In this document: positions 1 to 64,000 of the stretch, piece after piece
Layout: every line of letters starts with the position of its first letter
Numbering within the stretch: position 1 is the stretch's first letter
Origin: Streptomyces sp. 71268
GTDB lineage: Bacteria; Actinomycetota; Actinomycetes; Streptomycetales; Streptomycetaceae
Direction: 5' to 3'
Assembly (NCBI RefSeq): GCF_029392895.1
Contig: NZ_CP114200.1
Span: forward strand, 2,821,001-2,885,000
Length of the DNA: 64,000 bases
Made by a program: the position numbers and the translations under genes
The notes under the pieces: model-generated
What the model saw: the letters and a program-made list of their open reading frames with translations, nothing else
What the model was told of the DNA's origin: nothing
Database searches by the model: none

Positions 1-1494
1 CACGTACGAGATGTCGCTGCCGTCGACCTTCTCGCCGCCCGCCGTGATCGGGCGGCCCTTGGCGCTGATGATCCCGGAGGTGACCGTGCCCGCCAGGTCG
101 TACGGGGCGCCGATGGCCACCACCGGGTCGCCGACCCGCACGGAGTCGGAGTTGCCGAGGGCCAGCGGCTTGAGCCCGGTGACGCCCTGGACCCGGATGA
201 CCGCCAGGTCGTACCCGGCGTCCCGACCGACGATCTTGGCCCGGGCGGTCTGGCCGCCGTTGAACGTCACCGATATGGCCGCGTCCGAGTCGCCCTGGTC
301 GGCCGGCTCCACGACGTGGTTGTTGGTCAGGATGTTGCCGCGCTTGTCGAGCACGAAGCCGGTCCCCGTACCCCGCTCGCCGGCGCCCTTGACGTGGATG
401 GTCACCACGCTGGGCAGCGCCCGGGCCGCGATGCCGGCGATGCTGTCCGGGTCCCTGGCCTGCTGGGTGTCGGACGGGGCCTGCGGCAGATGGATCTGCT
501 CGCTGTCGCCGGTCTCCCGCTCCAGGTAGACCCCGATGCCGCCGCCGATGCCGCCGGCCAGCAGCGCGAGCAGTAGCGCGCCGATCACCAGCGGGCCACG
601 CCGCCGCGCCGCCCGCGCCGGACCCGGCTGCCCGGCGCCGGCCGCCACCGGCGCGCGCCACGGGTCGTAGTGCTGCCACTGCGCGCCAGCCTGGGCCTCG
701 TGCCCGGCCTGCGCGGCGTACACCCCCGGCGCCTGCGGCGGGGCCGGCTGCCCGGCGGCGGGCTGGGGGTGCTGGTGCGCGGGGTACGGCTGGGGGCCGG
801 GCGTCGGGTGCGCCGGCATCGCGGTGCCGTGCGCGGGCGTCATCCCGGGGTGCGGTGGGTTCGCGTGGTGCGGGGGCACGTGGGTGCCGTGCGCCGGCGT
901 GGCCACCGGGTGCTGCACGGGCGGCGCCGGCGCCCACGGGCCCGGCTCGCCGTAGGGCGGCGTGCTGTACGGATCGGGCTCGTGCCGGGGCCTGGGCCGC
1001 TCCACCGGCGCGCCCTCGTCCGCCACCCCGGCGGGTGCGGCAGCGCCGTCCGAGGTCGTGCCCTCCGTGATCGTGCCGTCCGTGGTCGAGCCGTCCGTGG
1101 TCGTGCCGCCAGCGGCGTCGTCGGAGGTCGTGGCCGGGCGTACGTCGGGCTCCGGGGTCTGGTCCGCTGGCCGTGGGGCCTGGCTCGGCGCCGCCTTGGC
1201 CAGTTCGAAGTCCGTACCCGAGGCGTCGGGCGCCGAGGGCGCCGCGCCGGCCGTGGCGTCCGACGCCTCGCCCGCCTGGGTGCCCGCCGCGTCGCGCTCC
1301 ACGGCGGCGTGGGCCGCGTCGGTACGCGTCGGGTCCTGGCCCGCGGGCTGCTCCGGCGTGGGCTCGTCCGCCACGTGCGGGGTCTCGTCCGCCGCGCGTG
1401 GGGCCTCGTCCGCCGCGTGCGGTTGTCCCGCGAAGCCCATGTGCGGACGGCTCCACCACTTCGGCTTCGGCCTCGGGGTCTTCCCGTCGTTCAT
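1..1494 (-). CDS. HtrA/DegP-like membrane-anchored serine protease (3' end beyond left edge)
   Basis: The ATG at 1494 is preceded by a GGGGAG-type ribosome site and the frame stays open to base 1, so the C-terminus is missing. The product has about 295 residues of Pro/Ala/Gly/Thr-rich, probably disordered cytoplasmic sequence. A single membrane segment follows at about 300-318, then a trypsin-like fold. The catalytic His is in TNNHVV (about residue 391) and the Asp in GYDLAVI (about 427). The GNSGG serine motif and any PDZ domain would lie off the edge. HtrA proteases degrade misfolded envelope proteins. Its place directly downstream of an ECF sigma factor and zinc anti-sigma factor matches the mycobacterial sigE-rseA-htrA unit, so I infer an envelope-stress protease under that sigma factor. 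Confidence 0.9.
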   Translation of the reverse strand, partial: MNDGKTPRPKPKWWSRPHMGFAGQPHAADEAPRAADETPHVADEPTPEQPAGQDPTRTDAAHAAVERDAAGTQAGEASDATAGAAPSAPDASGTDFELAKAAPSQAPRPADQTPEPDVRPATTSDDAAGGTTTDGSTTDGTITEGTTSDGAAAPAGVADEGAPVERPRPRHEPDPYSTPPYGEPGPWAPAPPVQHPVATPAHGTHVPPHHANPPHPGMTPAHGTAMPAHPTPGPQPYPAHQHPQPAAGQPAPPQAPGVYAAQAGHEAQAGAQWQHYDPWRAPVAAGAGQPGPARAARRRGPLVIGALLLALLAGGIGGGIGVYLERETGDSEQIHLPQAPSDTQQARDPDSIAGIAARALPSVVTIHVKGAGERGTGTGFVLDKRGNILTNNHVVEPADQGDSDAAISVTFNGGQTARAKIVGRDAGYDLAVIRVQGVTGLKPLALGNSDSVRVGDPVVAIGAPYDLAGTVTSGIISAKGRPITAGGEKVDGSDISYV

Positions 1495-1704
1495 GCTCTC
1501 CCCACAGTTCGCCCGCGGTCCCGGCGCGGGCCGCGCTCCCGACGGGCGTGCTTCGCCACTCCCGGTCGGCGCGACCCACTGGCGATTCAATCAGGTCTGC
1601 CCGAACCCGCGCAGTGGGCCGGTCAGGCCGCGCCGTGGGCCGGCCCCGACCGGCGGGGGCCGACCCACGGCGCGTCGTGCTCTCGTGCCCGTCCTGGTCG
1701 ACGG

Positions 1705-2628
1705 TCAGCGGGGGCTGCCGCCCAGGTCCGCCCCGGCGCCGGTCAGCGGCGTCGACTGGCTGGCCGGGTGCGAGGGGACGTCCATCTGGGTGGGCGCCGG
1801 GGCCACCTGCCGCTCGCGCGCCTCGGGCTGACCGGCTGGCGAACGGGCCGCCAGCGACAGCACCGGATGGAGCAGCGGCGGTAGCGCGCTGCCCATCGAG
1901 TGCGGCGGCGCCTCGTGCGCGCGCGGCCGCACGCCGGGGTGGGTGGTCGCGGTGGGCGGCGCCGTGAGGGGCAGGCCGGTGCGCGGGTCGAGCTGCGCCG
2001 AGCGCTCGCCACTGGCCGAGAAGAACCCCATCGACCGGCGGGCGTTCTCCTGCGCCCCGGCCCAGGTGCGGTCCCCGCCGTCCGTACGCAGCGGCGTGGT
2101 CGCGGTGCCGTTGCCCTCACCCCGGCCACCGGGCGAATCCACCGCGGCGTCCAGGGGCAGCGCACCGCCGAGCGCGACGGCGGCCAGTGACACGGCGCCG
2201 GCCGCGGCGAAGGCGAACCGCCTGCTGCGGGGCAGCGAGCGGTCCACCTCGTGTATCCGGAAGCCGCGCTCACGAGGGGTCGGGGCACTCGCCGGCAGGA
2301 ACGCGAACGTTTCCTCGCGCGGGTCAAAAGGGTCCCGGTCGCGCGCCGGGCCGTCGAGCGGGGAGCGCTCGTCGTCGCCGGTGAGCGTGCCGGCGGGCAG
2401 GTTCTGGAGCCGCGCGAGGAACCCCTCGGACGGCGGGGGCGGCGCCGCCTGGGCGAACATGTTCTTCAGCCGTCGCTGTTCGTCGGCCTCCGCCTTGCAG
2501 CGGGGACACGTCGCCAGGTGCGCGAGCACCCGCTCGCGCGCATCATGTCCCAACTCGCCGTCGACCAGTGCCGCGAGGCGGTCGCCGAGGTGCTGCTCGG
2601 CGGGGGACTGACCGCCTGATCCGGTCAC
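1705..2628 (-). CDS. zinc-binding (ZAS) anti-sigma factor, membrane-anchored
   Basis: This 307-residue protein starts with a GTG that overlaps the stop of the upstream sigma gene (GTGA), so the two are translationally coupled. Residues about 10-60 form a zinc-associated anti-sigma domain with the H-x3-C-x2-C signature (HLATCPRC). A single hydrophobic segment sits near residues 135-157, followed by an Ala/Pro-rich extracytoplasmic tail. Such proteins hold a cognate ECF sigma factor inactive until an envelope or redox signal releases it. The sigma-anti-sigma-protease order matches SigE-RseA-HtrA of Mycobacterium tuberculosis, and RseA-like control is the most likely role. The tail is longer than in the mycobacterial protein and shows no recognised domain. 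The 210 bases to the next gene hold nothing obvious. Confidence 0.88.
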
Positions 2629-3446
2629 GCGATCCCTACCTCCCCGCTGAGCCCCGGCGCGGCCGGGGACACCGAGGCGACCGCGCGCTGCTCAGCGCGG
2701 GCCGATGGGGAACGGTGCTGGAGGGCCTTGCGCAGGTGCGACCGACCGCGGTGGATGCGGCTGCGCACCGTGCCGAGCTTGACGCCGAGCGTCGCGGCGA
2801 TCTCCTCGTACGAGAGGCCCTCGATGTCGCAGAGCACCACGGCGGCCCGGAACTCCGGCGCGAGGGTGTCCAGCGCCTGCTGGACGTCGGCGTCGAAGTG
2901 GGTGTCGTTGAAGTGCTGCTGCGGGGAGGGCTCGCGGCTGGGCAGCCGCTCGGCCGCGTCGTCGCCGAGCGCGTCGAAGCGGATGCGCTGCCGGCGGCGG
3001 ACCATGTCCAGGAACAGGTTGGTCGTGATGCGGTGCAGCCAGCCCTCGAAGGTGCCCGGCGTGTACGTCGACAGGGAGCGGAAAACCCGGACGAACACTT
3101 CCTGGGTCAGGTCTTCGGCGTCGTGCTGGTTACCAGTGAGACGGTAAGCGAGGCGATAGACCCGTGCGCTGTGGGTGCTGACGATCTCCTCCCAGGTGGG
3201 AGGGGTCCACGCCTGCGAATCCGCATCGGTGGCGAAAGTCGCGGTAGCTGCGGATTCGGTAGTGCGGAAACGGTCAGCGGTGTTTGTCACGGATTTCGGC
3301 TCGTCCGTCGGCCCGCGAAAGCGCCGCAGCACTCCTCGGCCACCGGTCGCAGCCGCACCTCCCCTGTCGGCTCTGGTGGTCTCCAGTAGAGCCCCTACCA
3401 TATCCACCTCGCCCGTTAGCTCCGGATAAGCAATATTGACCTGCAT
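2625..3446 (-). CDS. ECF RNA polymerase sigma factor (SigE-type by gene order)
   Basis: This 273-residue sigma-70-family factor of ECF type carries only regions 2 and 4. Region 2 includes [16 protein letters not shown], and region 4 ends in a helix-turn-helix ([19 protein letters not shown]). It directs RNA polymerase to stress promoters and is probably restrained by the anti-sigma factor encoded immediately downstream with a 4-base overlap. The ATG at 3446 lacks a good ribosome site. An internal ATG at 3401 has a GAGGTGG five bases upstream and may be the main start. Orthology with M. tuberculosis SigE is inferred from synteny with the neighbouring methyltransferase, anti-sigma and htrA genes. 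It should not be confused with S. coelicolor SigE of the CseBC system. Confidence 0.92.
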
Positions 3447-3492
3447 TTGGACTTGATCGTTCAGTGCTCGCGCGATCTATCCGTCCCCTTTC

Positions 3493-3518
3493 AACGCCCG
3501 GTCCCATCTGCGGGTTCC
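3493..3518 (-). promoter_or_regulatory. candidate ECF-type autoregulatory promoter for the sigma gene
   Basis: On the minus strand GGAACC (3518-3513) is followed after 16 bases by CGTT (3496-3493). This is the usual layout of ECF promoters (GGAAC, 16-17 bases, CGTT/CGTC). It lies about 47 bases upstream of the first possible start of the sigma gene, so the sigma factor may transcribe its own operon. The call is from motif and position only. Confidence 0.5.
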
Positions 3519-3542
3519 CGAGCGCAGCGGATACAGTCACCG

Positions 3543-4217
3543 TTGCGTCAACTACGGGGACAGGAGAGGGCCATTACCGGCAACCGGCAGACGAGCTGGG
3601 CGTTCGCCGAGGCGTACGGCGTCGAGCACATCGACGACACAGCGCTGCGCTGGGCTCGCGAGCGGGCTCGGGAGGCGGGGCTGCGTTCGGTGTCCTCGGG
3701 CACGGGCGCCGCGCTGCGCCTGCTCGCCGCCACCGCCGACGCCAAGGCCGTGGCCGAGATCGGCACCGGGACCGGCGTCTCCGGCATCCACCTCCTGCAC
3801 GGCATGCGGCCCGACGGCGTCCTGACGACGGTGGACCTGGAGCCCGAGCGGCAGCAGTTCGCCCGGCAGGCGTTCCGCGCGGCGGGCTTCGCCGGGAACC
3901 GGGCCCGCTTCATCCCCGGCCGCGCGCTCGACGTGCTGCCCCGGCTCGCCGACGGCGGGTACGACCTCGTCTTCTGTGACGCGGATCGCGCCGAGTGCCT
4001 CGACTACCTCGCCGAATCGTTGCGCCTGCTACGCCCCGGCGGACTGGTCTGCTTCGAGGGCGTGTTCGCCGACGGCCGCACGGTGGAGTCGGCCGCCCAG
4101 CCGACGGAGGTGCTGCGGCTGCGCGAGCTGCTGCGCGCCGTGCGCGAGTCGACGGTGCTCCAGCCGTCCCTGCTCCCGGTGGGCGACGGTCTGCTGTGCG
4201 CGGTCAAGCGCGGCTGA
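3543..4217 (+). CDS. class I SAM-dependent O-methyltransferase
   Basis: This roughly 224-residue protein has the class I motif AEIGTGTGVSG and the Asp-containing motif VFCDADRAE typical of the catechol/caffeoyl-CoA O-methyltransferase-like family. It transfers a methyl group from SAM to an unidentified hydroxyl acceptor. No ATG fits well: I chose the TTG at 3543 because homology-like sequence begins near here and an ATG at 3447 would run through the divergent sigma promoter. The gene is transcribed away from the sigma-anti-sigma-htrA unit. The same divergent methyltransferase (Rv1220c) sits beside sigE in M. tuberculosis, which supports a conserved but undefined link with the stress regulon. 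Confidence 0.85.
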   Translation: MRQLRGQERAITGNRQTSWAFAEAYGVEHIDDTALRWARERAREAGLRSVSSGTGAALRLLAATADAKAVAEIGTGTGVSGIHLLHGMRPDGVLTTVDLEPERQQFARQAFRAAGFAGNRARFIPGRALDVLPRLADGGYDLVFCDADRAECLDYLAESLRLLRPGGLVCFEGVFADGRTVESAAQPTEVLRLRELLRAVRESTVLQPSLLPVGDGLLCAVKRG

Positions 4218-4254
4218 CCGGTCACCCTTCTCTATAGGGGGCTTCTCGCCGCGC

Positions 4255-4470
4255 CTCCCCACACCGGTCGCCACGGGCGCGTCCCCGACACCATTCGCCA
4301 CGCGCGCCGCGCCGGCCCCGCCCACTCCCCACGCCGCGCCGGGCCCCGCCCACTCCCTCGCGCCACGGGCTCCACCCATTCCCCGCGCCGGGCCCCCGCC
4401 CGCTCCCTCGCGCCACGGTCCCCACCCACTCCCCGTGCCACGGCCCCCACCCACCCCCCCGTGCCGCGAA
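4255..4470. repeat. degenerate GC-rich tandem repeat in a 730-base gene-free stretch
   Basis: Imperfect units of about 25-30 bases, each containing a CGCGCC or CGCCACGG box followed by CCCCGCCCACTCCC-like sequence, recur about six times. They lie in the gap between the methyltransferase (ends 4217) and the DUF3117 gene (ends 4945). The remainder of the gap (4471-4944) is very GC-rich and holds no supported gene. Reading frames across it are biased by composition and lack ribosome sites. Confidence 0.5.
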
Positions 4471-4944
4471 TGGCGCGGAAGCGCCCGCGGTGCCGGAGCC
4501 TCCGGGCCGTGCAATCAGCCATCGGAGCCCGGCCGGAGCGGCCGGAGCAACCGGTTCAAACCGCGCGAATACCCCGCCCCACGGGCAGAGACGAAGGTCA
4601 CGTCGCGTGGCGGCCCCACGGCGTCGTGGGGCCCGGAACGGGTGCGGGCGAGGGGTGCGGGCCGGGGGAAGCGGAGGACGGCGGGCGGCGGTTCCGGTAC
4701 CCGGCGCGGCCTCGGCGGGCGGGGCAGCCCTCAGCGGGCGGGGCGGGCGTCGGCGCGGTGCGCCGGACTCGGGACAGGCGCGGGCCAGAGAGGTCGGGCC
4801 GGGACCGGCACGGGGTGGGGCGGGCGCGGAAGTGGGCGTGGTCCGGTGCGGGGCCGGCCCCGACGGGCGGCGCGAACGCCGCTGCCCCGGCTCCTGGTTC
4901 TCACCAGTGACCGGGGCAGTGCGCATGATTCCTGTGGCCCGCTG

Positions 4945-5112
4945 CTAGCCGACGACCTTCTTCAGTGCGTCGCCCAGCGCGTCGGCCTCGTCCGGTGTCA
5001 GCTCGACGACGAGTCGACCGCCGCCTTCGAGCGGAACGCGCATGACGATGCCCCGCCCCTCCTTGGTCACCTCGAGCGGGCCGTCGCCCGTCCGCGGCTT
5101 CATGGCCGCCAT
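4945..5112 (-). CDS. DUF3117 small conserved protein
   Basis: This 55-residue protein starts at an ATG (5112) behind a GGAAGGGG ribosome site and ends in TAG. It begins MAAMKPRTGDGPLEV, continues with VTKEGRGIVMRVPLEGGG and ends near ALKKVVG, all hallmarks of the actinobacterial DUF3117 family. The function is unknown; the fold is probably a small beta-rich domain with a basic N-terminus. It is too short for many ORF finders. A counterpart (Rv1211) lies in the same conserved neighbourhood in M. tuberculosis, beside tag and the DivIVA-like gene, and the family is nearly universal in actinomycetes. Confidence 0.9.
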   Translation of the reverse strand: MAAMKPRTGDGPLEVTKEGRGIVMRVPLEGGGRLVVELTPDEADALGDALKKVVG

Positions 5113-5681
5113 GCTCGTTCCCCTTCCTGAAACCAGCTCATCGCAGCCGACAACCTAGGTGTCACCGGCATCGAACACATTGCTTCCCCGCCATTATCCC
5201 GCATGCCATGACCCGATGACCAACGGCGGCGGTCATCGCCTTCGTGCCCGACTCCCCCAAAACCACTCAATTCGGCGATCGGGCCGCGATCCCGCGCGAC
5301 GGCTCGGCCCGAACGGTAGGTCGGTTCTTTGACGCAGGTCACATGACGGGCGTGCGGATCTCCGGCATGCTGATCGCGGACCGCGGGAGCCTACACCGAC
5401 CTCCGCGCCCCGGCCGGCCGGCGTATACACGGGCTGATCGGAACGCGGCGGTCCGCGACCGGGCCACGGCGGTGGCTCCGGCCGGCCACGGCGGCTCGGT
5501 ACGGGCCGCGCGGGCCGCCGGCACCCCGCCGCGTGGCACCGCGGTCCCCGCGCGGCGACCCCGACCGGGGCGGGCCGAGGCGCGGCGCACCGTGGCCCCG
5601 GACGACGCCGCCCGTACGTCCCACGGGCCCGCGGACCGCGGGCGCGACGGACCCACGGACCCATACGGAGGGGACCCACCC
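5113..5681. other. 569-base intergenic region
   Basis: This stretch separates the divergent DUF3117 gene and the enoyl-CoA hydratase gene. Bases 5150-5240 are comparatively AT-rich and probably contain the promoter of one or both genes. The rest is GC-rich, and the plus-strand frame open through it is an upstream extension of the hydratase frame without a ribosome site. I see no further gene. Confidence 0.5.
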
Positions 5682-6482
5682 ATGGCCGACACCGTGCTCT
5701 ACGACGTGACCGATGGACTCGCGACGATCACCCTCAACCGTCCCGACGCCATGAACGCGCTCAACACCGAGCTGAAGGTGGCCCTGCGTGACACCCTGCG
5801 GCAGGCCGCCGACGACCCGGCCGTACGCGCCGTGCTGCTGACCGGCAGCGGGCGCGCCTTCTGCGTCGGGCAGGACCTCAAGGAGCACATCGAGCGGCTG
5901 CACGACGACGCGGTGCGCGCATCGGGCGCCACCATGGACACCGTCAAGGAGCACTACAACCCGATCGTCGCGGCCATCGCCGGGATGCCGAAGCCGGTCG
6001 TCGCCGGGGTCAACGGCGTCGCGGCGGGCGCCGGCGCGGGCTTCGCCTTCGCCGCGGACTACCGCGTCGTCGCCGACACCGCCTCGTTCAACACCTCCTT
6101 CGCCGGGGTCGCCCTCAGCGCGGACTCGGGCGTCTCCTGGACGCTGCCCCGGCTCATCGGCCACGGCAGGGCGGCCGAACTCATGCTCTTCCCCCGCTCC
6201 GTCAAGGCCGACGAGGCCGCCGGCCTCGGCATCGCGAACACGGTGGTCCCGGCCGCCGAACTCGCCGCCGAGGCAACGAAGATCGCCCGCCGGCTCGCCG
6301 ACGGGCCCACCGTCGCCTACGCCGCGATCAAGGAGTCCCTCGCCTACGCGGCCGGCCACGGCCTGCTCGACACGCTGGCCAAGGAGGACGAACTCCAGGC
6401 CAGGGCGGGCGCGTCGGAGGACCACCGGATCGCCGTGGACGCGTTCGTGAAGAAGGAGAAGCCCACCTTCCTGGGCCGCTGA
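5682..6482 (+). CDS. enoyl-CoA hydratase/isomerase family protein
   Basis: This 266-residue crotonase-fold protein starts at an ATG (5682) with a strong GGAGGGG ribosome site; the frame is open further upstream but nothing supports an earlier start. Crotonase signatures are visible: SGRAFCVGQDL for CoA and oxyanion-hole binding and GVAAGAGAGFAFAADYR for the second oxyanion loop. The length and the C-terminal KPTF-LGR end resemble PaaG-like 2-(1,2-epoxyphenylacetyl)-CoA isomerases or generic enoyl-CoA hydratases. The usual catalytic Glu positions are not clearly conserved, so the exact substrate cannot be given. It is monocistronic and convergent with tag. Confidence 0.88.
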   Translation: MADTVLYDVTDGLATITLNRPDAMNALNTELKVALRDTLRQAADDPAVRAVLLTGSGRAFCVGQDLKEHIERLHDDAVRASGATMDTVKEHYNPIVAAIAGMPKPVVAGVNGVAAGAGAGFAFAADYRVVADTASFNTSFAGVALSADSGVSWTLPRLIGHGRAAELMLFPRSVKADEAAGLGIANTVVPAAELAAEATKIARRLADGPTVAYAAIKESLAYAAGHGLLDTLAKEDELQARAGASEDHRIAVDAFVKKEKPTFLGR

Positions 6483-6613
6483 CCCCCACGCACGCGCCGC
6501 CCGCGCACCCCCGCGTTCCGCACCGCGCCCGCACGCCGCATCCGTACCACGCGCCGCGTACGCACCGCACACGGCGACGCGCCGGGCCCCCCGCGCCCGC
6601 ACCGCGCCCGCCC

Positions 6614-6658
6614 CGCGCCCGCCCCGCATTCGCCCCAACGGGCCGTGGGGCGGGCGCG
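6614..6658. terminator. bidirectional hairpin between convergent genes
   Basis: A 12-base perfect inverted repeat (6614-6625 and 6647-6658, loop 21 bases) lies between the end of the hydratase gene and the end of tag. A second copy of the left arm at 6601-6614 could pair with the same right arm. There is no T-tract, as is usual in Streptomyces. Confidence 0.55.
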
Positions 6659-6665
6659 GTCGGCG

Positions 6666-7283
6666 TTAGCCGCGCTGGCCGGCCCGCCGCACGTGGCAGT
6701 CGGCCAGGTGGTCGTTGACCAGGCCGCACGCCTGCATGAGGGCGTAGGCCGTGGTCGGTCCGACGAAGCGGAAACCGCGCTTCTTGAGGTCGCGGGCGAG
6801 GGCGGTGGACTCCGGCGTTATCGCGGGCACCTCCTCCGGGGTGCGTGGCGCCGGGCGGTCGGCGTGGTCCGGCGCGTACGACCAGATCAGCTCGTCCAGC
6901 TCGCCCTCGGCCAGTTCGGCGGCCACCGTGGCGTTGTGGATCACCGCCGTGATCTTGGACCGGTTGCGGATGATGCCCGGGTCGGCGAGGAGGCGCCGCA
7001 CGTCCTCGTCCGTGAACTCGGCCACCGCCTTGATCCGGAAGCCCGCGAACGCCGCCCGGAAGCCCTCGCGCCGGCGCAGGACCGTGATCCACGACAGGCC
7101 GGACTGGAAGGCCTCCAGGCTCAGCCGCTCGTAGAGCGCGTCGTCCCCGCGCACCGGGCGGCCCCACTCGTGGTCGTGGTAGGCGCGGTAGTCCTCCATC
7201 GACTCCGCCCCCAGCCCCCACGCACACCGCAGCAGGCCGTCGGGCCCCGCCTCCGCCCCCACCGAGATCCCCGTCTCGCTCAT
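6666..7283 (-). CDS. tag: DNA-3-methyladenine glycosylase I
   Basis: This 205-residue Tag-family base-excision enzyme removes 3-methyladenine from alkylated DNA. The zinc ligands of the family are recognisable: Cys in LRCAW, His in HDHEWGRP, and His and Cys in NDHLADCH near the C-terminus. The substrate-pocket segment SLEAFQSGLSW and the FVGPTTAYALMQA region are also present. The length is normal for the family. The start codon overlaps the stop of the upstream DivIVA-domain gene (ATGA), so the two are probably co-transcribed and coupled. M. tuberculosis tagA is likewise next to a DivIVA-like gene. Confidence 0.95.
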   Translation of the reverse strand: MSETGISVGAEAGPDGLLRCAWGLGAESMEDYRAYHDHEWGRPVRGDDALYERLSLEAFQSGLSWITVLRRREGFRAAFAGFRIKAVAEFTDEDVRRLLADPGIIRNRSKITAVIHNATVAAELAEGELDELIWSYAPDHADRPAPRTPEEVPAITPESTALARDLKKRGFRFVGPTTAYALMQACGLVNDHLADCHVRRAGQRG

Positions 7284-7930
7284 GCCCGCTCCCCCTCTTC
7301 CTCGCCCCGGCCCGCGCGACCCGACCCGGGCTCGGCCGCCCGCGTCCCGGGCTCGCCGCCGTCACCGTCGCCGGCGACGGGCTCGGCTCCCCCGTCAGGC
7401 TTGCCCGCCTCGTCGGACACGGCTCCCTCGTCGGACGAGACACCCCCGTCGGGCACGGCGCTGTCCCGTGGGGGCTCGGGCCGCTTCGCCACGGCCGGCG
7501 CGCTCGCGGCGGGAGCGGGCGACGCGCCACCCGCGTCGCCGGTAGCGCCGGTACCGCCGGCGCCCGGCCGAGGGGCGTCGGCGGCGCGCGCGGCGGCCGG
7601 GTCGCCTATCAGCCCGGGGCCCGCGTACGCCCTGGCGTCGGTGCCGGCGACGACGGCCTCCAGCTCGGCGATCCGGGCGTCCCGCTCGGCCAGTTCGGCG
7701 CCGAGCCGGCCGAGCGCGTCGTCCACCTCCGCCATCCGGTACCCCCGCAGGGCCAGCGGCAGCCGCAGCGCGTCGATGTCCGCGCGGTCCACCGGCCGGT
7801 CCTCGGGCAGCGGGTCGAGGAGCCGATCCGGCTGTGCCTCGGGCAGTGCCGCGCCGTCGCCACCGCCGACCACGACGAGCGTCACCGCCCCGACGACCGC
7901 GACGAGCGCGATGAGCAAGAACCAGAACAC
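7280..7930 (-). CDS. DivIVA-domain membrane-anchored protein
   Basis: This 216-residue protein has an N-terminal membrane segment (residues about 2-22) and then a short DivIVA-like motif (ALRGYRMAEVDDALGRL) near residue 60. A short coiled coil follows (ELAERDARIAELEAVV), then about 110 residues of Ala/Gly/Pro/Glu-rich disordered tail. DivIVA motifs recognise curved or polar membrane. This truncated form lacks the long coiled coil of true DivIVA, so it is more like the small Rv1209-type proteins. Its stop overlaps the tag start by four bases. The function is unknown; a link to DNA repair is suggested only by the conserved pairing with tag. Confidence 0.8.
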   Translation of the reverse strand: MFWFLLIALVAVVGAVTLVVVGGGDGAALPEAQPDRLLDPLPEDRPVDRADIDALRLPLALRGYRMAEVDDALGRLGAELAERDARIAELEAVVAGTDARAYAGPGLIGDPAAARAADAPRPGAGGTGATGDAGGASPAPAASAPAVAKRPEPPRDSAVPDGGVSSDEGAVSDEAGKPDGGAEPVAGDGDGGEPGTRAAEPGSGRAGRGEEEGERA

Positions 7931-8052
7931 GACGTCTCCCCGAGGTGCATCCGCGATTCAACAGCCTCGATCGTGCCATGCCCCACTGACACCGTCGCCG
8001 TACGCCGCAGCGGTTAGGGTCGCTGCCGGACCACGGACGAGGGAGTTAGGCA

Positions 8053-8913
8053 ATGTTGCGGCTGGGACGGCGCCGGTTCGACACGCACGAGCCGGTGATC
8101 ATGGCGATCGTGAACCGTACGCCGGACTCCTTCTACGACCAGGGGGCGACCTTCCGGGACGAGCCCGCGCTGGACCGCGTCGAGCAGGCGGTGTCGGAGG
8201 GGGCCGCCATCATCGACATCGGTGGGGTCAAGGCGGGCCCCGGCGAGGAGGTGAGCGCGGCGGAGGAGGCGCGGCGCACGGTCGGGTTCGTCGCCGAGGT
8301 CCGACGGCGCCACCCCGACGTGGTGATCAGCGTCGACACCTGGCGGCACGAGGTCGGCGAGGCGGTCTGCGAGGCCGGCGCCGACCTGCTCAACGACGCG
8401 TGGGGCGGGGTCGACCCGAAGCTGGCCGAGGTCGCCGCCCGGTACGACGTGGGCCTGGTGTGCACGCACGCCGGCGGCGCCGAGCCCAGGACCCGGCCGC
8501 ACCGGATCGCCTACGACGACGTGATGGCCGACATCCTGCGGGTCACGCTCGGCCTCGCCGAGCGCGCCGCCGCGCTCGGCGTGCGCCGCGACGCCATCCT
8601 GATCGACCCCGGGCACGACTTCGGCAAGAACACCCGCCACTCGCTGGAGGCCACCCGCCGGCTGGAGGAGATGACCGCGACCGGCTGGCCGGTGCTCGTC
8701 TCGCTCTCCAACAAAGATTTCGTCGGCGAGACGCTCGACAAGCCGGTCAAGGAGCGGGTGATCGGCACCCTGGCCACCACGGCGGTCTCGGCCTGGCTCG
8801 GCGCGCGGGTCTACCGGGTGCACGAGGTGGCCGAGACCCGACAGGTGCTGGACATGGTGGCCGCCATCGCGGGCCACCGGGCCCCGGCCGTGGCCCGCCG
8901 CGGCCTGGCCTGA
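8053..8913 (+). CDS. FolP2-type dihydropteroate synthase homologue
   Basis: This 286-residue TIM-barrel pterin-binding protein starts at an ATG behind a weak GAGTTAGG-like site. DHPS motifs are recognisable but altered. NRTPDSFYD replaces the usual NVTPDSFSD, and DIGGVKAGPGEE replaces DIGGESTRPG, losing the ST pair. DPGHDFGKN and SLSNKDFVGE occupy the later loop positions. The same replacements mark the FolP2 paralogues of mycobacteria, which are reported to lack ordinary dihydropteroate synthase activity. It may therefore not make folate. In M. tuberculosis folP2 precedes gpgS; here no glycosyltransferase follows and the next gene is convergent. Confidence 0.88.
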   Translation: MLRLGRRRFDTHEPVIMAIVNRTPDSFYDQGATFRDEPALDRVEQAVSEGAAIIDIGGVKAGPGEEVSAAEEARRTVGFVAEVRRRHPDVVISVDTWRHEVGEAVCEAGADLLNDAWGGVDPKLAEVAARYDVGLVCTHAGGAEPRTRPHRIAYDDVMADILRVTLGLAERAAALGVRRDAILIDPGHDFGKNTRHSLEATRRLEEMTATGWPVLVSLSNKDFVGETLDKPVKERVIGTLATTAVSAWLGARVYRVHEVAETRQVLDMVAAIAGHRAPAVARRGLA

Positions 8914-9026
8914 CGAGCCGCCCGCCGCGACCGGCTCCGCGCCCCGCGGCGACCGGCCCCGCGCCCCGCCGCGCGGCCCGGCGCCCTCGGGCGCGGAGCC
9001 GCCGGCAGGGGCCGGTCAGCGGGCCC

Positions 9027-9815
9027 TCAGACGCCCGTCTCCTTGCTGACCAGCGCGACCGCCTCGTCCACGTCGTCCGAGACGTGGAACAGGTCCAGGT
9101 CCCTGGGCGACGCCTTGCCCTGGGCGATCAGCGTGTTCTTCATCCAGTCCACCAGCCCCTCCCAGTAGGCGGTGCCGAACAGGACGATCGGGAAGCGGGT
9201 CACCTTGCGGGTCTGGACCAGGGTGAGCGCCTCGAACAGCTCGTCCAGCGTGCCGAGCCCGCCCGGCAGGACCACGAAGCCCTGCGCGTACTTCACGAAC
9301 ATCGTCTTGCGCACGAAGAAGTACCGGAAGTTCACCCCGATATCGACGTAACGGTTCAGGCCCTGCTCAAACGGCAGCTCGATGCCGAGTCCGACCGAGA
9401 CCCCACCGGCCTCGTACGCCCCCCGGTTCGCGGCCTCCATCGCGCCGGGCCCGCCGCCGGTGATCACCGCGAAGCCGGCGTCCACGAGCGCCCGCCCGAT
9501 CCGCACCCCCGCCTCGTACTCGGGCGTGTCCGGGGCCGTGCGCGCCGAACCGAACACGCTGACCGCCGGGCCCAGTTCGGCCAGGGCACCGAAGCCCTCG
9601 ACGAACTCCGACTGGATGCGCAGCACCCGGAACGGGTCCTCGTGCACCCAGCCGCTGCCGCCGTGGGTGTCGAGGAGGTGTTGGTCCGTCGTGCCCGACT
9701 GCATCTGACCCCGGCGACGCACCACTGGCCCAAGGCGCTGCTCCCGCTGCGGGGCTTGCTCCCCCGGCGTACGTCCGGTCTCGGTAGGCGTGCGCCCGTT
9801 CTCGGCATTGGCCAT
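9027..9815 (-). CDS. LOG-family (TIGR00730) Rossmann-fold phosphoribohydrolase
   Basis: This 262-residue protein starts at an ATG preceded by GGGAG. After about 75 residues of variable sequence comes a lysine-decarboxylase-like Rossmann fold with SVFGSAR, the nucleotide-binding loop ITGGGPGAMEAANRGA and the family signature LPGGLGTLDELFE. LOG proteins cleave cytokinin riboside monophosphates or related nucleotides to the free base. The bacterial role is usually undefined. A counterpart (Rv1205) lies between dapE and folP2 in M. tuberculosis, the same order as here. The gene is convergent with folP2; the GC-rich gap 8914-9026 contains two near-direct repeats of about 22 bases. Confidence 0.9.
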   Translation of the reverse strand: MANAENGRTPTETGRTPGEQAPQREQRLGPVVRRRGQMQSGTTDQHLLDTHGGSGWVHEDPFRVLRIQSEFVEGFGALAELGPAVSVFGSARTAPDTPEYEAGVRIGRALVDAGFAVITGGGPGAMEAANRGAYEAGGVSVGLGIELPFEQGLNRYVDIGVNFRYFFVRKTMFVKYAQGFVVLPGGLGTLDELFEALTLVQTRKVTRFPIVLFGTAYWEGLVDWMKNTLIAQGKASPRDLDLFHVSDDVDEAVALVSKETGV

Positions 9816-10030
9816 ATGCGCTCCCTTCGCGTGCTCCTCCCCCCGCCGGGCGGGGGGAGGACCTGTGCGCTTCAGCGTATGCCTCCTGCCGGGCCGACCA
9901 GCGGGGTTTCACATGAGCAAGGCCAGCGGTACGCGTGCGGGACGGGCACCAGCCACCGCGCGTTCAGGCCAACCGCGCGACCAACCGCGCCCCGGTCGTC
10001 ACGCCGGTGGCGTGGGCCAACGCGGCCGGC

Positions 10031-11119
10031 TCAGGCCGTCAGCCAGGCGCGCAGCCGCTCCTCGGCGCGCAGGATGGCGCTGACCGAAACGTGCTCCTCG
10101 CGGGTGTGGGCCAGCTTCGGGTCGCCCGGGCCGTAGTTGACCGCGGGCACCCCGAGCGCGGAGAAGCGGGCGACGTCGGTCCAGCCGTACTTGGGGCCGA
10201 CCTCGGCGCCGACCGCGGCGACGAACGCCGCGGCGGCCGGGTGCGCCAGGCCCGGCAGCGCGCCGGGCGAGCTGTCGGTGAGGACGACGTCGTACCCGTC
10301 GAAGACCTCGCGTACGTGCGCGAGCGCCTCCTCCTCCGAGCGGTCCGGGGCGAAGCGGAAGTTGACGGTCACGGCGCAGGCGTCGGGGATCACGTTGCCG
10401 GCGTGGCCGCCCTCGATCCGTACCGCGTTCAGGCCCTCGCGGTAGGTGAGGCCGTCGATGGCCACGCTGCGCGGCTCGTACCGGGAGAGCCGGTCCAGGA
10501 TCGGCGCCGCGTGGTGGATGGCGTTGTCGCCGAGCCAGCTGCGCGCCGAGTGGGCGCGCCTGCCGGTCGTCTCGACGCGCACCCGCAGCGTGCCCTGGCA
10601 GCCGCCCTCGACCTGGCCCTCGGTGCCTTCGAGCAGCACCGCGAAGTCGCCGGCCAGCCAGTCGCGGTGCTTCTCGGCCAGTCGCCGCAGACCGTTCAGC
10701 TCGGCGGCGACCTCCTCGTTGTCGTAGAAGACGAACGTCAGGTCGCGGTTGGGTTCGGGCACCGTGGCCGCGATCCGCAACTGCACGGCCACGCCCGACT
10801 TCATGTCGGAGCTGCCGCAGCCCCAGAGCAGCTTCTCGCCGTCGGCGGACTCGGTCAGGCGCGAGGGCACGTTGTCGGCGATCGGCACGGTGTCGATGTG
10901 GCCGGCGAGCACCACGCGCTCGGCGCGCCCGAGGTCGGTCCGCGCGACCATGGCGTTCCCGTCCCGGTCCACGCGCAGGTGCGGCAGGTCGCGCAGCGCG
11001 CGCTCGATGGCGTCCGCCAGCGGCTTCTCCTCGCCGCTCACGGAGGCGAAGTCGACGAGGCGGGCGGTCAGCTCGGCGGCGTCCACGGACAGGTCAAGTG
11101 CGGGGTGCTCATGCTCCAT
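10031..11119 (-). CDS. dapE: succinyl-diaminopimelate desuccinylase (M20 metallopeptidase)
   Basis: This 362-residue M20 enzyme removes succinate from N-succinyl-LL-diaminopimelate, giving LL-DAP for lysine and peptidoglycan. Metal-site residues are visible: His74 and Asp76 in AGHIDTVP, bridging Asp105 in SSDMKSG, the EE pair 135-136, and a His late in the chain (HTREEHVS). A dimerisation lid domain lies about 175-285. It fits the actinobacterial DapE subfamily. No dapD is adjacent here, unlike M. tuberculosis where dapD is beside dapE. The downstream pathway partner dapC is 2.4 kb away. The gene is transcribed away from the divergent transglycosylase-like gene. Confidence 0.93.
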
Positions 11120-11298
11120 GAGTGTGACCCTACGGGGTGCCGCGCCGGCCGTCCCAGCGCGCCCGCGCCCGGCGATCCGCCCTCCGCTCGCGTGCGCGCG
11201 CCCGTGCGCCGCACGGGAAGTCGGGCGGACGGTGACGCCCCGACCAGGCCCTCGGCCCCTGCCGTGGCGGGCGCACGCACTCCAGTACGGTGTGACGC

Positions 11299-12405
11299 GT
11301 GTCCCTCCCCTTCCTCCGCAACCGCGCCCGGCGGGCGCGCGCCGGGGTGGCGTGCGCGGTTCTCCTCGCGCTGATCGGGTACGCGACGGCGCACGTGCTG
11401 ACCGGTGGCGGCGGCCCGCCCCGCTGCGTCGTACGGGCCGACGGCGAGCGGCTCGAACTCGATCCGGAGCAGTCGCGCCACGCGGCCACCATCGCGGCCG
11501 TCGCCGCGTCGCGCGGCCTGCCCGACCGGGCGGTGACCATCGCGCTCGCCACCGCCATGCAGGAGTCGGGGCTGCACAACATCCGGCGCGGCGACCGCGA
11601 TTCGCTGGGCCTCTTCCAGCAGCGCCCCTCGCAGGGCTGGGGCACCACGCGGCAGATCCTCGACCCGGTCTACGCGTCCGGCAAGTTCTTCGACGACCTG
11701 GTGAAGGTGCCCGGCTACTCGCGGCTGCCGCTGACCGTCGCGGCGCAGCGCGTGCAGTTCAGCGGCTTCCCGCAGGCGTACGCGAAGCACGAGGCGAAGG
11801 CCCGGTTGCTGACCGCGTCACTGACCGGTCACCTAGCGGGCTCCTTCCGCTGCCCGGCGCTGCCGGACGACGGGGAGCCCGGTGACCCGCGCCGGCTGCG
11901 GGCGCTGATCGCGCGGGAGTTCGGGCCGGTGGTGGGCGGGCCGAGCGCCGACGGGAGCGGTGACCAGGCGCGGCGGACCGGGAACGCCGCCACCGAGCTG
12001 GGCGGCATCGGCGAGCCGGACACCGGCGCCGGCCGCGACGGTGCGACCGACGGCGACGCTTCCCCCACGGCCCCCGCCGAGGAGGCGACGGGCGCGGCGG
12101 GCCCGCCAGGACCGGGCGCGCGACCGGGCACGGCGGACGGGGACGCGGGTAGCTCCGAGGTGCGCGTCCCGGTGCGGACGACGGCCCCGGGCGGCGATCC
12201 GCGGCAGCGCGGCTGGGAGTTGGCGCACTGGGCGCTGGCGCACGCCGGCGAACTGCGCATCGCGCGCATCTCCTTCGACGGCCGGGAATGGTCGGCGAGC
12301 GCGTCGGAAAAGGGTTGGCGAACGGTTTCCCGAAAGGGCGCCCATTCCGGGGATTCGGCTGCGGGGAATTCCCGGACAGAGGTACGCATCGAACTCGCTC
12401 GGTGA
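11299..12405 (+). CDS. membrane-anchored lytic-transglycosylase-like cell-wall protein
   Basis: This 368-residue protein starts at a GTG. An N-terminal basic stretch and membrane segment (about 12-35) act as signal anchor. The extracellular part has a lysozyme-like segment with a candidate catalytic Glu in AMQESGLHN and the following [15 protein letters not shown], typical of actinobacterial SLT-like proteins. After about residue 195 comes an Ala/Gly/Pro-rich linker. A short C-terminal domain (about 295-368, [21 protein letters not shown]) resembles those of secreted Streptomyces cell-wall proteins. Peptidoglycan cleavage is inferred, not proven. The last 120 bases are less GC-rich than the rest of the gene. 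It is divergent from dapE. Confidence 0.72.
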
Positions 12406-12866
12406 ATCCGGCGCGCGCGGTGATTTCGACGGGCCCTCGCGAGTCGCTCCCCGCTCTCGCCGCCGTCCAACGGCCGCCCCCGCCGGGGGCCCGGCAGGCG
12501 CGGCACGCCGGAGGCCCACGCGCGGGACAGCGCGCCCGTCTTCCCGCTCAGCCACCGCCCCACGACGCCACACATCACCCGGCCCGCGATACGCCGCCGC
12601 GCGCGCGGCCCCCCGCGTCGGGGCCAGGCGTCACGAAGCACGTCGGCGCGTGCTGCGGGCCCTTTGTGGGTGGGGCGCCGGTAATTGGCATGCTCCAACT
12701 GGCGCGATAATGCGACACATTAACAATTCATTACCTTGCGAAACCGCAACTTTCCGAGTCCTCACGCGGTAGTCACTACGTCCACGCGCTGGACACCCAC
12801 ATCAGGCGTCGCACATTCAGATGTCGCGCACCAGACGTATCCGCATGACACCGTCGAAGGAGCACT
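12406..12866. promoter_or_regulatory. 461-base intergenic region with AT-rich promoter zone
   Basis: No gene is supported. Bases 12700-12775 are strikingly AT-rich for this genome (GCGATAATGCGACACATTAA and following), which makes this the probable promoter of the small secreted protein downstream. No clear consensus pair could be fixed by eye. Confidence 0.4.
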
Positions 12867-13274
12867 ATGTCCCTCCCCCTCAAGCGTCGGATCGCCCGGG
12901 CCGCGCTGTTGGTCGCCGCGGGCGCGGCTCCCCTGGTCGGCGCCGGGGTGGCGCAGGCGGCCCCCGCGCCGTCCCCGAACGACCTGGCCGGCCCCCCGCT
13001 GGGCCAGGCGGTGGACGACACCTCGCGGGAGGCCACGCGGACCGCGGGCGAGGTCGGCGGCGGACTCGTCGAGAAGGCCGGGCCCGCGGCGGGCAGGGTC
13101 GTGGGCCCGCTCGGCAGGAAGGCGGTCAGGCCGGCCGAGGAGGCGCAACAGCTCGCGGCCAAGGCGCTCCCCCAGGCCCCCTACCAGCAGAGCGGCCAGC
13201 CCCCCATGGGCAGTCTGCTGGAGGGCGCCCTCTCGCCCGACAACCTCACCGGCACCGGCCTGCCGATCGGCTGA
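12867..13274 (+). CDS. small secreted protein of unknown function
   Basis: This 135-residue protein has a clear Sec signal peptide: KRR near the start, a hydrophobic core and AQA-A cleavage near residue 31. The ATG follows a good GAAGGAG ribosome site. The mature part is Ala/Gly/Pro/Glu-rich with amphipathic helical stretches (DDTSREATRTAGEV, RPAEEAQQLAAKAL) and a C-terminal LTGTGLPIG. There are no Cys residues or catalytic motifs. Small secreted proteins of this kind are common in Streptomyces and often developmentally expressed. Nothing here shows its job. It has its own upstream promoter zone and a strong terminator downstream. Confidence 0.75.
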   Translation: MSLPLKRRIARAALLVAAGAAPLVGAGVAQAAPAPSPNDLAGPPLGQAVDDTSREATRTAGEVGGGLVEKAGPAAGRVVGPLGRKAVRPAEEAQQLAAKALPQAPYQQSGQPPMGSLLEGALSPDNLTGTGLPIG

Positions 13275-13339
13275 CGCGGCCCCCACCGTGGGCCCCGTCT
13301 CCCCCACGGCGGGGCTCGCGACCGTTCCCGACGCGGCCG

Positions 13340-13385
13340 ACGGGCCCGGCGAGCGCCTTCCTGACGGAGCGCTCGCCGGGCCCGT
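13340..13385. terminator. strong bidirectional terminator hairpin
   Basis: A perfect 17-base inverted repeat (13340-13356 and 13369-13385, loop 12 bases) is followed by TTCGC. It separates the small secreted protein gene from the convergent dapC and probably stops transcription from both. Confidence 0.8.
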
Positions 13386-13509
13386 TTCGCGTACCCGCAC
13401 ACCGGGCGCCGAGCCCCGCCGGCTCCCGACGAGGCCCGGACCGGCCCGGGCTGGGCCGGGCGTCAGGGGTGTCAGTCCCCCAGCCGGGCGCCAGCCCTCC
13501 AGGCGGGCG

Positions 13510-14631
13510 TCAGCCCTTGAGGCGGGCGACCGCCGCCGCGACCCGCTCGTCCGTCGCCGTCACGGCGACCCGTACGAAGCGCTCCCCCGCCGGCCCGTAG
13601 AAGTCGCCCGGGGCCACCAGGATGCCGCGCCCGGCCAGGTCGCCCACGGTCTCCCAGCACGGCTCGTCGCGCGTGGCCCACAGGTAGAGCGACGCCTCGC
13701 TGTGTTCGATGCGGAAGCCGTACGCCTCCAGCGCGCCGCGCAGCGCCGCGCGCCGGCGGGCGTACCGCTCCCGCTGCTCGGCGACGTGCGTGTCGTCGCC
13801 CAGCGCCACGACGGTGGCCGCCTGCACCGGGGCGGGCGTCATCAGCCCGCTGTGCTTGCGGATCACGAGGAGTTCGCGCAGCACGGCCGCGTCGCCGGCC
13901 AGGAAGGCCGCGCGGTAGCCGGCCAGGTTGGAGCGCTTGGAGAGCGAGTGGACGGCGACGAGGCCGTCGAAGGAGCCGCCGCACACGTCCTCGCGCAGCA
14001 CCGAGACCGGCTCGGCGTCCCAGCCGAGTTCCAGGTAGCACTCGTCGCTGACCAGCAGCACCCCGTGCCGCCTGGCCCACGCCACGGCCCGGCGCAGTTC
14101 GTCGACGCCCATGACGCGGCCGGTCGGGTTGGACGGCGAGTTGAGCCACAACAGCCTGAGCCCCGCCGGGTCGAACGCGGCCAGCCTGGCGTCGTCGGCG
14201 AAGAGGTCCTCGTCGTACGGGACGGGCTCGGCCCGCGCGAGCCGCGCGCCGACCTCGTACGTCGGGTAGGCCAGGCGCGGGAAGGCGACCCGGTCGCCGG
14301 TGCCGAGCCCGAGCTGCGTCGGCAGGGCGGCCACCAGTTCCTTCGACCCGACGACCGGCAGCACCTGCGCGTGCTCCACCTCGCGGGCGCCGAGCCGGCG
14401 CTCGACCCAGCCGGCGATGGCGTCGCGGAGCGCGACGGTCCCCCACACGGTGGGGTAGCCGGGGCTGTCGGCCGCGTCGGTCAGGGCGCGCTGGATCGCG
14501 GCGGGGACCGGGTCCACCGGGGTACCGACCGAGAGGTCCACGATGCCGTCCGGGTGACTGGTCGCGGTGGCCTTGTACGGCTCAAGCCGGTCCCAGGGGA
14601 AGACGGGAAGGCGGTCGGTGACGGGGGACAC
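13510..14631 (-). CDS. dapC: succinyldiaminopimelate aminotransferase (DapC)
   Basis: This 373-residue PLP enzyme of aminotransferase fold type I makes N-succinyl-LL-diaminopimelate, the substrate of the DapE encoded nearby. Visible features are the family N-terminus (LPVFPWDRLEPYK), SPSNPTG near 165-171, DECY, and SLSKRSNLAGYR with the PLP lysine at about 232. It starts at a GTG (14631) behind AGGAAACGAGG. It lies just downstream of the ferredoxin gene, as the Rv1178 aminotransferase lies beside fdxC in M. tuberculosis. After its stop, bases 13466-13509 contain a degenerate direct repeat of its own last codons, suggesting a small duplication. Confidence 0.92.
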   Translation of the reverse strand: MSPVTDRLPVFPWDRLEPYKATATSHPDGIVDLSVGTPVDPVPAAIQRALTDAADSPGYPTVWGTVALRDAIAGWVERRLGAREVEHAQVLPVVGSKELVAALPTQLGLGTGDRVAFPRLAYPTYEVGARLARAEPVPYDEDLFADDARLAAFDPAGLRLLWLNSPSNPTGRVMGVDELRRAVAWARRHGVLLVSDECYLELGWDAEPVSVLREDVCGGSFDGLVAVHSLSKRSNLAGYRAAFLAGDAAVLRELLVIRKHSGLMTPAPVQAATVVALGDDTHVAEQRERYARRRAALRGALEAYGFRIEHSEASLYLWATRDEPCWETVGDLAGRGILVAPGDFYGPAGERFVRVAVTATDERVAAAVARLKG

Positions 14632-14639
14632 GGTGCCTC

Positions 14640-14760
14640 GTTTCCTGTGATGCCTGTGGTGTCTGTGGTGCTGGTGGCTGTGACGCCTGCGATGGCCGCT
14701 GGGCCAATGGCTGTGACGGTCGTGATGGCTGTGATGGCTGTGATGGCTCTGGTGGCACGG
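14640..14760. repeat. 9-base tandem repeats in the dapC leader
   Basis: The plus strand shows GTGATGGCT repeated exactly three times (about 14723-14749), flanked by diverged units such as GTGGTGTCT and GTGATGCCT over about 120 bases. They sit directly upstream of the dapC start, within the 341-base ferredoxin-dapC gap (14632-14972). I see no gene in the rest of that gap. Confidence 0.75.
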
Positions 14761-14972
14761 GGTCGCGTGCCGCAGCTGCGGCGTGGGCCGCCCCGGTCAC
14801 GCTGCTCGCATGTCCCGGCCCGTACGCGACGGCCCGGAAAACGTCTCGGCCCCGTGCGGCCCGTCGCGCGCGCCACGGGGGCGGGGAGGGCCGTACGGGA
14901 CCGAGACCGCGCTCTTCGCGCGGAGCCTGGCGGGGCCGGACGAGGTCAGCGGTCACTCGTCACGGCCGCGGA

Positions 14973-15299
14973 TCACTCGTCGTGGCTCTGCGGCGGGAGC
15001 GCTGCGATGAAGGGGTGGTCCCGCTCGATCAGGCCGAGCTTCGAGGCCCCACCGGGCGAGCCGAGCTCGTCGAAGAACTCCACGTTCGCCTTGTAGTAGT
15101 CCTTCCACTCCTCGGGAGTGTCATCCTCGTAGAAGATGGCCTCGACCGGGCAGACCGGCTCACACGCACCGCAGTCGACGCATTCGTCAGGATGGATGTA
15201 CAAGGACCGCGAGCCCTCGTAAATGCAGTCGACGGGGCATTCCTCGATGCAGGCCTTGTCCTTCAGGTCAACACAAGGCTCCGCGATGACGTAGGTCAC
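14973..15299 (-). CDS. fdxA: 7Fe ferredoxin (3Fe-4S plus 4Fe-4S)
   Basis: This 108-residue protein starts at a GTG (15299) behind a strong GAGGAGGAA site; the longer upstream frame lacks support. Cysteines at 9, 17, 21 and 25 followed by 40, 43, 46 and 50 give the arrangement of actinobacterial 7Fe ferredoxins: a 3Fe-4S site near the N-terminus and a 4Fe-4S site in CVDCGACEPVCP. It carries electrons for cytochrome P450s and other redox enzymes. It is transcribed toward dapC, with 341 bases and a tandem repeat between, so co-transcription is uncertain. The conserved neighbour pair matches fdxC-Rv1178. Confidence 0.95.
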   Translation of the reverse strand: MTYVIAEPCVDLKDKACIEECPVDCIYEGSRSLYIHPDECVDCGACEPVCPVEAIFYEDDTPEEWKDYYKANVEFFDELGSPGGASKLGLIERDHPFIAALPPQSHDE

Positions 15300-15443
15300 G
15301 CTGTCGTTCCTCCTCGGTAGGGCTGGCGGGACCGGTGTTTGTGTGGCCCCGCCGCGTGGCGCGCGGGAGCGCGGCGTCGTCGATGCCCACACCTAGTATC
15401 TCCGTTCCGGGGCAGGAGACGAACATGAGGGGCGGACAGAGCT

Positions 15444-16619
15444 GTGGAGTTCACCACGGGCGGACGACTTGAGGTCCGAATTTCCCCCGCTGACGTGGGA
15501 AAACGCGTATCGGTGCGACGCCTGAACGATCCAGGGGGTGGGCCCCAGAAGTTCACCGACACGGTAGGGGTCCTTGCATCCTGGACTGGGGGTGTGGTGC
15601 GGATCACGCGTAAGACCGGCGAGGATGTCCGCATCGCGGAGAACACGCTCGTGGCGGGCAAGGTCATCCCGTCCGTGCCCGGCGCCCGCCCCGGTTCGCC
15701 GCCCGCCCGCCGGCGCGGCCCGGCCGCCGACGCGATGGAGATCGACCGGATCGCCGCCCGCTCCTGGCCCCCGGCCGAGCGGGCCCGGCTGGCGCCCGCC
15801 GGCGCCGACCCCGCAGCGGGGCTGGCCTCCGGCTCGGGCTGGGAGCTGCGCGCGGCCGGTGGCTTCACCCGGCGCGCCAACTCCGTGTTCCCGCTGAGCG
15901 ACCCCGGCCTGCCGCTCGACGAGGCGCTGCGCCGGGTGCGGGCATGGTACGCCGAGCGCGGACTCCCCGCGTACTTCCACGTCAGCGAGGGCGCCACGGC
16001 CGAGCAGGACGCGCTGGCCAGCGAGCTGGCCCGGCGCGGCTGGACGAACGAGGGCACGGCCGAGGTCTGGACGGCGGCCCTGGCGCCGCTGGCCGACCGG
16101 GACCCGGCGCCGTTCCCGGCCGACGACGCCTTCCCGGCCGACGACGCCCCGCCGCCCTCGGCACACGGCGCCGGGACCGCCTCGGGATCGGGCTCGGGCT
16201 CGGACCCGGTGGAGCCGCGGGGCGAGCTGTCGCGCACGCTCAGCGACGCCTGGCTGGCCCGCTACCAGCGGTTCGGGACGCCGGCGCCGGAGAGCCTCAC
16301 GGTGCTCTCGGGCGGGCCCTCGGTGTGGTTCGCCACCGTCTGGGCCGGCCAGGAGGCGGCGGCGATCGGGCGGTGCGTGGTGGACGGGCGCTGGGCCGGG
16401 TTCGCCGCGGTCGAGGTGGCGCCCGAACACCGGCGCCGGGGTCTGGCCACCGCCGTGATGGCCGCCCTGTCCCGCGCCGCGCTGGCCGAGGGCGCCTCGG
16501 CGGCCTACCTCCAGGTCGAGGCGGACAACGCGCACGCCCACGCGCTCTACGAAGGGCTCGGCTTCCGCCCGCACCACCCCTATCACTACTTCCGCGCCCC
16601 ACGGGACGACGCCCGCTGA
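15444..16619 (+). CDS. GNAT-family N-acetyltransferase with N-terminal SH3-like domain
   Basis: This 391-residue protein starts at a GTG (15444). Residues about 1-70 form a beta-rich domain (GGRLEVRISPADVGKRVSVR) of the kind fused to Rv0428c-like acetyltransferases. Degenerate GNAT-like sequence follows at 125-215, then a low-complexity Ala/Asp/Ser/Gly linker. A proper C-terminal GNAT domain has the acetyl-CoA loop VAPEHRRRGLATAVM (about 315-330) and the closing ALYEGLGFRPH. It transfers acetyl from acetyl-CoA to an unknown amine. It is probably co-transcribed with the SirB1-like gene 29 bases downstream and is divergent from the ferredoxin gene. Confidence 0.88.
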   Translation: MEFTTGGRLEVRISPADVGKRVSVRRLNDPGGGPQKFTDTVGVLASWTGGVVRITRKTGEDVRIAENTLVAGKVIPSVPGARPGSPPARRRGPAADAMEIDRIAARSWPPAERARLAPAGADPAAGLASGSGWELRAAGGFTRRANSVFPLSDPGLPLDEALRRVRAWYAERGLPAYFHVSEGATAEQDALASELARRGWTNEGTAEVWTAALAPLADRDPAPFPADDAFPADDAPPPSAHGAGTASGSGSGSDPVEPRGELSRTLSDAWLARYQRFGTPAPESLTVLSGGPSVWFATVWAGQEAAAIGRCVVDGRWAGFAAVEVAPEHRRRGLATAVMAALSRAALAEGASAAYLQVEADNAHAHALYEGLGFRPHHPYHYFRAPRDDAR

Positions 16620-16648
16620 GCGGGTACGCGGCAGGGTACGAGGCACGT

Positions 16649-17479
16649 ATGTACGACACCACGGAACGAAGGCGACGATTCGCCGAAGCGGCGCGCGAGG
16701 AGCGTCCCGACCTCGCGCTGCTGTGCCTCCTGGTGGGCGCGGAGGCCGACGCGGAGCTGGGCGAGGCGGGCGTGGACGCGGCCCAGATCGAGCTGGACCG
16801 GCTGGCCGGGCTGCTGCCCTTCGCACCGGGCGGCCCGCGGGACTGGGCCAGCGCCACCGCCAGCCTGCTGGGCGAGGAGTGCGGCTTCCACGGCACCCCG
16901 GCCGACTACCGGCGCCTGGACTCCTCACTCCTGCACGAGGTGCTGCGCCGCCGCCGGGGGCTGCCCATCCTGCTGTCCGTGGTCTGGCTGGAGGTGGCCA
17001 GACGGGCGGGCGCGCCGGTGTACGGGGTCGCCCTGCCGGGCCACTTCGTGGTCGGGTTCGGCGACCCGGCCGGCGCGCACGCGCTGGTGGACCCGTTCGA
17101 CGGCGGCCGACCGCTGACGGACGAGGACGCGGGGCTGCTGGTGGCGGGCGCCACGGGGGCGCCGCTGTCACCCGCGCTGCTCGCCCCGGCCGAGCCGCTG
17201 GAGATCGTCCTGCGGGTGCTGAACAACATCCGCGCCTGGGCCGCCGCCCGCCCCGAGCGCACCGACGTCCAGCTCTGGGCGGTCGAGCTGTCCCTGCTGC
17301 TGCCGAGCCACCCGGCGCGGCTGCGCTACGAACGGGGCCAGCTCCTGGTCCAGCGCGGCGACTTCCGGGGCGGGGCGGCGGAGATGGAGCAGTACGCGGC
17401 CGTCATCTCGGCCATGGAGCCCAGCTCCGCCGAGACGGTACGCCGCCAGGCCCGCGCGGCCCGGTCCCTGCTCAACTAG
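16649..17479 (+). CDS. SirB1-like transglutaminase-fold protein
   Basis: This 276-residue protein belongs to the SirB1/transglutaminase-like family (DUF1347-type), seen in LLHEVLRRRRGLPILLSVVWLEVARRAG, GVALPGHFVVGF and DPFDGG. These align with the family's conserved core, although the canonical transglutaminase Cys is not present at the expected place. The C-terminal third is a TPR-like helical repeat (ERGQLLVQRGDFRGGAAEMEQY). The function is unknown; E. coli SirB1 is a regulator-linked protein. It follows the GNAT gene closely and ends before a strong terminator, so the two form a short operon. Confidence 0.82.
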   Translation: MYDTTERRRRFAEAAREERPDLALLCLLVGAEADAELGEAGVDAAQIELDRLAGLLPFAPGGPRDWASATASLLGEECGFHGTPADYRRLDSSLLHEVLRRRRGLPILLSVVWLEVARRAGAPVYGVALPGHFVVGFGDPAGAHALVDPFDGGRPLTDEDAGLLVAGATGAPLSPALLAPAEPLEIVLRVLNNIRAWAAARPERTDVQLWAVELSLLLPSHPARLRYERGQLLVQRGDFRGGAAEMEQYAAVISAMEPSSAETVRRQARAARSLLN

Positions 17480-17571
17480 CGGCAGCCGGGCAGCGGCCCG
17501 GCCACCGGTCCACCGGGCGGCGCGCCCACCACACGGCGCGCCCGACGGCCCGGTCGGCGACGTGGCGCACA

Positions 17572-17614
17572 CGACGACGGGGCCCCGGGCCAGTTGCCCG
17601 GGGCCCCGTCGTCG
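17572..17614. terminator. strong bidirectional terminator hairpin
   Basis: A perfect 19-base stem (17572-17590 and 17596-17614) with a 5-base loop lies between the SirB1-like gene and the convergent peptidoglycan-binding protein gene. Confidence 0.85.
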
Positions 17615-17656
17615 GGTCGGCGCGTCAGGGGACGGCGCGTGTCAGGGCAGTGCGCG

Positions 17657-20590
17657 TCACCCCAGGGTCGTGTTCGGGATGACCACCGTGCGCTCGGCCA
17701 CCGTCTTGCCGGTGAGCGCGCGCCCCATGGCACCCGCAACGTCCGTCGGGCTGACCGGGGTCTTGGAGCCGTCGCCCCGCTCGACCAGCACGCCGTCGAA
17801 GGTGCTGCCGTAGAGCTGCTTTATGGCGTCCAGGTCGTAGTGCTCGACCAGCTTGCCGTCGACCACCCGCATGGACAGGATCTGCGGCAGCGAGCGGTCC
17901 GGGCCGAACTGGATCTCCCGGCCGCCCGCCTGAACGGTGATCAGGCCCGACATCGCCGGCTCGGCGAACGTCTTCATCTTGCGGTCGACCTCGGCGTCCG
18001 AGACCTTGGGCTGCCTGGTCGTGCTCGGCAGCGCCACCGCCCGGTTCTCGCCGGTCTCGGCCCGCTCCCGGTACGCCTGGGCCACGGCGTCCACCGACTT
18101 GTCGGCGTCCAGGCCCTTGCCGGCCTTGCCGTGGACCGGCACCGCCCGGCCGGGCTCGAAGGTGATGGTGCCTTCGCGCGCCGAACCCGAGCCCTCGCCC
18201 GCGAGTCGCCCGAGGGCGTCCCGCAGCTTCTCCTCGTCGACCTTGACCTTGGCCTCGGCCTCCCGGGTGCCGCCGAACAGCGAGCCGATGACGGTGACCG
18301 GGTTGTAGTCGCGCCCGGCGGTGTCCCGCACGGTGGCCTCGGTGTCGATCGACAGGCCCGCGACGGACGGCTTGAGCTCCAGTTGCTCGCCGTCCACGGA
18401 GACCTTCATCGGCGCGGTGGTGCGGTTGCCGAGCTGGGTGTCCAGCTTCTTGACCGCCTCCTCCTTCGAGGTCCCGCCGATGTCGATGCCGAGCACGGTG
18501 GTCCCGTTGGGCACGTCCGCGTGGCCGAGCACCAGCCCCGCCCCGTACGCCACGCACACCACGCCGACGATGCCCACGCCCGCCATGACGAGCTTGGACC
18601 GGCCCTTCTTCTTGGGCTTGCTCCCACCGCCGCTGGGGGCGGGGGCCGGGGCGGCCGGCTTGGGGCTCTGCTGGCTCGCAGGCGGCTCGCCCGCGCCGCC
18701 GGGCGCCGTCGCGGGTACGCCGCTGACCACCGTGTTACCGGAGACCGGCGGGCCGCTCGGGCGCTTGCCGGCGGCGAGCGCGTCCAGCGCCGCCTTGGCC
18801 TCGCGCTCGCTGTCGGTGAGTTCGGGCTCGCCGGGCAGCCGGTTCGCGGCCTGCCCGCCGCGGGTGGTCGCGCCGAGGCCGCCGGACGCGCCGGCGCCCG
18901 GGCCGGGGGGCGCGCCGGCGCCGGTGGCGGGCGCGGCCGGTGCCTTCTTCGCCTTCTTGGGGGGCTGCTGCGGCGTCAGCCGGGCCGTGTCGCCGGCAGC
19001 GCCGGCCGTGCCGGGCCGCTCGAAGTCGTGCTGGCTCGGCCCGCCGGCGCCGCCCGGGCCGTCGAACGGCCCGCCGGGCGTGTCGAAGCCGGGCCCGGCC
19101 GGTCCGCCGGGGCCGCTGCCCAGCGCGCCGGGCGCGTCGAAGGGGCCGCCGCCGGTCGGGGGCGGGCCGGCCGGTCCGCCGGGCGTGTCGAAGCCGTCGT
19201 AGCGGCCGGGTCCGTCGAAGGGGCCACCGCTCACCGGGGCGCCGGTCGGCGCGTCGAAGGGCGCTCCCGGCGCGTCGGGGCCGGGAGCCGTGCCGGCGGA
19301 CGGGCCGGACCCGGGCGCGAAGTCCGGCGGCGAGACGGGCATGTCGCCGGTGGCGGGCCCGCCGGTCGCGCCGGCGGGGCCGGCCTGGTCCGCGGCGTCC
19401 TGGCCGCCGAGCCAGGGGCTGGCGAAGCCGTCCGCCGGCGTGTCGGTGCGTACCGGCCAGTCGTCGTACGGGAGGTCGCTGCGGTCGCGAGGCCGCAGGG
19501 GGCCCGGGTCGGCGCCGTCGACGCCACCGGGCTCGGGCGCGGAGCCCGGAAAGGTGCCCAGCGGGTCGGTGAGCGGATCGGGCAGCGGGTCGGTGAGGGG
19601 GCCCGGCAGCGGGTCGGTGAGCGGATCGCCCTGCCCGCCACCAGGGCCGCCGGGACCGGCGCCGTGCTGGCCGTCGGCGTAGTCGGGGTAGTACGGCTGT
19701 CCGCCGCCCTGGCCGGTCCCGCCGGTGCCGAACGGGTCGGGCCCGGCGAAGTCGGCGCGTCCACCGGGGGCGCCCTGGTCCGGGTAGCCGCCCTGGCCGG
19801 CGGAGTCCTTCGAGCCGGTGCGTCCCGCGTACCCGTCGTCGTACGCGCCGTCGCCCGGCAGGCCGTCCGCGCCGAAGGCGGGGAAGGGCTGCGTGGTCTC
19901 CTGGGTGGTCTCCGGCGTCGGCGCGCTCGGCGCGGCGGCGGCCGGGGGCGAGGCCCCGGCCTGGGTGTTCCTGGGCTTCCTGGGGGCGAACCAGTCGCTG
20001 GTCCGCTCGCTCGCCTTGCGCTCGCCCTCGCCCGGGCCCGGGTCGCCCGGACCGGCGAGGGAGCCGGAGCCGGAGGCGGTGCCGCCGGCCGGGCCCACGG
20101 CCGAGGCGGGGGTGCCGGGAGCGGTGGGGGCCGCCGGGGAGGGAGCCGAACCGGAGCCGGGAGCGGAACCGCCGGGGCGACCGGCGCCGCGCGCCTGGCC
20201 ACCGGGGCGCGCGCCGCCCGACCCGCCGGCCTTCGCGCCGCCCGGGCGCTGCCCGCCGCGACCGGACTCGCGCGCCGCGCCAGAAGCGGAACCGCTGCCG
20301 GAGCCCGCCGAGTCGTCGTCGCCGACCGGCTTCCGCACCACGACCGGAGGGATCGGCCGCGAACCCGGGATGTTGATCCGGATGCGGGTGGTCAGCGTCG
20401 TCTCGGTCTTCGGCTCCTCGGGCACGCGCGGCGCCCGGGGGCCGTCCGCGTCGGCGTTGTCGTACGGGGCCTCCTGGGTCGGGTGCGGCGACGGATACTG
20501 GCGCGATCCGTACGGCGGGGTACCCGAGGGGTACGCGGCGTCGCCGCGCCCCTGGGGCCCGGAGGACGAACTGTCAGATTCACGGCTCAA
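17657..20590 (-). CDS. large VanW-like protein with disordered N-terminus and PG-binding domains
   Basis: This 977-residue protein starts at a TTG (20590) behind GGGAGAA. The first ~655 residues are low-complexity Gly/Pro/Asp/Ala sequence with internal repeats (PFDGPG, FDTPGGPAG, DPLTDPLPD) and probably lie in the cytoplasm. A Lys-rich stop (KPKKKGRSK) and one membrane segment follow at about 660-685. The outer part (about 690-977) carries a VanW-associated beta-clasp and peptidoglycan-binding (PG_binding_4 type) domains, with VLGIDIGGTSKEEA and AQAYRERAETGENRAVALP. The terminal VanW domain itself is absent. A wall-sensing or anchoring role is inferred. Convergent with the SirB1-like gene. 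Confidence 0.78.
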   Translation of the reverse strand: MSRESDSSSSGPQGRGDAAYPSGTPPYGSRQYPSPHPTQEAPYDNADADGPRAPRVPEEPKTETTLTTRIRINIPGSRPIPPVVVRKPVGDDDSAGSGSGSASGAARESGRGGQRPGGAKAGGSGGARPGGQARGAGRPGGSAPGSGSAPSPAAPTAPGTPASAVGPAGGTASGSGSLAGPGDPGPGEGERKASERTSDWFAPRKPRNTQAGASPPAAAAPSAPTPETTQETTQPFPAFGADGLPGDGAYDDGYAGRTGSKDSAGQGGYPDQGAPGGRADFAGPDPFGTGGTGQGGGQPYYPDYADGQHGAGPGGPGGGQGDPLTDPLPGPLTDPLPDPLTDPLGTFPGSAPEPGGVDGADPGPLRPRDRSDLPYDDWPVRTDTPADGFASPWLGGQDAADQAGPAGATGGPATGDMPVSPPDFAPGSGPSAGTAPGPDAPGAPFDAPTGAPVSGGPFDGPGRYDGFDTPGGPAGPPPTGGGPFDAPGALGSGPGGPAGPGFDTPGGPFDGPGGAGGPSQHDFERPGTAGAAGDTARLTPQQPPKKAKKAPAAPATGAGAPPGPGAGASGGLGATTRGGQAANRLPGEPELTDSEREAKAALDALAAGKRPSGPPVSGNTVVSGVPATAPGGAGEPPASQQSPKPAAPAPAPSGGGSKPKKKGRSKLVMAGVGIVGVVCVAYGAGLVLGHADVPNGTTVLGIDIGGTSKEEAVKKLDTQLGNRTTAPMKVSVDGEQLELKPSVAGLSIDTEATVRDTAGRDYNPVTVIGSLFGGTREAEAKVKVDEEKLRDALGRLAGEGSGSAREGTITFEPGRAVPVHGKAGKGLDADKSVDAVAQAYRERAETGENRAVALPSTTRQPKVSDAEVDRKMKTFAEPAMSGLITVQAGGREIQFGPDRSLPQILSMRVVDGKLVEHYDLDAIKQLYGSTFDGVLVERGDGSKTPVSPTDVAGAMGRALTGKTVAERTVVIPNTTLG

Positions 20591-20789
20591 AGCAGGTTCT
20601 CCCAGTTAGCTCCGCCGCCCCCCATCTCGCGCTGGGGTTCCCCATGCCGTAGGCCAGGGGAGGCTCGGCGGCGCGCACCACCATACTGGGCACGGCCGAC
20701 CGACACCTGTCGGCCGCCGTTTCCCCAGTCCCGGCGCGTGCGCGGCGGCGCGCCCAGCGTCATCTGTACGTCACACCCAAAAGGTGACG

Positions 20790-21488
20790 TCATTTCCCAA
20801 GTCGGGTCGCCGGGGCCGGCGGTTGCGGAACCTTCGGCACCGTGGCACACATCACACCGGCGAACATCCCGCCCAGCAGGAAGAGATACGAGCCGACACC
20901 CGACCCGAACACGAAGTCACCCTCGGGCCGGGTCGCGGTCAGGAACAGCACGACCATCAGCCATCCGCCGGCGGGCGACCAGGCGCCGGCGCGTGCCCGG
21001 GTGGCGTGCAGACCGCCGTAGCACAGGGCCGCGAGGCCGAGCAGGGCCAGCAGCAACCCGCCGGGGAACCACGCCGATTGGACCAGCGCGCCGGCGATGC
21101 CGACGACCGCGCCGACGACGACCAGCAGGGCGTACGCGGCGATCCGCAGTGGGCGCAGCGGCTTGGCCAGCCAGGCGCCACCCCCGGCCACCCCACCTCC
21201 GACGCCCGCACCCGCGCCGGAACCCGCGCTCGCCCGGGCGGCGCTGCGCGCGGGCGTACGACCGGCGCCTCCGCCCGTACCGGCTCCCTTCGCCGACGCC
21301 TTGGCAGCGCCCTGTGACGTTCCCTTGGCCGAACCGGCGCCCTTAGTCGAGCCCTTGGCCGCGCCCCCAGTTGGGCCCTTGGCCGCTCCCTTGGTTGAGC
21401 CCTTGGCCGTTCCCTTGGTGGGGCCCTTGGCACCGCCCTTCGCCACGCTCGCGCCCTTGCCGGCGCTCGCTCCCGCGCCCGCGCTCAC
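20790..21488 (-). CDS. DUF6113-like integral membrane protein with Lys-Gly-rich N-terminus
   Basis: This 232-residue protein's GTG start overlaps the mshB stop (GTGA), so it is translationally coupled to mycothiol biosynthesis. Residues about 8-75 are built of imperfect KG-containing tetrapeptides ([14 protein letters not shown]), strongly basic and reminiscent of histone H1 or HU tails. Four hydrophobic segments follow from about residue 110 ([37 protein letters not shown] and two more). The role is unknown. The basic tail would face the cytoplasm and could contact nucleic acid or acidic lipids; this is inference. The KG repeats are imperfect at DNA level too, so the copy number may vary between strains. 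Confidence 0.75.
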
Positions 21489-22444
21489 GTGGCCACCCCC
21501 GCGAACAGGTCGTCCTCGCGGCCCGGCCACGCGGTGTCGCCGTCCGCGACGGCCCGGCCCGGGCCGCGCCGCCCCCGCGCGAGGCGGTAGAACTCCGTGG
21601 TCAACAGCGGCTGACCGAGGTCGTTCGAGAGGGCGAAGAAGTCGCCGCTCACGGTGATCTGCGTGGCGTGGGCCCGCATCGCCGCGGCCTTCGCCGCCGC
21701 GTGCGCCGATCCGTCGATCACCGTCGTCACCTCGTCGTCCTCGACCACGCCCGGCAGGTCGGCCAGCGCGGCGGTGCCGGCGAACGGGGCGCCGCCCGGC
21801 GTGTCGGCCAGCTTGTGCGCGCGTGCCAGGCCCAGTTCGGCCACCGAGCGGGGGACGCAGTTCCAGTAGACCTTGTCGATCTCGTGCGGATCGCCCAGGT
21901 CGCGGCGGAACCCGCGCTCCGCGGCCAGCTCCGCGGCGCGCGTCGCCACCCGGTGCGCCTTGATGTGGTCGGGGTGGCCGTAGCCGCCGTGCGGGTCGTA
22001 GGTGACGAGCACCTGCGGCCTGACCTCGCGGACGACCTCGACCAGGTGGGCCGCCGCCTCGTCCGTGTCGGCCTGCCAGAACGCCCCGGGGCGCCGGTTG
22101 TGCGGCAGGCCCATCATCCCCGAGTCGCGGTACCGGCCGGCGCCGCCGAGCAGCCGGTGGTCGCTGACCCCGAGCGCGGCCATCGCCGCGGTCAGCTCGC
22201 CCGCCCGGTGGGCGCCGAGCGCGCTGGCGGGTCTGGGGTCCAGCGGGTCGGCAGTGGCCGGGTCGGCGGCGAGGTGGGCCAGGTCGGCGGGGATCACCTC
22301 GCCCTCCTCGCCGAGGGTGCAGGTCACCAGCGTCACGTGCACGCCGGCGGCCGCGTACGCGGCCATCGTGGCGCCGTTGTTGATCGACTCGTCGTCCGGG
22401 TGCGCGTGCACCAGGAGCAGACGACGAGCGGGAAGGACGGTCAT
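21485..22444 (-). CDS. mshB: N-acetyl-GlcN-Ins deacetylase MshB (mycothiol biosynthesis)
   Basis: This 319-residue LmbE/PIG-L family zinc deacetylase removes acetyl from GlcNAc-Ins, the second committed step in mycothiol synthesis. Zinc-site motifs are AHPDDE (residues 14-19) and [10 protein letters not shown] (about 155-165). The segment [15 protein letters not shown] and the [11 protein letters not shown] region are typical of MshB as opposed to other LmbE proteins. The length is normal. It is coupled by a GTGA overlap to the downstream membrane-protein gene. In M. tuberculosis mshB (Rv1170) lies in the same wider neighbourhood as fdxC and dapE. Confidence 0.95.
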
Positions 22445-22699
22445 GGGAACAGCCTACGAGTCCGCCTCCCGACCCGGGCCCCCCGGCGGCCGCCGGCGTG
22501 CGCCCCGGCGTCCGGCCCCGGGCGCGCGACGGCGCCGGGCCCGCTCCGAGCGGTGCCCGGGCCGCACTGCCGCGCGGGACGGCGAGACCCGCGCCGGGCA
22601 ACGCTCCGGCGCGGCGGTGGCCTCGCCGGAGTGGTGGCCCGGTCAGGGCGCGTACGAGGGCGGTCGGCCCTGAGGGGGAGAACCCGCCGGAACCCGCGA

Positions 22700-22894
22700 C
22701 TAGAACCTGATGTCGCCGATGACGTCGGCGACGCTGGTGCCCAGCTCGTCGATCGTGGGCGCCATGGACGAGCCGGCGAGATAGAAGCCCAGCATCACGC
22801 AGACCACGGCGTGTCCCGCTTTGAGGCCGTTCTTCTTGACCAGCAGGACCGTGATGACGCCCAGCAGCAGCACCGCCGAAACTGACAGCACCAC
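22700..22894 (-). CDS. small two-helix membrane protein
   Basis: This 64-residue product starts at a GTG (22894) with a near-perfect GGAGGTGA ribosome site. The N-terminal segment (SVSAVLLLGVITVLLV) is a membrane helix followed by KKNG. A second hydrophobic stretch (AVVCVMLGFYLAGS) comes next, and then an acidic C-terminus (TIDELGTSVADVIGDI). The strong ribosome site and sensible topology make it a real gene despite its size. The function is unknown. It lies 255 bases upstream of mshB on the same strand; the gap 22445-22699 shows no gene. Confidence 0.78.
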   Translation of the reverse strand: MVLSVSAVLLLGVITVLLVKKNGLKAGHAVVCVMLGFYLAGSSMAPTIDELGTSVADVIGDIRF

Positions 22895-23539
22895 GGCGGC
22901 TCACCTCCAGATTCATCCGTCGACGACTACTGGCCGCCGTTCAATGGTGTTTCCCGACAAGGTCCTTGCTACCGAACCCCCGCCACGCCCCGCGCGACCC
23001 CGCGCGCGACCCGGCGAACGTCCGCCCCTCATACGCTCCGTGCGCCGCACCGCACGAGGAGCTACCCCGCTCTCCGCCCGTTCATCCACGCCACCACCGC
23101 TCCACGCTCCCCACGGCAAGTACCGACGCCGCAGGCCATCCGGCACCACGAGCCCCGGCAACACCGGGGCCGGCGGGCCAACTTGAGTCATACCCACCAT
23201 GCGGTCGGGATCATAACTTTCCACCGGCCCGCACATCTCGGTGTGTGGGGGCATGACAGGGGCGCATGCTTGTTCGCATGTGCCACCTCACCGGTTCCGT
23301 CCAACCACCGGACGGGCCCGGCCCCCCGCGCTGAGCCACCCGCCGCCCGGTCCGCGCGCCCCACCGCACCACCCCGGCGCGCCGCGGCCCGCCCGACCCG
23401 GCCGCACCCCTACGCGGCAGGGGCGGCGCCCCGGCGTATCCCGGCGCGCGACGGCCGCTCCCCCTCGCCCGCCCGGCACCGCGCCGGGACCCGGGCCGCG
23501 GCCCGCCCCGGCGCGGGGGCGGCCCGTAGGCTCGGCCCC
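22895..23539. other. 645-base intergenic region
   Basis: This is a divergent region between the small membrane protein and the S9 peptidase. Bases 23205-23225 (GGGATCATAACTTTCC) are AT-enriched and could hold the peptidase promoter. Most of the rest is GC-rich without repeats or hairpins that I could support, and no gene is seen. Confidence 0.4.
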
Positions 23540-25798
23540 ATGACCGGACACCTCTCGTTTCCTCGACAGCACGCGCGGACGCAGCGCTTCACCCTCGGGG
23601 CGCCGCGCGCGTTCAGCGTGTCCCCGGACGGCGCGCGCGTCGTCTTCCTGCGCTCGCGGCACGGCACCGACCGGGCGAACCTGCTCTGGGTGCTCGACGT
23701 GGCGCAGGGGCGGGAGTACCCGGCCGCCGACCCGGCCGTGTTGCTCGGCGGCGCGGGCGAGGAGTTGTCGGCCGAGGAGCGGGCCCGGCGCGAGCGCAGC
23801 CGCGAGGGCGCGGCCGGCGTCGTCGGCTACGCGACCGACGGTGCGGTCGAGTTGGCGGCCTTCGCCCTGTCGGGTCGGCTCTTCGTCGCCGAGCTGCGCG
23901 CGGGCACCACGCGGGAGTTGTCGCCGGCCGCCGGGCACGGGCCGGTGGTGGACCCGCGCCCGTCCCCCGACGGACGGCACGTCGCGTACGCGGCGGGCGG
24001 CACGCTCTACGTCGTCGGCAGCGACGGCGCGGCCGACCGGGCGCTGGCCGAGCCGGAGGGCCGGGACGTCACGTACGGCCTCGCGGAGTTCATCGCGGCC
24101 GAGGAGATGGACCGCTCGCGCGGCTTCTGGTGGTCGCCGAACAGCGACGCGCTGCTGGTCGCGCGGGTGGACGAGTCCCCCGTACGGCGCTGGTGGATCG
24201 CCGACCCGGCCAACCCGGACCGGGAGCCGACCGAGGTGGCCTACCCGGCGGCCGGCACGCCCAACGCCGTCGTGACGCTCGCGCTGATCGGCCTGGACGG
24301 CACACGCACCGAGGTGACCTGGGACCACGGGCGGTTCCCGTACCTGGCCCGGGTGCACTGGTCGGCCGACGGCCCGCCGCTGCTCCTGGTGCAGGCCCGC
24401 GACCAGCGCACCCAGCGCTACCTGACGGTCGACACCGCCACCGGCGAGACGCGCACCGTGCACGCGGACGAGGACGACGCGTGGCTCGACCTCTTCCCCG
24501 GGGTGCCCGCCTGGACCCCGGACGGGCGGTTGGTCCGGATCGCCGACGAGGCCGGCGCGCGCGTGCTGATGGTCGGCGACCAGCGGCTCACCTCGGACGC
24601 CCTGCACGTCAGGGCGGTGCTCGACATCGGCGAACGGGACGTGCTGTTCTCCGCCGCGCCCGGTGATGGCGCCGGCCTGCCGCGGGTGCCCGGCGAGATC
24701 GGCGTCTACCGGGCGTGGTTCCGCGCCGGCGGTGACAGGCCCGGCGCCGGCCCGCTGCCCAACGTGCCCGGCGGCTGCGAACCGATCGCGCTCTCCGCCG
24801 ACCCCGCCGTGACCTCCGCGGTGCGCGGCGGCGACGTACTGGTGCTGCCCTCGCTGGGGCTGGCCGAGCCGGGCGTGCGGGTGACGGTCGTACGGGCCGA
24901 CGACGAGCGCGCGCCGGCCGACTGGGAGCGCCTGACCGAGATCGCCAGCCACGCGGAGCGCCCGGTCCTGACCGCCGCCCCGCGCCTGGTCTTCGCCGGC
25001 GAGCGGAACATCCCCTGCGCCGTGCTGCTGCCCACCGGGTACGCGAGCGGGGACGGGCCGCTGCCGGTCCTGATGGACCCGTACGGCGGGCCGCACGGGC
25101 AGCGGGTGCTCGCGGCGCACAACGCGTACCTGACCTCGCAGTGGTTCGCTGACCAAGGCTTCGCGGTGATCGTGGCGGACGGCCGCGGTACCCCGGGCCG
25201 CTCCCCCGGCTGGGAGAAGGCGATCCGGCACGAGGTGGCGGCGGTGACGCTCCAGGACCAGGTGGACGCGCTGCACGCCCTCGCCGACCGCTTCCCGCTC
25301 GACCTCGGGCGGGTCGCCATCCGTGGCTGGTCGTACGGCGGGTTGCTCGCCGGCCTGGCCGGGCTGCGTCGCCCGGACGTCTTCCACGCGGCGATCGTCG
25401 GCGCCCCGGTCACCGACCAGCGGCTGTACGACACGCACTACACGGAGCGCTACCTGGGCCACCCGGACGAGCAGCCCGAGGTGTACGCGCGCAACTCGCT
25501 GGTCACCGACGAGGGTCTGGTCGAGGCGGCCGAGCCGGCCCGCCCGATGATGATCATCCACGGCCTCGCCGACGACAACGTGGTGGTGGCCCACACGCTG
25601 CGGCTCTCCTCCGCCCTGCTCGCGGCCGGCCGCCCGCACGAGGTGGTGCCGCTGTCCGGCGTCACCCACATGACGCCGCAGGAACAGGTGGCGGAGAATT
25701 TGCTGCTGCTCCAGGTGGACTTCCTGCGCCGCTCGCTGGGACTGCCGGGTGGCGACGATGTGGCGGGTGGCCCGACCACGGAGGGCAGCGCGGCCTAA
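23540..25798 (+). CDS. S9 family (DPP4-like) prolyl oligopeptidase
   Basis: This 752-residue serine peptidase starts at the ATG at 23540. The N-terminal two-thirds is a beta-propeller. The AEEMDRSRGFWWSP segment (about 185-200) provides the Glu-Glu pair that anchors the substrate N-terminus in dipeptidyl peptidase IV. The C-terminal alpha/beta-hydrolase domain has the nucleophile Ser in GWSYGG (about 598), Asp in HGLADDNVV (about 679) and His in GVTHMT (about 710). It should release X-Pro or similar dipeptides from peptide N-termini. No signal peptide is seen, so it is probably cytoplasmic. It ends four bases into the convergent membrane-protein gene, sharing stop codons. Confidence 0.92.
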   Translation: MTGHLSFPRQHARTQRFTLGAPRAFSVSPDGARVVFLRSRHGTDRANLLWVLDVAQGREYPAADPAVLLGGAGEELSAEERARRERSREGAAGVVGYATDGAVELAAFALSGRLFVAELRAGTTRELSPAAGHGPVVDPRPSPDGRHVAYAAGGTLYVVGSDGAADRALAEPEGRDVTYGLAEFIAAEEMDRSRGFWWSPNSDALLVARVDESPVRRWWIADPANPDREPTEVAYPAAGTPNAVVTLALIGLDGTRTEVTWDHGRFPYLARVHWSADGPPLLLVQARDQRTQRYLTVDTATGETRTVHADEDDAWLDLFPGVPAWTPDGRLVRIADEAGARVLMVGDQRLTSDALHVRAVLDIGERDVLFSAAPGDGAGLPRVPGEIGVYRAWFRAGGDRPGAGPLPNVPGGCEPIALSADPAVTSAVRGGDVLVLPSLGLAEPGVRVTVVRADDERAPADWERLTEIASHAERPVLTAAPRLVFAGERNIPCAVLLPTGYASGDGPLPVLMDPYGGPHGQRVLAAHNAYLTSQWFADQGFAVIVADGRGTPGRSPGWEKAIRHEVAAVTLQDQVDALHALADRFPLDLGRVAIRGWSYGGLLAGLAGLRRPDVFHAAIVGAPVTDQRLYDTHYTERYLGHPDEQPEVYARNSLVTDEGLVEAAEPARPMMIIHGLADDNVVVAHTLRLSSALLAAGRPHEVVPLSGVTHMTPQEQVAENLLLLQVDFLRRSLGLPGGDDVAGGPTTEGSAA

Positions 25799-27045
25799 CC
25801 GCCTGGCGCGTCGCCCGTGCCACCGCGCGGGTGACGCGCGCCCGCCTGCCGCGGGTGGGCCCGGCCGCGACCGGGCGGGTTCGAGGGTGGCGGCTCCACC
25901 GACAGCGGCGGGCCCGCCGGGGGTGGCGGGCTCAGCGAGGGTGGCGGGCTTGACGGGCGCGGTGGGCTCGTGGGGAGCGGCGGGCCCACCGGGCGCGGCG
26001 GACGTGCGGGAAGCGGCGGGGCGCCGTGGCCTGCCGCCGGGTGGCCTCCTGCCTCGGTACGTCCCGGCGGGTAGCTCGGTGGTAGCGGCCCCCAGCCGCC
26101 CGACGGCCCCGGTACGTGGCCAGCACTCTGTGAGACCAGCGCGAGGAGCGCCACCAGACCGGCGAGGAGTTCCACGAAGGGCAGGTAGGTAAATAGCCCG
26201 CTGTCCAGACGATCCCAGAGGCCGAGCTCGAGGTGGTGCGACATGCTGCTGACCCCGTGGGCAGTGACCAGGAAGGCGGCTGTCAGGCCGAACGGCCGGG
26301 CATGAGGGGCCCGTCTCCGAACTCGGATGCCCGCCACGATCGCGAACAGCGCCACCACCGCGGCGGGCCAGCTGTAGGGCTGACCGAGGAGCGAGGAGAG
26401 AAGCAGCACCCCGACGAGAGATTCCTTGTAGGTCTCCCAGCCTGACGGCGCCATGAGTCGCAGCTGCCACAAGATCAGCAGGACACCGGTGCCGCCCAAA
26501 GCCACGAACGCCGTTCTCCCCGCGCCCGGCGTCAGCTCGGCCAACCGGGCCGGCGGGACCGTACCGTGCCCTTGCCCGATCGCCGGCGGCGCCTGCCGCC
26601 CCGCGTCGCGCGAGCCGATGACCGTCATTAACAGCACCACGCTGGCCAATACCGCCGACCAGCAGGTGAACTGCGCTCGGGCCACCGTGCCGCTGGAGAT
26701 GCCGTCCATCCAGTCGGCGTGCAGGTTCCACAGGCTGGGCAGCCGCAGCGCGATGGTGGTCACCGCGACCGCGACCAGGGCGCTGCCCGCGACCGCGGAG
26801 CGCCTGACGCTCAGGCCGGTCACCACGTACAGCACGAGCAGGACCAGGTCGTAGTAGGACGAGGCGACGACGCCGCTCGCGTCCACCCGGTAGGGCAGGT
26901 TGACCCACACCCACCACAGCCCGGCCCCGTCGACGACGTTGTTCAGGTCCCGGATGATCCAGGCCAGCGAGATGGTCGCGAACAGCGCGCAGTACAGCGC
27001 CCCGAAGTTTCGTACCTCACGCGTGATGGACCGTCGCTCACCCAT
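25795..27045 (-). CDS. multi-pass membrane protein with Pro-rich C-terminal tail (paralogue 1)
   Basis: This 416-residue protein has about seven hydrophobic segments between residues 15 and 330 and a tail of about 85 residues dominated by PP, PRP and SPPP motifs. I place the start at the ATG at 27045 rather than 27108 because the bases just before it (GGGGGCGGCCAAC) are also found before the start of the paralogue upstream. The conserved core shared with that paralogue includes GALYCA-F, SLAWIIRDLN, SSYYDLVLLVLYV and RLPSLWNLHADWM. The function is unknown. Its stop overlaps that of the convergent S9 peptidase. Confidence 0.75.
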   Translation of the reverse strand: MGERRSITREVRNFGALYCALFATISLAWIIRDLNNVVDGAGLWWVWVNLPYRVDASGVVASSYYDLVLLVLYVVTGLSVRRSAVAGSALVAVAVTTIALRLPSLWNLHADWMDGISSGTVARAQFTCWSAVLASVVLLMTVIGSRDAGRQAPPAIGQGHGTVPPARLAELTPGAGRTAFVALGGTGVLLILWQLRLMAPSGWETYKESLVGVLLLSSLLGQPYSWPAAVVALFAIVAGIRVRRRAPHARPFGLTAAFLVTAHGVSSMSHHLELGLWDRLDSGLFTYLPFVELLAGLVALLALVSQSAGHVPGPSGGWGPLPPSYPPGRTEAGGHPAAGHGAPPLPARPPRPVGPPLPTSPPRPSSPPPSLSPPPPAGPPLSVEPPPSNPPGRGRAHPRQAGARHPRGGTGDAPGG

Positions 27046-27201
27046 GTTGGCCGCCCCCTGACCACCCCCGCGGGCGGCGACGCCGCCCGGCACCGCAGGG
27101 TTACCCAAGGGCCCGCGCCCTCAAGAGCGCCGGTGGCGGGTCGGCCGGATTACGTCGGTCGGTCGCGTCCGCCCGCCGCGCGCGATCAGTTGGCGGCCCG
27201 C

Positions 27202-28467
27202 CTACCAGGAGCCGGGCGGGTTCGCGGGCGGTGGGCCCGCCGGGGGCGGAGGCGGCGGGGCGCCGTAGCCGCCGCCCTGATAGCCGCCCTGCTGGTCACC
27301 CTGGTATTCGCCCTGGTAACCACCCTGATAGCCGCCGCCCTGCTGGCCGCCCGGATAGCCGTCCTGGTAGCCACCGGCCGGTTGGCCACCCTGATAGCCG
27401 CCGGCCGGCGGGTAGTCGCGGGGCGAGGGGGTCGGGCCGTAGCCGTCGGGGGTGGCGTAGCCGTCGCCGCCGTGGCCCGGTGTGGGCTGGGGGCCCCAGC
27501 CGGGTGGCGGGCCCGTGACGTGCTCGGGTCCTCGCGGGGCCAGCGCGAGGAGGGCCACCAGGCCGGCGGCGACCTGTACGAAGGACGACCACACGTACAG
27601 CTTCTGACTGGTGGCCAGCTTGTCCATGACGTCGAGGACCTCGAGCTTGAAGATGATCGACAGGTCACCGACCGAGTACGCGATGACCAGGAGGGCGGCG
27701 ACCAGGCCCAGCGGCCGGACGTAGGGCGCCCGGCGCAGCGCGAGGGCGCCGGCCACCACCGCCAATAGCGCGACGAACCAACCGACCCAGCCGGTGGGCT
27801 GGCCGAGGACCGTCAGGAGGTAGCGCTCCCCGGTGAGCTGTCGCTTGTACGCCTCCCAGCCCCGGTCCTGGGCGTAGTAGATCTGCCAGCCGATCAGGAC
27901 CAGGCCGATGCCGCCGAGGAAGGCGAAGGCCGCCCCCGCCCCGCCGGGCGTGGGCTCGGCGAGCCGCGCGGGCGGGGCCGTGCCGTACCGCTGCTGGTCG
28001 GTCGCCGGGGGTCGCTGCCGGGCCGCGTTGCGCGCGACGACGACCGCCAACAGCACCGCCACGCTGATCAACACCGCCGACCAGCACGTGAGTTGCGCCC
28101 GGGTGGCTATGCCGCCGGGCATGCCCTCCATCCAGTCGGCGTGCAGGTTCCACAGGCTGGGCAACCGCAGCGCGATGGTGGCCACCGCGACGGTGACCAG
28201 GGCGCTGGCGGCGACGGCGGAGTGCATGACGATCAGGCCGGTCGCCACGTAGAGCACGAGCAGGACCAGGTCGTAGTAGGACGAGGTGACCAGGCCCCCG
28301 CTGTAGGGGGAGGTCCCCAGCCCGACCCAGTACCACCACACGGTGGACGCCTCGTCGACCTCGTTCAGGTCCCGGATGATCCAGGCCAGCGAGACGGCCG
28401 CGAACACGGCGCAGTACAGCGCGCCGAAGATCCGTAACCCACGCCCGATGGTTTGCTGTTCACTCAC
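27202..28467 (-). CDS. multi-pass membrane protein with Gly/Tyr/Gln-rich tail (paralogue 2)
   Basis: This 421-residue product starts at a GTG at 28467 behind GGGGGCGGCCAAC. It shares with paralogue 1 the segments SLAWIIRDLNEV, SSYYDLVLLVLYVATGL, IALRLPSLWNLHADWM and the positions of about seven hydrophobic helices, so the pair arose by tandem duplication. The C-terminal ~95 residues are low-complexity GYQGG and QQGG repeats closing with a proline run. Such tails are common in actinobacterial membrane proteins and may be flexible or phase-separating. The function is unknown. Confidence 0.78.
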   Translation of the reverse strand: MSEQQTIGRGLRIFGALYCAVFAAVSLAWIIRDLNEVDEASTVWWYWVGLGTSPYSGGLVTSSYYDLVLLVLYVATGLIVMHSAVAASALVTVAVATIALRLPSLWNLHADWMEGMPGGIATRAQLTCWSAVLISVAVLLAVVVARNAARQRPPATDQQRYGTAPPARLAEPTPGGAGAAFAFLGGIGLVLIGWQIYYAQDRGWEAYKRQLTGERYLLTVLGQPTGWVGWFVALLAVVAGALALRRAPYVRPLGLVAALLVIAYSVGDLSIIFKLEVLDVMDKLATSQKLYVWSSFVQVAAGLVALLALAPRGPEHVTGPPPGWGPQPTPGHGGDGYATPDGYGPTPSPRDYPPAGGYQGGQPAGGYQDGYPGGQQGGGYQGGYQGEYQGDQQGGYQGGGYGAPPPPPPAGPPPANPPGSW

Positions 28468-28940
28468 GTTGGCCGCCCCCCTGACTGCCCCGCTCGGGCA
28501 GCGGCACCGCCCGGCACGAGGGGTCTACCCAGCGTGCGGGCGATCTAGTGCGCCGGCGGCGACGAGGTCGGAAAAAGTCTCGGCGCCCCGGGGACCTCCC
28601 GCTTTCCGTGGCCGTGCGCTCCTGTCGGCGACGCGCTCCCCTATCGGCGTGATCGGGTGCGATGGCGTGTACTGGCGGCGAAACGGCCCGGAAATCAACG
28701 GGTTTAAAGAGATTTTAGTGGCGTCTGTCGCCTTTCCGTACAGCCTGTCAAGCACGCGCCCACCTCGATCTGCAAAACCTTCGCTCAAGAAGGTGGCAGC
28801 CGCCCGGTATCCGTTCGACGCCCCCTTGACCGAGCTGGGAATTCATTGCGACAGTCCCGCTCATCCGGCGGCGCGTAGCGGCGTCCGCGGGTAGTCCACG
28901 AGCACGGCACACCCAGTGAGAAGTGCGGGGGCGCTACGCG
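28468..28940. promoter_or_regulatory. 473-base upstream region of the first peptide ABC operon
   Basis: This gap is noticeably lower in GC than its surroundings, especially 28690-28730 (ACGGGTTTAAAGAGATTTTA). It is divergent between paralogue 2 and the first permease gene, so it must hold the promoter of the ABC operon and probably that of the membrane protein. No operator could be defined by eye, and no gene is seen. Confidence 0.45.
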
Positions 28941-30002
28941 ATGACGAGTCCATTCCAGGCCGCTGCCGCAGGGCCCGAACCCGCCGCCGGCGGCGTGCCA
29001 CCGGGCCCGGGACGGGTGACGAAAGAGAGCGGTCCGGGCGAGCCGGTGGTGGCCAAGGAGTTGGTCGGCCGCTCACCCCGGCAATTGATGTGGCGCCGCT
29101 TTCGGCGCGACCGGGCGGGCGTGGTCGCCGCCCTCGTGGTGCTGTTCTTCTTCGCCGTCGCGCTGCTGGCACCGGTGATCTCGTGGCTGTACGGAAAGGA
29201 CGCGTACACCACCTACGGCCTGGACCGGCCGGAACTCCTCGACCCGGTCAGCGGCTATCCGATGAAACCCAACGGCGGGATAGATGGCGAGTTCTGGTTC
29301 GGAATTGAACCGAAACTCGGCCGCGATGTGCTGATGCAGCTCGTCTACGGCATTCGCACCTCGTTGCTCATCGGTCTCGCCGCCACCGTGCTCTCCACGG
29401 TCACCGGCATCGTCATCGGAGTGGCCGCCGGATATCTCGGCGGGCGCACCGACTACTTCCTTGGCCGGCTCATCGATCTGCTGCTCTCCTTTCCGCAGCA
29501 GTTGTTCTTCGTGGCCTTCATGCCGGTGGTCACCGCGCTTTTCGTGAGCCCGGAGAAGGAAACACCCACCTATTTACGGGTGACGGCGCTGGTCCTGGTG
29601 TTGTGGCTGCTCGGGTGGATGCAGTTGGCCCGGCTGCTGCGCGGCCAGGTGCTCTCGCTGCGGGAGCGGGAGTTCATCGAGGCGGCCCGGGTGACCGGGG
29701 CGTCCCCGTGGCGGATCATCCGCAAGGAGTTGTTGCCCAATCTGGGCACGCCGATCCTGGTGCAGTCCACGCTGATGCTCCCCATGTTCGTGACCGCCGA
29801 GGCGGGCCTCTCCTTCCTCGGCGTCGGGATCGTAGAGCCGACCCCGGACTGGGGGCGGATGTTCGCCAAGGGGGCCGAGTTCTACGAGGGCGACATCACC
29901 TACATGTTCTTCCCCGGCGTGGCGATGGTGGTCTTCGTCGTGGCCTTCAACCTGCTCGGGGACTCCGTCCGGGACGCCATGGACCCGAAGACCACCCGAT
30001 GA
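28941..30002 (+). CDS. oligopeptide ABC transporter permease (DppC/OppC type), operon A
   Basis: This 353-residue permease belongs to the OppC/DppC class. It has an N-terminal cytoplasmic stretch ending SPRQLMWRRFRRDRAG, a first membrane helix and a long extracellular loop (residues about 80-120), then five helices. The EAA-type coupling loop is EFIEAARVTGASPWRIIRKE (about 240-260). I chose the ATG at 28941; a GTG at 28923 is also possible. It opens a five-gene operon in the unusual order permease-SBP-permease-ATPase-ATPase, the order reported for bldK of S. coelicolor and for at least one other Streptomyces oligopeptide transporter. Confidence 0.9.
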   Translation: MTSPFQAAAAGPEPAAGGVPPGPGRVTKESGPGEPVVAKELVGRSPRQLMWRRFRRDRAGVVAALVVLFFFAVALLAPVISWLYGKDAYTTYGLDRPELLDPVSGYPMKPNGGIDGEFWFGIEPKLGRDVLMQLVYGIRTSLLIGLAATVLSTVTGIVIGVAAGYLGGRTDYFLGRLIDLLLSFPQQLFFVAFMPVVTALFVSPEKETPTYLRVTALVLVLWLLGWMQLARLLRGQVLSLREREFIEAARVTGASPWRIIRKELLPNLGTPILVQSTLMLPMFVTAEAGLSFLGVGIVEPTPDWGRMFAKGAEFYEGDITYMFFPGVAMVVFVVAFNLLGDSVRDAMDPKTTR

Positions 30003-30165
30003 GCCGGCCGCCGAAAAGACGCCGAGGTAACCGCGGACCGGCCCGCTCGGCCCCGTAGCCCGGCGGTGCCAGTCGGCGCGCCCGACAGTGACCGGCGTAA
30101 CCAGGCAACACCAGGCAGACAGTGCGCAGCAGTGTTCGTCCGACGAGGCAGGTGGATGCACAGCC

Positions 30166-31953
30166 ATGACGGTCAACCGCACATCGAAAGTCAGAACCCG
30201 TGCCATCGCGCTGGCCGCCGGGGCCCTGGTGCTCGCGGCGTGCAGCGAGGGCGGCGGGTCCGGCAGCGACCGCTCGACGGAGCCGACGATGCGGGCCCAC
30301 GGCATCACCCTGGGCAGCGCGGCCGACTCCACCGGCCCCGCGAAGGAGGTGCCCGGCGCGAAGAAGGGCGGCACGGTACGGGTCCTGCAACGTGACGCGT
30401 ACGAGTACCTGGACCCCGGGCAGATCTACGTCACCGACGAGCTGATCATGCAGACCGTCTACAACCGGACGCTGACCAGCTACCAGGTGGACGACAAGAC
30501 GGGGAAGACGAAGCTGGTCGGCGACCTCGCGACCGACATCGGCAGGTCGTCGGAGGGCGGCCGGACCTGGACGTACACGCTCAAGGACGGGCTGAAGTTC
30601 GAGGACGGCACGCCCATCACCTCGCGGGACGTGCGGCACTCCATCGAGCGGCTGTACGCGAAGTACCAGACCAACGGGCCCCTCTACCTCCAGCAGTGGC
30701 TCTCGGGCGAGGGGCAGACCTTCCGCGAGGCGCTGCCGGACGGCCCGTACGGCGGGGACCACCTGCCGGCGTCGGTGCTCGACACGCCGGACGAGAAGAC
30801 CATCGTCTTCCACTTCGACCAGCCGCGCGCCGAGGTGCCGTTCGCGGTGGCCATGCCGAACATCGGCGCGGTGCCGCCGGGCAAGGACAAGAAGGAGGGG
30901 TACAACAAGGCGCCGGTGGCCTCGGGCCCGTACAAGGTCGCCGACTTCAAGCCGGGCAAGGGCATCACGTTCGTACGCAACAAGCACTGGGACCCGAAGA
31001 CCGACCCGATCCGGCACCAGTACGTGGACCGCTTCGAGGTGTCCTTCGGCCACCAGTGGACGGACTCCACGCGCCGCCTCCTCGCCGACCAGGGCGCCGA
31101 CAAACAGGCCATGACCTGGAACAACGCGGTGGACCCGGCGCAGATCTCCACCGTGTTGAAGGACCGGGGGGCGATGGCGCGCTCGTTGACCCGCACCCAG
31201 CCGTACGTGGACGTCGTCAGCATCAACACCAGCCGGGTCAAGAACAAGAAGGTCCGCGAGGCACTGGCCTGGGCGTTCCCGGGCGGCCAGTACCTCCAGC
31301 AGTACGGCGGGCCCAAGGCCGGCGAGATCGCCGGATCGCTGGTCGGGCCCACCCTCAAGGGCCACAACCCCGACTTCGACCCGTTCCAGAAGCGGAAGTA
31401 CCCCGGCGGCAACATCAAGAAGGCGAAGGAGTTGCTGAAGGAGGCGGGCGAGGAGGGCTACCGGATCGTCTACGCGTACGGCAACGACAAGCCCGGGCAG
31501 GACGCGTCGGTCGTCGTGGAACGGGCCCTGGAGGCGGCCGGATTCCAGGTGGAGAAGAAGGAGCTGGACCGTGGCACGTACTACACGCAGATCGGCAAGG
31601 TGAACAACACCTACGACCTGTACCGCTCCTCGTGGAGCGCCGACTGGCCCTCGGGCTCGACGGTGGTCCCGCCGGTCTACGGCGGCGAGAACGTCCACGA
31701 CAGCTCGCCCAACTACTCCCACCTCAACTCCCCCGCGATCAACAAGGAGATCGAGCGGATCGAGCGGATCGAGGACCTGAACAAGGCCGCCCCCGAATGG
31801 GTCAGGCTGGCCGAACGCGTGCTGACCGAGGAGATCCCGCAGGTCCCGGTCTTCTACAACCGGCTGTTCACGCTGTGGGGTTCGGGCATCGGCGGGGTCA
31901 AGTTCCACGAGCCGTACGGCGCGGTCGACCCGACGGCCGTGTTCGTGAAGTGA
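30166..31953 (+). CDS. oligopeptide-binding lipoprotein (SBP family 5), operon A
   Basis: This 595-residue solute-binding protein has a lipoprotein signal, with the lipobox LAAC placing the modified Cys at residue 26 after RTRAIALAAGALV. The mature domain is a family-5 peptide/nickel-binding fold (TWTYTLKDGLKFEDGTPITS, FKPGKGITFVRNKHWDPKTD). It delivers peptides to the flanking permeases at the outer membrane face. I chose the ATG at 30166 rather than 30088 because only this start gives a proper signal peptide. A 163-base gap before it and a strong hairpin after it suggest that its transcript level is set separately from the rest of the operon. Confidence 0.92.
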   Translation: MTVNRTSKVRTRAIALAAGALVLAACSEGGGSGSDRSTEPTMRAHGITLGSAADSTGPAKEVPGAKKGGTVRVLQRDAYEYLDPGQIYVTDELIMQTVYNRTLTSYQVDDKTGKTKLVGDLATDIGRSSEGGRTWTYTLKDGLKFEDGTPITSRDVRHSIERLYAKYQTNGPLYLQQWLSGEGQTFREALPDGPYGGDHLPASVLDTPDEKTIVFHFDQPRAEVPFAVAMPNIGAVPPGKDKKEGYNKAPVASGPYKVADFKPGKGITFVRNKHWDPKTDPIRHQYVDRFEVSFGHQWTDSTRRLLADQGADKQAMTWNNAVDPAQISTVLKDRGAMARSLTRTQPYVDVVSINTSRVKNKKVREALAWAFPGGQYLQQYGGPKAGEIAGSLVGPTLKGHNPDFDPFQKRKYPGGNIKKAKELLKEAGEEGYRIVYAYGNDKPGQDASVVVERALEAAGFQVEKKELDRGTYYTQIGKVNNTYDLYRSSWSADWPSGSTVVPPVYGGENVHDSSPNYSHLNSPAINKEIERIERIEDLNKAAPEWVRLAERVLTEEIPQVPVFYNRLFTLWGSGIGGVKFHEPYGAVDPTAVFVK

Positions 31954-31961
31954 CGCCCCCC

Positions 31962-32011
31962 GCGCGCGGTGGACGGCCGCGCTCGCGCCGTGCTGGCCGT
32001 CCACCGCGCGC
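31962..32011 (+). terminator. intra-operon stem-loop after the SBP gene
   Basis: A perfect 17-base stem (31962-31978 and 31995-32011, loop 16 bases) starts 8 bases after the SBP stop, inside operon A. Hairpins here commonly protect or partly terminate the transcript so that the binding protein is made in excess over the membrane subunits. Confidence 0.75.
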
Positions 32012-32081
32012 CGGGAACGTGATCGTGCAGTGACCGCGCCCGCCCGGGGCCCGCGCCCCCGACCCGGAGACCCGCGATGCC

Positions 32082-33059
32082 ATGCTGAGATTCCTCATCC
32101 GCCGCTCCCTCGGCGCGGTCGTGATCCTCGTCCTGATCAGTGCGATCACGTTCTTCCTCTTCTTCGCGCTGCCCGCCGACCCCGCCAAGCTGGCCTGCGG
32201 GAAGAACTGCGACCCGGCGTCCCTGGCCCTCATCAACGAGAACCTCGGCCTCGACAAGCCGATCCCCGTGCAGTACTGGGAGTTCATGGTCGGCATCGTC
32301 GCGGGCCGGGACTTCCCCGTCGGGCACTGCGACGCGCCGTGCTTCGGCTACTCCTTCGTCAACCAGGAGCCGGTGTGGCCCACCATCGTGGACCGCTTCC
32401 CCACCACGCTCTCGCTAGCGCTCGGCGCGGCCGTGGTCTTCCTGGTGATGGGCGTGGGGATCGGGATGATCGCCGCGTGGCGGCGCGGCACCTGGGTCGA
32501 CAAGCTCTTCAGCTCGCTCTCGCTGCTCGGTCAGTCGCTCCAGGTCTACTTCGTGGGCGTGCTGTGCCTGGCCTGGTTCGTCAGCGGACTGTCGATCATG
32601 GAGCAGCCTGCGTACCACCCGATCACCGAGAACCCCGCCAGGTGGTTCAGCGGCATGCTGCTGCCCTGGCTGGTCCTCTCGCTGATCTTCATGGCCAACT
32701 ACAGCCGGATGACCCGCTCGCAGCTGGTCGAGCAGTTGCACGAGGACCACGTGCGCACCGCCCGCGCCAAGGGCCTGTCCGGGCGCACGGTCTTCTTCCG
32801 GTACGCCTGGCGCGGGGCGATCGCGCCCATCGTGACCATCTTCGGCATGGACCTGGGCTCGCTGCTCGGCGGCGCCATGATCACCGAGTACACGTTCACG
32901 CTGCACGGCGTCGGCCGGCTGGCGGTGGACTCGGTCCGCCTCACGGACCTGCCCATGCTGATGGGCGTGATGCTGATCAGCTCAGCGGCGATCGTGGTGT
33001 TCACCATCGTCGTGGACGCCCTGTACGCCGTCATCGACCCGCGCGTGCGCCTCGCCTAG
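32082..33059 (+). CDS. oligopeptide ABC transporter permease (DppB/OppB type), operon A
   Basis: This 325-residue permease of the OppB/DppB class starts MLRFLIRRSLGAVVI with an N-terminal helix. It then has a long periplasm-side loop that includes three Cys residues (LACGKNCDPAS and GHCDAPC, four in all), five further helices and the coupling loop VRTARAKGLSGRTVF. The cluster of extracellular Cys is uncommon for DppB and could form disulphides. It ends 14 bases before the first ATPase gene, so the permease and ATPases are co-transcribed. It pairs with the DppC-type permease at the head of the operon. Confidence 0.92.
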   Translation: MLRFLIRRSLGAVVILVLISAITFFLFFALPADPAKLACGKNCDPASLALINENLGLDKPIPVQYWEFMVGIVAGRDFPVGHCDAPCFGYSFVNQEPVWPTIVDRFPTTLSLALGAAVVFLVMGVGIGMIAAWRRGTWVDKLFSSLSLLGQSLQVYFVGVLCLAWFVSGLSIMEQPAYHPITENPARWFSGMLLPWLVLSLIFMANYSRMTRSQLVEQLHEDHVRTARAKGLSGRTVFFRYAWRGAIAPIVTIFGMDLGSLLGGAMITEYTFTLHGVGRLAVDSVRLTDLPMLMGVMLISSAAIVVFTIVVDALYAVIDPRVRLA

Positions 33060-33073
33060 GAGGGCTGACCCAG

Positions 33074-34291
33074 ATGACCACCGTCACCCGTGGCGCGCCG
33101 GCGCCCGCGCCGGGCGCGGCCGGCGGCTACCTGTCCGTACGCGACCTCCGGGTGCGCTTCGCCACCGAGGACGGCACCGTGAAGGCGGTGGACGGGCTCT
33201 CCTTCGACCTGGAGCGGGGCCGCACGCTCGGCATCGTCGGCGAGTCCGGCTCGGGCAAGTCCGTCACCAACCTCACCGTGCTCGGCCTGCACGACCCGCG
33301 CACCACCACCGTGGAGGGCCGGATCCTGCTGGACGGCCAGGAGTTGACCGGCGCCGGCGAGCGCGCGCTGGAACGCCTGCGCGGCAACAAGATGGCGATG
33401 ATCTTCCAGGACCCGCTGACCGCGCTCTCCCCGTACTACACGGTCGGCCGGCAGATCGCCGAGCCGTACCGTAAGCACACCGGCGCGACCAAGCGGGCGG
33501 CGCGGCAGCGCGCCATCGAGATGCTGGCCAAGGTCGGCATTCCGCACGCGCGGCGGCGCGTGGACGACTACCCGCACCAGTTCTCCGGCGGCATGCGCCA
33601 GCGCGCGATGATCGCCATGGCGCTGATCTGCGACCCCGACCTCCTGATCGCCGACGAGCCGACCACCGCCCTCGACGTCACGGTGCAGGCCCAGATCCTC
33701 GACCTGCTCGGCGACCTCCAGCAGGAGTTCGGCTCGGCGATCATCCTGATCACCCACGACCTCGGCGTGGTGGCCAACACGGCCGACGACCTGCTGGTGA
33801 TGTACGCGGGCCGCGCGGTGGAGCGCGGAACCGTACGCGAGGTCCTGTCCGCGCCCCAACACCCTTACACCTGGGGTCTGTTGGACTCCATGCCCACCCT
33901 GGCCGGCGCCGTGGACACCCCACTGACCCCCATCCCCGGCGCCCCACCCAGCCTGCTCGCCCCACCCTCCGGCTGCCCCTTCCACCCGCGCTGCGGGTAC
34001 GCCGCCGTGGTGGGTGGCGACCGCTGCGCGACGGAGCGCCCGGCACTGCCCTCAGGCCGGGGGGCCGCGTGCCACCTGGGCCCGGAGCGCGCGGGCGCCG
34101 TGCGGCGGGGTGGGCCGGACGCCGTCCGGCGGGGTGGCGGCGGGTCCGCGGGCGCCGGCCCGGCGGGGGCGACACGTACGGACGACGGTCCGGCGCCTAC
34201 GGACGGCCCGGCACCTACGAACGATCCGCCCGGCGGAGGCCCGGTCAACAAGGAGCCGGGCGGGGACCCGAGCCGGGGAGGGGACCGATGA
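33074..34291 (+). CDS. oligopeptide ABC transporter ATP-binding protein (DppD/OppD type), operon A
   Basis: This 405-residue ATPase has Walker A GESGSGKS, signature FSGGMRQR and Walker [14 protein letters not shown]. The C-terminal oligopeptide/dipeptide extension ([11 protein letters not shown]) has a Cys cluster that binds an iron-sulphur centre in related OppD proteins. A Gly/Pro/Asp-rich tail of about 70 residues follows. The frame is open much further upstream, but the ATG at 33074 fits the family start. Its stop overlaps the next ATPase start by four bases. Confidence 0.93.
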
Positions 34292-35508
34292 CGCGGGACA
34301 CGGCCACGGGGTGGCCCACCGAACAGGACGCGCGCGAGGGGCGGCCGGTGGGGAACGAACCCGCGCTCGGCGAGCCACTCCTCGTGGCCGAGCGGCTGAC
34401 CAAGCACTTCCCGATCACGGGCGGCTTCCCGTTCCAGCGGAAGGTCGGTGCCGTACAGGCAGTGGACGGCATCGACCTGGCGGTGCACGCCGGCGAGAGC
34501 TTCGGCCTGGTCGGCGAGTCGGGGTGCGGCAAGTCCACCACCGGACGGCTGCTGACCCGCCTGCTCGAACCGACCGCCGGCCGCATCAGCTACCGGGGCC
34601 AGGACATCACGCACGCCGACCGCAAGGCCCTGGCCCCGATCCGCTCCGAGATCCAGATGATCTTCCAGGACCCGTACTCGTCCCTCAACCCCCGGCAGAC
34701 GGTCGGCGCGATCATCTCCGGCCCGATGGAGATCAACCGCATCCGGCCACCCGGCGGCCGGGAGGCCCGGGTGCGCGAACTCCTGGAGACGGTGGGCCTC
34801 AGCCCCGAGCACTACAACCGCTTCCCGCACGAGTTCTCCGGCGGCCAACGCCAACGCATCGGCGTGGCCCGCGCCCTCGCCCTGAACCCCCGCCTCATCG
34901 TCGCCGACGAGCCCGTCTCCGCCCTCGACGTCTCCATCCAGGCCCAGGTCATCAACCTGCTCCAGCGCCTGCGCGCCGAACTCGGCATCGCCTTCGTCTT
35001 CATCGCCCACGACCTGGCGGTGGTCCGGCACTTCTCGCAACGGGTGGCGGTGATGTACCTCGGCAAGATCGTCGAGGTGGGCGACCGCGAGTCCATCTAC
35101 GCCCACCCCCGCCACCCGTACACCCACGCCCTACTGTCGGCGGTCCCGGACGCGACGGAGTTCCTCGCGGAGGGCGGGCCGACGACGGACTCCCCCGCCA
35201 ACGACCCCACCTACGGCGCTGCCCGCCCCGCCCGTCCCGCAGGCGGCGGACGCATCCGCCTCGCCGGCGACGTCCCCTCACCCATCCGCCCGCCGTCGGG
35301 CTGCCGCTTCCGCACCCGCTGCTGGAAGGCGCGCGACCGCTGCGCGTCGGAGGAACCACCCCTGACCCACATCCCCGGCAACCAGCCGGGCCACCTCGTG
35401 GCCTGCCACTTCCCGGAGGACCCGACGACCGAGCGCGGCGAGGAGGTGATTCTCGATCCGGCGTTGCGGGGTGGGGGTGTGGCGAAGGCTCGTGGTGCGG
35501 AGGGGTGA
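34288..35508 (+). CDS. oligopeptide ABC transporter ATP-binding protein (DppF/OppF type), operon A
   Basis: This 406-residue ATPase starts at an ATG in an ATGA overlap with the preceding gene, behind GGGGAGGGGA. It has Walker [10 protein letters not shown], signature [10 protein letters not shown] and Walker [13 protein letters not shown], and a C-terminal OppF extension with the Cys pair [14 protein letters not shown]. It is the last gene of operon A. No terminator hairpin is evident in the 114 bases before the PIMT-like gene, so some read-through is possible. The pair of ATPases forms the heterodimeric motor. Confidence 0.93.
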
Positions 35509-35622
35509 GGAGATCCTGTCGCCATCGCCCGCCCGACCCGCACCTGCCGTGCAGAACGTCGTTCGCTCTACGATGCGTTCAACCTCGCCGTCATCCGCAC
35601 GGCTAGCGAAAAGCCCCGGTAC

Positions 35623-36765
35623 GTGAGCACTTCGACCCAGCTCCGCGAGACGTTGGCGGACAGCCTCACCGAGACCGGCGCACTCACGGACCCCGAGTGG
35701 CGAAGGGCCGTCAGCGCGGTGCCGCGTGATTTGTTCGCGGGGGCCTACTTCAGGCCGGTGCCGGGCACCGTACCGACCAGCTATCGACCTGTCCGCGAAG
35801 GCGACCCCGGATGGTTGGAGGGGATCTACTCCGACGAGACGCTGATCACCCAACTGGACGGGCTGACCCGCCCCGACGATGTGGCGGAGGGGGCCGCGAT
35901 CGGTTCCCCCTCCTCCTCGTCAACCCTGCCGTCTCTGGTGCTGCGCATGTGGCAACAGCTCGGCGTCGAAGCCGGTCACCGGGTGTTGGAGATCGGCACC
36001 GGCACCGGATACTCGACCGCCCTCGGCGCGCACCACCTCGGGGACGCCAATATCACCAGCATCGAATACGACCCTGTGGTCGGCGGTGCCGCCGCTGTGG
36101 CGCTCAGGGCGGCCGGCTTCGCACCACGGCTGATCATCGGTGACGGACTGCGCGGCGATCCGGACGGAGGCCCGTACGACCGACTGATCGCCACGTGCTC
36201 GGTCCGGTACGTCCCGCTGCCGTGGCTACACCAGGTCCGGCCGAGCGGGAAGATCCTCGTCACTCTCTCTGGTTGGAGTCTCGCCAACGCCCTCGTCTTG
36301 CTGGATGTGACCGGCCCCGGGGAGGCAACCGGTCGGTTCCTGCCCGGCTACACCAGCTTCATGATCGCCCGGCCGCACGACCGCCCGCCCCGGCCGGCGC
36401 TGGCGCTGCTGCCGGGAGACGAGCGCCCGAGCGAGATCGACCCGACGAAGCTCGACGACTGGACCGGAGGCTGGGTAGCGCAGCTCGCGGCACCGTCGGC
36501 CGAACGCCTGGGTACTGGCGCGGAACAGATCCTCTGGGACGTGTCCACCGGCTCACAGGCTCGGACGGCTCCCAGCCCTGATGGCGGCTGGACCGTCGTA
36601 CAGCGGGGTCCCGTCCGCCTGTGGGATCAGGTGGAGCGGGCCGTGGAGCAGTGGCAGGCCGCCGGCGAACCGCACCAGGAAGGGTTCGGCATCACGATCT
36701 CGCCCGCCGGTCAGCGGGTGTGGCTCGGCACCGAGGCCGGCCCCGGGTGGGATCTGCCGATCTGA
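35623..36765 (+). CDS. PIMT-like protein methyltransferase with C-terminal extension (RiPP-associated type)
   Basis: This 380-residue protein starts at a GTG. The N-terminal part has the protein-L-isoaspartate O-methyltransferase layout: YSDETLITQ, SSSSTLPSLVLRM and SAM motif I VLEIGTGTGYS at 121-131. A C-terminal extension of about 130 residues ends LWDQVERAVEQW and FGITISPAGQRVWLG. This architecture is typical of methyltransferases accompanying graspetides, lanthipeptides and imiditides in actinomycetes, where they methylate Asp to form aspartimide or isoaspartate. No ATP-grasp or cyclase gene is adjacent. The same architecture recurs at 45560. The only small frame before it is a 17-codon ORF (35573-35626) without a ribosome site. 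Confidence 0.82.
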   Translation: MSTSTQLRETLADSLTETGALTDPEWRRAVSAVPRDLFAGAYFRPVPGTVPTSYRPVREGDPGWLEGIYSDETLITQLDGLTRPDDVAEGAAIGSPSSSSTLPSLVLRMWQQLGVEAGHRVLEIGTGTGYSTALGAHHLGDANITSIEYDPVVGGAAAVALRAAGFAPRLIIGDGLRGDPDGGPYDRLIATCSVRYVPLPWLHQVRPSGKILVTLSGWSLANALVLLDVTGPGEATGRFLPGYTSFMIARPHDRPPRPALALLPGDERPSEIDPTKLDDWTGGWVAQLAAPSAERLGTGAEQILWDVSTGSQARTAPSPDGGWTVVQRGPVRLWDQVERAVEQWQAAGEPHQEGFGITISPAGQRVWLGTEAGPGWDLPI

Positions 36766-36869
36766 CGCGCTCCCGGCCCGGGCCCACGGCAACGTCACCA
36801 AGCACAGGTTACGACCGTCCCCGGCGACGCCGCCGGACCGGAGCTGTCACCCGGCTGCCCTAGAGCCCC

Positions 36870-37076
36870 CCAGCGGGCGAACCGCTCGTAGACGGTCTGC
36901 CACGGCCCATACCGCTCGGGCAGGTCGCGCCGAGGAGCCCCGGTCCGTAGCCGCCACAGCACGCCGTGGACCACCTGCCGGTGATCACGCCACGGACGGC
37001 CCCGTCCGTCCACCTGGGGCAAAAGGGGCTCTATCCGCCCCCATGCCGCATCCGTCAACTCACCTCGACTTACCAC
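36870..37076 (-). pseudogene. IS5-family transposase fragment (N-terminal part only)
   Basis: The minus-strand frame from the GTG at 37076 reads as the N-terminal IS4/IS5-type domain (ELTDAAWGRIEPLLP, HRQVVHGVLWRLRTGAPRRD, YGPWQTVYERFARW). It loses similarity at about 36870 after some 69 residues; the DDE catalytic domain is absent. It is a degraded remnant, not an active transposase. An IS-end-like 20-mer lies just upstream of its start at 37083-37102. Confidence 0.82.
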
Positions 37077-37082
37077 AAGGTC

Positions 37083-37102
37083 AATTATCAGACCGGCTAT
37101 AG
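37083..37102. repeat. IS-end-like 20-mer, copy 1
   Basis: This 20-mer matches copy 2 at 37822-37841 in 17 of 20 positions and in the same orientation. Its reverse complement (CTATAGCCGGTCTGATAATT) resembles IS5-type terminal repeats beginning GAGCCTGTCTGACAATT. It lies immediately upstream of the transposase fragment, where an IS end is expected. Confidence 0.6.
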
Positions 37103-37112
37103 AGTCCTGCCT

Positions 37113-37742
37113 GTGGTGAATCATCAGGACGAGACCAGGACGGCCTACGACGGAGTCGTCGAGCTGTACGCATCGCTGTTCGCAAACCGGCTGGAGACAC
37201 AGCCTTTCTCCCGGACCATGATCGGCACCTTCGCCGAACTGGTGCGCGCGACGGGCAACCCGCGGGCAGCGGACGTCGGGTGCGGTCCCGGACATCTGAC
37301 AGCCATGCTGCACGAACTGGGCCTGGACGCCTTCGGACTCGACCTCGCCCCCGGCATGATCGACCACGCCCGGCAGGCCCATCCGGCGCTGCGCTTCCAG
37401 GAGGCGCGGATGGAATCCCTGCCGATCGAGGACGCCACGCTCGGCGGCGTACTGGCCCACTACTCGATGATCCACACTCCTCCGGGAGAACTGCCGGAAC
37501 TGCTCGCCGAGCAGGCACGCGTCCTGGCGCCGGATGGCCTGCTCCTGGTCTCCTTCTTCGGGACCGACGAACAAGAACCGGTCCGCTTCGACCACAAGGT
37601 GGCGCCTGCCTACAGCTGGCCGGCGGATCGCCTGGCCGAACTGCTGGCCGACGCCGAGCTCGTTCCCTTCGCCCGGTTGCTCCACGATCCAGCCTCCGAA
37701 AGGGGCTTCCTCGACGCCCATCTGCTGGCCCGCCGTTCGTAG
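37113..37742 (+). CDS. class I SAM-dependent methyltransferase (Methyltransf_11/25 type)
   Basis: This roughly 209-residue protein starts at one of two adjacent GTG codons (37113 or 37116). It has motif I ADVGCGPGHLT and acidic motif FGLDLAPGMIDHAR. Post-I motifs LGGVLAHYSMIHTPP and LLEEQ-like LLAEQARVLAPDG LLLVSFF complete the fold. It belongs to the broad small-molecule methyltransferase family and its substrate cannot be told. It lies between two IS-end-like repeats and next to a transposase fragment, which suggests recent mobility. The upstream open frame overlaps the transposase remnant and is not part of the gene. Confidence 0.82.
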   Translation: MVNHQDETRTAYDGVVELYASLFANRLETQPFSRTMIGTFAELVRATGNPRAADVGCGPGHLTAMLHELGLDAFGLDLAPGMIDHARQAHPALRFQEARMESLPIEDATLGGVLAHYSMIHTPPGELPELLAEQARVLAPDGLLLVSFFGTDEQEPVRFDHKVAPAYSWPADRLAELLADAELVPFARLLHDPASERGFLDAHLLARRS

Positions 37743-37821
37743 GCCCTGCCCGGTAATCCCCGCCGGACGGTCGGCGCACCTCCCGATTGCCAACTCAGCC
37801 GAACCTCGCTGATTGGACGGG

Positions 37822-37841
37822 AATTGTCAGACAGGCTCTAG
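37822..37841. repeat. IS-end-like 20-mer, copy 2
   Basis: Copy 2 reads AATTGTCAGACAGGCTCTAG on the plus strand; the reverse complement is a typical IS5-type end. Together with copy 1 it flanks the methyltransferase gene in direct orientation, 720 bases apart. Confidence 0.65.
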
Positions 37842-37855
37842 CCGAGTCACCTCGC

Positions 37856-38416
37856 TCAGCCGTCGGAGGTGGGTGTGGCGGAGGTATCAGGTTCGCGGAA
37901 ACAGCGAGAGTAGACCGCGAAGGAAATCAGGGGCTCGTGACCGTCCAGACCCTTGCGCCAGGTGATCTCCGCCTGGGTACGACTTTCGAGGTGTACGGCG
38001 AGGATCTCCAGATTGCGGTTCCGGCTGGAGTCGGTTCCCTGCTTGACGATCTTCCATCCACGTTGCGGAAGCCCGTCCGCGAGATTGCGCATGGCTCGTT
38101 CCAGGACCTTGTTCTCCACGCCGTAGAGCGACCAGGGATGCCGAACGCTCCGATACGAGTCGTCCCCGCCCCCCTTCACCCGACACGGGCTCGCCATGGG
38201 TCCGGGCTTCGTGACCTTCCCCCTGACCCGGAGGACATCGAGGAGTTCCCTGGACAGGGACCCGACCTCGCCCTCCACTTCCGCGCTCCGTCGATCTCTC
38301 GGTTGGTAGTCCCCAGCACTCGCCCTATCCCGCGCGTGGGAGCATCCCGTGACCAACGAGAGCGCCAGACAGAGGCCAACTCCCCACCGGGCAACCTTGC
38401 GACGACGCCAGTTCAC
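37856..38416 (-). CDS. putative lipoprotein of unknown function
   Basis: This 186-residue protein starts at a GTG (38416) behind GGGAAG. A basic N-terminus (NWRRRKVARW) and hydrophobic core end in the lipobox LVTGC, making Cys25 the lipid attachment site. The mature protein contains ELLDVLRVRGKVTKPG, a Cys in ASPCRV, and MRNLADGLPQRGWKIVKQG followed by a beta-rich C-terminus. Lipoproteins of this size and layout are frequent in Streptomyces accessory regions, but no function can be assigned. Its codon use is somewhat less GC-extreme than the core genes. The gap 38417-38756 upstream holds no other gene. Confidence 0.72.
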   Translation of the reverse strand: MNWRRRKVARWGVGLCLALSLVTGCSHARDRASAGDYQPRDRRSAEVEGEVGSLSRELLDVLRVRGKVTKPGPMASPCRVKGGGDDSYRSVRHPWSLYGVENKVLERAMRNLADGLPQRGWKIVKQGTDSSRNRNLEILAVHLESRTQAEITWRKGLDGHEPLISFAVYSRCFREPDTSATPTSDG

Positions 38417-38756
38417 CAACTTGCTTCCCGCTTCAACGCGACGTCCCCGTACCTTCCGACAATCACGTTCGCCATGATGTTGGCCCCGAATTCGGGGTCG
38501 GTGGGAAGGACGCCGTCACCCCCCGCCCCTCGGCGGCCGCTTCCGCGATAGCGATCACTCTACGGAGGTCGCCCCCTGGCACCACAACTGGACGGCGCGC
38601 TACCGCATTTGGTGAAGATCGGGCGGTGGAATCGGGAACTCCGACCGCTGTGCAGCCATGGAAAGGAGTGAGGGGCCGCTGGGCCCCTTCGACCGGGTCG
38701 CGCCGTGTGCGGTGTGGCGGGCGGCCTGGGCGAGATGCACGTCGAGAGGACGTACG

Positions 38757-40166
38757 GTGAGTTTGCTCAGCACGGATTCCGGTGCTGCCGGCCGATCGCG
38801 GGCCGGTCTGGTCGTCAGCGCGGCCCTGGCCGTCACAGCAGTCACGGCCACCGCGGCACCAGTGGTCGCGGCCTCCCCGGGCGGGGGCCCGGCCGAGGGC
38901 CGGACGGCGGCCCAGGTAGGGATCGCCCACCCGTCGGCCGCGCTCGGCGCCGGACCGATCAGCCGCACCGCGAGCGGCCACCACGCGTTCGAGCCCGGGC
39001 GCGCCGGCCGCCCCGCCGGGACCCCGCACGCCACCCCCGCCCACCCGTCCGCCGGCCCGGCGTCGCGCGCCGCCGGCTGGCAGGAGAGAACGGTGGCCGA
39101 GCCGGACGCCACGGGCATCCGGCTGACGCGCGTGGACGCGCACGTCACGTGGGCGTCGGGGATGCGCTTCGACTGGTACGGGGACAACTTCGCCTTCGTA
39201 CCCACCCTGTGGGAGCGCGACGACCGCAAGGGCAACGGGTGGAAGGAGCGGGCGACCATACCCGGGCCAAACGGGTACAACGAGCGGTGGAACGACGTGG
39301 ACGCCTCGTCCAGCCGCAGTGCGGTGCTGGTCGGCGACTACCACGAGCCGTCCGGCGGCGTGGTCAACCAGCGTTGGAACGGCCGGGCCTGGAAGAACTC
39401 GGTGGCCCCGGTACCCAAGGACACGATCGGTGCGGGCTTCCTGGCCGTCGACGCGCGCACCGCGACCGACGCCTGGGCGACGGGCTGGGCCCAGGTCCCC
39501 ACCAACGACCAGAACGACAGCAAGAACGTGGGCCTGCTCAGCCACTGGAACGGCACCCGCTGGACCACGGCGAAGCTGCCCGCCATCGGCGGTGACCGGG
39601 ACGGCTGGCACCTGGTCACGGTGACCGCACTGGCCGCCAACGACGTGTGGGCGGCGGGCTCGGTGTACGGCGACGCCGGCACCCGGCCGCTCCTCCTGCA
39701 CTTCGACGGCAAGAGCTGGCGCGAGGTGCGGGTGCCGGACCTCGGTGACGTACAGGCCCAGTTCGACGCGCTCGCGCCCGGCCCGGGCGGCGTGGTGTGG
39801 GCCGGCGGCACGACCAAGGCGGCCGACGGCACCCGGAGCGGTTTCGCGCTGCGGTACGCGAACGGCACCTGGACCCGTAAGCCGCTGCCGGCCGGCACAG
39901 CGCCGGTGGCCGCGGTGACCGTCAACGGGGACGCGCCGGTGTTCGTGGTCGTCGAGGGCGAGGAGCGGACCGACGCGTTGCAGGGCAACGCCACGGGCAC
40001 CCGCTGGACCTCGCTCGGCCTGGCCGACGCCGCCGCGCCGCCGCTGAACGGCTTTGACGTACTGGTCTCGGGCAAGACCATCGACGTGCTGGGACACCGC
40101 CCGCCCTCGGACGGCACCGGACGCATCGGCTACCCGGTCGTCCTGACCAAGACCGTCACGCCCTGA
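38757..40166 (+). CDS. secreted beta-propeller-like protein
   Basis: This 469-residue protein starts at a GTG (38757) behind GAGAGGA; the frame is open from 38658 but lacks support there. Residues about 15-40 form a Sec signal (RAGLVVSAALAVTAVTATAA). After a Pro/Ala-rich linker the mature part repeats modules of the type D-VWAAG, HWNGTRW and HFDGKSWREV, each about 50-60 residues, typical of seven-bladed secreted propellers in Streptomyces. There are no catalytic residues and few Cys. A role in binding at the cell surface is likely but unspecified. It is convergent with the DUF397/XRE pair, with a terminator between. Confidence 0.78.
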   Translation: MSLLSTDSGAAGRSRAGLVVSAALAVTAVTATAAPVVAASPGGGPAEGRTAAQVGIAHPSAALGAGPISRTASGHHAFEPGRAGRPAGTPHATPAHPSAGPASRAAGWQERTVAEPDATGIRLTRVDAHVTWASGMRFDWYGDNFAFVPTLWERDDRKGNGWKERATIPGPNGYNERWNDVDASSSRSAVLVGDYHEPSGGVVNQRWNGRAWKNSVAPVPKDTIGAGFLAVDARTATDAWATGWAQVPTNDQNDSKNVGLLSHWNGTRWTTAKLPAIGGDRDGWHLVTVTALAANDVWAAGSVYGDAGTRPLLLHFDGKSWREVRVPDLGDVQAQFDALAPGPGGVVWAGGTTKAADGTRSGFALRYANGTWTRKPLPAGTAPVAAVTVNGDAPVFVVVEGEERTDALQGNATGTRWTSLGLADAAAPPLNGFDVLVSGKTIDVLGHRPPSDGTGRIGYPVVLTKTVTP

Positions 40167-40299
40167 CGAGACCGTCGGACCGGCAGACCGGTGGAACGGC
40201 GGCTGGGGAACGGGTCCCGCAGCGGCCTGAGGGCCGGGGCGGTCTCAGTGAGCAGCCAACCTCGTACGGCGTGAAGGCCATTCCACCGGCCTGGTAATG

Positions 40300-40333
40300 G
40301 AAGAACCCCCAACCGTCTGGTTGGGGGTTCTTC
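40300..40333. terminator. hairpin terminator after DUF397 gene
   Basis: A 15-base perfect stem (40300-40314 and 40319-40333) with a 4-base loop ends in TTCTTC/GAAGAA. It lies just beyond the DUF397 stop and before the convergent propeller gene, and can serve both directions. Confidence 0.85.
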
Positions 40334-40353
40334 GGGTGTCGGTGGGCAACGGC

Positions 40354-40563
40354 TTACGCGCCGCCGAAGTCCCCCGCCTTGACGCCTGCCACGAAGGCGT
40401 TCCACGCGGCCGGCTCGAAGGCCAGGGTCGGGCCGCTGGGGTCCTTCGAGTCCCGGACGGGCACGATGCCAGTGGAGGTCGCATGAGTAGGGGCCCACTC
40501 GATGCACTGCCCCTCGCCCGCGCTGTACGTGCTCTTGACCCATACCGGGCCGGTGCCGTTCAT
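40354..40563 (-). CDS. DUF397 domain protein
   Basis: This 69-residue protein shows the DUF397 signature: WVKSTYSAGEGQCIEWA near the start, VPVRDSKDPSGPTLAF in the middle and AWNAFVAGVKAGDF at the end. Such proteins are the small partners of XRE/DUF5753 regulators in Streptomyces, and some pairs control development or antibiotic production. The ATG overlaps the XRE stop (ATGA), so the two are coupled and co-transcribed. The pair behaves in reported cases like a toxin-antitoxin or regulator-modulator unit. The ribosome site lies inside the XRE coding end. Confidence 0.93.
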   Translation of the reverse strand: MNGTGPVWVKSTYSAGEGQCIEWAPTHATSTGIVPVRDSKDPSGPTLAFEPAAWNAFVAGVKAGDFGGA

Positions 40564-41384
40564 CTGCCGTGGTCCTCCCTGATCTCGCGCATCATCTCCA
40601 GCGACTCCGCTTCGGGGAGCGCCGCCATCCGTAGTCGGTCGAAATTGCCGACTGCGGAAGCCACCACGTCCGGCGCCTCGTCCACCTGCCCACCATGGGT
40701 GGGTGTCTCGGCGTACACGACGTGCGGCTTGCCTTCCAACGCAAGCAGCGTAAACGGCAGATGGGAGGGAGCGGCACCCGCTTTGTACGGCAACACCTGG
40801 AGGGTCACGTGGGGCGACCGTGCAAGCGCGATCAGGTGATCAAGCTGAGCGGCCATGACGGAGGCACCTCCCACGCAGGTGCGAAGCACCGCCTCATGCA
40901 TGATCACCCACAGCAGAGGCGGGTTCTCTCGCTCCAATACCGCCTGACGGCGCATGCGAAGTTCGACACGCGCTCTGATCTGGTCATCGGTCTCGCGTGG
41001 GAAGTGGGCGCGCATGACCGCCGCCGTGTAGTCCGGCGTTTGAAGCAGCCCCATGAGGAACGTGCAGGAGTAGTCGGTGACTCCCGACGCTGATTCCTCC
41101 AGCGAGATGTAGGGGACGAACCACGCTGGATGTCCCTGCTTGGCCAGCTTGTTCCGGAGCCTCCTGTACACCGCAGGAGTACCGACTACTCGATCCATGG
41201 CTATGGCGAACGCCTCCGACGCGAGCACGGTGCCGTTTTCCACCTTCGACACCTGGCTCTGCCCGAAGTGCAGCTCGTCCGCGAACCTCTCCTGCGACAT
41301 GGCCAGGGATTCGCGCAGCGCTCGCACCTCGTCACCGAAGTAGGCGGCGGCGCCCTTTGGCCGGGCGAGGATCTCCTCGTTCAT
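40560..41384 (-). CDS. XRE-family regulator with DUF5753 (Scr1-like)
   Basis: This 274-residue protein has an N-terminal helix-turn-helix (LRESLAMSQERFADELHFGQSQVSKVENG, about residues 24-52). A C-terminal DUF5753 domain begins near residue 95 (FLMGLLQTPDYTAAVMRA) and includes LRTCVGGASVMAAQLDHLI and VVYAETPTHGGQVDE. It is the DNA-binding partner of the coupled DUF397 protein. It is divergent from a three-gene operon across a 141-base gap that contains a perfect 7-base inverted repeat (41472-41490), a likely operator. The family is expanded in Streptomyces and usually regulates locally. Confidence 0.93.
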   Translation of the reverse strand: MNEEILARPKGAAAYFGDEVRALRESLAMSQERFADELHFGQSQVSKVENGTVLASEAFAIAMDRVVGTPAVYRRLRNKLAKQGHPAWFVPYISLEESASGVTDYSCTFLMGLLQTPDYTAAVMRAHFPRETDDQIRARVELRMRRQAVLERENPPLLWVIMHEAVLRTCVGGASVMAAQLDHLIALARSPHVTLQVLPYKAGAAPSHLPFTLLALEGKPHVVYAETPTHGGQVDEAPDVVASAVGNFDRLRMAALPEAESLEMMREIREDHGR

Positions 41385-41471
41385 CTGTGCAACTCCCCGT
41401 TATGGAGGACGGGTTGGAATGGCGGCTGACCTGGAATCTTAGCCCCCGCAGGGGCAACGCTTGTAGGCAAT

Positions 41472-41490
41472 CGATCACAACCGGTGATCG
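41472..41490. promoter_or_regulatory. candidate operator between XRE gene and small-gene operon
   Basis: CGATCAC (41472-41478) and GTGATCG (41484-41490) form a perfect inverted repeat with a 5-base spacer, 36 bases upstream of the first gene of the divergent operon and 88 bases upstream of the XRE start. The symmetry suits a dimeric XRE protein. Confidence 0.5.
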
Positions 41491-41525
41491 CCAGCTCTAC
41501 AGGGAACTCGACCTTGGAACACAAG

Positions 41526-41762
41526 ATGACCTTGCGGGTCTACCAAGCGCGCGTCGGGGAGGAGTCCGCCCCCGACGGTCCGCCGTCCGTCGTCACCGTC
41601 GACTCCGACGCCGTCTTCCGGGAGGACTTCGCGTACGCCGCCACCGCCGCCTGGCCCCCGTGCCGCTGCCCGCTCCACCGCGCCGAGGCGGCGCTCCACC
41701 GCGTGGGGACGGCTCCCCAGCGCGCGCAGGCCGCGTCCCGAGCCCCGGAGGCGACCCCGTGA
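41526..41762 (+). CDS. small protein with CRCPLH motif, first gene of coupled operon
   Basis: This 78-residue protein reads from an ATG (41526) with a weak GGAACAC site; an in-frame ATG at 41484 lies inside the candidate operator and is less likely. It contains a beta-like N-terminal half (LRVYQARVGEE, VVTVDSDAVF) and the cluster PPCRCPLHRAEAAL, which could bind metal. No family is known to me beyond Streptomyces hypotheticals near XRE genes. Its stop overlaps the next start (GTGA). Confidence 0.65.
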   Translation: MTLRVYQARVGEESAPDGPPSVVTVDSDAVFREDFAYAATAAWPPCRCPLHRAEAALHRVGTAPQRAQAASRAPEATP

Positions 41763-41947
41763 TCCGGCCCCGTGACTGGCGCCCGCGCAGCGCACTCCGG
41801 TGCCAGGTCTGCCGTGACCTCATGGTGCGCCGACAGCGCGCCCGCGCTCGCCGTGACGACGACGCGTACGTGCAGGCGAGTGCCGAACTCGACCAGCACG
41901 TCAGGGAGCGTCACGCTCCCCCACGGCACCCGGGCGGTGCGGTGTGA
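41759..41947 (+). CDS. small CxxC protein, second gene of coupled operon
   Basis: This 62-residue protein starts at a GTG overlapping the preceding stop and ends in a stop overlapping the next GTG. It contains RCQVCRDLM (a CxxC knuckle), a very basic helix (VRRQRARARRDDDAY) and a His-rich end (DQHVRERHAPPRH). CxxC and HxxxH together form a plausible zinc finger. A nucleic-acid-binding role is possible but unproven. Its position in a tightly coupled operon supports it being real. Confidence 0.65.
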   Translation: MIRPRDWRPRSALRCQVCRDLMVRRQRARARRDDDAYVQASAELDQHVRERHAPPRHPGGAV

Positions 41948-42441
41948 CCGACGCGCTTCTGACGCCCCGACAGACGTGGGTGCACCTGCTCGTCTGGTGT
42001 CCCGCCGACACCTCCAACCCGCGCGAGGAGGACCAGTTGTGGCCGCGCGTCCTCCAGGTCGCGCGGGGTGACGAGGCGGGGCCGCCCGGGGTCGTGCTCC
42101 GGCCCGGGGAGCCGGTGCGGCACGCCGCCGAACGGGTCGCCGGCGCGCTCGGGCTCACGCTCCCGCCGCTGCGGTTGCTCGCCGTGGACCAGCAGCCCGC
42201 CGAGGGCGACGACCTCGAACAGCTCGGCCTCGTGCTCGACGGTGGCCGACTGGCCGCCAACGCCCTCCGCTCGTGTGACTGCGACAGCGCCCACGAACTG
42301 GTGTGGACGCCCGTGGGCGAGCTGGGCCGGGTGGCGCTGGTCCACGCGCTGCGTACGCTCCTGCTGGACGAACGGCCAGCCGTGCTGTGGCAGGGGCTGC
42401 CCGCCGCCCGTGGAAGCGGCCCGGGCGCCGGCACGTGGTGA
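41944..42441 (+). CDS. NUDIX-like protein with degenerate Nudix box, third gene of coupled operon
   Basis: This 165-residue protein has the overall pattern of a Nudix fold: early strand WVHLLVWCP, then RPGEPVRHAAERVAGALGL where the Nudix box should lie, then PLRLLAVDQQP and ALRTLLLDERP near the end. The box lacks the REUXEE acidic residues, so metal-dependent pyrophosphatase activity is doubtful. It starts with a GTG overlapping the previous stop. It may be a nucleotide-sensing or inactive homologue. It is convergent with the LysR gene 61 bases away. Confidence 0.6.
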   Translation: MTDALLTPRQTWVHLLVWCPADTSNPREEDQLWPRVLQVARGDEAGPPGVVLRPGEPVRHAAERVAGALGLTLPPLRLLAVDQQPAEGDDLEQLGLVLDGGRLAANALRSCDCDSAHELVWTPVGELGRVALVHALRTLLLDERPAVLWQGLPAARGSGPGAGTW

Positions 42442-42502
42442 GCGGCGAGCGTACGCCCGAACGGCGGGCGCGGCCACGCGGGCCCGCCGCGCGGGGAACG
42501 GC

Positions 42503-43456
42503 TCAGTTCTGGGCGCGCAGCACGGCCCGGGCGATCTGTCGGATCTCGCTCACGACGGGGCGATCCCGGTTCGCGGCGAACCAGGTGAGGGCCATGCTGC
42601 ACGGCGACAGGTCCACCACGTCGCGGTAGACGACGCCCGGACGCGGATAGAAGTCACGGGCGGAGGCGGGCAGGAAGCCGATCGCCTGCCCACGGGCGAT
42701 GGCGTGCAGGACGCCCTCGACGTCGAAGGTGAGCGGACCGTACTTCACGGGCACGTTGTCGGGGCGCGGGCTGGCGGTCCAGAAGTCGCGCCAGACCTGC
42801 GGCGACTCCGGCGACATGGTCACCATGGTGTGGTCCGAGAGGTGCGCGAGGGTGAGGGTGTCCTCGGCGGCCAGCGGGTCGTTGGCCGGGAGGCAGACGA
42901 CCCGGGGTTCCTCCATCAGGTGCAGGCTCTGGATGTGTTCGGGCGCGGGCGGGCGGAGGAAGGCCACGTCCACGTCGCCGCACGAGAGCGCCTGATACTG
43001 GTTGATGAAGTTGAGGCTGCGCATCTCGATGACGAGTTCGGGGTGGCGCTTGTGGAGTTCGTCGAGGATGGCGTTGGTGTGTGGCATGGCGGGCTCGGCA
43101 CTGACCGTACCGATGACGACCCGCCCGGCTATCTCCCGCGACCGCGACTGCGCCACCTGCCGCAGGTTGGCCATGGCCTCCGCCACGGCCCGCGCCTCGG
43201 GCAGCAGGGCCCGCCCGGACGAGGTCAGGTCCACGGCACGACTGGTGCGGTCGACCAACTGGAGCCCCAACCGCTCCTCCAGCGCGCGGATCTGCTTGCT
43301 GAACGCCGGCTGCGACATGAACAGCCTGGCGGCGGCGCGGCCGAAGTGCAGTTCCTCCGCCAGCACCAGAAACAGCCGGAGTTGATGGACGCTCGGGTCC
43401 GCCGCCCCTTTCACCGTGCGCTGGAGGGGGAGGTCCCTGTCGTCGTCTGCGGTCAT
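42503..43456 (-). CDS. LysR-family transcriptional regulator
   Basis: This 317-residue regulator has an N-terminal winged helix-turn-helix (HQLRLFLVLAEELHFGRAAARLFMSQPAFSKQI, residues about 24-56) and a type-2 periplasmic-binding effector domain from about 105 (GRVVIGTVSA). The length is standard. LysR proteins usually regulate a divergent neighbour, but here the divergent gap is short (43457-43539) and the next gene on the same strand is an HTH-TPR regulator. The target is therefore unknown. A small aromatic or organic-acid effector is typical of the family. Confidence 0.92.
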   Translation of the reverse strand: MTADDDRDLPLQRTVKGAADPSVHQLRLFLVLAEELHFGRAAARLFMSQPAFSKQIRALEERLGLQLVDRTSRAVDLTSSGRALLPEARAVAEAMANLRQVAQSRSREIAGRVVIGTVSAEPAMPHTNAILDELHKRHPELVIEMRSLNFINQYQALSCGDVDVAFLRPPAPEHIQSLHLMEEPRVVCLPANDPLAAEDTLTLAHLSDHTMVTMSPESPQVWRDFWTASPRPDNVPVKYGPLTFDVEGVLHAIARGQAIGFLPASARDFYPRPGVVYRDVVDLSPCSMALTWFAANRDRPVVSEIRQIARAVLRAQN

Positions 43457-43539
43457 GGAGGAAAACTACTGAACCACCAGACGAACCCGGGTGCGTGACC
43501 CGAGGCGCCCGGCCGTTCCACGTCGCCGGTCAGGCCCGT

Positions 43540-44511
43540 TCAGCAAGCAGCCAGGGCGCGCCGTAACGCCTCCCGGTGTTCCCACGTCCAGGGCGCGTCC
43601 CGTAGCTCCGGGGGAAGCCCGGCGAGCCCCGCCGTGATGTGGTCCACCGCGTCCGCGTGACGGCCCAGCCCGAGATGCGCGAGGCCCATGTTCAGGCGGT
43701 TGAACTCCGGGGTGAGCCAGTAGGCCGTTTCCGGTGGGGGGAGGGAGGCCGCGGCGTCCGTCAGCCGTTCCGCGTCCTCGACCATGCGCAGGGCCTCGTC
43801 CCGTTCGCCCAGCTCCGCCATTCCGGCGGCGGCCTGCAACATGTCACCGAGCCGCTGGGCGGGGTGGGCGCCCGGCGTGCGAGCCGCGGCCGTGTACCAG
43901 CGGGCGACACCTACGGGCCTGCCTTGCTGGCGGGCGAGATAGCCCTTGAAGTTGAGGGCTTGCGCGGCCAGTGTCCCGTCCTGGATCTCGTCCGCCAACT
44001 CCACCGCCGTGTCGAGGAACGTGGTCGCGCGGGCATCCTGTCGGTCCTGGGCGAGCATCCACCCGCCGAACTGGACGAACTCCGACGCCACTGCCGTGAG
44101 CTGGTCGCGGTACGGGCCCCGGGCGCCCTTGAGCGTGCGGGTGACCACCCGTATCTGCACCAGGGTTGCCGGGATGATCGACTCTGGGCGCATCGCGTCG
44201 TCAAGCCGTCGGTAGGCGGCGAGCACGCCGGCCAACGCCTCCACCGTCCCGGCGTCCAGCCGGGAGGGGTTCGCAACGCTGCGGGACACCCGTGAGTCGC
44301 CGTCCGGGTCGAGCAACGTGTCCGCCAGCGCCCCACCGGTCGACAGGAGATCGTCCAGCGCTTCGGCGAGCCTGCGCGACGGCCGCTGCTTCCCGCCGAG
44401 GACGCGGGACAGATAGGCGGGGTCGTAGTGGGTGGCGCGGGCGGCGGCCTTTATCGAGTAACCGTTGTCGCGGAGAAGGCGGCGGGCGAGATCAGCGAAG
44501 TCGTCACGCAT
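43540..44511 (-). CDS. HTH regulator with TPR-like C-terminal domain
   Basis: This 323-residue protein has an N-terminal Cro/CI-type helix-turn-helix (NGYSIKAAARATHYDPAYLSRVLGGKQRPS, residues about 16-45). Helical repeats follow, including ALAGVLAAYRRLDDAM, TAVELADEIQDGTLAAQALNFKGYLARQQG, MLQAAAGMAELGERDEALRMVEDAERL and GLAHLGLGRHADAVDHI. Streptomyces has many such regulators; some respond to peptides in the manner of RRNPP proteins, which would fit the flanking peptide importers, but that link is inference only. It is the last of three regulators in this stretch. Confidence 0.85.
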   Translation of the reverse strand: MRDDFADLARRLLRDNGYSIKAAARATHYDPAYLSRVLGGKQRPSRRLAEALDDLLSTGGALADTLLDPDGDSRVSRSVANPSRLDAGTVEALAGVLAAYRRLDDAMRPESIIPATLVQIRVVTRTLKGARGPYRDQLTAVASEFVQFGGWMLAQDRQDARATTFLDTAVELADEIQDGTLAAQALNFKGYLARQQGRPVGVARWYTAAARTPGAHPAQRLGDMLQAAAGMAELGERDEALRMVEDAERLTDAAASLPPPETAYWLTPEFNRLNMGLAHLGLGRHADAVDHITAGLAGLPPELRDAPWTWEHREALRRALAAC

Positions 44512-44676
44512 CGAGCCTCACTACGTGGAGGATGACCGGTGGTCCAAGCGTAGTCACCGTTGGTCAACTCCCGCGTGAGCGTGCGGCGCGCGCATCGTGG
44601 TCAACATGAGCGATGACGTCCGCACGCGCCGGGTCACGTACGGGAGTGACGCACCCACCGGTGACGGCCGGCTCCC

Positions 44677-45252
44677 TCAGAGTTTGCCCTCCACGACAAC
44701 CGTGCGGTGCCCCCCGAGCGCGCGCGAGAGCCCTTCGAGGAAGCCGGGGCTGAGGTCGGGCCAGTCCCAGAACTCGAAACCGAGGTAGCCGAAGGCGAAG
44801 TAGCCGTCCGACCAGGTCCACGCGGTCAGGTCAGCGGGGCGTCGGCAATGCGGGCAGGTGACCTCCGCGCTGCCCGTGTCGCTCCAGTCGCTGATGGCCT
44901 CACCGAAGGGTTCCCACGCGCCGTCGATCTCCTCCAGCCGGTCGGTGTAGAAGTCCGCCCGCCCGGCACAGTGGGGGCACACCGCGAACCTGGGTTCGCC
45001 CTGACCGCAGTTGAACACGGTGCGGCTGGTCTCGATCCTGAGTCCGTCGCTGGGCTCCCAGTCCTCCTGACCGACCGCCTTGGCCCAGGAGGGACCGGGC
45101 GGATGCCCCAACGGCGCCCCGAGGACACAGTCGGTGCGCTCGGCCCGCACTATCTCCTCCTTGACCAGCCAGGCGAGCCCACTGTCCGCCAGGGTGTGGG
45201 CGTCCGCCCGCGTGGCATCGAGGTCGACGACGGTCTGAAAGTAGTTCCCCAT
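44677..45252 (-). CDS. zinc-ribbon-like protein of unknown function
   Basis: This 191-residue protein starts at the ATG at 45252. Two CPHC knuckles (VCPHCAGRADF and TCPHCRRPADL, about 40 residues apart) would form one zinc site. The C-terminal half is rich in aromatic residues (AWTWSDGYFAFGYLGFEFWDWPD) and closes with LGGHRTVVVEGKL. It resembles hypothetical proteins common in Streptomyces, possibly immunity- or SUKH-like, but I cannot assign a family. Its neighbours are regulators and the PIMT/peptide locus. The gap 44512-44676 contains two near-copies of ACCGGTGGTC/ACCGTTGGTC. Confidence 0.65.
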   Translation of the reverse strand: MGNYFQTVVDLDATRADAHTLADSGLAWLVKEEIVRAERTDCVLGAPLGHPPGPSWAKAVGQEDWEPSDGLRIETSRTVFNCGQGEPRFAVCPHCAGRADFYTDRLEEIDGAWEPFGEAISDWSDTGSAEVTCPHCRRPADLTAWTWSDGYFAFGYLGFEFWDWPDLSPGFLEGLSRALGGHRTVVVEGKL

Positions 45253-45416
45253 GGGGCAACACAGTAGAAGCGGCCACCGACAGCACGTCACCGAGCCCGT
45301 TCATCGGCTCCGGCAGTACGAGGTGCCGCGCTACCAGCCCGCCGACTGAGATGCTCGACTACCCGGCCGCCAACAGGTCGACAGTCGAACCGACTTACTC
45401 ACTCGAGGAGTTGACC

Positions 45417-45563
45417 ATGGACGACAACACCCCACACGGCGGTGGCGGCGACGGAGGCGACGGTCTGCCGGGGCAGCCGTGGCCCGGTCCGCCCGCCCCG
45501 CCCACGCCGGACGGCGGGCCCGGCGTCCCCAATCCCCCCAAGAAGGCGGCGGACACGCCGTGA
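45417..45563 (+). CDS. small Asp-Gly/Pro-rich peptide, candidate RiPP precursor
   Basis: This 48-residue peptide starts at an ATG six bases after a strong GAGGAG site. A 70-residue form from 45351 has no ribosome site. Its composition is extreme: Gly, Pro and Asp make up most of it, with no Cys and no Ser. Three Asp-Gly pairs (residues 12-13, 15-16 and 32-33) are the classic sites where PIMT-type enzymes create aspartimide. The end is KKAADTP. Its stop overlaps the start of a PIMT-like methyltransferase (GTGA), so the two are translationally coupled. A role as the methyltransferase's substrate (imiditide-like precursor) is inferred, not proven; it could also be a non-functional leader. Confidence 0.68.
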   Translation: MDDNTPHGGGGDGGDGLPGQPWPGPPAPPTPDGGPGVPNPPKKAADTP

Positions 45564-46735
45564 CCGCGCACACCCATCGCGAGCGCTCCGGCCACGCCGA
45601 ACTCGGACGCCGCCTGGCCGCGGCGGGCGTCCTTGCCCCGGCCTGGGCCCCCGCCTTCGCGGACGTGCCCCGGGCGGCGTTTCTGCCCGAGGTCATGTGG
45701 CCCTTCGACATGGCGGCGGGCACCAGCGTGGCCGTCTCCCGGGTGGACGATCCGGATGCCTGGCAGGCGTACGCGGACGCGGACGTGCCCGTGGTCACCC
45801 AGTGGGACGACGGGGCGCACAGCGGCCGGGAGCCCGGGCGGGTGCCCACGTCCTCGGCGTCGATGCCGAGCGTGGTCTTCCGGATGCTGGCGGACCTGGG
45901 CGTACGCCCGGGTGACCGGGTGTTGGAGGTCGGCACCGGGACCGGGTGGAACGCGGCGCTGCTCGCGCACCGGGCCGGCGCGGGGAACGTCGTCAGCGTG
46001 GAGGTGGACGGCGCGGTGGCCGCGCGTGCGCGGGGCGCCCTGGAACGGTTCGGGGCCGGGGTGCGGGTGGTGCGCGGGGACGGCTACGCGGGGCACCGCG
46101 AAGGCGCGCCGTACGACCGGGTCATCGTCACCGCCGGGGTGCGGCGGGTCCCGTTCGCCTGGGTGCGGCAGACGCGGCCGGGCGGGCTGGTCGTCCTCCC
46201 CTGGGGGACCGACTACGGCAACGGTGACGGCGTCGCCCGCCTCACGGTCGCGCGGGATGGGCGGAGCGCGGCGGGGCCCTTCACCGGGCCCGTGGAGTTC
46301 ATGAAACTCCGGGCCCAGCGGTTGGCGCCGGTCGCGCACGGCGAGTACGTGACGGGCGGGCCGGAGGAACGGGACGCCTCGACCACGGAGCTGACGGAGG
46401 ACGCGTTTCTCGGGGAGCGGTTCGCGCCGCAGCGGTTCGCCGTCGGGCTGCGGGTGCCGCGCTGTCAGCACGTCGTCGCGGAGCGGCGGGACGGATCGCG
46501 GCCGGTGTGGTTCTACGGGCTCGACGATCGCTCGTGGGCGTGCGTGCTGTTCCGGGACGGTGCCGGCGCCCGGGTCTGGCAGTCGGGGCCGCGCCGGCTC
46601 TGGGACGAGGTCGAGGCCGCCTACCGGTGGTGGGAGAGCGAGGGCGGGCCGGGGCACGAGCGGTTCGGGCTGACCGTGACGGCCGACGGGCAGGCCGCCT
46701 GGCTGGACAGCCCGGACCGTTCCTGGCCCGTCTGA
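45560..46735 (+). CDS. PIMT-like protein methyltransferase with C-terminal extension, coupled to small peptide
   Basis: This 391-residue protein starts at a GTG in a GTGA overlap with the peptide gene. It has the PIMT core: PTSSASMPSVVFRML followed by SAM motif I VLEVGTGTGWN at 121-131, then VVSVEVDGAVAARAR and APYDRVIVTAGVRRVP. An extension of about 130 residues ends RRLWDEVEAAYRWWE and RFGLTVTADGQAAWLD. The same order and the same motif-I position occur in the homologue at 35623. In the families known to me, such enzymes methylate Asp side chains of RiPP precursors and so drive aspartimide formation. No cyclase, ATP-grasp or protease gene is adjacent; the gene ends 18 bases from convergent ABC operon B. 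Confidence 0.85.
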   Translation: MTAHTHRERSGHAELGRRLAAAGVLAPAWAPAFADVPRAAFLPEVMWPFDMAAGTSVAVSRVDDPDAWQAYADADVPVVTQWDDGAHSGREPGRVPTSSASMPSVVFRMLADLGVRPGDRVLEVGTGTGWNAALLAHRAGAGNVVSVEVDGAVAARARGALERFGAGVRVVRGDGYAGHREGAPYDRVIVTAGVRRVPFAWVRQTRPGGLVVLPWGTDYGNGDGVARLTVARDGRSAAGPFTGPVEFMKLRAQRLAPVAHGEYVTGGPEERDASTTELTEDAFLGERFAPQRFAVGLRVPRCQHVVAERRDGSRPVWFYGLDDRSWACVLFRDGAGARVWQSGPRRLWDEVEAAYRWWESEGGPGHERFGLTVTADGQAAWLDSPDRSWPV

Positions 46736-46753
46736 AGCCGGAGGCGCCGGGCG

Positions 46754-48001
46754 TCACACGCCCGAGCCCGCCCCCCGCCCGGGCGGCGCCTCCCCCGGCC
46801 CCGCCCCCGGCTCGGGCGGCTGCGGACCGGGCTCCTCGCCCGGGTCACCCGACCCGCCCGACCCGCCCGGCCCGGCCGGCTCACCTGGCGTACCCCGCGC
46901 GCCCGCCGCGCCCGCCGCATCCGGCGCACCCGACCCGGCCGACTCCCCCGACCCCGCCGGCCGCGTGGGCTCCACGTTCGGGACCACGTCCCGTTCCTCC
47001 GCGAAGTGGCAGGCCGAGTCGTGCGCCACCGGGCCCGTGAGGTCGCGGAACTCGGCGGGGACGGCGAGCAGGGGGACCTCCAGGGCGCAGCGTTCCCGGG
47101 CCTTCCAGCAGCGGGTGCGGAAGCGGCAGCCGGAGGGTGGGTTGGCCGGGGACGGGACCTCGCCGGTGAGCAGGATGCGGGTGCGGTGTTCGCGGGCCTC
47201 GGGGTTGGGGACGGGGACGGCGGAGAGCAGGGCCTGGGTGTACGGGTGGGTGGGGTGGTCGTAGATCTCGGTCTCGGTGCCGACCTCGACCAGCCGGCCG
47301 AGGTACATCACCGCGACCCGGTCGGAGATGTGCCGGACCACCGACAGGTCGTGCGCGATGAAGACGTAGCTGAGGTCGAACTCCGCCTGGAGCTTCTCCA
47401 GCAGGTTGACGACCTGGGCCTGGACCGAGACGTCGAGGGCCGAGACGGGTTCGTCGGCGACGATGATCTCCGGGCGCAGGGCGAGGCCGCGGGCGATGCC
47501 GATGCGTTGGCGCTGGCCGCCGGAGAACTGGTGCGGGTAGCGGTTGATGTACTCCGGGTTGAGGCCGACGACGTCCAACAACTCCTGTACTTTGCGCCGG
47601 CGTTCGCCCTTGGGCGCGACCTCGGGGTGGATGTCGTACGGCTCGCCGATGATGTCGCCGACCGTCATGCGCGGGTTGAGCGAGGTGTACGGGTCCTGGA
47701 AGACCATCTGGATGTTGCGGCGTACGGCCTTCAGGGCGCGGCCCGACAGGCGGCTGATGTCCTCGCCGCGGTAGCGGATCTGGCCGCGGGTGGGGCGTTC
47801 GAGGTGGACCAGGAGTTTGGCGACGGTGGACTTGCCGCAGCCCGACTCGCCGACGATGCCCAGCGTCTCGCCGGGGGCGAGTTCGAAGGAGACGCCGTCG
47901 ACCGCCTTGACCGCGCCGATCTGCCGCTTGATGACGACGCCCTGGGTGAGCGGGTAGTGCTTGACGAGGTCGCGTACCTCCAGGATCGGCTCACTCGTCA
48001 T
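46754..48001 (-). CDS. oligopeptide ABC transporter ATP-binding protein (DppF/OppF type), operon B
   Basis: This 415-residue ATPase has Walker [10 protein letters not shown], signature [10 protein letters not shown] and Walker [13 protein letters not shown], with the C-terminal [14 protein letters not shown] cluster. A Gly/Pro/Ala-rich tail of about 85 residues is longer than usual. The start codon overlaps the preceding ATPase stop by 11 bases. It is the last gene of operon B and ends 18 bases from the convergent PIMT-like gene without an obvious terminator hairpin between. Confidence 0.93.
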
Positions 48002-49091
48002 TCAGGGTCTCCTCCCAGAAGTGGCAGGCGCTGGTCCGGCCGCCCCCGCCGGCGCCGCTCGCGTCGGGACTACCCGCGTCGGGACCGCCCGCGTCGGCCA
48101 CGCTGCCCGGGTCGGTCACCTCGTACAGCGGTGGGCGGTCCACGCGGCACACGTCCCGGGCGCGCGGGCAGCGTGGGTGGAAGGGGCAGCCGGGTGGGAT
48201 GTGCATGAGGTTGGGTGGCAGGCCCTTGATGGCGTACAGCTCCTGGCCCTTCTGGTCCACGCGCGGGATGGAGTCGAGCAGGCCGCGGGTGTACGGGTGG
48301 GCCGGGGCGCGGTAGAGGTCGTGCACGGACGCGTTCTCCACGATGCGGCCGGCGTACATCACCGCGATGGTGTCGGCGACGTCGGCGACCACGCCCAGGT
48401 CGTGGGTGATGAGGATCAGGCCCATGTCCAGCTCGCGGCGCAGTTCGGCGAGCAGCTCCATGACCTGGGCCTGCACGGTCACGTCGAGCGCGGTGGTGGG
48501 CTCGTCCGCGATGATCAGGGCGGGTTCGAGCGCCATCGCCATGGCGATCATGATGCGTTGGCGCATGCCGCCGGAGAACTGGTGCGGGTAGTCGCCCACG
48601 CGCTGCGCGGCGGCCGGGATGCGTACCCGGTCCATGAGTTCGACCGCGCGCTGGCGGGCCGCCTTGCGGGACAGGCCGCGGTGCACCTCGAACATCTCGC
48701 CGAGTTGTGCGCCGACCGAGACGACCGGGTTCAGCGCGGACAGCGCGTCCTGGAAGATCATCGCCATCTGGGCGCCGCGCACCTTGCGCCGTTCCTCGCG
48801 GCCGAGGGTGAGCAGGTCGCGGCCCTGGAAGCGGACCTGGCCTGCGGTGACGTAGCCGGGGGGCGAGTCGAGGATGCCCATCACGGCCTGGGCCGTGACC
48901 GACTTGCCCGAGCCCGACTCGCCGAGCACGGCGAGCGTCTCGCCGGCCCGGACGGCGTAGCTGACGCCGTTGACGGCCTGCGAGACACCGTCCCGCAGCC
49001 GGAACTCGACGTGCAGGTCGCGTACGTCGAGCAGGGGTTCGACGGGTGCTTCGGTGACGGACCTGGGGCTTGGCTCGTTGACGACGGTCAC
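47991..49091 (-). CDS. oligopeptide ABC transporter ATP-binding protein (DppD/OppD type), operon B
   Basis: This 366-residue ATPase starts at a GTG. It has Walker A GESGSGKS, signature FSGGMRQRI and Walker [13 protein letters not shown]. The C-terminal peptide-transporter extension has [15 protein letters not shown]. It overlaps the following ATPase gene by 11 bases and follows the DppC-type permease by 12 bases, so the four downstream genes of operon B are tightly coupled. It forms a heterodimer with the DppF-type ATPase and powers peptide import. Confidence 0.93.
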
Positions 49092-49103
49092 CTGCGGGGC
49101 TCC

Positions 49104-50111
49104 TCAGCGCAGCTTGGGGTCGAGGGCGTCGCGGACCGCGTCGCCGAGCATGATGAAGGCCAGCACGGTGATGCTGAGCGCGCCGGCCGGCCACAGCAGC
49201 ATGTGCGGGGCGTTGCGGATGTGGGTGGAGGCGGCCGAGATGTCGATCCCCCAGGAGACGGTCGGGGGTTTGAGGCCCACGCCGAGGTAGGAGAGCGTGG
49301 CCTCCAGGGAGATGTAGGTGCCGAGCGCGATGGTGGCCACGACGATGACCGGGGCCACCGCGTTGGGCGCGATGTGGCGCAGCAGCAGCCGCCCGTTGCT
49401 GGCGCCGAGCGCCCGGGCGGCCTGCACGTAGTCGTTCTGCTTGACGGTGACGACCGAGCCGCGCGCGATGCGGGAGATCTGTGGCCAGCCGAGCAGCACG
49501 ATGAAGCCGACCACCGGCCACACCGAGCCGCTGGTGATCACGGACAGGAAGACCAGGCCGCCGAGGACGATCGGGATGCCGAAGAAGATGTCGGCGACCC
49601 GGGAGAGCACCGCGTCGCCCCAGCCGCCGAAGAAGCCGGCGAGTCCGCCGAGCAGGCTGCCGAGCAGGGCGGCGCCGGCGGTGGCGCACACGCCGACGAC
49701 GATGGAGGCGCGGGCCCCGTAGACGACCCGGGTGTACAGGTCGCGGCCCTGCACGTCGTAGCCGAACGGGTGGCCCGGCTCGGCGCCCTCCTGCGCCTTG
49801 GCCAGGTTGGCCTTGTACGGGCTGCCGCTGGCGATGAGCGAGGGCCAGATCGCGATGACGATCAGGAACAGGATGATCAGCGCGGAGATGATGAAGACCG
49901 GGTTGCGCCGCAGGTCGCGCCAGGCGTCCGACCACAGGCTGCCCACCCTGGCCTCGGGCCCGGGCCCGGGCCCGCCGGACGGCTGCCCGCCCTCCAGGGT
50001 CTGGGCCTCGCTGCTGGCCAGGTCGAGGGCGGGGCCACCGGTGGGGGCGACGGCGGTGTGCGGGTCGGGCGGCAGGCCACGGGCGCCCGGCCCGCGCGGG
50101 GGTTCAGGCAT
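49104..50111 (-). CDS. oligopeptide ABC transporter permease (DppC/OppC type), operon B
   Basis: This 335-residue permease has an N-terminal Pro/Gly-rich cytoplasmic stretch of about 60 residues, then WRDLRRNPVFIISALIILF as the first helix. Five more helices follow, with the coupling loop YVQAARALGASNGRLLLRHI. The family's DVQGRDLYTRVVYGARAS segment is present. Its ATG lies within the end of the DppB-type gene (8-base overlap). It resembles DppC of dipeptide transporters more than the DppC-type permease of operon A. Confidence 0.92.
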   Translation of the reverse strand: MPEPPRGPGARGLPPDPHTAVAPTGGPALDLASSEAQTLEGGQPSGGPGPGPEARVGSLWSDAWRDLRRNPVFIISALIILFLIVIAIWPSLIASGSPYKANLAKAQEGAEPGHPFGYDVQGRDLYTRVVYGARASIVVGVCATAGAALLGSLLGGLAGFFGGWGDAVLSRVADIFFGIPIVLGGLVFLSVITSGSVWPVVGFIVLLGWPQISRIARGSVVTVKQNDYVQAARALGASNGRLLLRHIAPNAVAPVIVVATIALGTYISLEATLSYLGVGLKPPTVSWGIDISAASTHIRNAPHMLLWPAGALSITVLAFIMLGDAVRDALDPKLR

Positions 50112-51027
50112 AGCGAATCCTCGGGTCGAGCACGGCGTAGAGGAGGTCGACGAGCAGGTTGGCGACCAGGAAGACCAGGACCAGCACGGTGACGAAGCCG
50201 ACGACGGTGGGCGAGTTCTGTCGCAGGACGCCCTGGTAGAGCTGGTAGCCGACGCCGTGGATGTTGAAGATCCGCTCGGTGACCAGGGCGCCGCCCATCA
50301 GGCCGCCGATGTCGGTGCCGATGAAGGTGACCACCGGGATCAGCGAGTTGCGCAGCAGGTGCCGGGTGATGACGCGGTGCCGGGGCAGGCCCTTGGCCAG
50401 GGCGGTGCGTACGTAGTCGGCGCGGACGTTCTCGGCGATCGAGGTGCGGGTCAGGCGGGTGACGTAGGCGAGCGAGACCAGGCCGACGACGACGCCGGGC
50501 AGCAGGAGTTCGTTCAGTGGGGCGTCGGGCGAGACGGTGGGGCTGACGGTGTTCCACTTGATGCCGCACAGGTACTGGAGGACGTAGCCGCTGACGAACG
50601 TCGGGATGGAGATGACGATGAGGCTCAGCAGCAGCACCGTGGTGTCGATGGCCCGGCCCCGGCGCAGGCCGCTGAGGACGCCGAGGGTGATGCCGATGAG
50701 GATCTCGAAGGCGATGGCCACCAGGGTCAGGCGCACCGTCACCGGCCAGGCGTCCGCCATGAGTTCGGTGACGGGCTGGCCGTTGAAGGCGGTGCCGAAG
50801 TCACCCTGGAAGATCTGCCCCATGTAGTGCAGGTACTGCTTCCACAGCGGCTCGTCCAGGTAGAGATCCTTGCGGATCTGCGCGGCGGTGGCGGGGTCGG
50901 GCGCCCGGTCGCCGAAGAGCGCGGCCACCGGGTCGCCGAGCGCGTACACCATGAAGAAGATCAGGAACGTGCTGCCGATGAACACCGGGATCATCTGGAG
51001 CAGCCGCCGGATCACATAGCGTCCCAT
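50104..51027 (-). CDS. oligopeptide ABC transporter permease (DppB/OppB type), operon B
   Basis: This 307-residue permease starts at the ATG at 51027 (MGRYVIRRLLQMIPVF). It has the usual six helices, the DLYLDEPLWKQYLHYMGQIF loop and the coupling loop YVRTALAKGLPRHRVITRHL. The frame stays open upstream but is antisense to nothing supported and lacks a start site. The 116-base gap to the SBP gene is GC-rich with several partial inverted repeats. It is co-transcribed with the DppC-type permease and both ATPases. Confidence 0.92.
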   Translation of the reverse strand: MGRYVIRRLLQMIPVFIGSTFLIFFMVYALGDPVAALFGDRAPDPATAAQIRKDLYLDEPLWKQYLHYMGQIFQGDFGTAFNGQPVTELMADAWPVTVRLTLVAIAFEILIGITLGVLSGLRRGRAIDTTVLLLSLIVISIPTFVSGYVLQYLCGIKWNTVSPTVSPDAPLNELLLPGVVVGLVSLAYVTRLTRTSIAENVRADYVRTALAKGLPRHRVITRHLLRNSLIPVVTFIGTDIGGLMGGALVTERIFNIHGVGYQLYQGVLRQNSPTVVGFVTVLVLVFLVANLLVDLLYAVLDPRIRYA

Positions 51028-51143
51028 GAGGGCTCCGGGGGGAGGGGGTTGGTGCGGCGGGTGGGGCCGGGGGCCGGGCGGGCGGCGGCCCGGCGCGCGG
51101 GCCCGGGCGGCTTCGCCGGGGCACGGGCGCGCCGAGCCGGGCG

Positions 51144-52778
51144 CTAGCTGACCTTGATCTCGTTGTAGACCGGCACGCTGAACGCGTTCAGGCGTACGTC
51201 GCTGAGCCGGTCCGAGTAGCCCGCGTTGCCGTTCTGGTACCAGAGCGGGATGCCGGGCATGTCCTTGGCCAGCACCTTCTCGGCGTCCTGGAAGAGGCTG
51301 ACGGCCTTGGCCCTGTCGGTCTCGGCGTTGGCCCGGTCCACCAGTCCGTCGAACTCCTCGCTGCTGTAACCGCCGTCGTTGGAGGAGGCGTTGGTGTAGA
51401 ACATCGGTTGCAGGAAGTTCTGGATCAGCGGGTAGTCCATCTGCCAGCCGGCGCGGAACGGGCCGCGCATCTGCCGGTCGGTGATCTTGTTGCGGAAGTC
51501 GGCGAAGGTCCCGATGGAGGTGCCGACGCAGGCGTTCTCCTTGTCCAGCGCGTTGTTGATGCTGTTGCACACCGCGTCCACCCAGTCCTTGTGGGAGCCG
51601 GTGTCGGCGTTGTACGTGATCGTCATCTTGCCGCCGGGCAGGCCGCCGCCCTCCTCGATGAGCTGCTTGGCCTTCTTCGGGTCGTACTCGCACGCGTCAC
51701 CGCACAGCCCCGCCTTGTAGCCGCCGTCGGCGCCGAGCACCGGCGAGGTCCAGTCGGTGGCCGGGGTGCGGGTCTTCTCGAAGATCCGCTCGGTGATCTG
51801 CTCGCGGTCGATGGCCATCGACAGGCCGCGCCGCACCTTCTCGGAGTCCGCCGTGTTCCACCGCTTGTCGTACATCGGGAAGGTGAGGGTCTGGATGATG
51901 CCGGCCGGCTGGTTGATGTACCGGTCGCCCAGGTCCTGCTTCACGTTCTTGAGCTGCGCGGCGGGGATGTCGTCGGCCAGGTCGAGGTTGCCGCCCTGCA
52001 GGTCGGTGTAGGCGGTGCCGACGTCGGTGTAGACCCGCAGCTCGACGCCCCCGTTCTGGGCCTTGTCCGGCCCGCCGTACTTGTCCCACTTCTTGAGCCG
52101 CATGGACGTGCCCTTCTTGTACGAGTCCACGCGGTACGGGCCGTTGCCGACGGGCTTGCTCACCCAGGCGTCGTGGTCGTCGAAGAAGGCTCGGGGCAGT
52201 GGCGCGAACGCGGCGTAGCCCAGCGTCTCGGGCCAGGTCGAGAACTTCTGGGTGAGCTGGACGGTGAAGGTGGTGTCGTTCTTCACCTGAAGCCCGGACA
52301 GCGTCTTGGCGCTGGCCTTGCCCGAGGTGGGGTGGACCTTGTCGTACCCCTTGATGTACTCGAAGAAGTAGGCGTTCTTCTGCTTGTTGTCGAGCAGCGC
52401 GCCGTAGTTCCAGGCGTCCACGAAGGACTTGGCGGTGACCTTCTCACCGTTCTGGAAGGTCCAGCCCTTCTTGATGGTGACGGTGTAGTTCTGCGAGTCC
52501 CTGGTCTCGATCTTCTGGGCCAGCATGTCCTGGGCCTTGCCGGTCTTCGGGTCGTACCGCTTGAGCCCGCGGAAGATCATGTCCAGGACCTTGCCGCCCT
52601 GCACCTCGTTGGTGTTCGCCGGCTCCAGGGGGTTCTGCGGGTCCCCCCACGAGGACCGCACGGTGCCCGTCCCGTCGCCGCCTCCGCCGCTGTCCCCGCC
52701 TCCGCCGCCACAGCCGGCGGCCACCATCGCGGCGGCCAGCCCGCAGACGGCCCACTTGGCGCGCCTGACTCCGCGCAT
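51144..52778 (-). CDS. oligopeptide-binding lipoprotein (SBP family 5), operon B
   Basis: This 544-residue binding protein starts at an ATG behind GAGGAGG. The signal ends in lipobox VAAGC (Cys23) followed by a Gly-rich linker. The mature part is a family-5 fold (NTNEVQGGKVLDMIFRG, FTVQLTQKFSTWPE, IPLWYQNGNAGYSD). It opens operon B in the standard order SBP-permease-permease-ATPase-ATPase. By sequence character it is a plausible counterpart of one of the two neighbouring S. coelicolor peptide-binding proteins of the bldK region, but I cannot tell BldKB from its paralogue without alignment. An 8-unit GC-rich tandem repeat lies upstream. Confidence 0.92.
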   Translation of the reverse strand: MRGVRRAKWAVCGLAAAMVAAGCGGGGGDSGGGGDGTGTVRSSWGDPQNPLEPANTNEVQGGKVLDMIFRGLKRYDPKTGKAQDMLAQKIETRDSQNYTVTIKKGWTFQNGEKVTAKSFVDAWNYGALLDNKQKNAYFFEYIKGYDKVHPTSGKASAKTLSGLQVKNDTTFTVQLTQKFSTWPETLGYAAFAPLPRAFFDDHDAWVSKPVGNGPYRVDSYKKGTSMRLKKWDKYGGPDKAQNGGVELRVYTDVGTAYTDLQGGNLDLADDIPAAQLKNVKQDLGDRYINQPAGIIQTLTFPMYDKRWNTADSEKVRRGLSMAIDREQITERIFEKTRTPATDWTSPVLGADGGYKAGLCGDACEYDPKKAKQLIEEGGGLPGGKMTITYNADTGSHKDWVDAVCNSINNALDKENACVGTSIGTFADFRNKITDRQMRGPFRAGWQMDYPLIQNFLQPMFYTNASSNDGGYSSEEFDGLVDRANAETDRAKAVSLFQDAEKVLAKDMPGIPLWYQNGNAGYSDRLSDVRLNAFSVPVYNEIKVS

Positions 52779-52888
52779 GGAGCCTCCTCAAGGTCCCGAA
52801 GCACACTTAGGACCCGATATCACCCCGCGCGATCTTGCCCCGCACGCCGAGCGCGGCTATCCGGGTCGCGGGCTGGGCCAGGTGGGGG

Positions 52889-53115
52889 GCGCTGCCGCGC
52901 GGGCGGTCGGGGGGGTGCGGGGTGCGCTGCCGCGCGGGGCCGGGGTGGGCTGCCGCGCGGGGCCGGGGTGGCGGGTGCGCTGCCGCGCGAGCGGTCGGGG
53001 GCGGGGTGCGCTGCCGCGCGAGGCCGGGGTGGGCTGCCGCGCGGGCGGACGGGATGTGGGGGGGGCGCTGCCGCGCGAGCGGTTGGGGTGCGGGGCGCGT
53101 AGCCGCGCGGGGCGG
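52889..53115. repeat. eight-unit GC-rich tandem repeat upstream of operon B
   Basis: The motif GCTGCCGCGCG (once AGCCGCGCGG) recurs eight times at 26-37 base spacing, each followed by variants of GGCCGGGG or GAGCGGTCGGGG. It occupies the first part of the 831-base gene-free stretch (52779-53609) between the operon B SBP gene and the divergent efflux gene. Frames across it are repeats of Ala/Arg/Gly without ribosome sites. Confidence 0.78.
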
Positions 53116-53128
53116 CTACGTAAACGCG

Positions 53129-53158
53129 TGGACGCCGCGACCGTCGTCCCGTTACGCT
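53129..53158 (+). promoter_or_regulatory. candidate promoter for the leader ORF and efflux gene
   Basis: TGGACG (53129-53134) and TACGCT (53153-53158) are 18 bases apart and resemble a vegetative promoter. The predicted transcription start would fall at or within a few bases of the ATG at 53167, making a leaderless transcript. Confidence 0.4.
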
Positions 53159-53166
53159 GCGGCACC

Positions 53167-53196
53167 ATGTCCAGCCCCGAGGCGTCCAGACGCTAG
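53167..53196 (+). CDS. 9-codon upstream ORF, candidate attenuator leader peptide
   Basis: ATG TCC AGC CCC GAG GCG TCC AGA CGC TAG encodes MSSPEASRR. It sits 8 bases after a plausible -10 box, so it would be translated from a leaderless message. Its stop codon abuts a perfect hairpin (53196-53215). Leader peptides before antibiotic-resistance genes work by ribosome stalling; the efflux gene lies 395 bases downstream. The ORF is short enough that chance is possible. Confidence 0.45.
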   Translation: MSSPEASRR

Positions 53197-53215
53197 CCAC
53201 CGGTCATCCGGTGGC
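53196..53215 (+). terminator. hairpin following the leader ORF (possible attenuator)
   Basis: An 8-base perfect stem (53196-53203 and 53208-53215) with loop TCAT begins at the last base of the leader ORF stop. It could act as attenuator or terminator. The remaining 53216-53609 contains no supported gene. Confidence 0.5.
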
Positions 53216-53609
53216 TTCCCGCGTCGCCGCACCGTAGCCCCGCCCTGACCGGGCCCGGGCTCCGTCGGCCGTGGTGGACGCGGCACCCGCCTCGCTCGCG
53301 TGGGGCCGGGCCGCGCTCGCCGTAGCGGGCTGCTTCCCTTCGTACGTGGCGTCGCGCACGGCACGCCATCGGATCACCGCGTTACGGGTTCTTCTCCCTC
53401 ATCCCAGCCGTCGGCACGCCCGGTGCCCGCGGCGGTGGGTCTCTCGCGCGGTAGCCGCGCGCCTCCCGGTCGGGCCGCCGAGCCGATGTGCTCGCGCCCC
53501 TGTCGCGGAAGCGCCGCGCCCCGCCGCCGCGTCGCCGACCACCACCGCCGACACCACCGGCACCGGCCTTCCGGCGGTTGTGATCCGTCCGACGCTTCGG
53601 AGTCTCGCC

Positions 53610-54794
53610 GTGCCCCTTTCGCTCTACATGCTGGGCCTCGCCGTGTTCGCCCAGGGAACCTCTGAGTTCATGCTGTCCGGCCTGTTGCCGGACATCGCCC
53701 GTGACCTCGACGTGTCCGTGTCCACCGCGGGGACGCTGACCTCGGCGTTCGCCGTGGGAATGATGATCGGCGCGCCGTTGATGGCCCTGGTCAGCATGCG
53801 CTGGTCGCGCCGGCGCGCGCTGCTGGTGTTCCTGAACGCGTTCCTGGTCCTGCACGTCATCGGCGCCGTGACCACGAGCTTCCCGGTGCTGCTCGGCACC
53901 CGGGTGCTCGCGGCGCTGGCCAACGCCGGTTTCCTCGCGGTGGCGCTGGCCACCGCGACCAGTCTGGCCCCGCCGAACGCCAAGGCCCGGGCCACCTCCG
54001 TGCTGCTCGGCGGCGTCACCGTGGCCTGCGTCGCGGGCGTGCCCGGCGGCGCGCTGCTCGGCCAACTCTGGGGCTGGCGCGCCGCGTTCTGGGCCGTGGC
54101 CGCGGTTTCGGCGCCGGCCGTGTTCGCCATCGTGCGTGCCGTGCCCGCGACGGCGGGCGCGGCGGCGGGCCCGGTCAGCGCGCGCGACGAACTGCGCGCC
54201 CTGCGCGCGCCGCGCCTCTCCGTCGTGCTGCTGCTCGGCGCGCTGGTCAACGGGGCGACGTTCTGCGCGCTGACCTACCTCGCCTCGGTGGCCACCGAGG
54301 TCACCGGCCTCGGCGAGGGGTGGTTGCCGGTGCTGCTCGCGCTGTTCGGCGTGGGCTCGTTCCTCGGCGTGACGTTCAGCGGCCGGGTGGCCGACAGCCG
54401 TCCGCTGCCGCTGCTGCTGGCGGGTGGCGCGGCGCTGCTCGTCGGCTGGGCGGCGTTCGCGCTGACGGCCGGCAACGCGGTGGCCACGGTGGCGTTCGTA
54501 CTGGTCCAGGGCACGCTGTCGTTCGCCGTCGGCTCCACGCTGATCGCGCGGGCGCTGTACGCGGCGGGCGCGGCGCCCACCCTCGGTGGAAGCTTCGCCA
54601 CGGCCGCATTCAACGTGGGCGCCGCGGTCGGCCCCGTGGCCGGCGCCCTGGCCATCGGCGCGGGCGCCGGCTACCGCGCGCCCCTGTGGGTCAGCGCCCT
54701 GCTCGTCGCCCTCGCGTTCGCCGTGGCGGGTGTGGCCACGGCCGTACGCCGGGGCTCGGCGGGCGAGCGCGGTGATCAGGCACCGACCGCGTGA
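53610..54794 (+). CDS. MFS drug efflux transporter, CmlR/Cmx chloramphenicol-type
   Basis: This 394-residue major-facilitator protein starts at a GTG (53610) behind GGAG; the frame is open from 53271 but that part is composition-driven. The N-terminus LYMLGLAVFAQGTSEFML and GLLPDIARDLDVSVSTAGTLTSAFAVGM is the hallmark of the Cmx/CmlR chloramphenicol exporters of actinomycetes. Twelve hydrophobic helices are visible, with the motif-A-like RWSRRRALL loop and VAGVPGGALLGQLWGWRAAFW. It probably exports phenicols or related drugs by proton antiport. The long leader with a small ORF and hairpin suggests drug-induced attenuation. Confidence 0.87.
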   Translation: MPLSLYMLGLAVFAQGTSEFMLSGLLPDIARDLDVSVSTAGTLTSAFAVGMMIGAPLMALVSMRWSRRRALLVFLNAFLVLHVIGAVTTSFPVLLGTRVLAALANAGFLAVALATATSLAPPNAKARATSVLLGGVTVACVAGVPGGALLGQLWGWRAAFWAVAAVSAPAVFAIVRAVPATAGAAAGPVSARDELRALRAPRLSVVLLLGALVNGATFCALTYLASVATEVTGLGEGWLPVLLALFGVGSFLGVTFSGRVADSRPLPLLLAGGAALLVGWAAFALTAGNAVATVAFVLVQGTLSFAVGSTLIARALYAAGAAPTLGGSFATAAFNVGAAVGPVAGALAIGAGAGYRAPLWVSALLVALAFAVAGVATAVRRGSAGERGDQAPTA

Positions 54795-54845
54795 GCCGAG
54801 GGGGCGGCCGTCCCGGTCGGGCCGGCCGCCCCGTGAGCCGGCCCC

Positions 54846-55715
54846 CTACTCGGGCCGTACGGTCAGGAAGTCCGCGAGGGAGGAGGCCAGCGCCCTCGGC
54901 GCCTCCTCGGCCACGTGGTGCCCGGAGTCGATGCCGTGGCCCCGTACGTCCGGTGCCCACCGGCGCCAGATCCGCAACGGGTCCCCGTACAGGTCCTCCA
55001 GGTCGTCCCGCAGCGACCACAGGACCAGGGCCGGGCACCGTACGTGCCTCCCGGCGGCGCGGTCCTCCTCCTCGTGTCGCCGGTCGACGGTGAGGCCGGC
55101 CCGGTAGTCCTCCAACATCGCCCGCACCACGTCGGGGTCGCGCGTGGCCGCGCGCCACTCGTCGTGGTTCTCCTGGCCCATGCTCAGCGGATCGCCGTGG
55201 TACCAGCGGTCCGGGTCGGCGTTGATGACCCGCTCGGGGATGTCCGGCTGGGCGAAGAAGAACCAGTGCCACCACTGCGTGGCGAACTCGGCCGTGATGC
55301 GGGACAGGTGCTCGCTGATGGGAAGGCAGTCGATCAGCGCCACCCGCGAGACCGCGTCGGGGTGGTCGAGCGCGAGGCGCAGCGCGACGGCGCCGCCCCG
55401 GTCGTGTCCGGCGAGCGCGAAGCGGGTGTGGCCGAGCGAGCGCATCACCTCGACCACGTCACCGGCGACGGCCCGCTTGGAGTACCCGGTGTGGTCCGCG
55501 GTGGGCGCCGGGCCGGTGGACCGGCCGTACCCCCGGAGGTCCGGGCAGACCACGGTGAAGCCGCCCTGGACCAGGAGCGGGGCGACCCGGTGCCAGGTCG
55601 CCGACGTCCGGGGATGGCCGTGCAGCAGCACCACCGGCGGCCCCTGCCCGCCGTGCCGTACGAAGATCGACGCATCGCCGACCCGGACCCGTTCGGCCTC
55701 GAAGCCCTCGAACAA
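54846..55715 (-). CDS. alpha/beta hydrolase, haloacetate/fluoroacetate dehalogenase-like
   Basis: This 289-residue protein has the nucleophile elbow GHDRGG with Asp105, the family Asp129 in LIDC and a catalytic His in SGHHVAEE (266-267). Two signatures point to haloacetate/fluoroacetate dehalogenases rather than generic epoxide hydrolases: WHWFFFAQPDIPERVI with the halide-binding His150-Trp151, and LEDYRAG near 201-207. Arg106 after the nucleophile also fits carboxylate binding. Defluorination or dechlorination of haloacetates is the best guess. There is no signal peptide. It is convergent with the efflux gene (51 bases apart). Confidence 0.85.
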   Translation of the reverse strand: MFEGFEAERVRVGDASIFVRHGGQGPPVVLLHGHPRTSATWHRVAPLLVQGGFTVVCPDLRGYGRSTGPAPTADHTGYSKRAVAGDVVEVMRSLGHTRFALAGHDRGGAVALRLALDHPDAVSRVALIDCLPISEHLSRITAEFATQWWHWFFFAQPDIPERVINADPDRWYHGDPLSMGQENHDEWRAATRDPDVVRAMLEDYRAGLTVDRRHEEEDRAAGRHVRCPALVLWSLRDDLEDLYGDPLRIWRRWAPDVRGHGIDSGHHVAEEAPRALASSLADFLTVRPE

Positions 55716-55977
55716 GGCTCACACCTCCGCACTCGTCGCCACACCGCCCGCCACGTCCGCCGGTCGGGAGCGGCCTCGCGCTCCCCCGGTCGGAAGCGAC
55801 CACGCACTCACCCACGTGCCCACGTACCTCACCGGACGCCGGGCCGACAGGCGGCGGCGCGGCCGGCCTCCGCGTCGGCGGGTGCTGGACCGACACGGCC
55901 TTCCGTCTGCCCCCTGGGGCGCCGTGAACACACCCTCCCGTTCGCGGCGCGCCGCCGAAGCCCCCACCCCCGCTGTC

Positions 55978-56071
55978 GCCGCCCGGCGGGTACGGGGCCC
56001 CCATGCTGTCGGGCCCGGCGAGTACGGGGCCCACCCACGCTGTCGCGCCCGGCGAGTACGGGGCCCACCCA
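55978..56071. repeat. three-unit ~34-base tandem repeat in an 811-base gap
   Basis: Three units of the form CGCCCGGCGAGTACGGGGCC followed by CACCCACGCTGT occur in a row (first unit diverged). They lie in the gene-free gap 55716-56526 between the divergent dehalogenase-like gene and the catalase gene. The rest of this gap is GC-rich; bases 56440-56526 immediately before the catalase are less so and probably hold its promoter. Confidence 0.7.
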
Positions 56072-56526
56072 CCCCGCCTGGCCTGGGCTCGACGCGCAGT
56101 CATACGCGTGGGACGCGTTCGCCCGGGTACTCGGGCCGCCGTGTTCCTCTTAGATCTCGTCCCCATCCCCGGCCGCCGCGCGGGTCCGTCGCGCGGCCGG
56201 CCGGATCACACCCCACGCGTGCGGCGCCCGCCCGACCCGGCGCCCACGACCACCCACCGACCGGCCACGCCACGGCCCTCCCGGGCGCCGGTGCGCGTAC
56301 CGCGCCGCACCCACCCGACGGGCCCTGGCGCACGGCCGGGCGCGAGCGCCGGGCCCGCGTCGGGTCCGCGCCCCCTCACCCGACGGGGGCCACACGCTCG
56401 TCCGGGCGCGCGCCGCCTGGCTGAACTCGCCGGGCGCTGCCGTTTGTGGAGCGCCCCCCACGGTCAAGGCTGTGACGTTGCCGCTCTCGGTACCGCACGA
56501 CACCGTCCCCCAGGCACGGAGGAATG

Positions 56527-58806
56527 ATGGGCAAGTCCAATCCGATCAAGGCAGCGGCCGAGAAGCTGGCCGACGCGCTGCGCGACGTCCCCGGCCCGGC
56601 CGACGGCATCCCCGGCAAGCCGGGCGCCGAGACGCCACCGGTCGACGAACCGACCGAGCCCCGCGGCCCCCTGCCGCCCAAGCCCGACCAGGGCTCCCCG
56701 GCCACCGTCTCCCCCACCGGGCAGCCGACCGGCGCCGACCCCGCTGACGTGGCACAGGGCGGTCAGTACCTGACGACCGCGCAGGGCACGCGGCTGTACG
56801 AGACGGACAAGTCGCTGAAGGCCGGTCCGCGCGGCCCGGTGCTGCTCCAGGACCACCACCTGCGCGAGAAGATCACCCACTTCGACCACGAGCGCATCCC
56901 GGAGCGCGTGGTGCACGCGCGCGGCGCGGCGGCACACGGCGTCTTCCACGGCTACGGCACGGCCAGCCAGGTGACCAAGGCCGCGTTCCTGGCCAAGGAC
57001 GTGGCGACGCCGGTGTTCGTGCGCTTCTCCACCGTGCTGGGCTCGCGCGGCTCGGCCGACACCGTGCGCGACACGCGCGGCTTCGCGACGAAGTTCTACA
57101 CCACCGAGGGCGTGTGGGACCTGGTCGGCAACAACATCCCGGTGTTCTTCATCCAGGACGCGATCAAGTTCCCCGACATCATCCACGCCGGCAAGCCGCA
57201 CCCGGACCGGGAGATCCCGCAGGCGCAGAGCGCGCACGACACGTTCTGGGACTTCGTCTCGCTGCACACCGAGGCGGTCCACCACACCCTGTGGAACATG
57301 TCCGACCGTGGCATCCCGCGCTCCTACCGCACGATGGAGGGGTTCGGCGTCCACACCTTCCGGCTGGTCAACGCCGAGGGCAAGACGACGCTGGTCAAGT
57401 TCCACTGGAAGCCCAAGCTGGGCGTGCACTCCATGGTCTGGGAGGAGGCGCAGATCACCGGCGGCGTCGACCCCGACTTCCACCGCCGCGACCTCGCCGA
57501 CGCGATCGAGGCCGGCGCGTACCCGCAGTGGGAACTGGGCATCCAGACCTTCCCGGACACCCCGGAGCAGATGTACGAGGGCATCGACCTGCTCGACCCG
57601 ACCAAGATCGTCCCGGAGGAGATCGCGCCCGTGCAGCCGATCGGGCTGCTGACGCTGAACGCCAACCCGACCAACTTCTTCGCCGAGACCGAACAGGTCG
57701 CCTTCCACCCCGGACACCTGGTGCCCGGCATCGACATCACCGACGACCCGCTGCTCGCCGGCCGGCTGTTCTCGTACCTGGACACCCAGATCACCCGGCT
57801 CGCCGGCCCCAACTTCGGTCAGATCCCGATCAACCGCACGCACGCGCCGGTCAACGACATGCTGCGGGACGGCTTCCACCAGGACGCGGTGCACCGAGGC
57901 GTCGCCCCGTACCGGCCCAACTCGCTCGACGGCGGCTGCCCGTTCCTGGCCGGCGCGGACACCGGCGCGTACATCGAGGTGCCGGTCGAGGTGCCGGCGG
58001 CCCGCAAGGTACGGGAGTCGCCGGCCACCTTCGAGGACCACTTCAGCCAGCCACGGCTGTTCTGGCAGAGCCTGACGGACGTGGAGCGCGAGCACATCAT
58101 CGCCGCGTACACCTTCGAGCTGGGCAAGTGCTACGAGAACGCGGTCAAGGAACGCCAGCTCAAGGTGCTGGCCAACATCGATCCTGAGCTGTGCGAACAG
58201 GTCGCCACCGGCCTCGGCCTGCCGGTGCCCGAGCCCACCGTGGAACTCACCCCGGTCCAGCCGAGCCCGGCCCTGTCCCAACTGGGCCAGACCTGGCCGG
58301 TGGAAGGCCGGATCGTCGGCATCGTCACGGGTGGCGGCGGTGACCTGGACGGGGTGCGCGCGGTGCGCCAGGCGGTGCTGGACGCGGGCATGGTGCCGCT
58401 GGTGGTGGCGCCGTCGGGCGGCCAGCTCGGCCCGGCCGCCGACCCGATCACCATCCAGCGCTCGTTCGCCACCGCCCGCTCCATCGAGTTCGACGCCCTC
58501 CTGCTGGCCGGCGTGCCGGGCCCGGGCGCGGACGCGTACGGGGCGCGCGACGCCAAGGCCGGCGACGAGGCGGCACGCGCCGCCGCCGCGACCGACCCGC
58601 GGGTGCTGCTGATGCTCTCCGAGGCGTACCGGCACGGGAAGGCGATCGGCGGCTGGGCCGACGCCGACACGGTGCTGGCCGCGGCCGGCATCCCGGCCGA
58701 CGCGCCGGGCGTCGTGGTGGCCGAGTCCGGCGACGCCGCCCTCGACCGCGTCACGGAGCTGCTGGGCAACCACCGGGTCTGGGAGCGGTTCGCCCCCGCG
58801 ATCTGA
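56527..58806 (+). CDS. katE: large-subunit (clade 2, HPII-type) heme catalase
   Basis: This 759-residue catalase starts at the second of two adjacent ATGs, the one properly spaced from GGAGGA. The N-terminal ~75 residues are a Pro/Gly-rich extension. The core has the catalytic His in VVHARGAAAHGVF (about 130), Asn in GNNIPVFF (about 202) and heme-ligand Tyr in RLFSYLDTQ (about 416). The C-terminal ~150 residues (GRIVGIVTGGGGDLDGVRAV, EFDALLLAGVPG) form the flavodoxin/GATase1-like domain that distinguishes HPII-type enzymes. It decomposes hydrogen peroxide in the cytoplasm, often in late growth. The small DUF5133 gene follows 209 bases downstream. Confidence 0.95.
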   Translation: MGKSNPIKAAAEKLADALRDVPGPADGIPGKPGAETPPVDEPTEPRGPLPPKPDQGSPATVSPTGQPTGADPADVAQGGQYLTTAQGTRLYETDKSLKAGPRGPVLLQDHHLREKITHFDHERIPERVVHARGAAAHGVFHGYGTASQVTKAAFLAKDVATPVFVRFSTVLGSRGSADTVRDTRGFATKFYTTEGVWDLVGNNIPVFFIQDAIKFPDIIHAGKPHPDREIPQAQSAHDTFWDFVSLHTEAVHHTLWNMSDRGIPRSYRTMEGFGVHTFRLVNAEGKTTLVKFHWKPKLGVHSMVWEEAQITGGVDPDFHRRDLADAIEAGAYPQWELGIQTFPDTPEQMYEGIDLLDPTKIVPEEIAPVQPIGLLTLNANPTNFFAETEQVAFHPGHLVPGIDITDDPLLAGRLFSYLDTQITRLAGPNFGQIPINRTHAPVNDMLRDGFHQDAVHRGVAPYRPNSLDGGCPFLAGADTGAYIEVPVEVPAARKVRESPATFEDHFSQPRLFWQSLTDVEREHIIAAYTFELGKCYENAVKERQLKVLANIDPELCEQVATGLGLPVPEPTVELTPVQPSPALSQLGQTWPVEGRIVGIVTGGGGDLDGVRAVRQAVLDAGMVPLVVAPSGGQLGPAADPITIQRSFATARSIEFDALLLAGVPGPGADAYGARDAKAGDEAARAAAATDPRVLLMLSEAYRHGKAIGGWADADTVLAAAGIPADAPGVVVAESGDAALDRVTELLGNHRVWERFAPAI

Positions 58807-59015
58807 CCCCCTCGCCCACGACACGGGGCCCGCGCCCGCCTCCCCGGGCCGGGCCCCGAGCCGTGCCGTTCCCGACACCCGATGCCACCCGCGACACGGG
58901 TCCGTGAGGCCGCGATATCGAGGGGAATACGCCGTGTGGACCCCGGGTACGCGAGGAGCGGACGTCGATCGTCCCCCGACGAAAACCGATCGTCGACTAA
59001 CGGAAGGAGACGCAC

Positions 59016-59285
59016 GTGCTGATGGCCCACCCCGCGGTTCTGCAGCGGCTCGTCGACCAGTACGAGGCCCTGCGTACGCTTCACGCGGAGGCCGGAGACG
59101 AGGCCGCCCGACAGCGTATGGACGACGTCGCCTACACCCTGTGCGTCTCGACGGGCACCCGTGACGTGGACACCGCGCTGATCTCCGCCCGCTACCACCT
59201 CCCCGGCGCCCGCGTGCAGGACGACTCCCTGCTCTCCAGTGACGACGACACGGAACCGGCCCAGCCGGTCCCGGGCGGCGTGTGA
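59016..59285 (+). CDS. DUF5133 small protein
   Basis: This 89-residue protein starts at a GTG (59016) behind GGAAGGAG. It has the DUF5133 pattern: MAHPAVLQRLVDQYEALR, ARQRMDDVAYTLCVSTGTRDVDTAL, then an acidic disordered end. It is helical, with one Cys. The family is found in Streptomyces and often adjacent to stress or redox genes; its function is not established. Here it follows the catalase gene, and 58807-59015 contains a moderately AT-rich segment that may give it its own promoter. A strong terminator follows. Confidence 0.85.
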   Translation: MLMAHPAVLQRLVDQYEALRTLHAEAGDEAARQRMDDVAYTLCVSTGTRDVDTALISARYHLPGARVQDDSLLSSDDDTEPAQPVPGGV

Positions 59286-59310
59286 CCCTCGCCGCACCCC
59301 CGGCAACCCC

Positions 59311-59340
59311 AGCGCCCGCGTGCCGTGGCACGCGGGCGCT
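59311..59340. terminator. strong terminator hairpin after DUF5133 gene
   Basis: A perfect 13-base stem (59311-59323 and 59328-59340) with a 4-base loop is followed by GGATTGTTTC. It lies between the DUF5133 gene and the convergent small gene at 59390. Confidence 0.82.
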
Positions 59341-59389
59341 GGATTGTTTCAGCGGCTCACGGGGGCGGGCTTGGGCAGGGGGCTACGCG

Positions 59390-59581
59390 TCACGCGTCCC
59401 CGTCGCCCCCGCTCGGCTGCGGCTCCCGGGGAGCCTCCGGCGGCATGGGCCCGCCGTCGTGCTTCCCCCCGTCGTCCTGCGCGACGTCCCGCAGGTCTCT
59501 GGGGTGCCGGAAGGGGACCCCGCGCCACCCTTCCGCATCGGGTGTGCGGTTCTCGTACGTCTCGACGGTCGCACCGCTCAT
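59390..59581 (-). CDS. small Asp/Gly/Pro-rich protein of unknown function
   Basis: This 63-residue protein starts at an ATG with a strong GAGGAGG site seven bases upstream. It reads MSGATVETYENRTPDAEG then WRGVPFRHPRDLRDVAQDDGG, and ends in a Pro/Glu stretch and GGDGDA. It has no Cys, is polar, and carries Asp-Gly pairs in both halves. I do not recognise the family. The strong ribosome site and its own upstream hairpin and promoter zone argue that it is real. It follows the second DUF6879 gene on the same strand. It might be a regulatory small protein or a peptide precursor, but nothing decides. Confidence 0.6.
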   Translation of the reverse strand: MSGATVETYENRTPDAEGWRGVPFRHPRDLRDVAQDDGGKHDGGPMPPEAPREPQPSGGDGDA

Positions 59582-59643
59582 CTACCAACCTCCTCTTTCG
59601 CCAGCGACCACACCGCCGTACCGTCGATGGCATGGCCCGTCGG

Positions 59644-59666
59644 GCCACAGGGGCTTCCCCTGTGGC
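59644..59666 (-). terminator. hairpin between DUF6879 gene and small ORF
   Basis: A 10-base perfect stem (59644-59653 and 59657-59666) with a 3-base loop lies downstream of the second DUF6879 gene on the minus strand and 63 bases upstream of the small ORF start. It probably ends the DUF6879 transcript. Confidence 0.65.
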
Positions 59667-59843
59667 GGGTCCCCCGCTCCGGCGCTCGACCTGTCCAGGG
59701 CTCCACCGCCGGGGCGGGCGTCGCACTCGCCGCCGCCGGGCCACCGGAGATGGGTGGCGGAGCCAGCGCGGCGAAGTATGTGGTTCCACACGTGCACGGC
59801 TTTGGGCAGGGCGAGACGTGCGGCTTGGTTCGGCCGCGCCGCG

Positions 59844-60362
59844 CTAACCCGGTTCGTACTCCCCGTGCGGTGTGGCCCGCTCCCACACCAACTCGAACGC
59901 GGTGCGCACGAGTTGGACCACTTCCGGGTCCGTGCGCCACTCGCGGTCCACGACGTCCCCCGCCCCGGAGAAGTACGTGAACAGCACCGACTCGCCGTCG
60001 AACAGCCACAGGTCGGTACCGGGCAAGGGGATGTCGGCGGCCTGCCGGCGGGGCAGCCAGCGGACCGACTCCCCCGCCGCGATGTTGGCGAACGTGATGT
60101 CGTGCTCGTACCTGATGTACTCCGTGACCGGCTCCGAGACGATGCGAGCCCGCCGCATGACGACCCCGCGCGCCGTCGCCTCTTCCACCACGTCACGCCA
60201 TGTTCCCCACCAGTCCGGCAGCCTCGCCGGGTCCCCGTTGTACCGGTGGCCAGCACGCCAGCGGGCGAACTCCGTGTCGGCCGGGGTGTAGCTGTCGCGC
60301 ATCTCCAGATGCACGGCGGACCGCCGCGCGCTTGAGATCCCGTCACGTACGGGGTGCGTCAC
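59844..60362 (-). CDS. DUF6879 family protein (copy 2)
   Basis: This 172-residue protein starts at a GTG behind GGAGGG. It shows the DUF6879 pattern: LEMRDSYTPADTEFARWRAG near the start, WRDVVEEATARGVVMRRARIVSEPVTEYIRYEH in the middle, and DLWLFDGESVLFTYF toward the end. In Streptomyces these proteins are encoded with XRE regulators in loci related to whiJ and abaA, which influence sporulation and antibiotic production. It is separated by 72 bases from the XRE gene on the same strand and is a paralogue of the DUF6879 gene at 61262. Biochemical function is unknown. Confidence 0.85.
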   Translation of the reverse strand: MTHPVRDGISSARRSAVHLEMRDSYTPADTEFARWRAGHRYNGDPARLPDWWGTWRDVVEEATARGVVMRRARIVSEPVTEYIRYEHDITFANIAAGESVRWLPRRQAADIPLPGTDLWLFDGESVLFTYFSGAGDVVDREWRTDPEVVQLVRTAFELVWERATPHGEYEPG

Positions 60363-60434
60363 CGTTGCCGCCCTCCGGTTGCGGGTGAGTTCAGTCGCTG
60401 TGGGTTACATCATCGGGCCGTCAAAGGGGGCTAT

Positions 60435-61265
60435 CTAGCCTGTTTCCTGTTGCCGCAAGAAGTCGTCTCGGAGGCGCGAAACGAGCGCACGCATTTCCTG
60501 GCCGCCAATCGCGACATTCTCGAACCCGTCGAACTTCTTCGTATACAGCTCCACATCCCTGGCCTCACTCGTGGTGACCTCGGCATGTGGAATCTCAACA
60601 ATGACCAGGTTCGCGTCGAAGAGAACGAACGAGGAACTTGGCAGGTCCGTCATCGGCGCTGCCAGCGGGACGACGCTCAGAGTCACGTTCGGCATTCGCG
60701 ACACACTCATCAGCTTGTCCAACTGTGCTGCCATCTTGGACGGCGATACCAGTTGCCACCTGAGCACGGACTCGGTGATCACGAAGCGGAACGTGCGGTC
60801 AGCCTCAAAAAGAACCTCCTGCCGGAGAAGGCGTGCGCCCATCATCTTCTCCAGCACTCCGTCCGTGTACCCGTGCCGGCCGAGAACGGCACGGGCGTAC
60901 TCGGGAGTCTGCAGTAGACCCGGGACACAGGCAGGCTGAAAAAGTCGCATGAGGCTCGTCTGAGCCTCTATGGCCCTGATCTCGTTCTGATGCTTGTGAA
61001 CGCCAGTGCGTCGGTATATGCGCCACGCCGTGGCCTCTGTGGCTGCCTGACGGGCCACCTCGGCCAGTCGCGCCTTGACCTCCTCGGAGACCTCCAGAGC
61101 CGAGAGGATGCGCTCCACGTCGATGAGGCTGGGCGCCAGGACACCGTTCTCGATCTTGCTGAGCTTGCTGGGAGACATGACGGCGCTACGGGCCACCGCC
61201 TTGGCCTGCTTCCCGCTGGCCGCACGGAGGTCCCGTAGCGCTCGACCGATATGGACGCCTTTCAC
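60435..61265 (-). CDS. XRE-family regulator with DUF5753
   Basis: This 276-residue regulator starts at a GTG in a GTGA overlap with the DUF6879 gene; a longer frame from 61286 is also open. The helix-turn-helix is LRAASGKQAKAVARSAVMSPSKLSKIENG (about 12-40). The DUF5753 domain begins near 100 (LFQPACVPGLLQTPEYARAV) and includes SPSKMAAQLDKLMSVSR and FDANLVIVEIPHAE. GC content is lower than in the core genes, a sign of horizontal transfer. It is the DNA-binding member of a four-gene cluster. Confidence 0.92.
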   Translation of the reverse strand: MKGVHIGRALRDLRAASGKQAKAVARSAVMSPSKLSKIENGVLAPSLIDVERILSALEVSEEVKARLAEVARQAATEATAWRIYRRTGVHKHQNEIRAIEAQTSLMRLFQPACVPGLLQTPEYARAVLGRHGYTDGVLEKMMGARLLRQEVLFEADRTFRFVITESVLRWQLVSPSKMAAQLDKLMSVSRMPNVTLSVVPLAAPMTDLPSSSFVLFDANLVIVEIPHAEVTTSEARDVELYTKKFDGFENVAIGGQEMRALVSRLRDDFLRQQETG

Positions 61266-61792
61266 GCCGACTTGTGCAGCTCCCACCAGTCCCGGAAGGG
61301 AACAGCGAGGCTCATGGCCGTGTCACGCCGCTCCAGCCACTCGTGCGCTTCTTTCTCGGGGATGAGTTCCGCGCCCAGGAACTCACCGCCGTTGCCGTAT
61401 TGCATGGTGACGACGGTCCGTTCGTCGAACGCCCAGAAGTCCGGCGCGTCCGACAGCGGGTTCGGCTCGTCGGTCGTGTCGAGGATGAAGAACTCCTCGC
61501 CCGCCTCCTGGTTCCGCACGTACCCCCAACCCAACTCGAACCGCAGGTAGTCACTCAGCGGTCGGGCGAGGACGTGTACCCGGTACATGCGCTTACCAGC
61601 TTGCGTAGCCTCACGAACGGTGGTGACCCAGCCAGCCGACTTGTACGCCGCCGGCTGCGGCTCGCCGGCAAGGAAGGCGCGGTAGGCGTCCACTCCGCCC
61701 GACTTGCTGTAGTCGTCCAGGGTCTCCAGTCGGAACGCTTCCCGCTCGAAGCTGGTGAAGAGTTTTCCGAATTCGTCAGGCGAAATGTTCAC
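61262..61792 (-). CDS. DUF6879 family protein (copy 1)
   Basis: This 176-residue protein starts at a GTG and overlaps the preceding small gene by 17 bases. It has the family pattern: FGKLFTSFEREAFRLETLDDYS, WVTTVREATQAGKRMYRVHVLARPLSDYLRFEL, DFWAFDERTVVTMQYGNGGEFLG and a basic, Trp-rich end. It is coupled to the XRE gene downstream. Compared with copy 2 it is longer at the N-terminus and shares the central motif R-R-hydrophobic-E/L-P-x-x-x-Y-x-R-x-E. Function unknown; an accessory or effector partner of the XRE regulator is likely. Confidence 0.87.
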   Translation of the reverse strand: MNISPDEFGKLFTSFEREAFRLETLDDYSKSGGVDAYRAFLAGEPQPAAYKSAGWVTTVREATQAGKRMYRVHVLARPLSDYLRFELGWGYVRNQEAGEEFFILDTTDEPNPLSDAPDFWAFDERTVVTMQYGNGGEFLGAELIPEKEAHEWLERRDTAMSLAVPFRDWWELHKSA

Positions 61793-61982
61793 GGGCCACC
61801 CTCAAGAGCAAGGACATCGGGACACGGACGACGGTCTCGTTGTCCGGTAACCGCATGGTGGCGAGCGCCTCCTCGTCGTCCACCTTGAAGCCCTGGACAA
61901 GGACGTTCTCCGATTCTGCTATGCCCCACACGGTCGGGCAGGGCCCCTCGTCGCACTCACTGGCGAGTCGCTTGATCGTCAC
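61776..61982 (-). CDS. small partner protein of the XRE/DUF6879 locus
   Basis: This 68-residue protein starts at a GTG (61982) behind AGGGGGC; the upstream frame to 62180 lacks a site. It contains SECDEGPCPTVWGIAESENVLVQGF and LPDNETVVRVPMSLLLRV, a beta-rich small domain. Proteins of this shape with CxxGPCPTVW are commonly found first in XRE/DUF6879 operons of Streptomyces. The four genes 61982-59844 appear as one transcription unit. It probably modulates the regulator, by analogy with DUF397 partners. Confidence 0.78.
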   Translation of the reverse strand: MTIKRLASECDEGPCPTVWGIAESENVLVQGFKVDDEEALATMRLPDNETVVRVPMSLLLRVAREHFA

Positions 61983-62045
61983 CGGTTGCCCCCTGTCGAT
62001 TGGCGTCCGGGACGATCCTCGCAACCGCCCAGCGGGCGGGCAAGG

Positions 62046-62056
62046 CAACTCAGTTG
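62046..62056. promoter_or_regulatory. candidate operator upstream of XRE/DUF6879 operon
   Basis: CAACT-C-AGTTG is an 11-base palindrome 64 bases upstream of the first gene of the cluster, within the 314-base divergent gap (61983-62296). It is short, so chance cannot be excluded. The rest of the gap shows no gene. Confidence 0.35.
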
Positions 62057-62296
62057 AGGGAACGGGAAACCGGGAACCTGGCGCGAACGGTGTCTGTCCG
62101 ACTCCCGCTCGGCCAGGAGCACGCACCGGCCGGCTGACGGCGTCCGCCCGCTCCCCACCGATGGTCAAGGCCGCGCACACCGACTCGGTGGCTGCCCGTA
62201 GGCTGCGCCTGGTTCAGCCTGCCGAGGGGGCGGGCGGCGCGTGGGGGGTGCGTTCACCTGATAGCTGATCGTCGTCGTTCGGCGAACTCACCCTCG

Positions 62297-63040
62297 GTGG
62301 CGCACCGGGCCGCCAGGGGTCTGGCCTGGGTCGCCGCCACGGCGGCCGTGCTCGCGGCGCTCCTGTTGTCGCCGTTCGTGCTGGAGGGTGTCTCCGACGC
62401 CAGGGACACGGACTGGAACAGGCTGAGCCAGGTCGGCGCCGCGTACGGGTTCACGTCGGCCGTCGTCTCGGCGCTCGCGTTGGCCGGCGTCGCCGCCTCG
62501 CTGATCACGCAGAACCGGCAGGCCAGGGCCGAGCAGATCCACGGAATCCGCGGGTACTACCTGGAGCTGGCCCGCCTGGAGCTCGACGACATGGAGCTGT
62601 ACCAGCCCGTCTGGGGTGACACGGACATCGCCGATGCACACCAGCGAAAGCGTCATGTCTACGCCGACCTGATGATGAACTACGCGTGGATGGGTTACGA
62701 GGTCGGCACCATCCCCGAGCCGCTGCTGCGCGACATGCTGGCCGGGATGTTCACCGGCGAGGCGGGGCGGCACTACTGGGAAAGGGCCCACGCCTCGTGG
62801 GCCGCCAGTGCGTCCGGAAGCCGCGTCGGTCGCCGCTTCCTGGTCGTCGTGGGCGAGGAACACGCCCGCGCCGTCGCCTCCGGGCCGCCCGTACGCTCCC
62901 CCACTCCCCCGGACCCACCGGCCGTGCCTCCCGCCGGACCGCCCTCCGCATGGCAGGCGACGATCGGCACCCTGGTCGGCCTGGGCACCGGCCTGGCACT
63001 GGGATCGATCCTGCGCGGTCGCAGCCGCAGCCGACGCTGA
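62297..63040 (+). CDS. DUF6082-like membrane protein
   Basis: This 247-residue protein starts at a GTG. Two N-terminal helices (GLAWVAATAAVLAALLLSPF and FTSAVVSALALAGVAASLI) are joined by a short loop. They are followed by a cytoplasmic helical domain with MELYQPVWGD, HVYADLMMNYAWMGYE and LRDMLAGMFTGEAGRHYWERA, matching the DUF6082 family of Streptomyces. A Pro-rich linker and a last hydrophobic stretch with a basic end close the protein. Its role is unknown. It is divergent from the XRE/DUF6879 cluster. Confidence 0.78.
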   Translation: MAHRAARGLAWVAATAAVLAALLLSPFVLEGVSDARDTDWNRLSQVGAAYGFTSAVVSALALAGVAASLITQNRQARAEQIHGIRGYYLELARLELDDMELYQPVWGDTDIADAHQRKRHVYADLMMNYAWMGYEVGTIPEPLLRDMLAGMFTGEAGRHYWERAHASWAASASGSRVGRRFLVVVGEEHARAVASGPPVRSPTPPDPPAVPPAGPPSAWQATIGTLVGLGTGLALGSILRGRSRSRR

Positions 63041-63225
63041 GACCAGCAGGCAGAGGGGGCCGCGACCACGGCGCCTCAGGCGGCGCTGACGGCGTCGAAG
63101 CCGTCCCAAGAGATTCCCACTTGTCTCAGCGCACCGCATGGGAGACGGTAAGCGCTGGTCAGCGGGTGGGCGAGCTACCCGGGGGAGGCGTACGCGGGCA
63201 GTCGCGTACGCGGTGAAGGAGAGCG

Positions 63226-63795
63226 ATGTTCGCGATATCACTGGGGGACGACGGCGCGGAGCTGCGCCCGCTGGAGCCGTGGCACGCCGAGGAGTACTTC
63301 GCGCACATGGAACGGTGCCGCGAGTACGTCACCCGCTACGTCCCCATGCCCGACCGGGCCACCGACGTGGAGACGGCCCGTACCTTCCTCCAGGCACGCG
63401 CGGACAACGCGGCGGCCGGCCACGGGGGCTTCTTCGGCATCTGGTCGCAGGGCACGCTGGTCGGTGGTGTGCTCTTCGTCGCCCTCGACGCGAAGATGGG
63501 CACCTGCGAGGTCGGCTGCTGGCTGGAGGAGGCGGCCGTCGGCCGTGGCCTGGTCACCCGCGCCATGCGGCACCTCATCGACTGGGCCGTGGACGAGCGC
63601 GGCATCCACCGCGTCGAGTGGCAGGCGGCCACCGCCAACACGGCCAGCATCGCCGTGGCGAAGCGGCTTGGCATGACGTACGAGGGAGTGCTCCGTGGCA
63701 GCTTCCCGCACCGTGGCGCGCGCCTGGACATGGAGGTGTGGTCGGTGCTCGCACCGGAGTGGCGCGAGCACCGCGACACCCTGACGCGCCGCTGA
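63226..63795 (+). CDS. GNAT-family acetyltransferase (RimJ/RimL-like)
   Basis: This 189-residue protein starts at an ATG behind GGAGAG. The RimJ/RimL pattern is clear: LRPLEPWHAEEYFAHME, GIWSQGTLVGGVLF, CEVGCWLEEAAVGRGLVTRAM with the acetyl-CoA loop, and HRVEWQAATANTASIAVAKRLGM. It acetylates an N-terminal or small-molecule amine. A second copy of its first 25 codons begins 130 bases after its stop with near-identical sequence, so the gene has been tandemly duplicated. The intergenic 63796-63925 is unrelated to the region before the first copy except for its end. Confidence 0.92.
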   Translation: MFAISLGDDGAELRPLEPWHAEEYFAHMERCREYVTRYVPMPDRATDVETARTFLQARADNAAAGHGGFFGIWSQGTLVGGVLFVALDAKMGTCEVGCWLEEAAVGRGLVTRAMRHLIDWAVDERGIHRVEWQAATANTASIAVAKRLGMTYEGVLRGSFPHRGARLDMEVWSVLAPEWREHRDTLTRR

Positions 63796-63925
63796 CCTCC
63801 GCGCACGCGTATTTCGCTTGATCCACATCGGGTTCGCGGGAGACGCTGACCGGTGGCCCGCCGGGCGGGCGGGCCGCTGGTCGGCGCGGAGCCGACACAG
63901 CTCGGTCGATACGGCAGGGGGCGCG

Positions 63926-64000
63926 ATGTTCGCGAAATCGCTGGGGGACGACGGCGCGGAACTGCGCCCGCTGGAACCGTGGAACGCCGAGGAGTACTTC
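63926..64000 (+). CDS. tandem duplicate of the GNAT gene, partial at right edge
   Basis: From the ATG at 63926 to the edge, 23 of 25 residues match the first copy (Ile4 to Lys and His20 to Asn changed), and the DNA is nearly identical. The rest of the gene is outside the window, so it may be intact or broken. It is preceded by a GGCAGGGGGC site. Confidence 0.88.
   Translation, partial: MFAKSLGDDGAELRPLEPWNAEEYF

Follow-up and report, generated by a model that had tools for sequence, protein, structure and literature searches.

A putative type I pamtide (imiditide) operon in Streptomyces sp. 71268, with XRE-type regulator genes enriched upstream of related loci

The window, i.e., the whole analysed stretch of 64,000 nucleotides from contig NZ_CP114200.1 of Streptomyces sp. 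71268, contains two co-directional genes at positions 45417..46735. The first encodes a 48-residue peptide and the second a PIMT-like methyltransferase. The features of the pair and of its upstream flank are listed below with the evidence for each.

43540..44511, minus strand: regulator of 323 aa, HTH_31 plus helical-repeat (TPR-like) superhelix (Pfam, structure model)
44677..45252, minus strand: divergent 191-aa gene between regulator and precursor, no match in a Pfam scan
45405..45410, plus strand: GAGGAG ribosome-binding site of the precursor gene (read directly; ATG 6 nt further on)
45417..45563, plus strand: precursor peptide gene, 48 aa, predicted type I pamtide, subclass A (..PDGGPGVPNPPK..) (homologues, alignment, pairing, selection)
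45459..45461, plus strand: codon of Asp15, second candidate site (at least 90% in 36 aligned rows, following residue variable)
45510..45512, plus strand: codon of Asp32 (P-D-G-G-P), predicted modified residue (invariant in the same 36 rows, which hold no subclass D; site chosen by conservation)
45560..46735, plus strand: PIMT-like L-aspartyl O-methyltransferase (PAMT), 391 aa, GTG start (translation, Pfam, NCBIfam, structure model)
46325..46732, plus strand: C-terminal extension of PAMT, about residues 256-391 (AlphaFold2 model, pLDDT 93.5; counterpart in T. maritima PIMT)
46631..46651, plus strand: WxxxGxP motif, W358..P364 (translation; motif named in PMC13001092)

The translation of 45417-45563 is MDDNTPHGGGGDGGDGLPGQPWPGPPAPPTPDGGPGVPNPPKKAADTP (48 aa). 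Counted from this sequence, the peptide has 12 Gly, 14 Pro, and 6 Asp, neither Cys nor Ser, and three Asp-Gly pairs, i.e., at D12, D15, and D32. Its stop codon TGA (45561-45563) overlaps the GTG start of the methyltransferase (45560-45562) in the four nucleotides GTGA. No family model in Pfam or NCBIfam matched the peptide, and no peptidase or exporter lies within the two-gene pair. A preliminary description of this DNA had given the same coordinates and two-gene layout, the Gly/Pro/Asp composition, the good ribosome site, and the stop-start overlap, all of which were confirmed by re-reading and translating the sequence. It had also called the enzyme PIMT-like with a C-terminal extension, and the following results agree with that.

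The methyltransferase matched Pfam PCMT (7.3e-27) and NCBIfam TIGR04188 with 308 bits, which is below the cut-off of 380. In the AlphaFold2 model of PAMT, the T. maritima PIMT structure 1dl5 was aligned across residues 11..387 (306 residues), so that the alignment reaches through the extension. By this model, the enzyme is a PIMT core followed by a C-terminal domain like that of T. maritima PIMT. Of the 75 methyltransferase family members described next, 64 carry the WxxxGxP motif within their final 60 aa. The charge of an enzyme loop and the charge of the precursor tail were weakly correlated, and the correlation is confounded by relatedness.

Relatives of the methyltransferase at E ≤ 1e-60 were found in at least 83 of 295 Streptomyces genomes. 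The set of 75 distinct enzymes, window included, was drawn from among the methyltransferase matches listed, i.e., 30 loci and 36 more, with four extra regions for precursor matches, and was defined by at least 45% identity and a present N-terminus. Loci L009, L043, and L058 were left out as copies of L006, L010, and L042; L098, L102, and L105 were left out as partial or broken, and matches with less than 45% identity, a start after residue 30, or identical C-termini were also removed. Near-identical enzymes (e.g., L083, L085, and L086) stayed in the set. A precursor-like ORF had to end between -110 and +6 nt from the start of the match. Such an ORF lies directly upstream of 65 of the 75 methyltransferases; eight have none and two are unclear. 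The same procedure gave no precursor subclass at any of 2000 random points of control windows. The preliminary description had staked its reading on conservation of the small ORF beside related enzymes, and this is what the count shows. The precursor was present in 23/24 cases at enzyme identities of 60% or more, 20/24 at 55-60%, 11/15 at 50-55%, and 11/12 at 45-50%.

The 65 precursors were sorted by regular expressions, written after the peptides had been inspected, into subclasses A (..PDGGPGVPNPP.., 16), B (ends in ..GDG.HRK, 31), C (..PDGGP[KR].., 5), and D (..SDEGGNTNDG.., 13). The precursor subclass tracks the methyltransferase tree: on a quick tree of 73 enzymes made without bootstrap, the subclass changes 5 times, against 28.9 times with shuffled labels. 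A stop-start offset of 4 was found in 19 of the 26 rows in which the match begins at residue 1 and the offset is non-negative, three of the 19 being duplicates. A profile search with the peptide gave 37 matches in 31 of the 295 genomes, and by coordinates 35 of these adjoin a methyltransferase or part of one. Matches in genomes G181 and G260 were rejected as chance; they stand without a methyltransferase and in an unlikely reading.

Several loci depart from the simple pattern. Locus L068 joins a methyltransferase of the B clade to a subclass A precursor, and its close sisters L037, L038, and L070 have no precursor, for which a precursor swap or loss is a possible explanation. Locus L066 (genome G090) has tandem A and B precursors before a single methyltransferase. 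The enzyme of L039 (S. noursei) is 67% identical to that of the window, and no precursor was seen within 420 nt upstream of it. Subclass D precursors (e.g., L088, L090-L097, and L101) mostly read ..DDSDSGNKHGGGGSDEGGNTNDGQGPADG[KR] and are very similar across species, with methyltransferases at 47-50% identity. At L040, L108, L110, L112, and L141, a small ORF with C..C and RRHPxH motifs runs in the same direction some 270-380 nt before the methyltransferase. These ORFs sit just ahead of the precursor, and their motif occurred at 5 of 51 loci and in none of 40 controls.

The protein search with the peptide found 26 relatives at E ≤ 1 and 24 at E ≤ 1e-3, and all those with an organism name are from Streptomyces. 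Selection was measured over the 120 pairs of 16 distinct sequences of subclass A. The pattern used to choose them fixes 11 of 26 codons, and the count was made on the 15 free ones. The pN/pS ratio was 0.285 in frame, and the two shifted frames gave 2.1 and 2.8. The value over all 26 codons, 0.177, is biased because the selection pattern fixes those 11 codons. In the peptide, the window and S. buecherae differ at 9.5 of 38.7 synonymous sites and at 10.5 of 105.3 non-synonymous ones; the peptide core is identical, the enzymes are 92-93% identical, and the 60 nt before the start have diverged except near the ribosome site. Because of the 24 relatives, the in-frame pN/pS of 0.285, and the pairing in 65/75 cases against 0/2000, the 48-codon ORF is, by its sequence conservation, a real and conserved gene.

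These results bear on a simpler reading, in which the small ORF is a mere translated leader that couples or tunes the expression of a repair PIMT, its sequence being irrelevant and no substrate. The stop-start overlap, the good ribosome-binding site, and the eight of 75 family members without the ORF would suit such a leader, and canonical PIMTs are described as repairing isoAsp in damaged proteins. However, the in-frame constraint on the free codons, the conserved P-D-G core, the congruence of subclass and enzyme, and the RiPP-type C-terminal domain speak against it, and a leader of this kind is considered very improbable. A peptide that serves as substrate of its enzyme is preferred.

The likely target was sought in an alignment of 36 rows, i.e., 23 of the 26 protein-search matches, the window, and 12 locus peptides (one a repeat), with subclass D absent. 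Invariant positions were P18, G19, P21, P25, P29, P31, and D32, and D15, P28, and G33 were conserved in at least 90% of rows. The invariance of D32 depends on this choice of rows, and among all 65 paired precursors P-D-[GST] was found in 51, including all of subclasses A and C. P-D-G occurred in 47 (A 16/16, C 5/5, B 26/31), P-D-[ST] in four more, and P-N-G in one of subclass B. All 13 subclass D precursors are without the P-D-G core, so it is not family-wide. Conservation of D15 nearly equals that of D32 in the 36 rows. The preliminary description had pointed to all three Asp-Gly pairs; conservation upheld D32-G33, whereas the residue after D15 varies and D12 is not conserved. Because Gly follows it, Pro flanks it, and P-D-[GST] is found in 51/65 paired precursors, Asp32 of P-D-G-G-P ranks first among the candidates for the modified residue, judged by conservation, and Asp15 would be second.

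The locus was then compared with the pamtides. In Zhu and Link 2026 (PMC13001092), type I pamtides are equated with imiditides, with 1414 members mostly in Streptomyces and Actinomadura. In Lee et al., SpaM acts on linear SpaA and gives +14 and -18 Da species. SpaA-SpaM of S. sparsogenes and NmaA-NmaM of Nonomuraea maritima share with the window the two-gene layout without cyclase, and SpaA-SpaM shares its genus as well. As in type I pamtides, the enzyme is a PIMT homologue with a C-terminal extension of more than 100 aa and WxxxGxP, and the precursor is Gly/Pro/Asp-rich with a conserved Asp and no CxxCxGxG, at 48 aa compared with about 45 aa. The preliminary description had regarded this composition as unlike that of described precursors. 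This was wrong, because the type I precursors in the literature measure about 45 aa and are rich in the same residues, i.e., Gly 17.3%, Pro 16.8%, and Asp 10.2%.

Some differences were also found. Gly follows the candidate Asp in the window's peptide, and NmaA has His there. Type I pamtides have a strongly basic end, in contrast to the subclass A tail PDGGPGVPNPPK of the window. A conserved acidic start of the precursor goes with that basic end in the class. The window's peptide starts with MDD, has KK near its end, and closes with the tail AADTP, so that its basic character there is weak, and subclass A relatives end in PPK or similar. Apart from a clearly basic C-terminus, all sequence-level type I features tested were present at the locus. 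Two pairs were found in S. sparsogenes, the species from which the tested SpaA and SpaM come: one of subclass A, whose enzyme shares 67% identity with that of the window, and one of subclass B (60%).

Other systems fit less closely. Type II pamtides, i.e., cysimiditides such as FcaA-FcaM, share the two-gene layout, the PAMT, and the Asp-Gly target, but need a four-Cys zinc ribbon (CxxCxGxG twice), and the window's peptide has no Cys. Methyltransferases of ATP-grasp (graspetide) maturation belong to the same TIGR04188 family, in which the window's enzyme scores 308 bits, under the cut-off. These systems have an ATP-grasp enzyme, whereas no ATP-grasp, LanB/LanC, or lasso enzyme was found by Pfam among 19 genes or ORFs around the pair, at 34-59 kb, and the earlier statement that no such gene lies nearby holds for these 19. 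Canonical Pcm, protein-L-isoaspartate O-methyltransferase, differs from the window's enzyme, which has the extra C-terminal domain and a paired precursor gene.

Because the locus matches the published features one by one, the two genes are assigned, with a probability of about 0.87, to a type I pamtide (imiditide) operon that would make a peptide with an aspartimide or isoaspartate at Asp32. The assignment is made from sequence and by analogy with the tested pairs. The imiditide-like pairing of a precursor and a PIMT-type enzyme without cyclase, as first proposed, is thus well supported by conservation and by the match to type I features. The locus belongs to an already described peptide class and is one more member of a conserved subclass. 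The motif PDGGPGVPNPP did not occur in the literature searched.

By analogy with these systems, the ribosome would make the 48-aa precursor and then, through the stop-start overlap, the methyltransferase. The extra C-terminal domain of the enzyme may bind the linear precursor, and the side chain of Asp32 would be methylated with S-adenosylmethionine. The methyl ester would close spontaneously on the nitrogen of the next Gly to give the aspartimide (-18 Da), part of which may hydrolyse to isoaspartate. Both the reaction and what the C-terminal domain does are inferred from published work on relatives, and Asp32 as the probable site from conservation.

Downstream, an oligopeptide ABC transporter operon is convergent with the pair. 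This would suit a peptide that is secreted and bioactive, either as an antimicrobial or by acting on membranes, for which the regulators nearby only control expression. RiPPs are often bioactive, and in the 2026 review, membrane interaction is suggested for strongly positive imiditides. However, the window's peptide, with 6 Asp and 2 Lys, lacks a strong positive charge, a hydrophobic N-terminal stretch is absent by eye, the pair has no dedicated exporter or protease, and a cluster of downstream transporter ATPases was present at just 6/54 loci, window and S. buecherae included. Secretion as a bioactive peptide is possible and rather doubtful.

Upstream, two regulators were found. The flanking XRE-type regulator at 43540-44511 was absent from the preliminary description, as was a second methyltransferase gene of the same family 9 kb upstream. 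In the structure model of this regulator, Rap and PlcR were among the matches, alongside other TPR proteins. It may resemble RRNPP-type peptide-pheromone regulators, in which an HTH is joined to a TPR superhelix and the ligand is a small peptide from a gene close by. Relatives of this regulator were not found by pamtide genes and showed no sign of pamtide specificity, and its adjacency to the pair may be coincidental. The divergent intergenic region showed no convincing repeats. A WhiJ-type regulator (HTH_31 and DUF5753), next to a DUF397-family gene, lies at 40560-41384 on the minus strand, some 4 kb upstream of the pair.

Regulator genes were then counted in flanks of up to 6 kb around 54 methyltransferase loci, window included, of which 51 remained after three near-duplicates were removed. 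The 40 control windows were taken from the same contigs at a distance of 60 kb, in 23 genomes, short contigs giving no room. Three XRE-type families were distinguished, i.e., HTH_31 with DUF5753 (WhiJ-type), TPR proteins of about 300-480 aa, partly with HTH, and HTH_31 proteins of about 400 aa. They occurred within 3.5 kb upstream at 32 of the 51 loci, compared with 2 of the 40 controls (Fisher 3.9e-9), the families having been named after the loci were inspected and clustered from pooled case and control genes. Counted by gene midpoint, the values were 31/51 against 2/40 in that upstream zone, 4/51 against 1/40 further upstream, and 6/51 against 1/40 downstream.

A Pfam scan of the upstream proteins, independent of the three named families, gave the same direction among the 25 commonest families listed: HTH_31 in 22/156 against 3/98 (p 0.004), DUF5753 in 14 against 2, and DUF397 in 13 against 2. 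DUF397 alone, counted by locus within 6.1 kb, was not significantly enriched (14/54 against 5/40, p 0.13). In the complete genome of the window, at least 6 of the 10 full-length TIGR04188-like genes have an HTH_31 match no more than 3 kb away, among 100 matches listed, two of them below the cut-off. The number expected at random is 0.77, and none of 20,000 random draws was as high.

As far as the main texts of the two papers go, the enrichment of XRE-type genes upstream of pamtide loci is new, and no paper with both 'isoaspartate' and 'DUF397' was found in the literature searched. The enrichment suggests a regulatory role, although some of these loci have no precursor, and for the window's pair a role tied to the nearby regulators can be weakly inferred. 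The peptide, modified or not, could then be a ligand or antagonist of a nearby XRE regulator (WhiJ/DUF5753 or HTH-TPR), with slow hydrolysis of the aspartimide as a possible timer. Such a regulatory device, judged unlikely for this pair, would complement the pamtide chemistry rather than replace it. A wider proposal is that type I pamtides are regulatory peptides and not antibiotics. Their operons would be wired to XRE regulators, the peptide or its aspartimide/isoAsp form would be the ligand or antagonist, and hydrolysis would set the timing; where no peptide gene is present, the methyltransferase would act on a protein of the regulator module. This proposal is distinctly unlikely as it stands. 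If it is true, it would give type I pamtides their first biological function, and a reproducible tie to XRE regulators is a concrete, testable lead on the job of the class.

The same genome holds further genes of the methyltransferase family. The second gene in the window, at 35623-36765 on the plus strand, matched TIGR04188 with 443 bits, over the cut-off, and no precursor was found at it by the peptide HMM. Its neighbours are a gene of an oligopeptide ABC transporter on one side and a further methyltransferase on the other. Three further pamtide-like pairs were seen in the genome (L005/L126, L007/L190, and L187). They include a subclass B pair with DUF397 and WhiJ-type genes next to it, and precursors ending in ..GTHRKDDGDS and ..SGNRRK. 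Paralogues L001 and L002 follow, by reading, the apparent end of an ATP-grasp gene. At L186 (methyltransferase at 2501-3562), no pamtide precursor was seen, HTH_31 genes lie on both sides, and the methyltransferase match begins about 15 codons after an apparent DUF397 protein, which might itself be the substrate.
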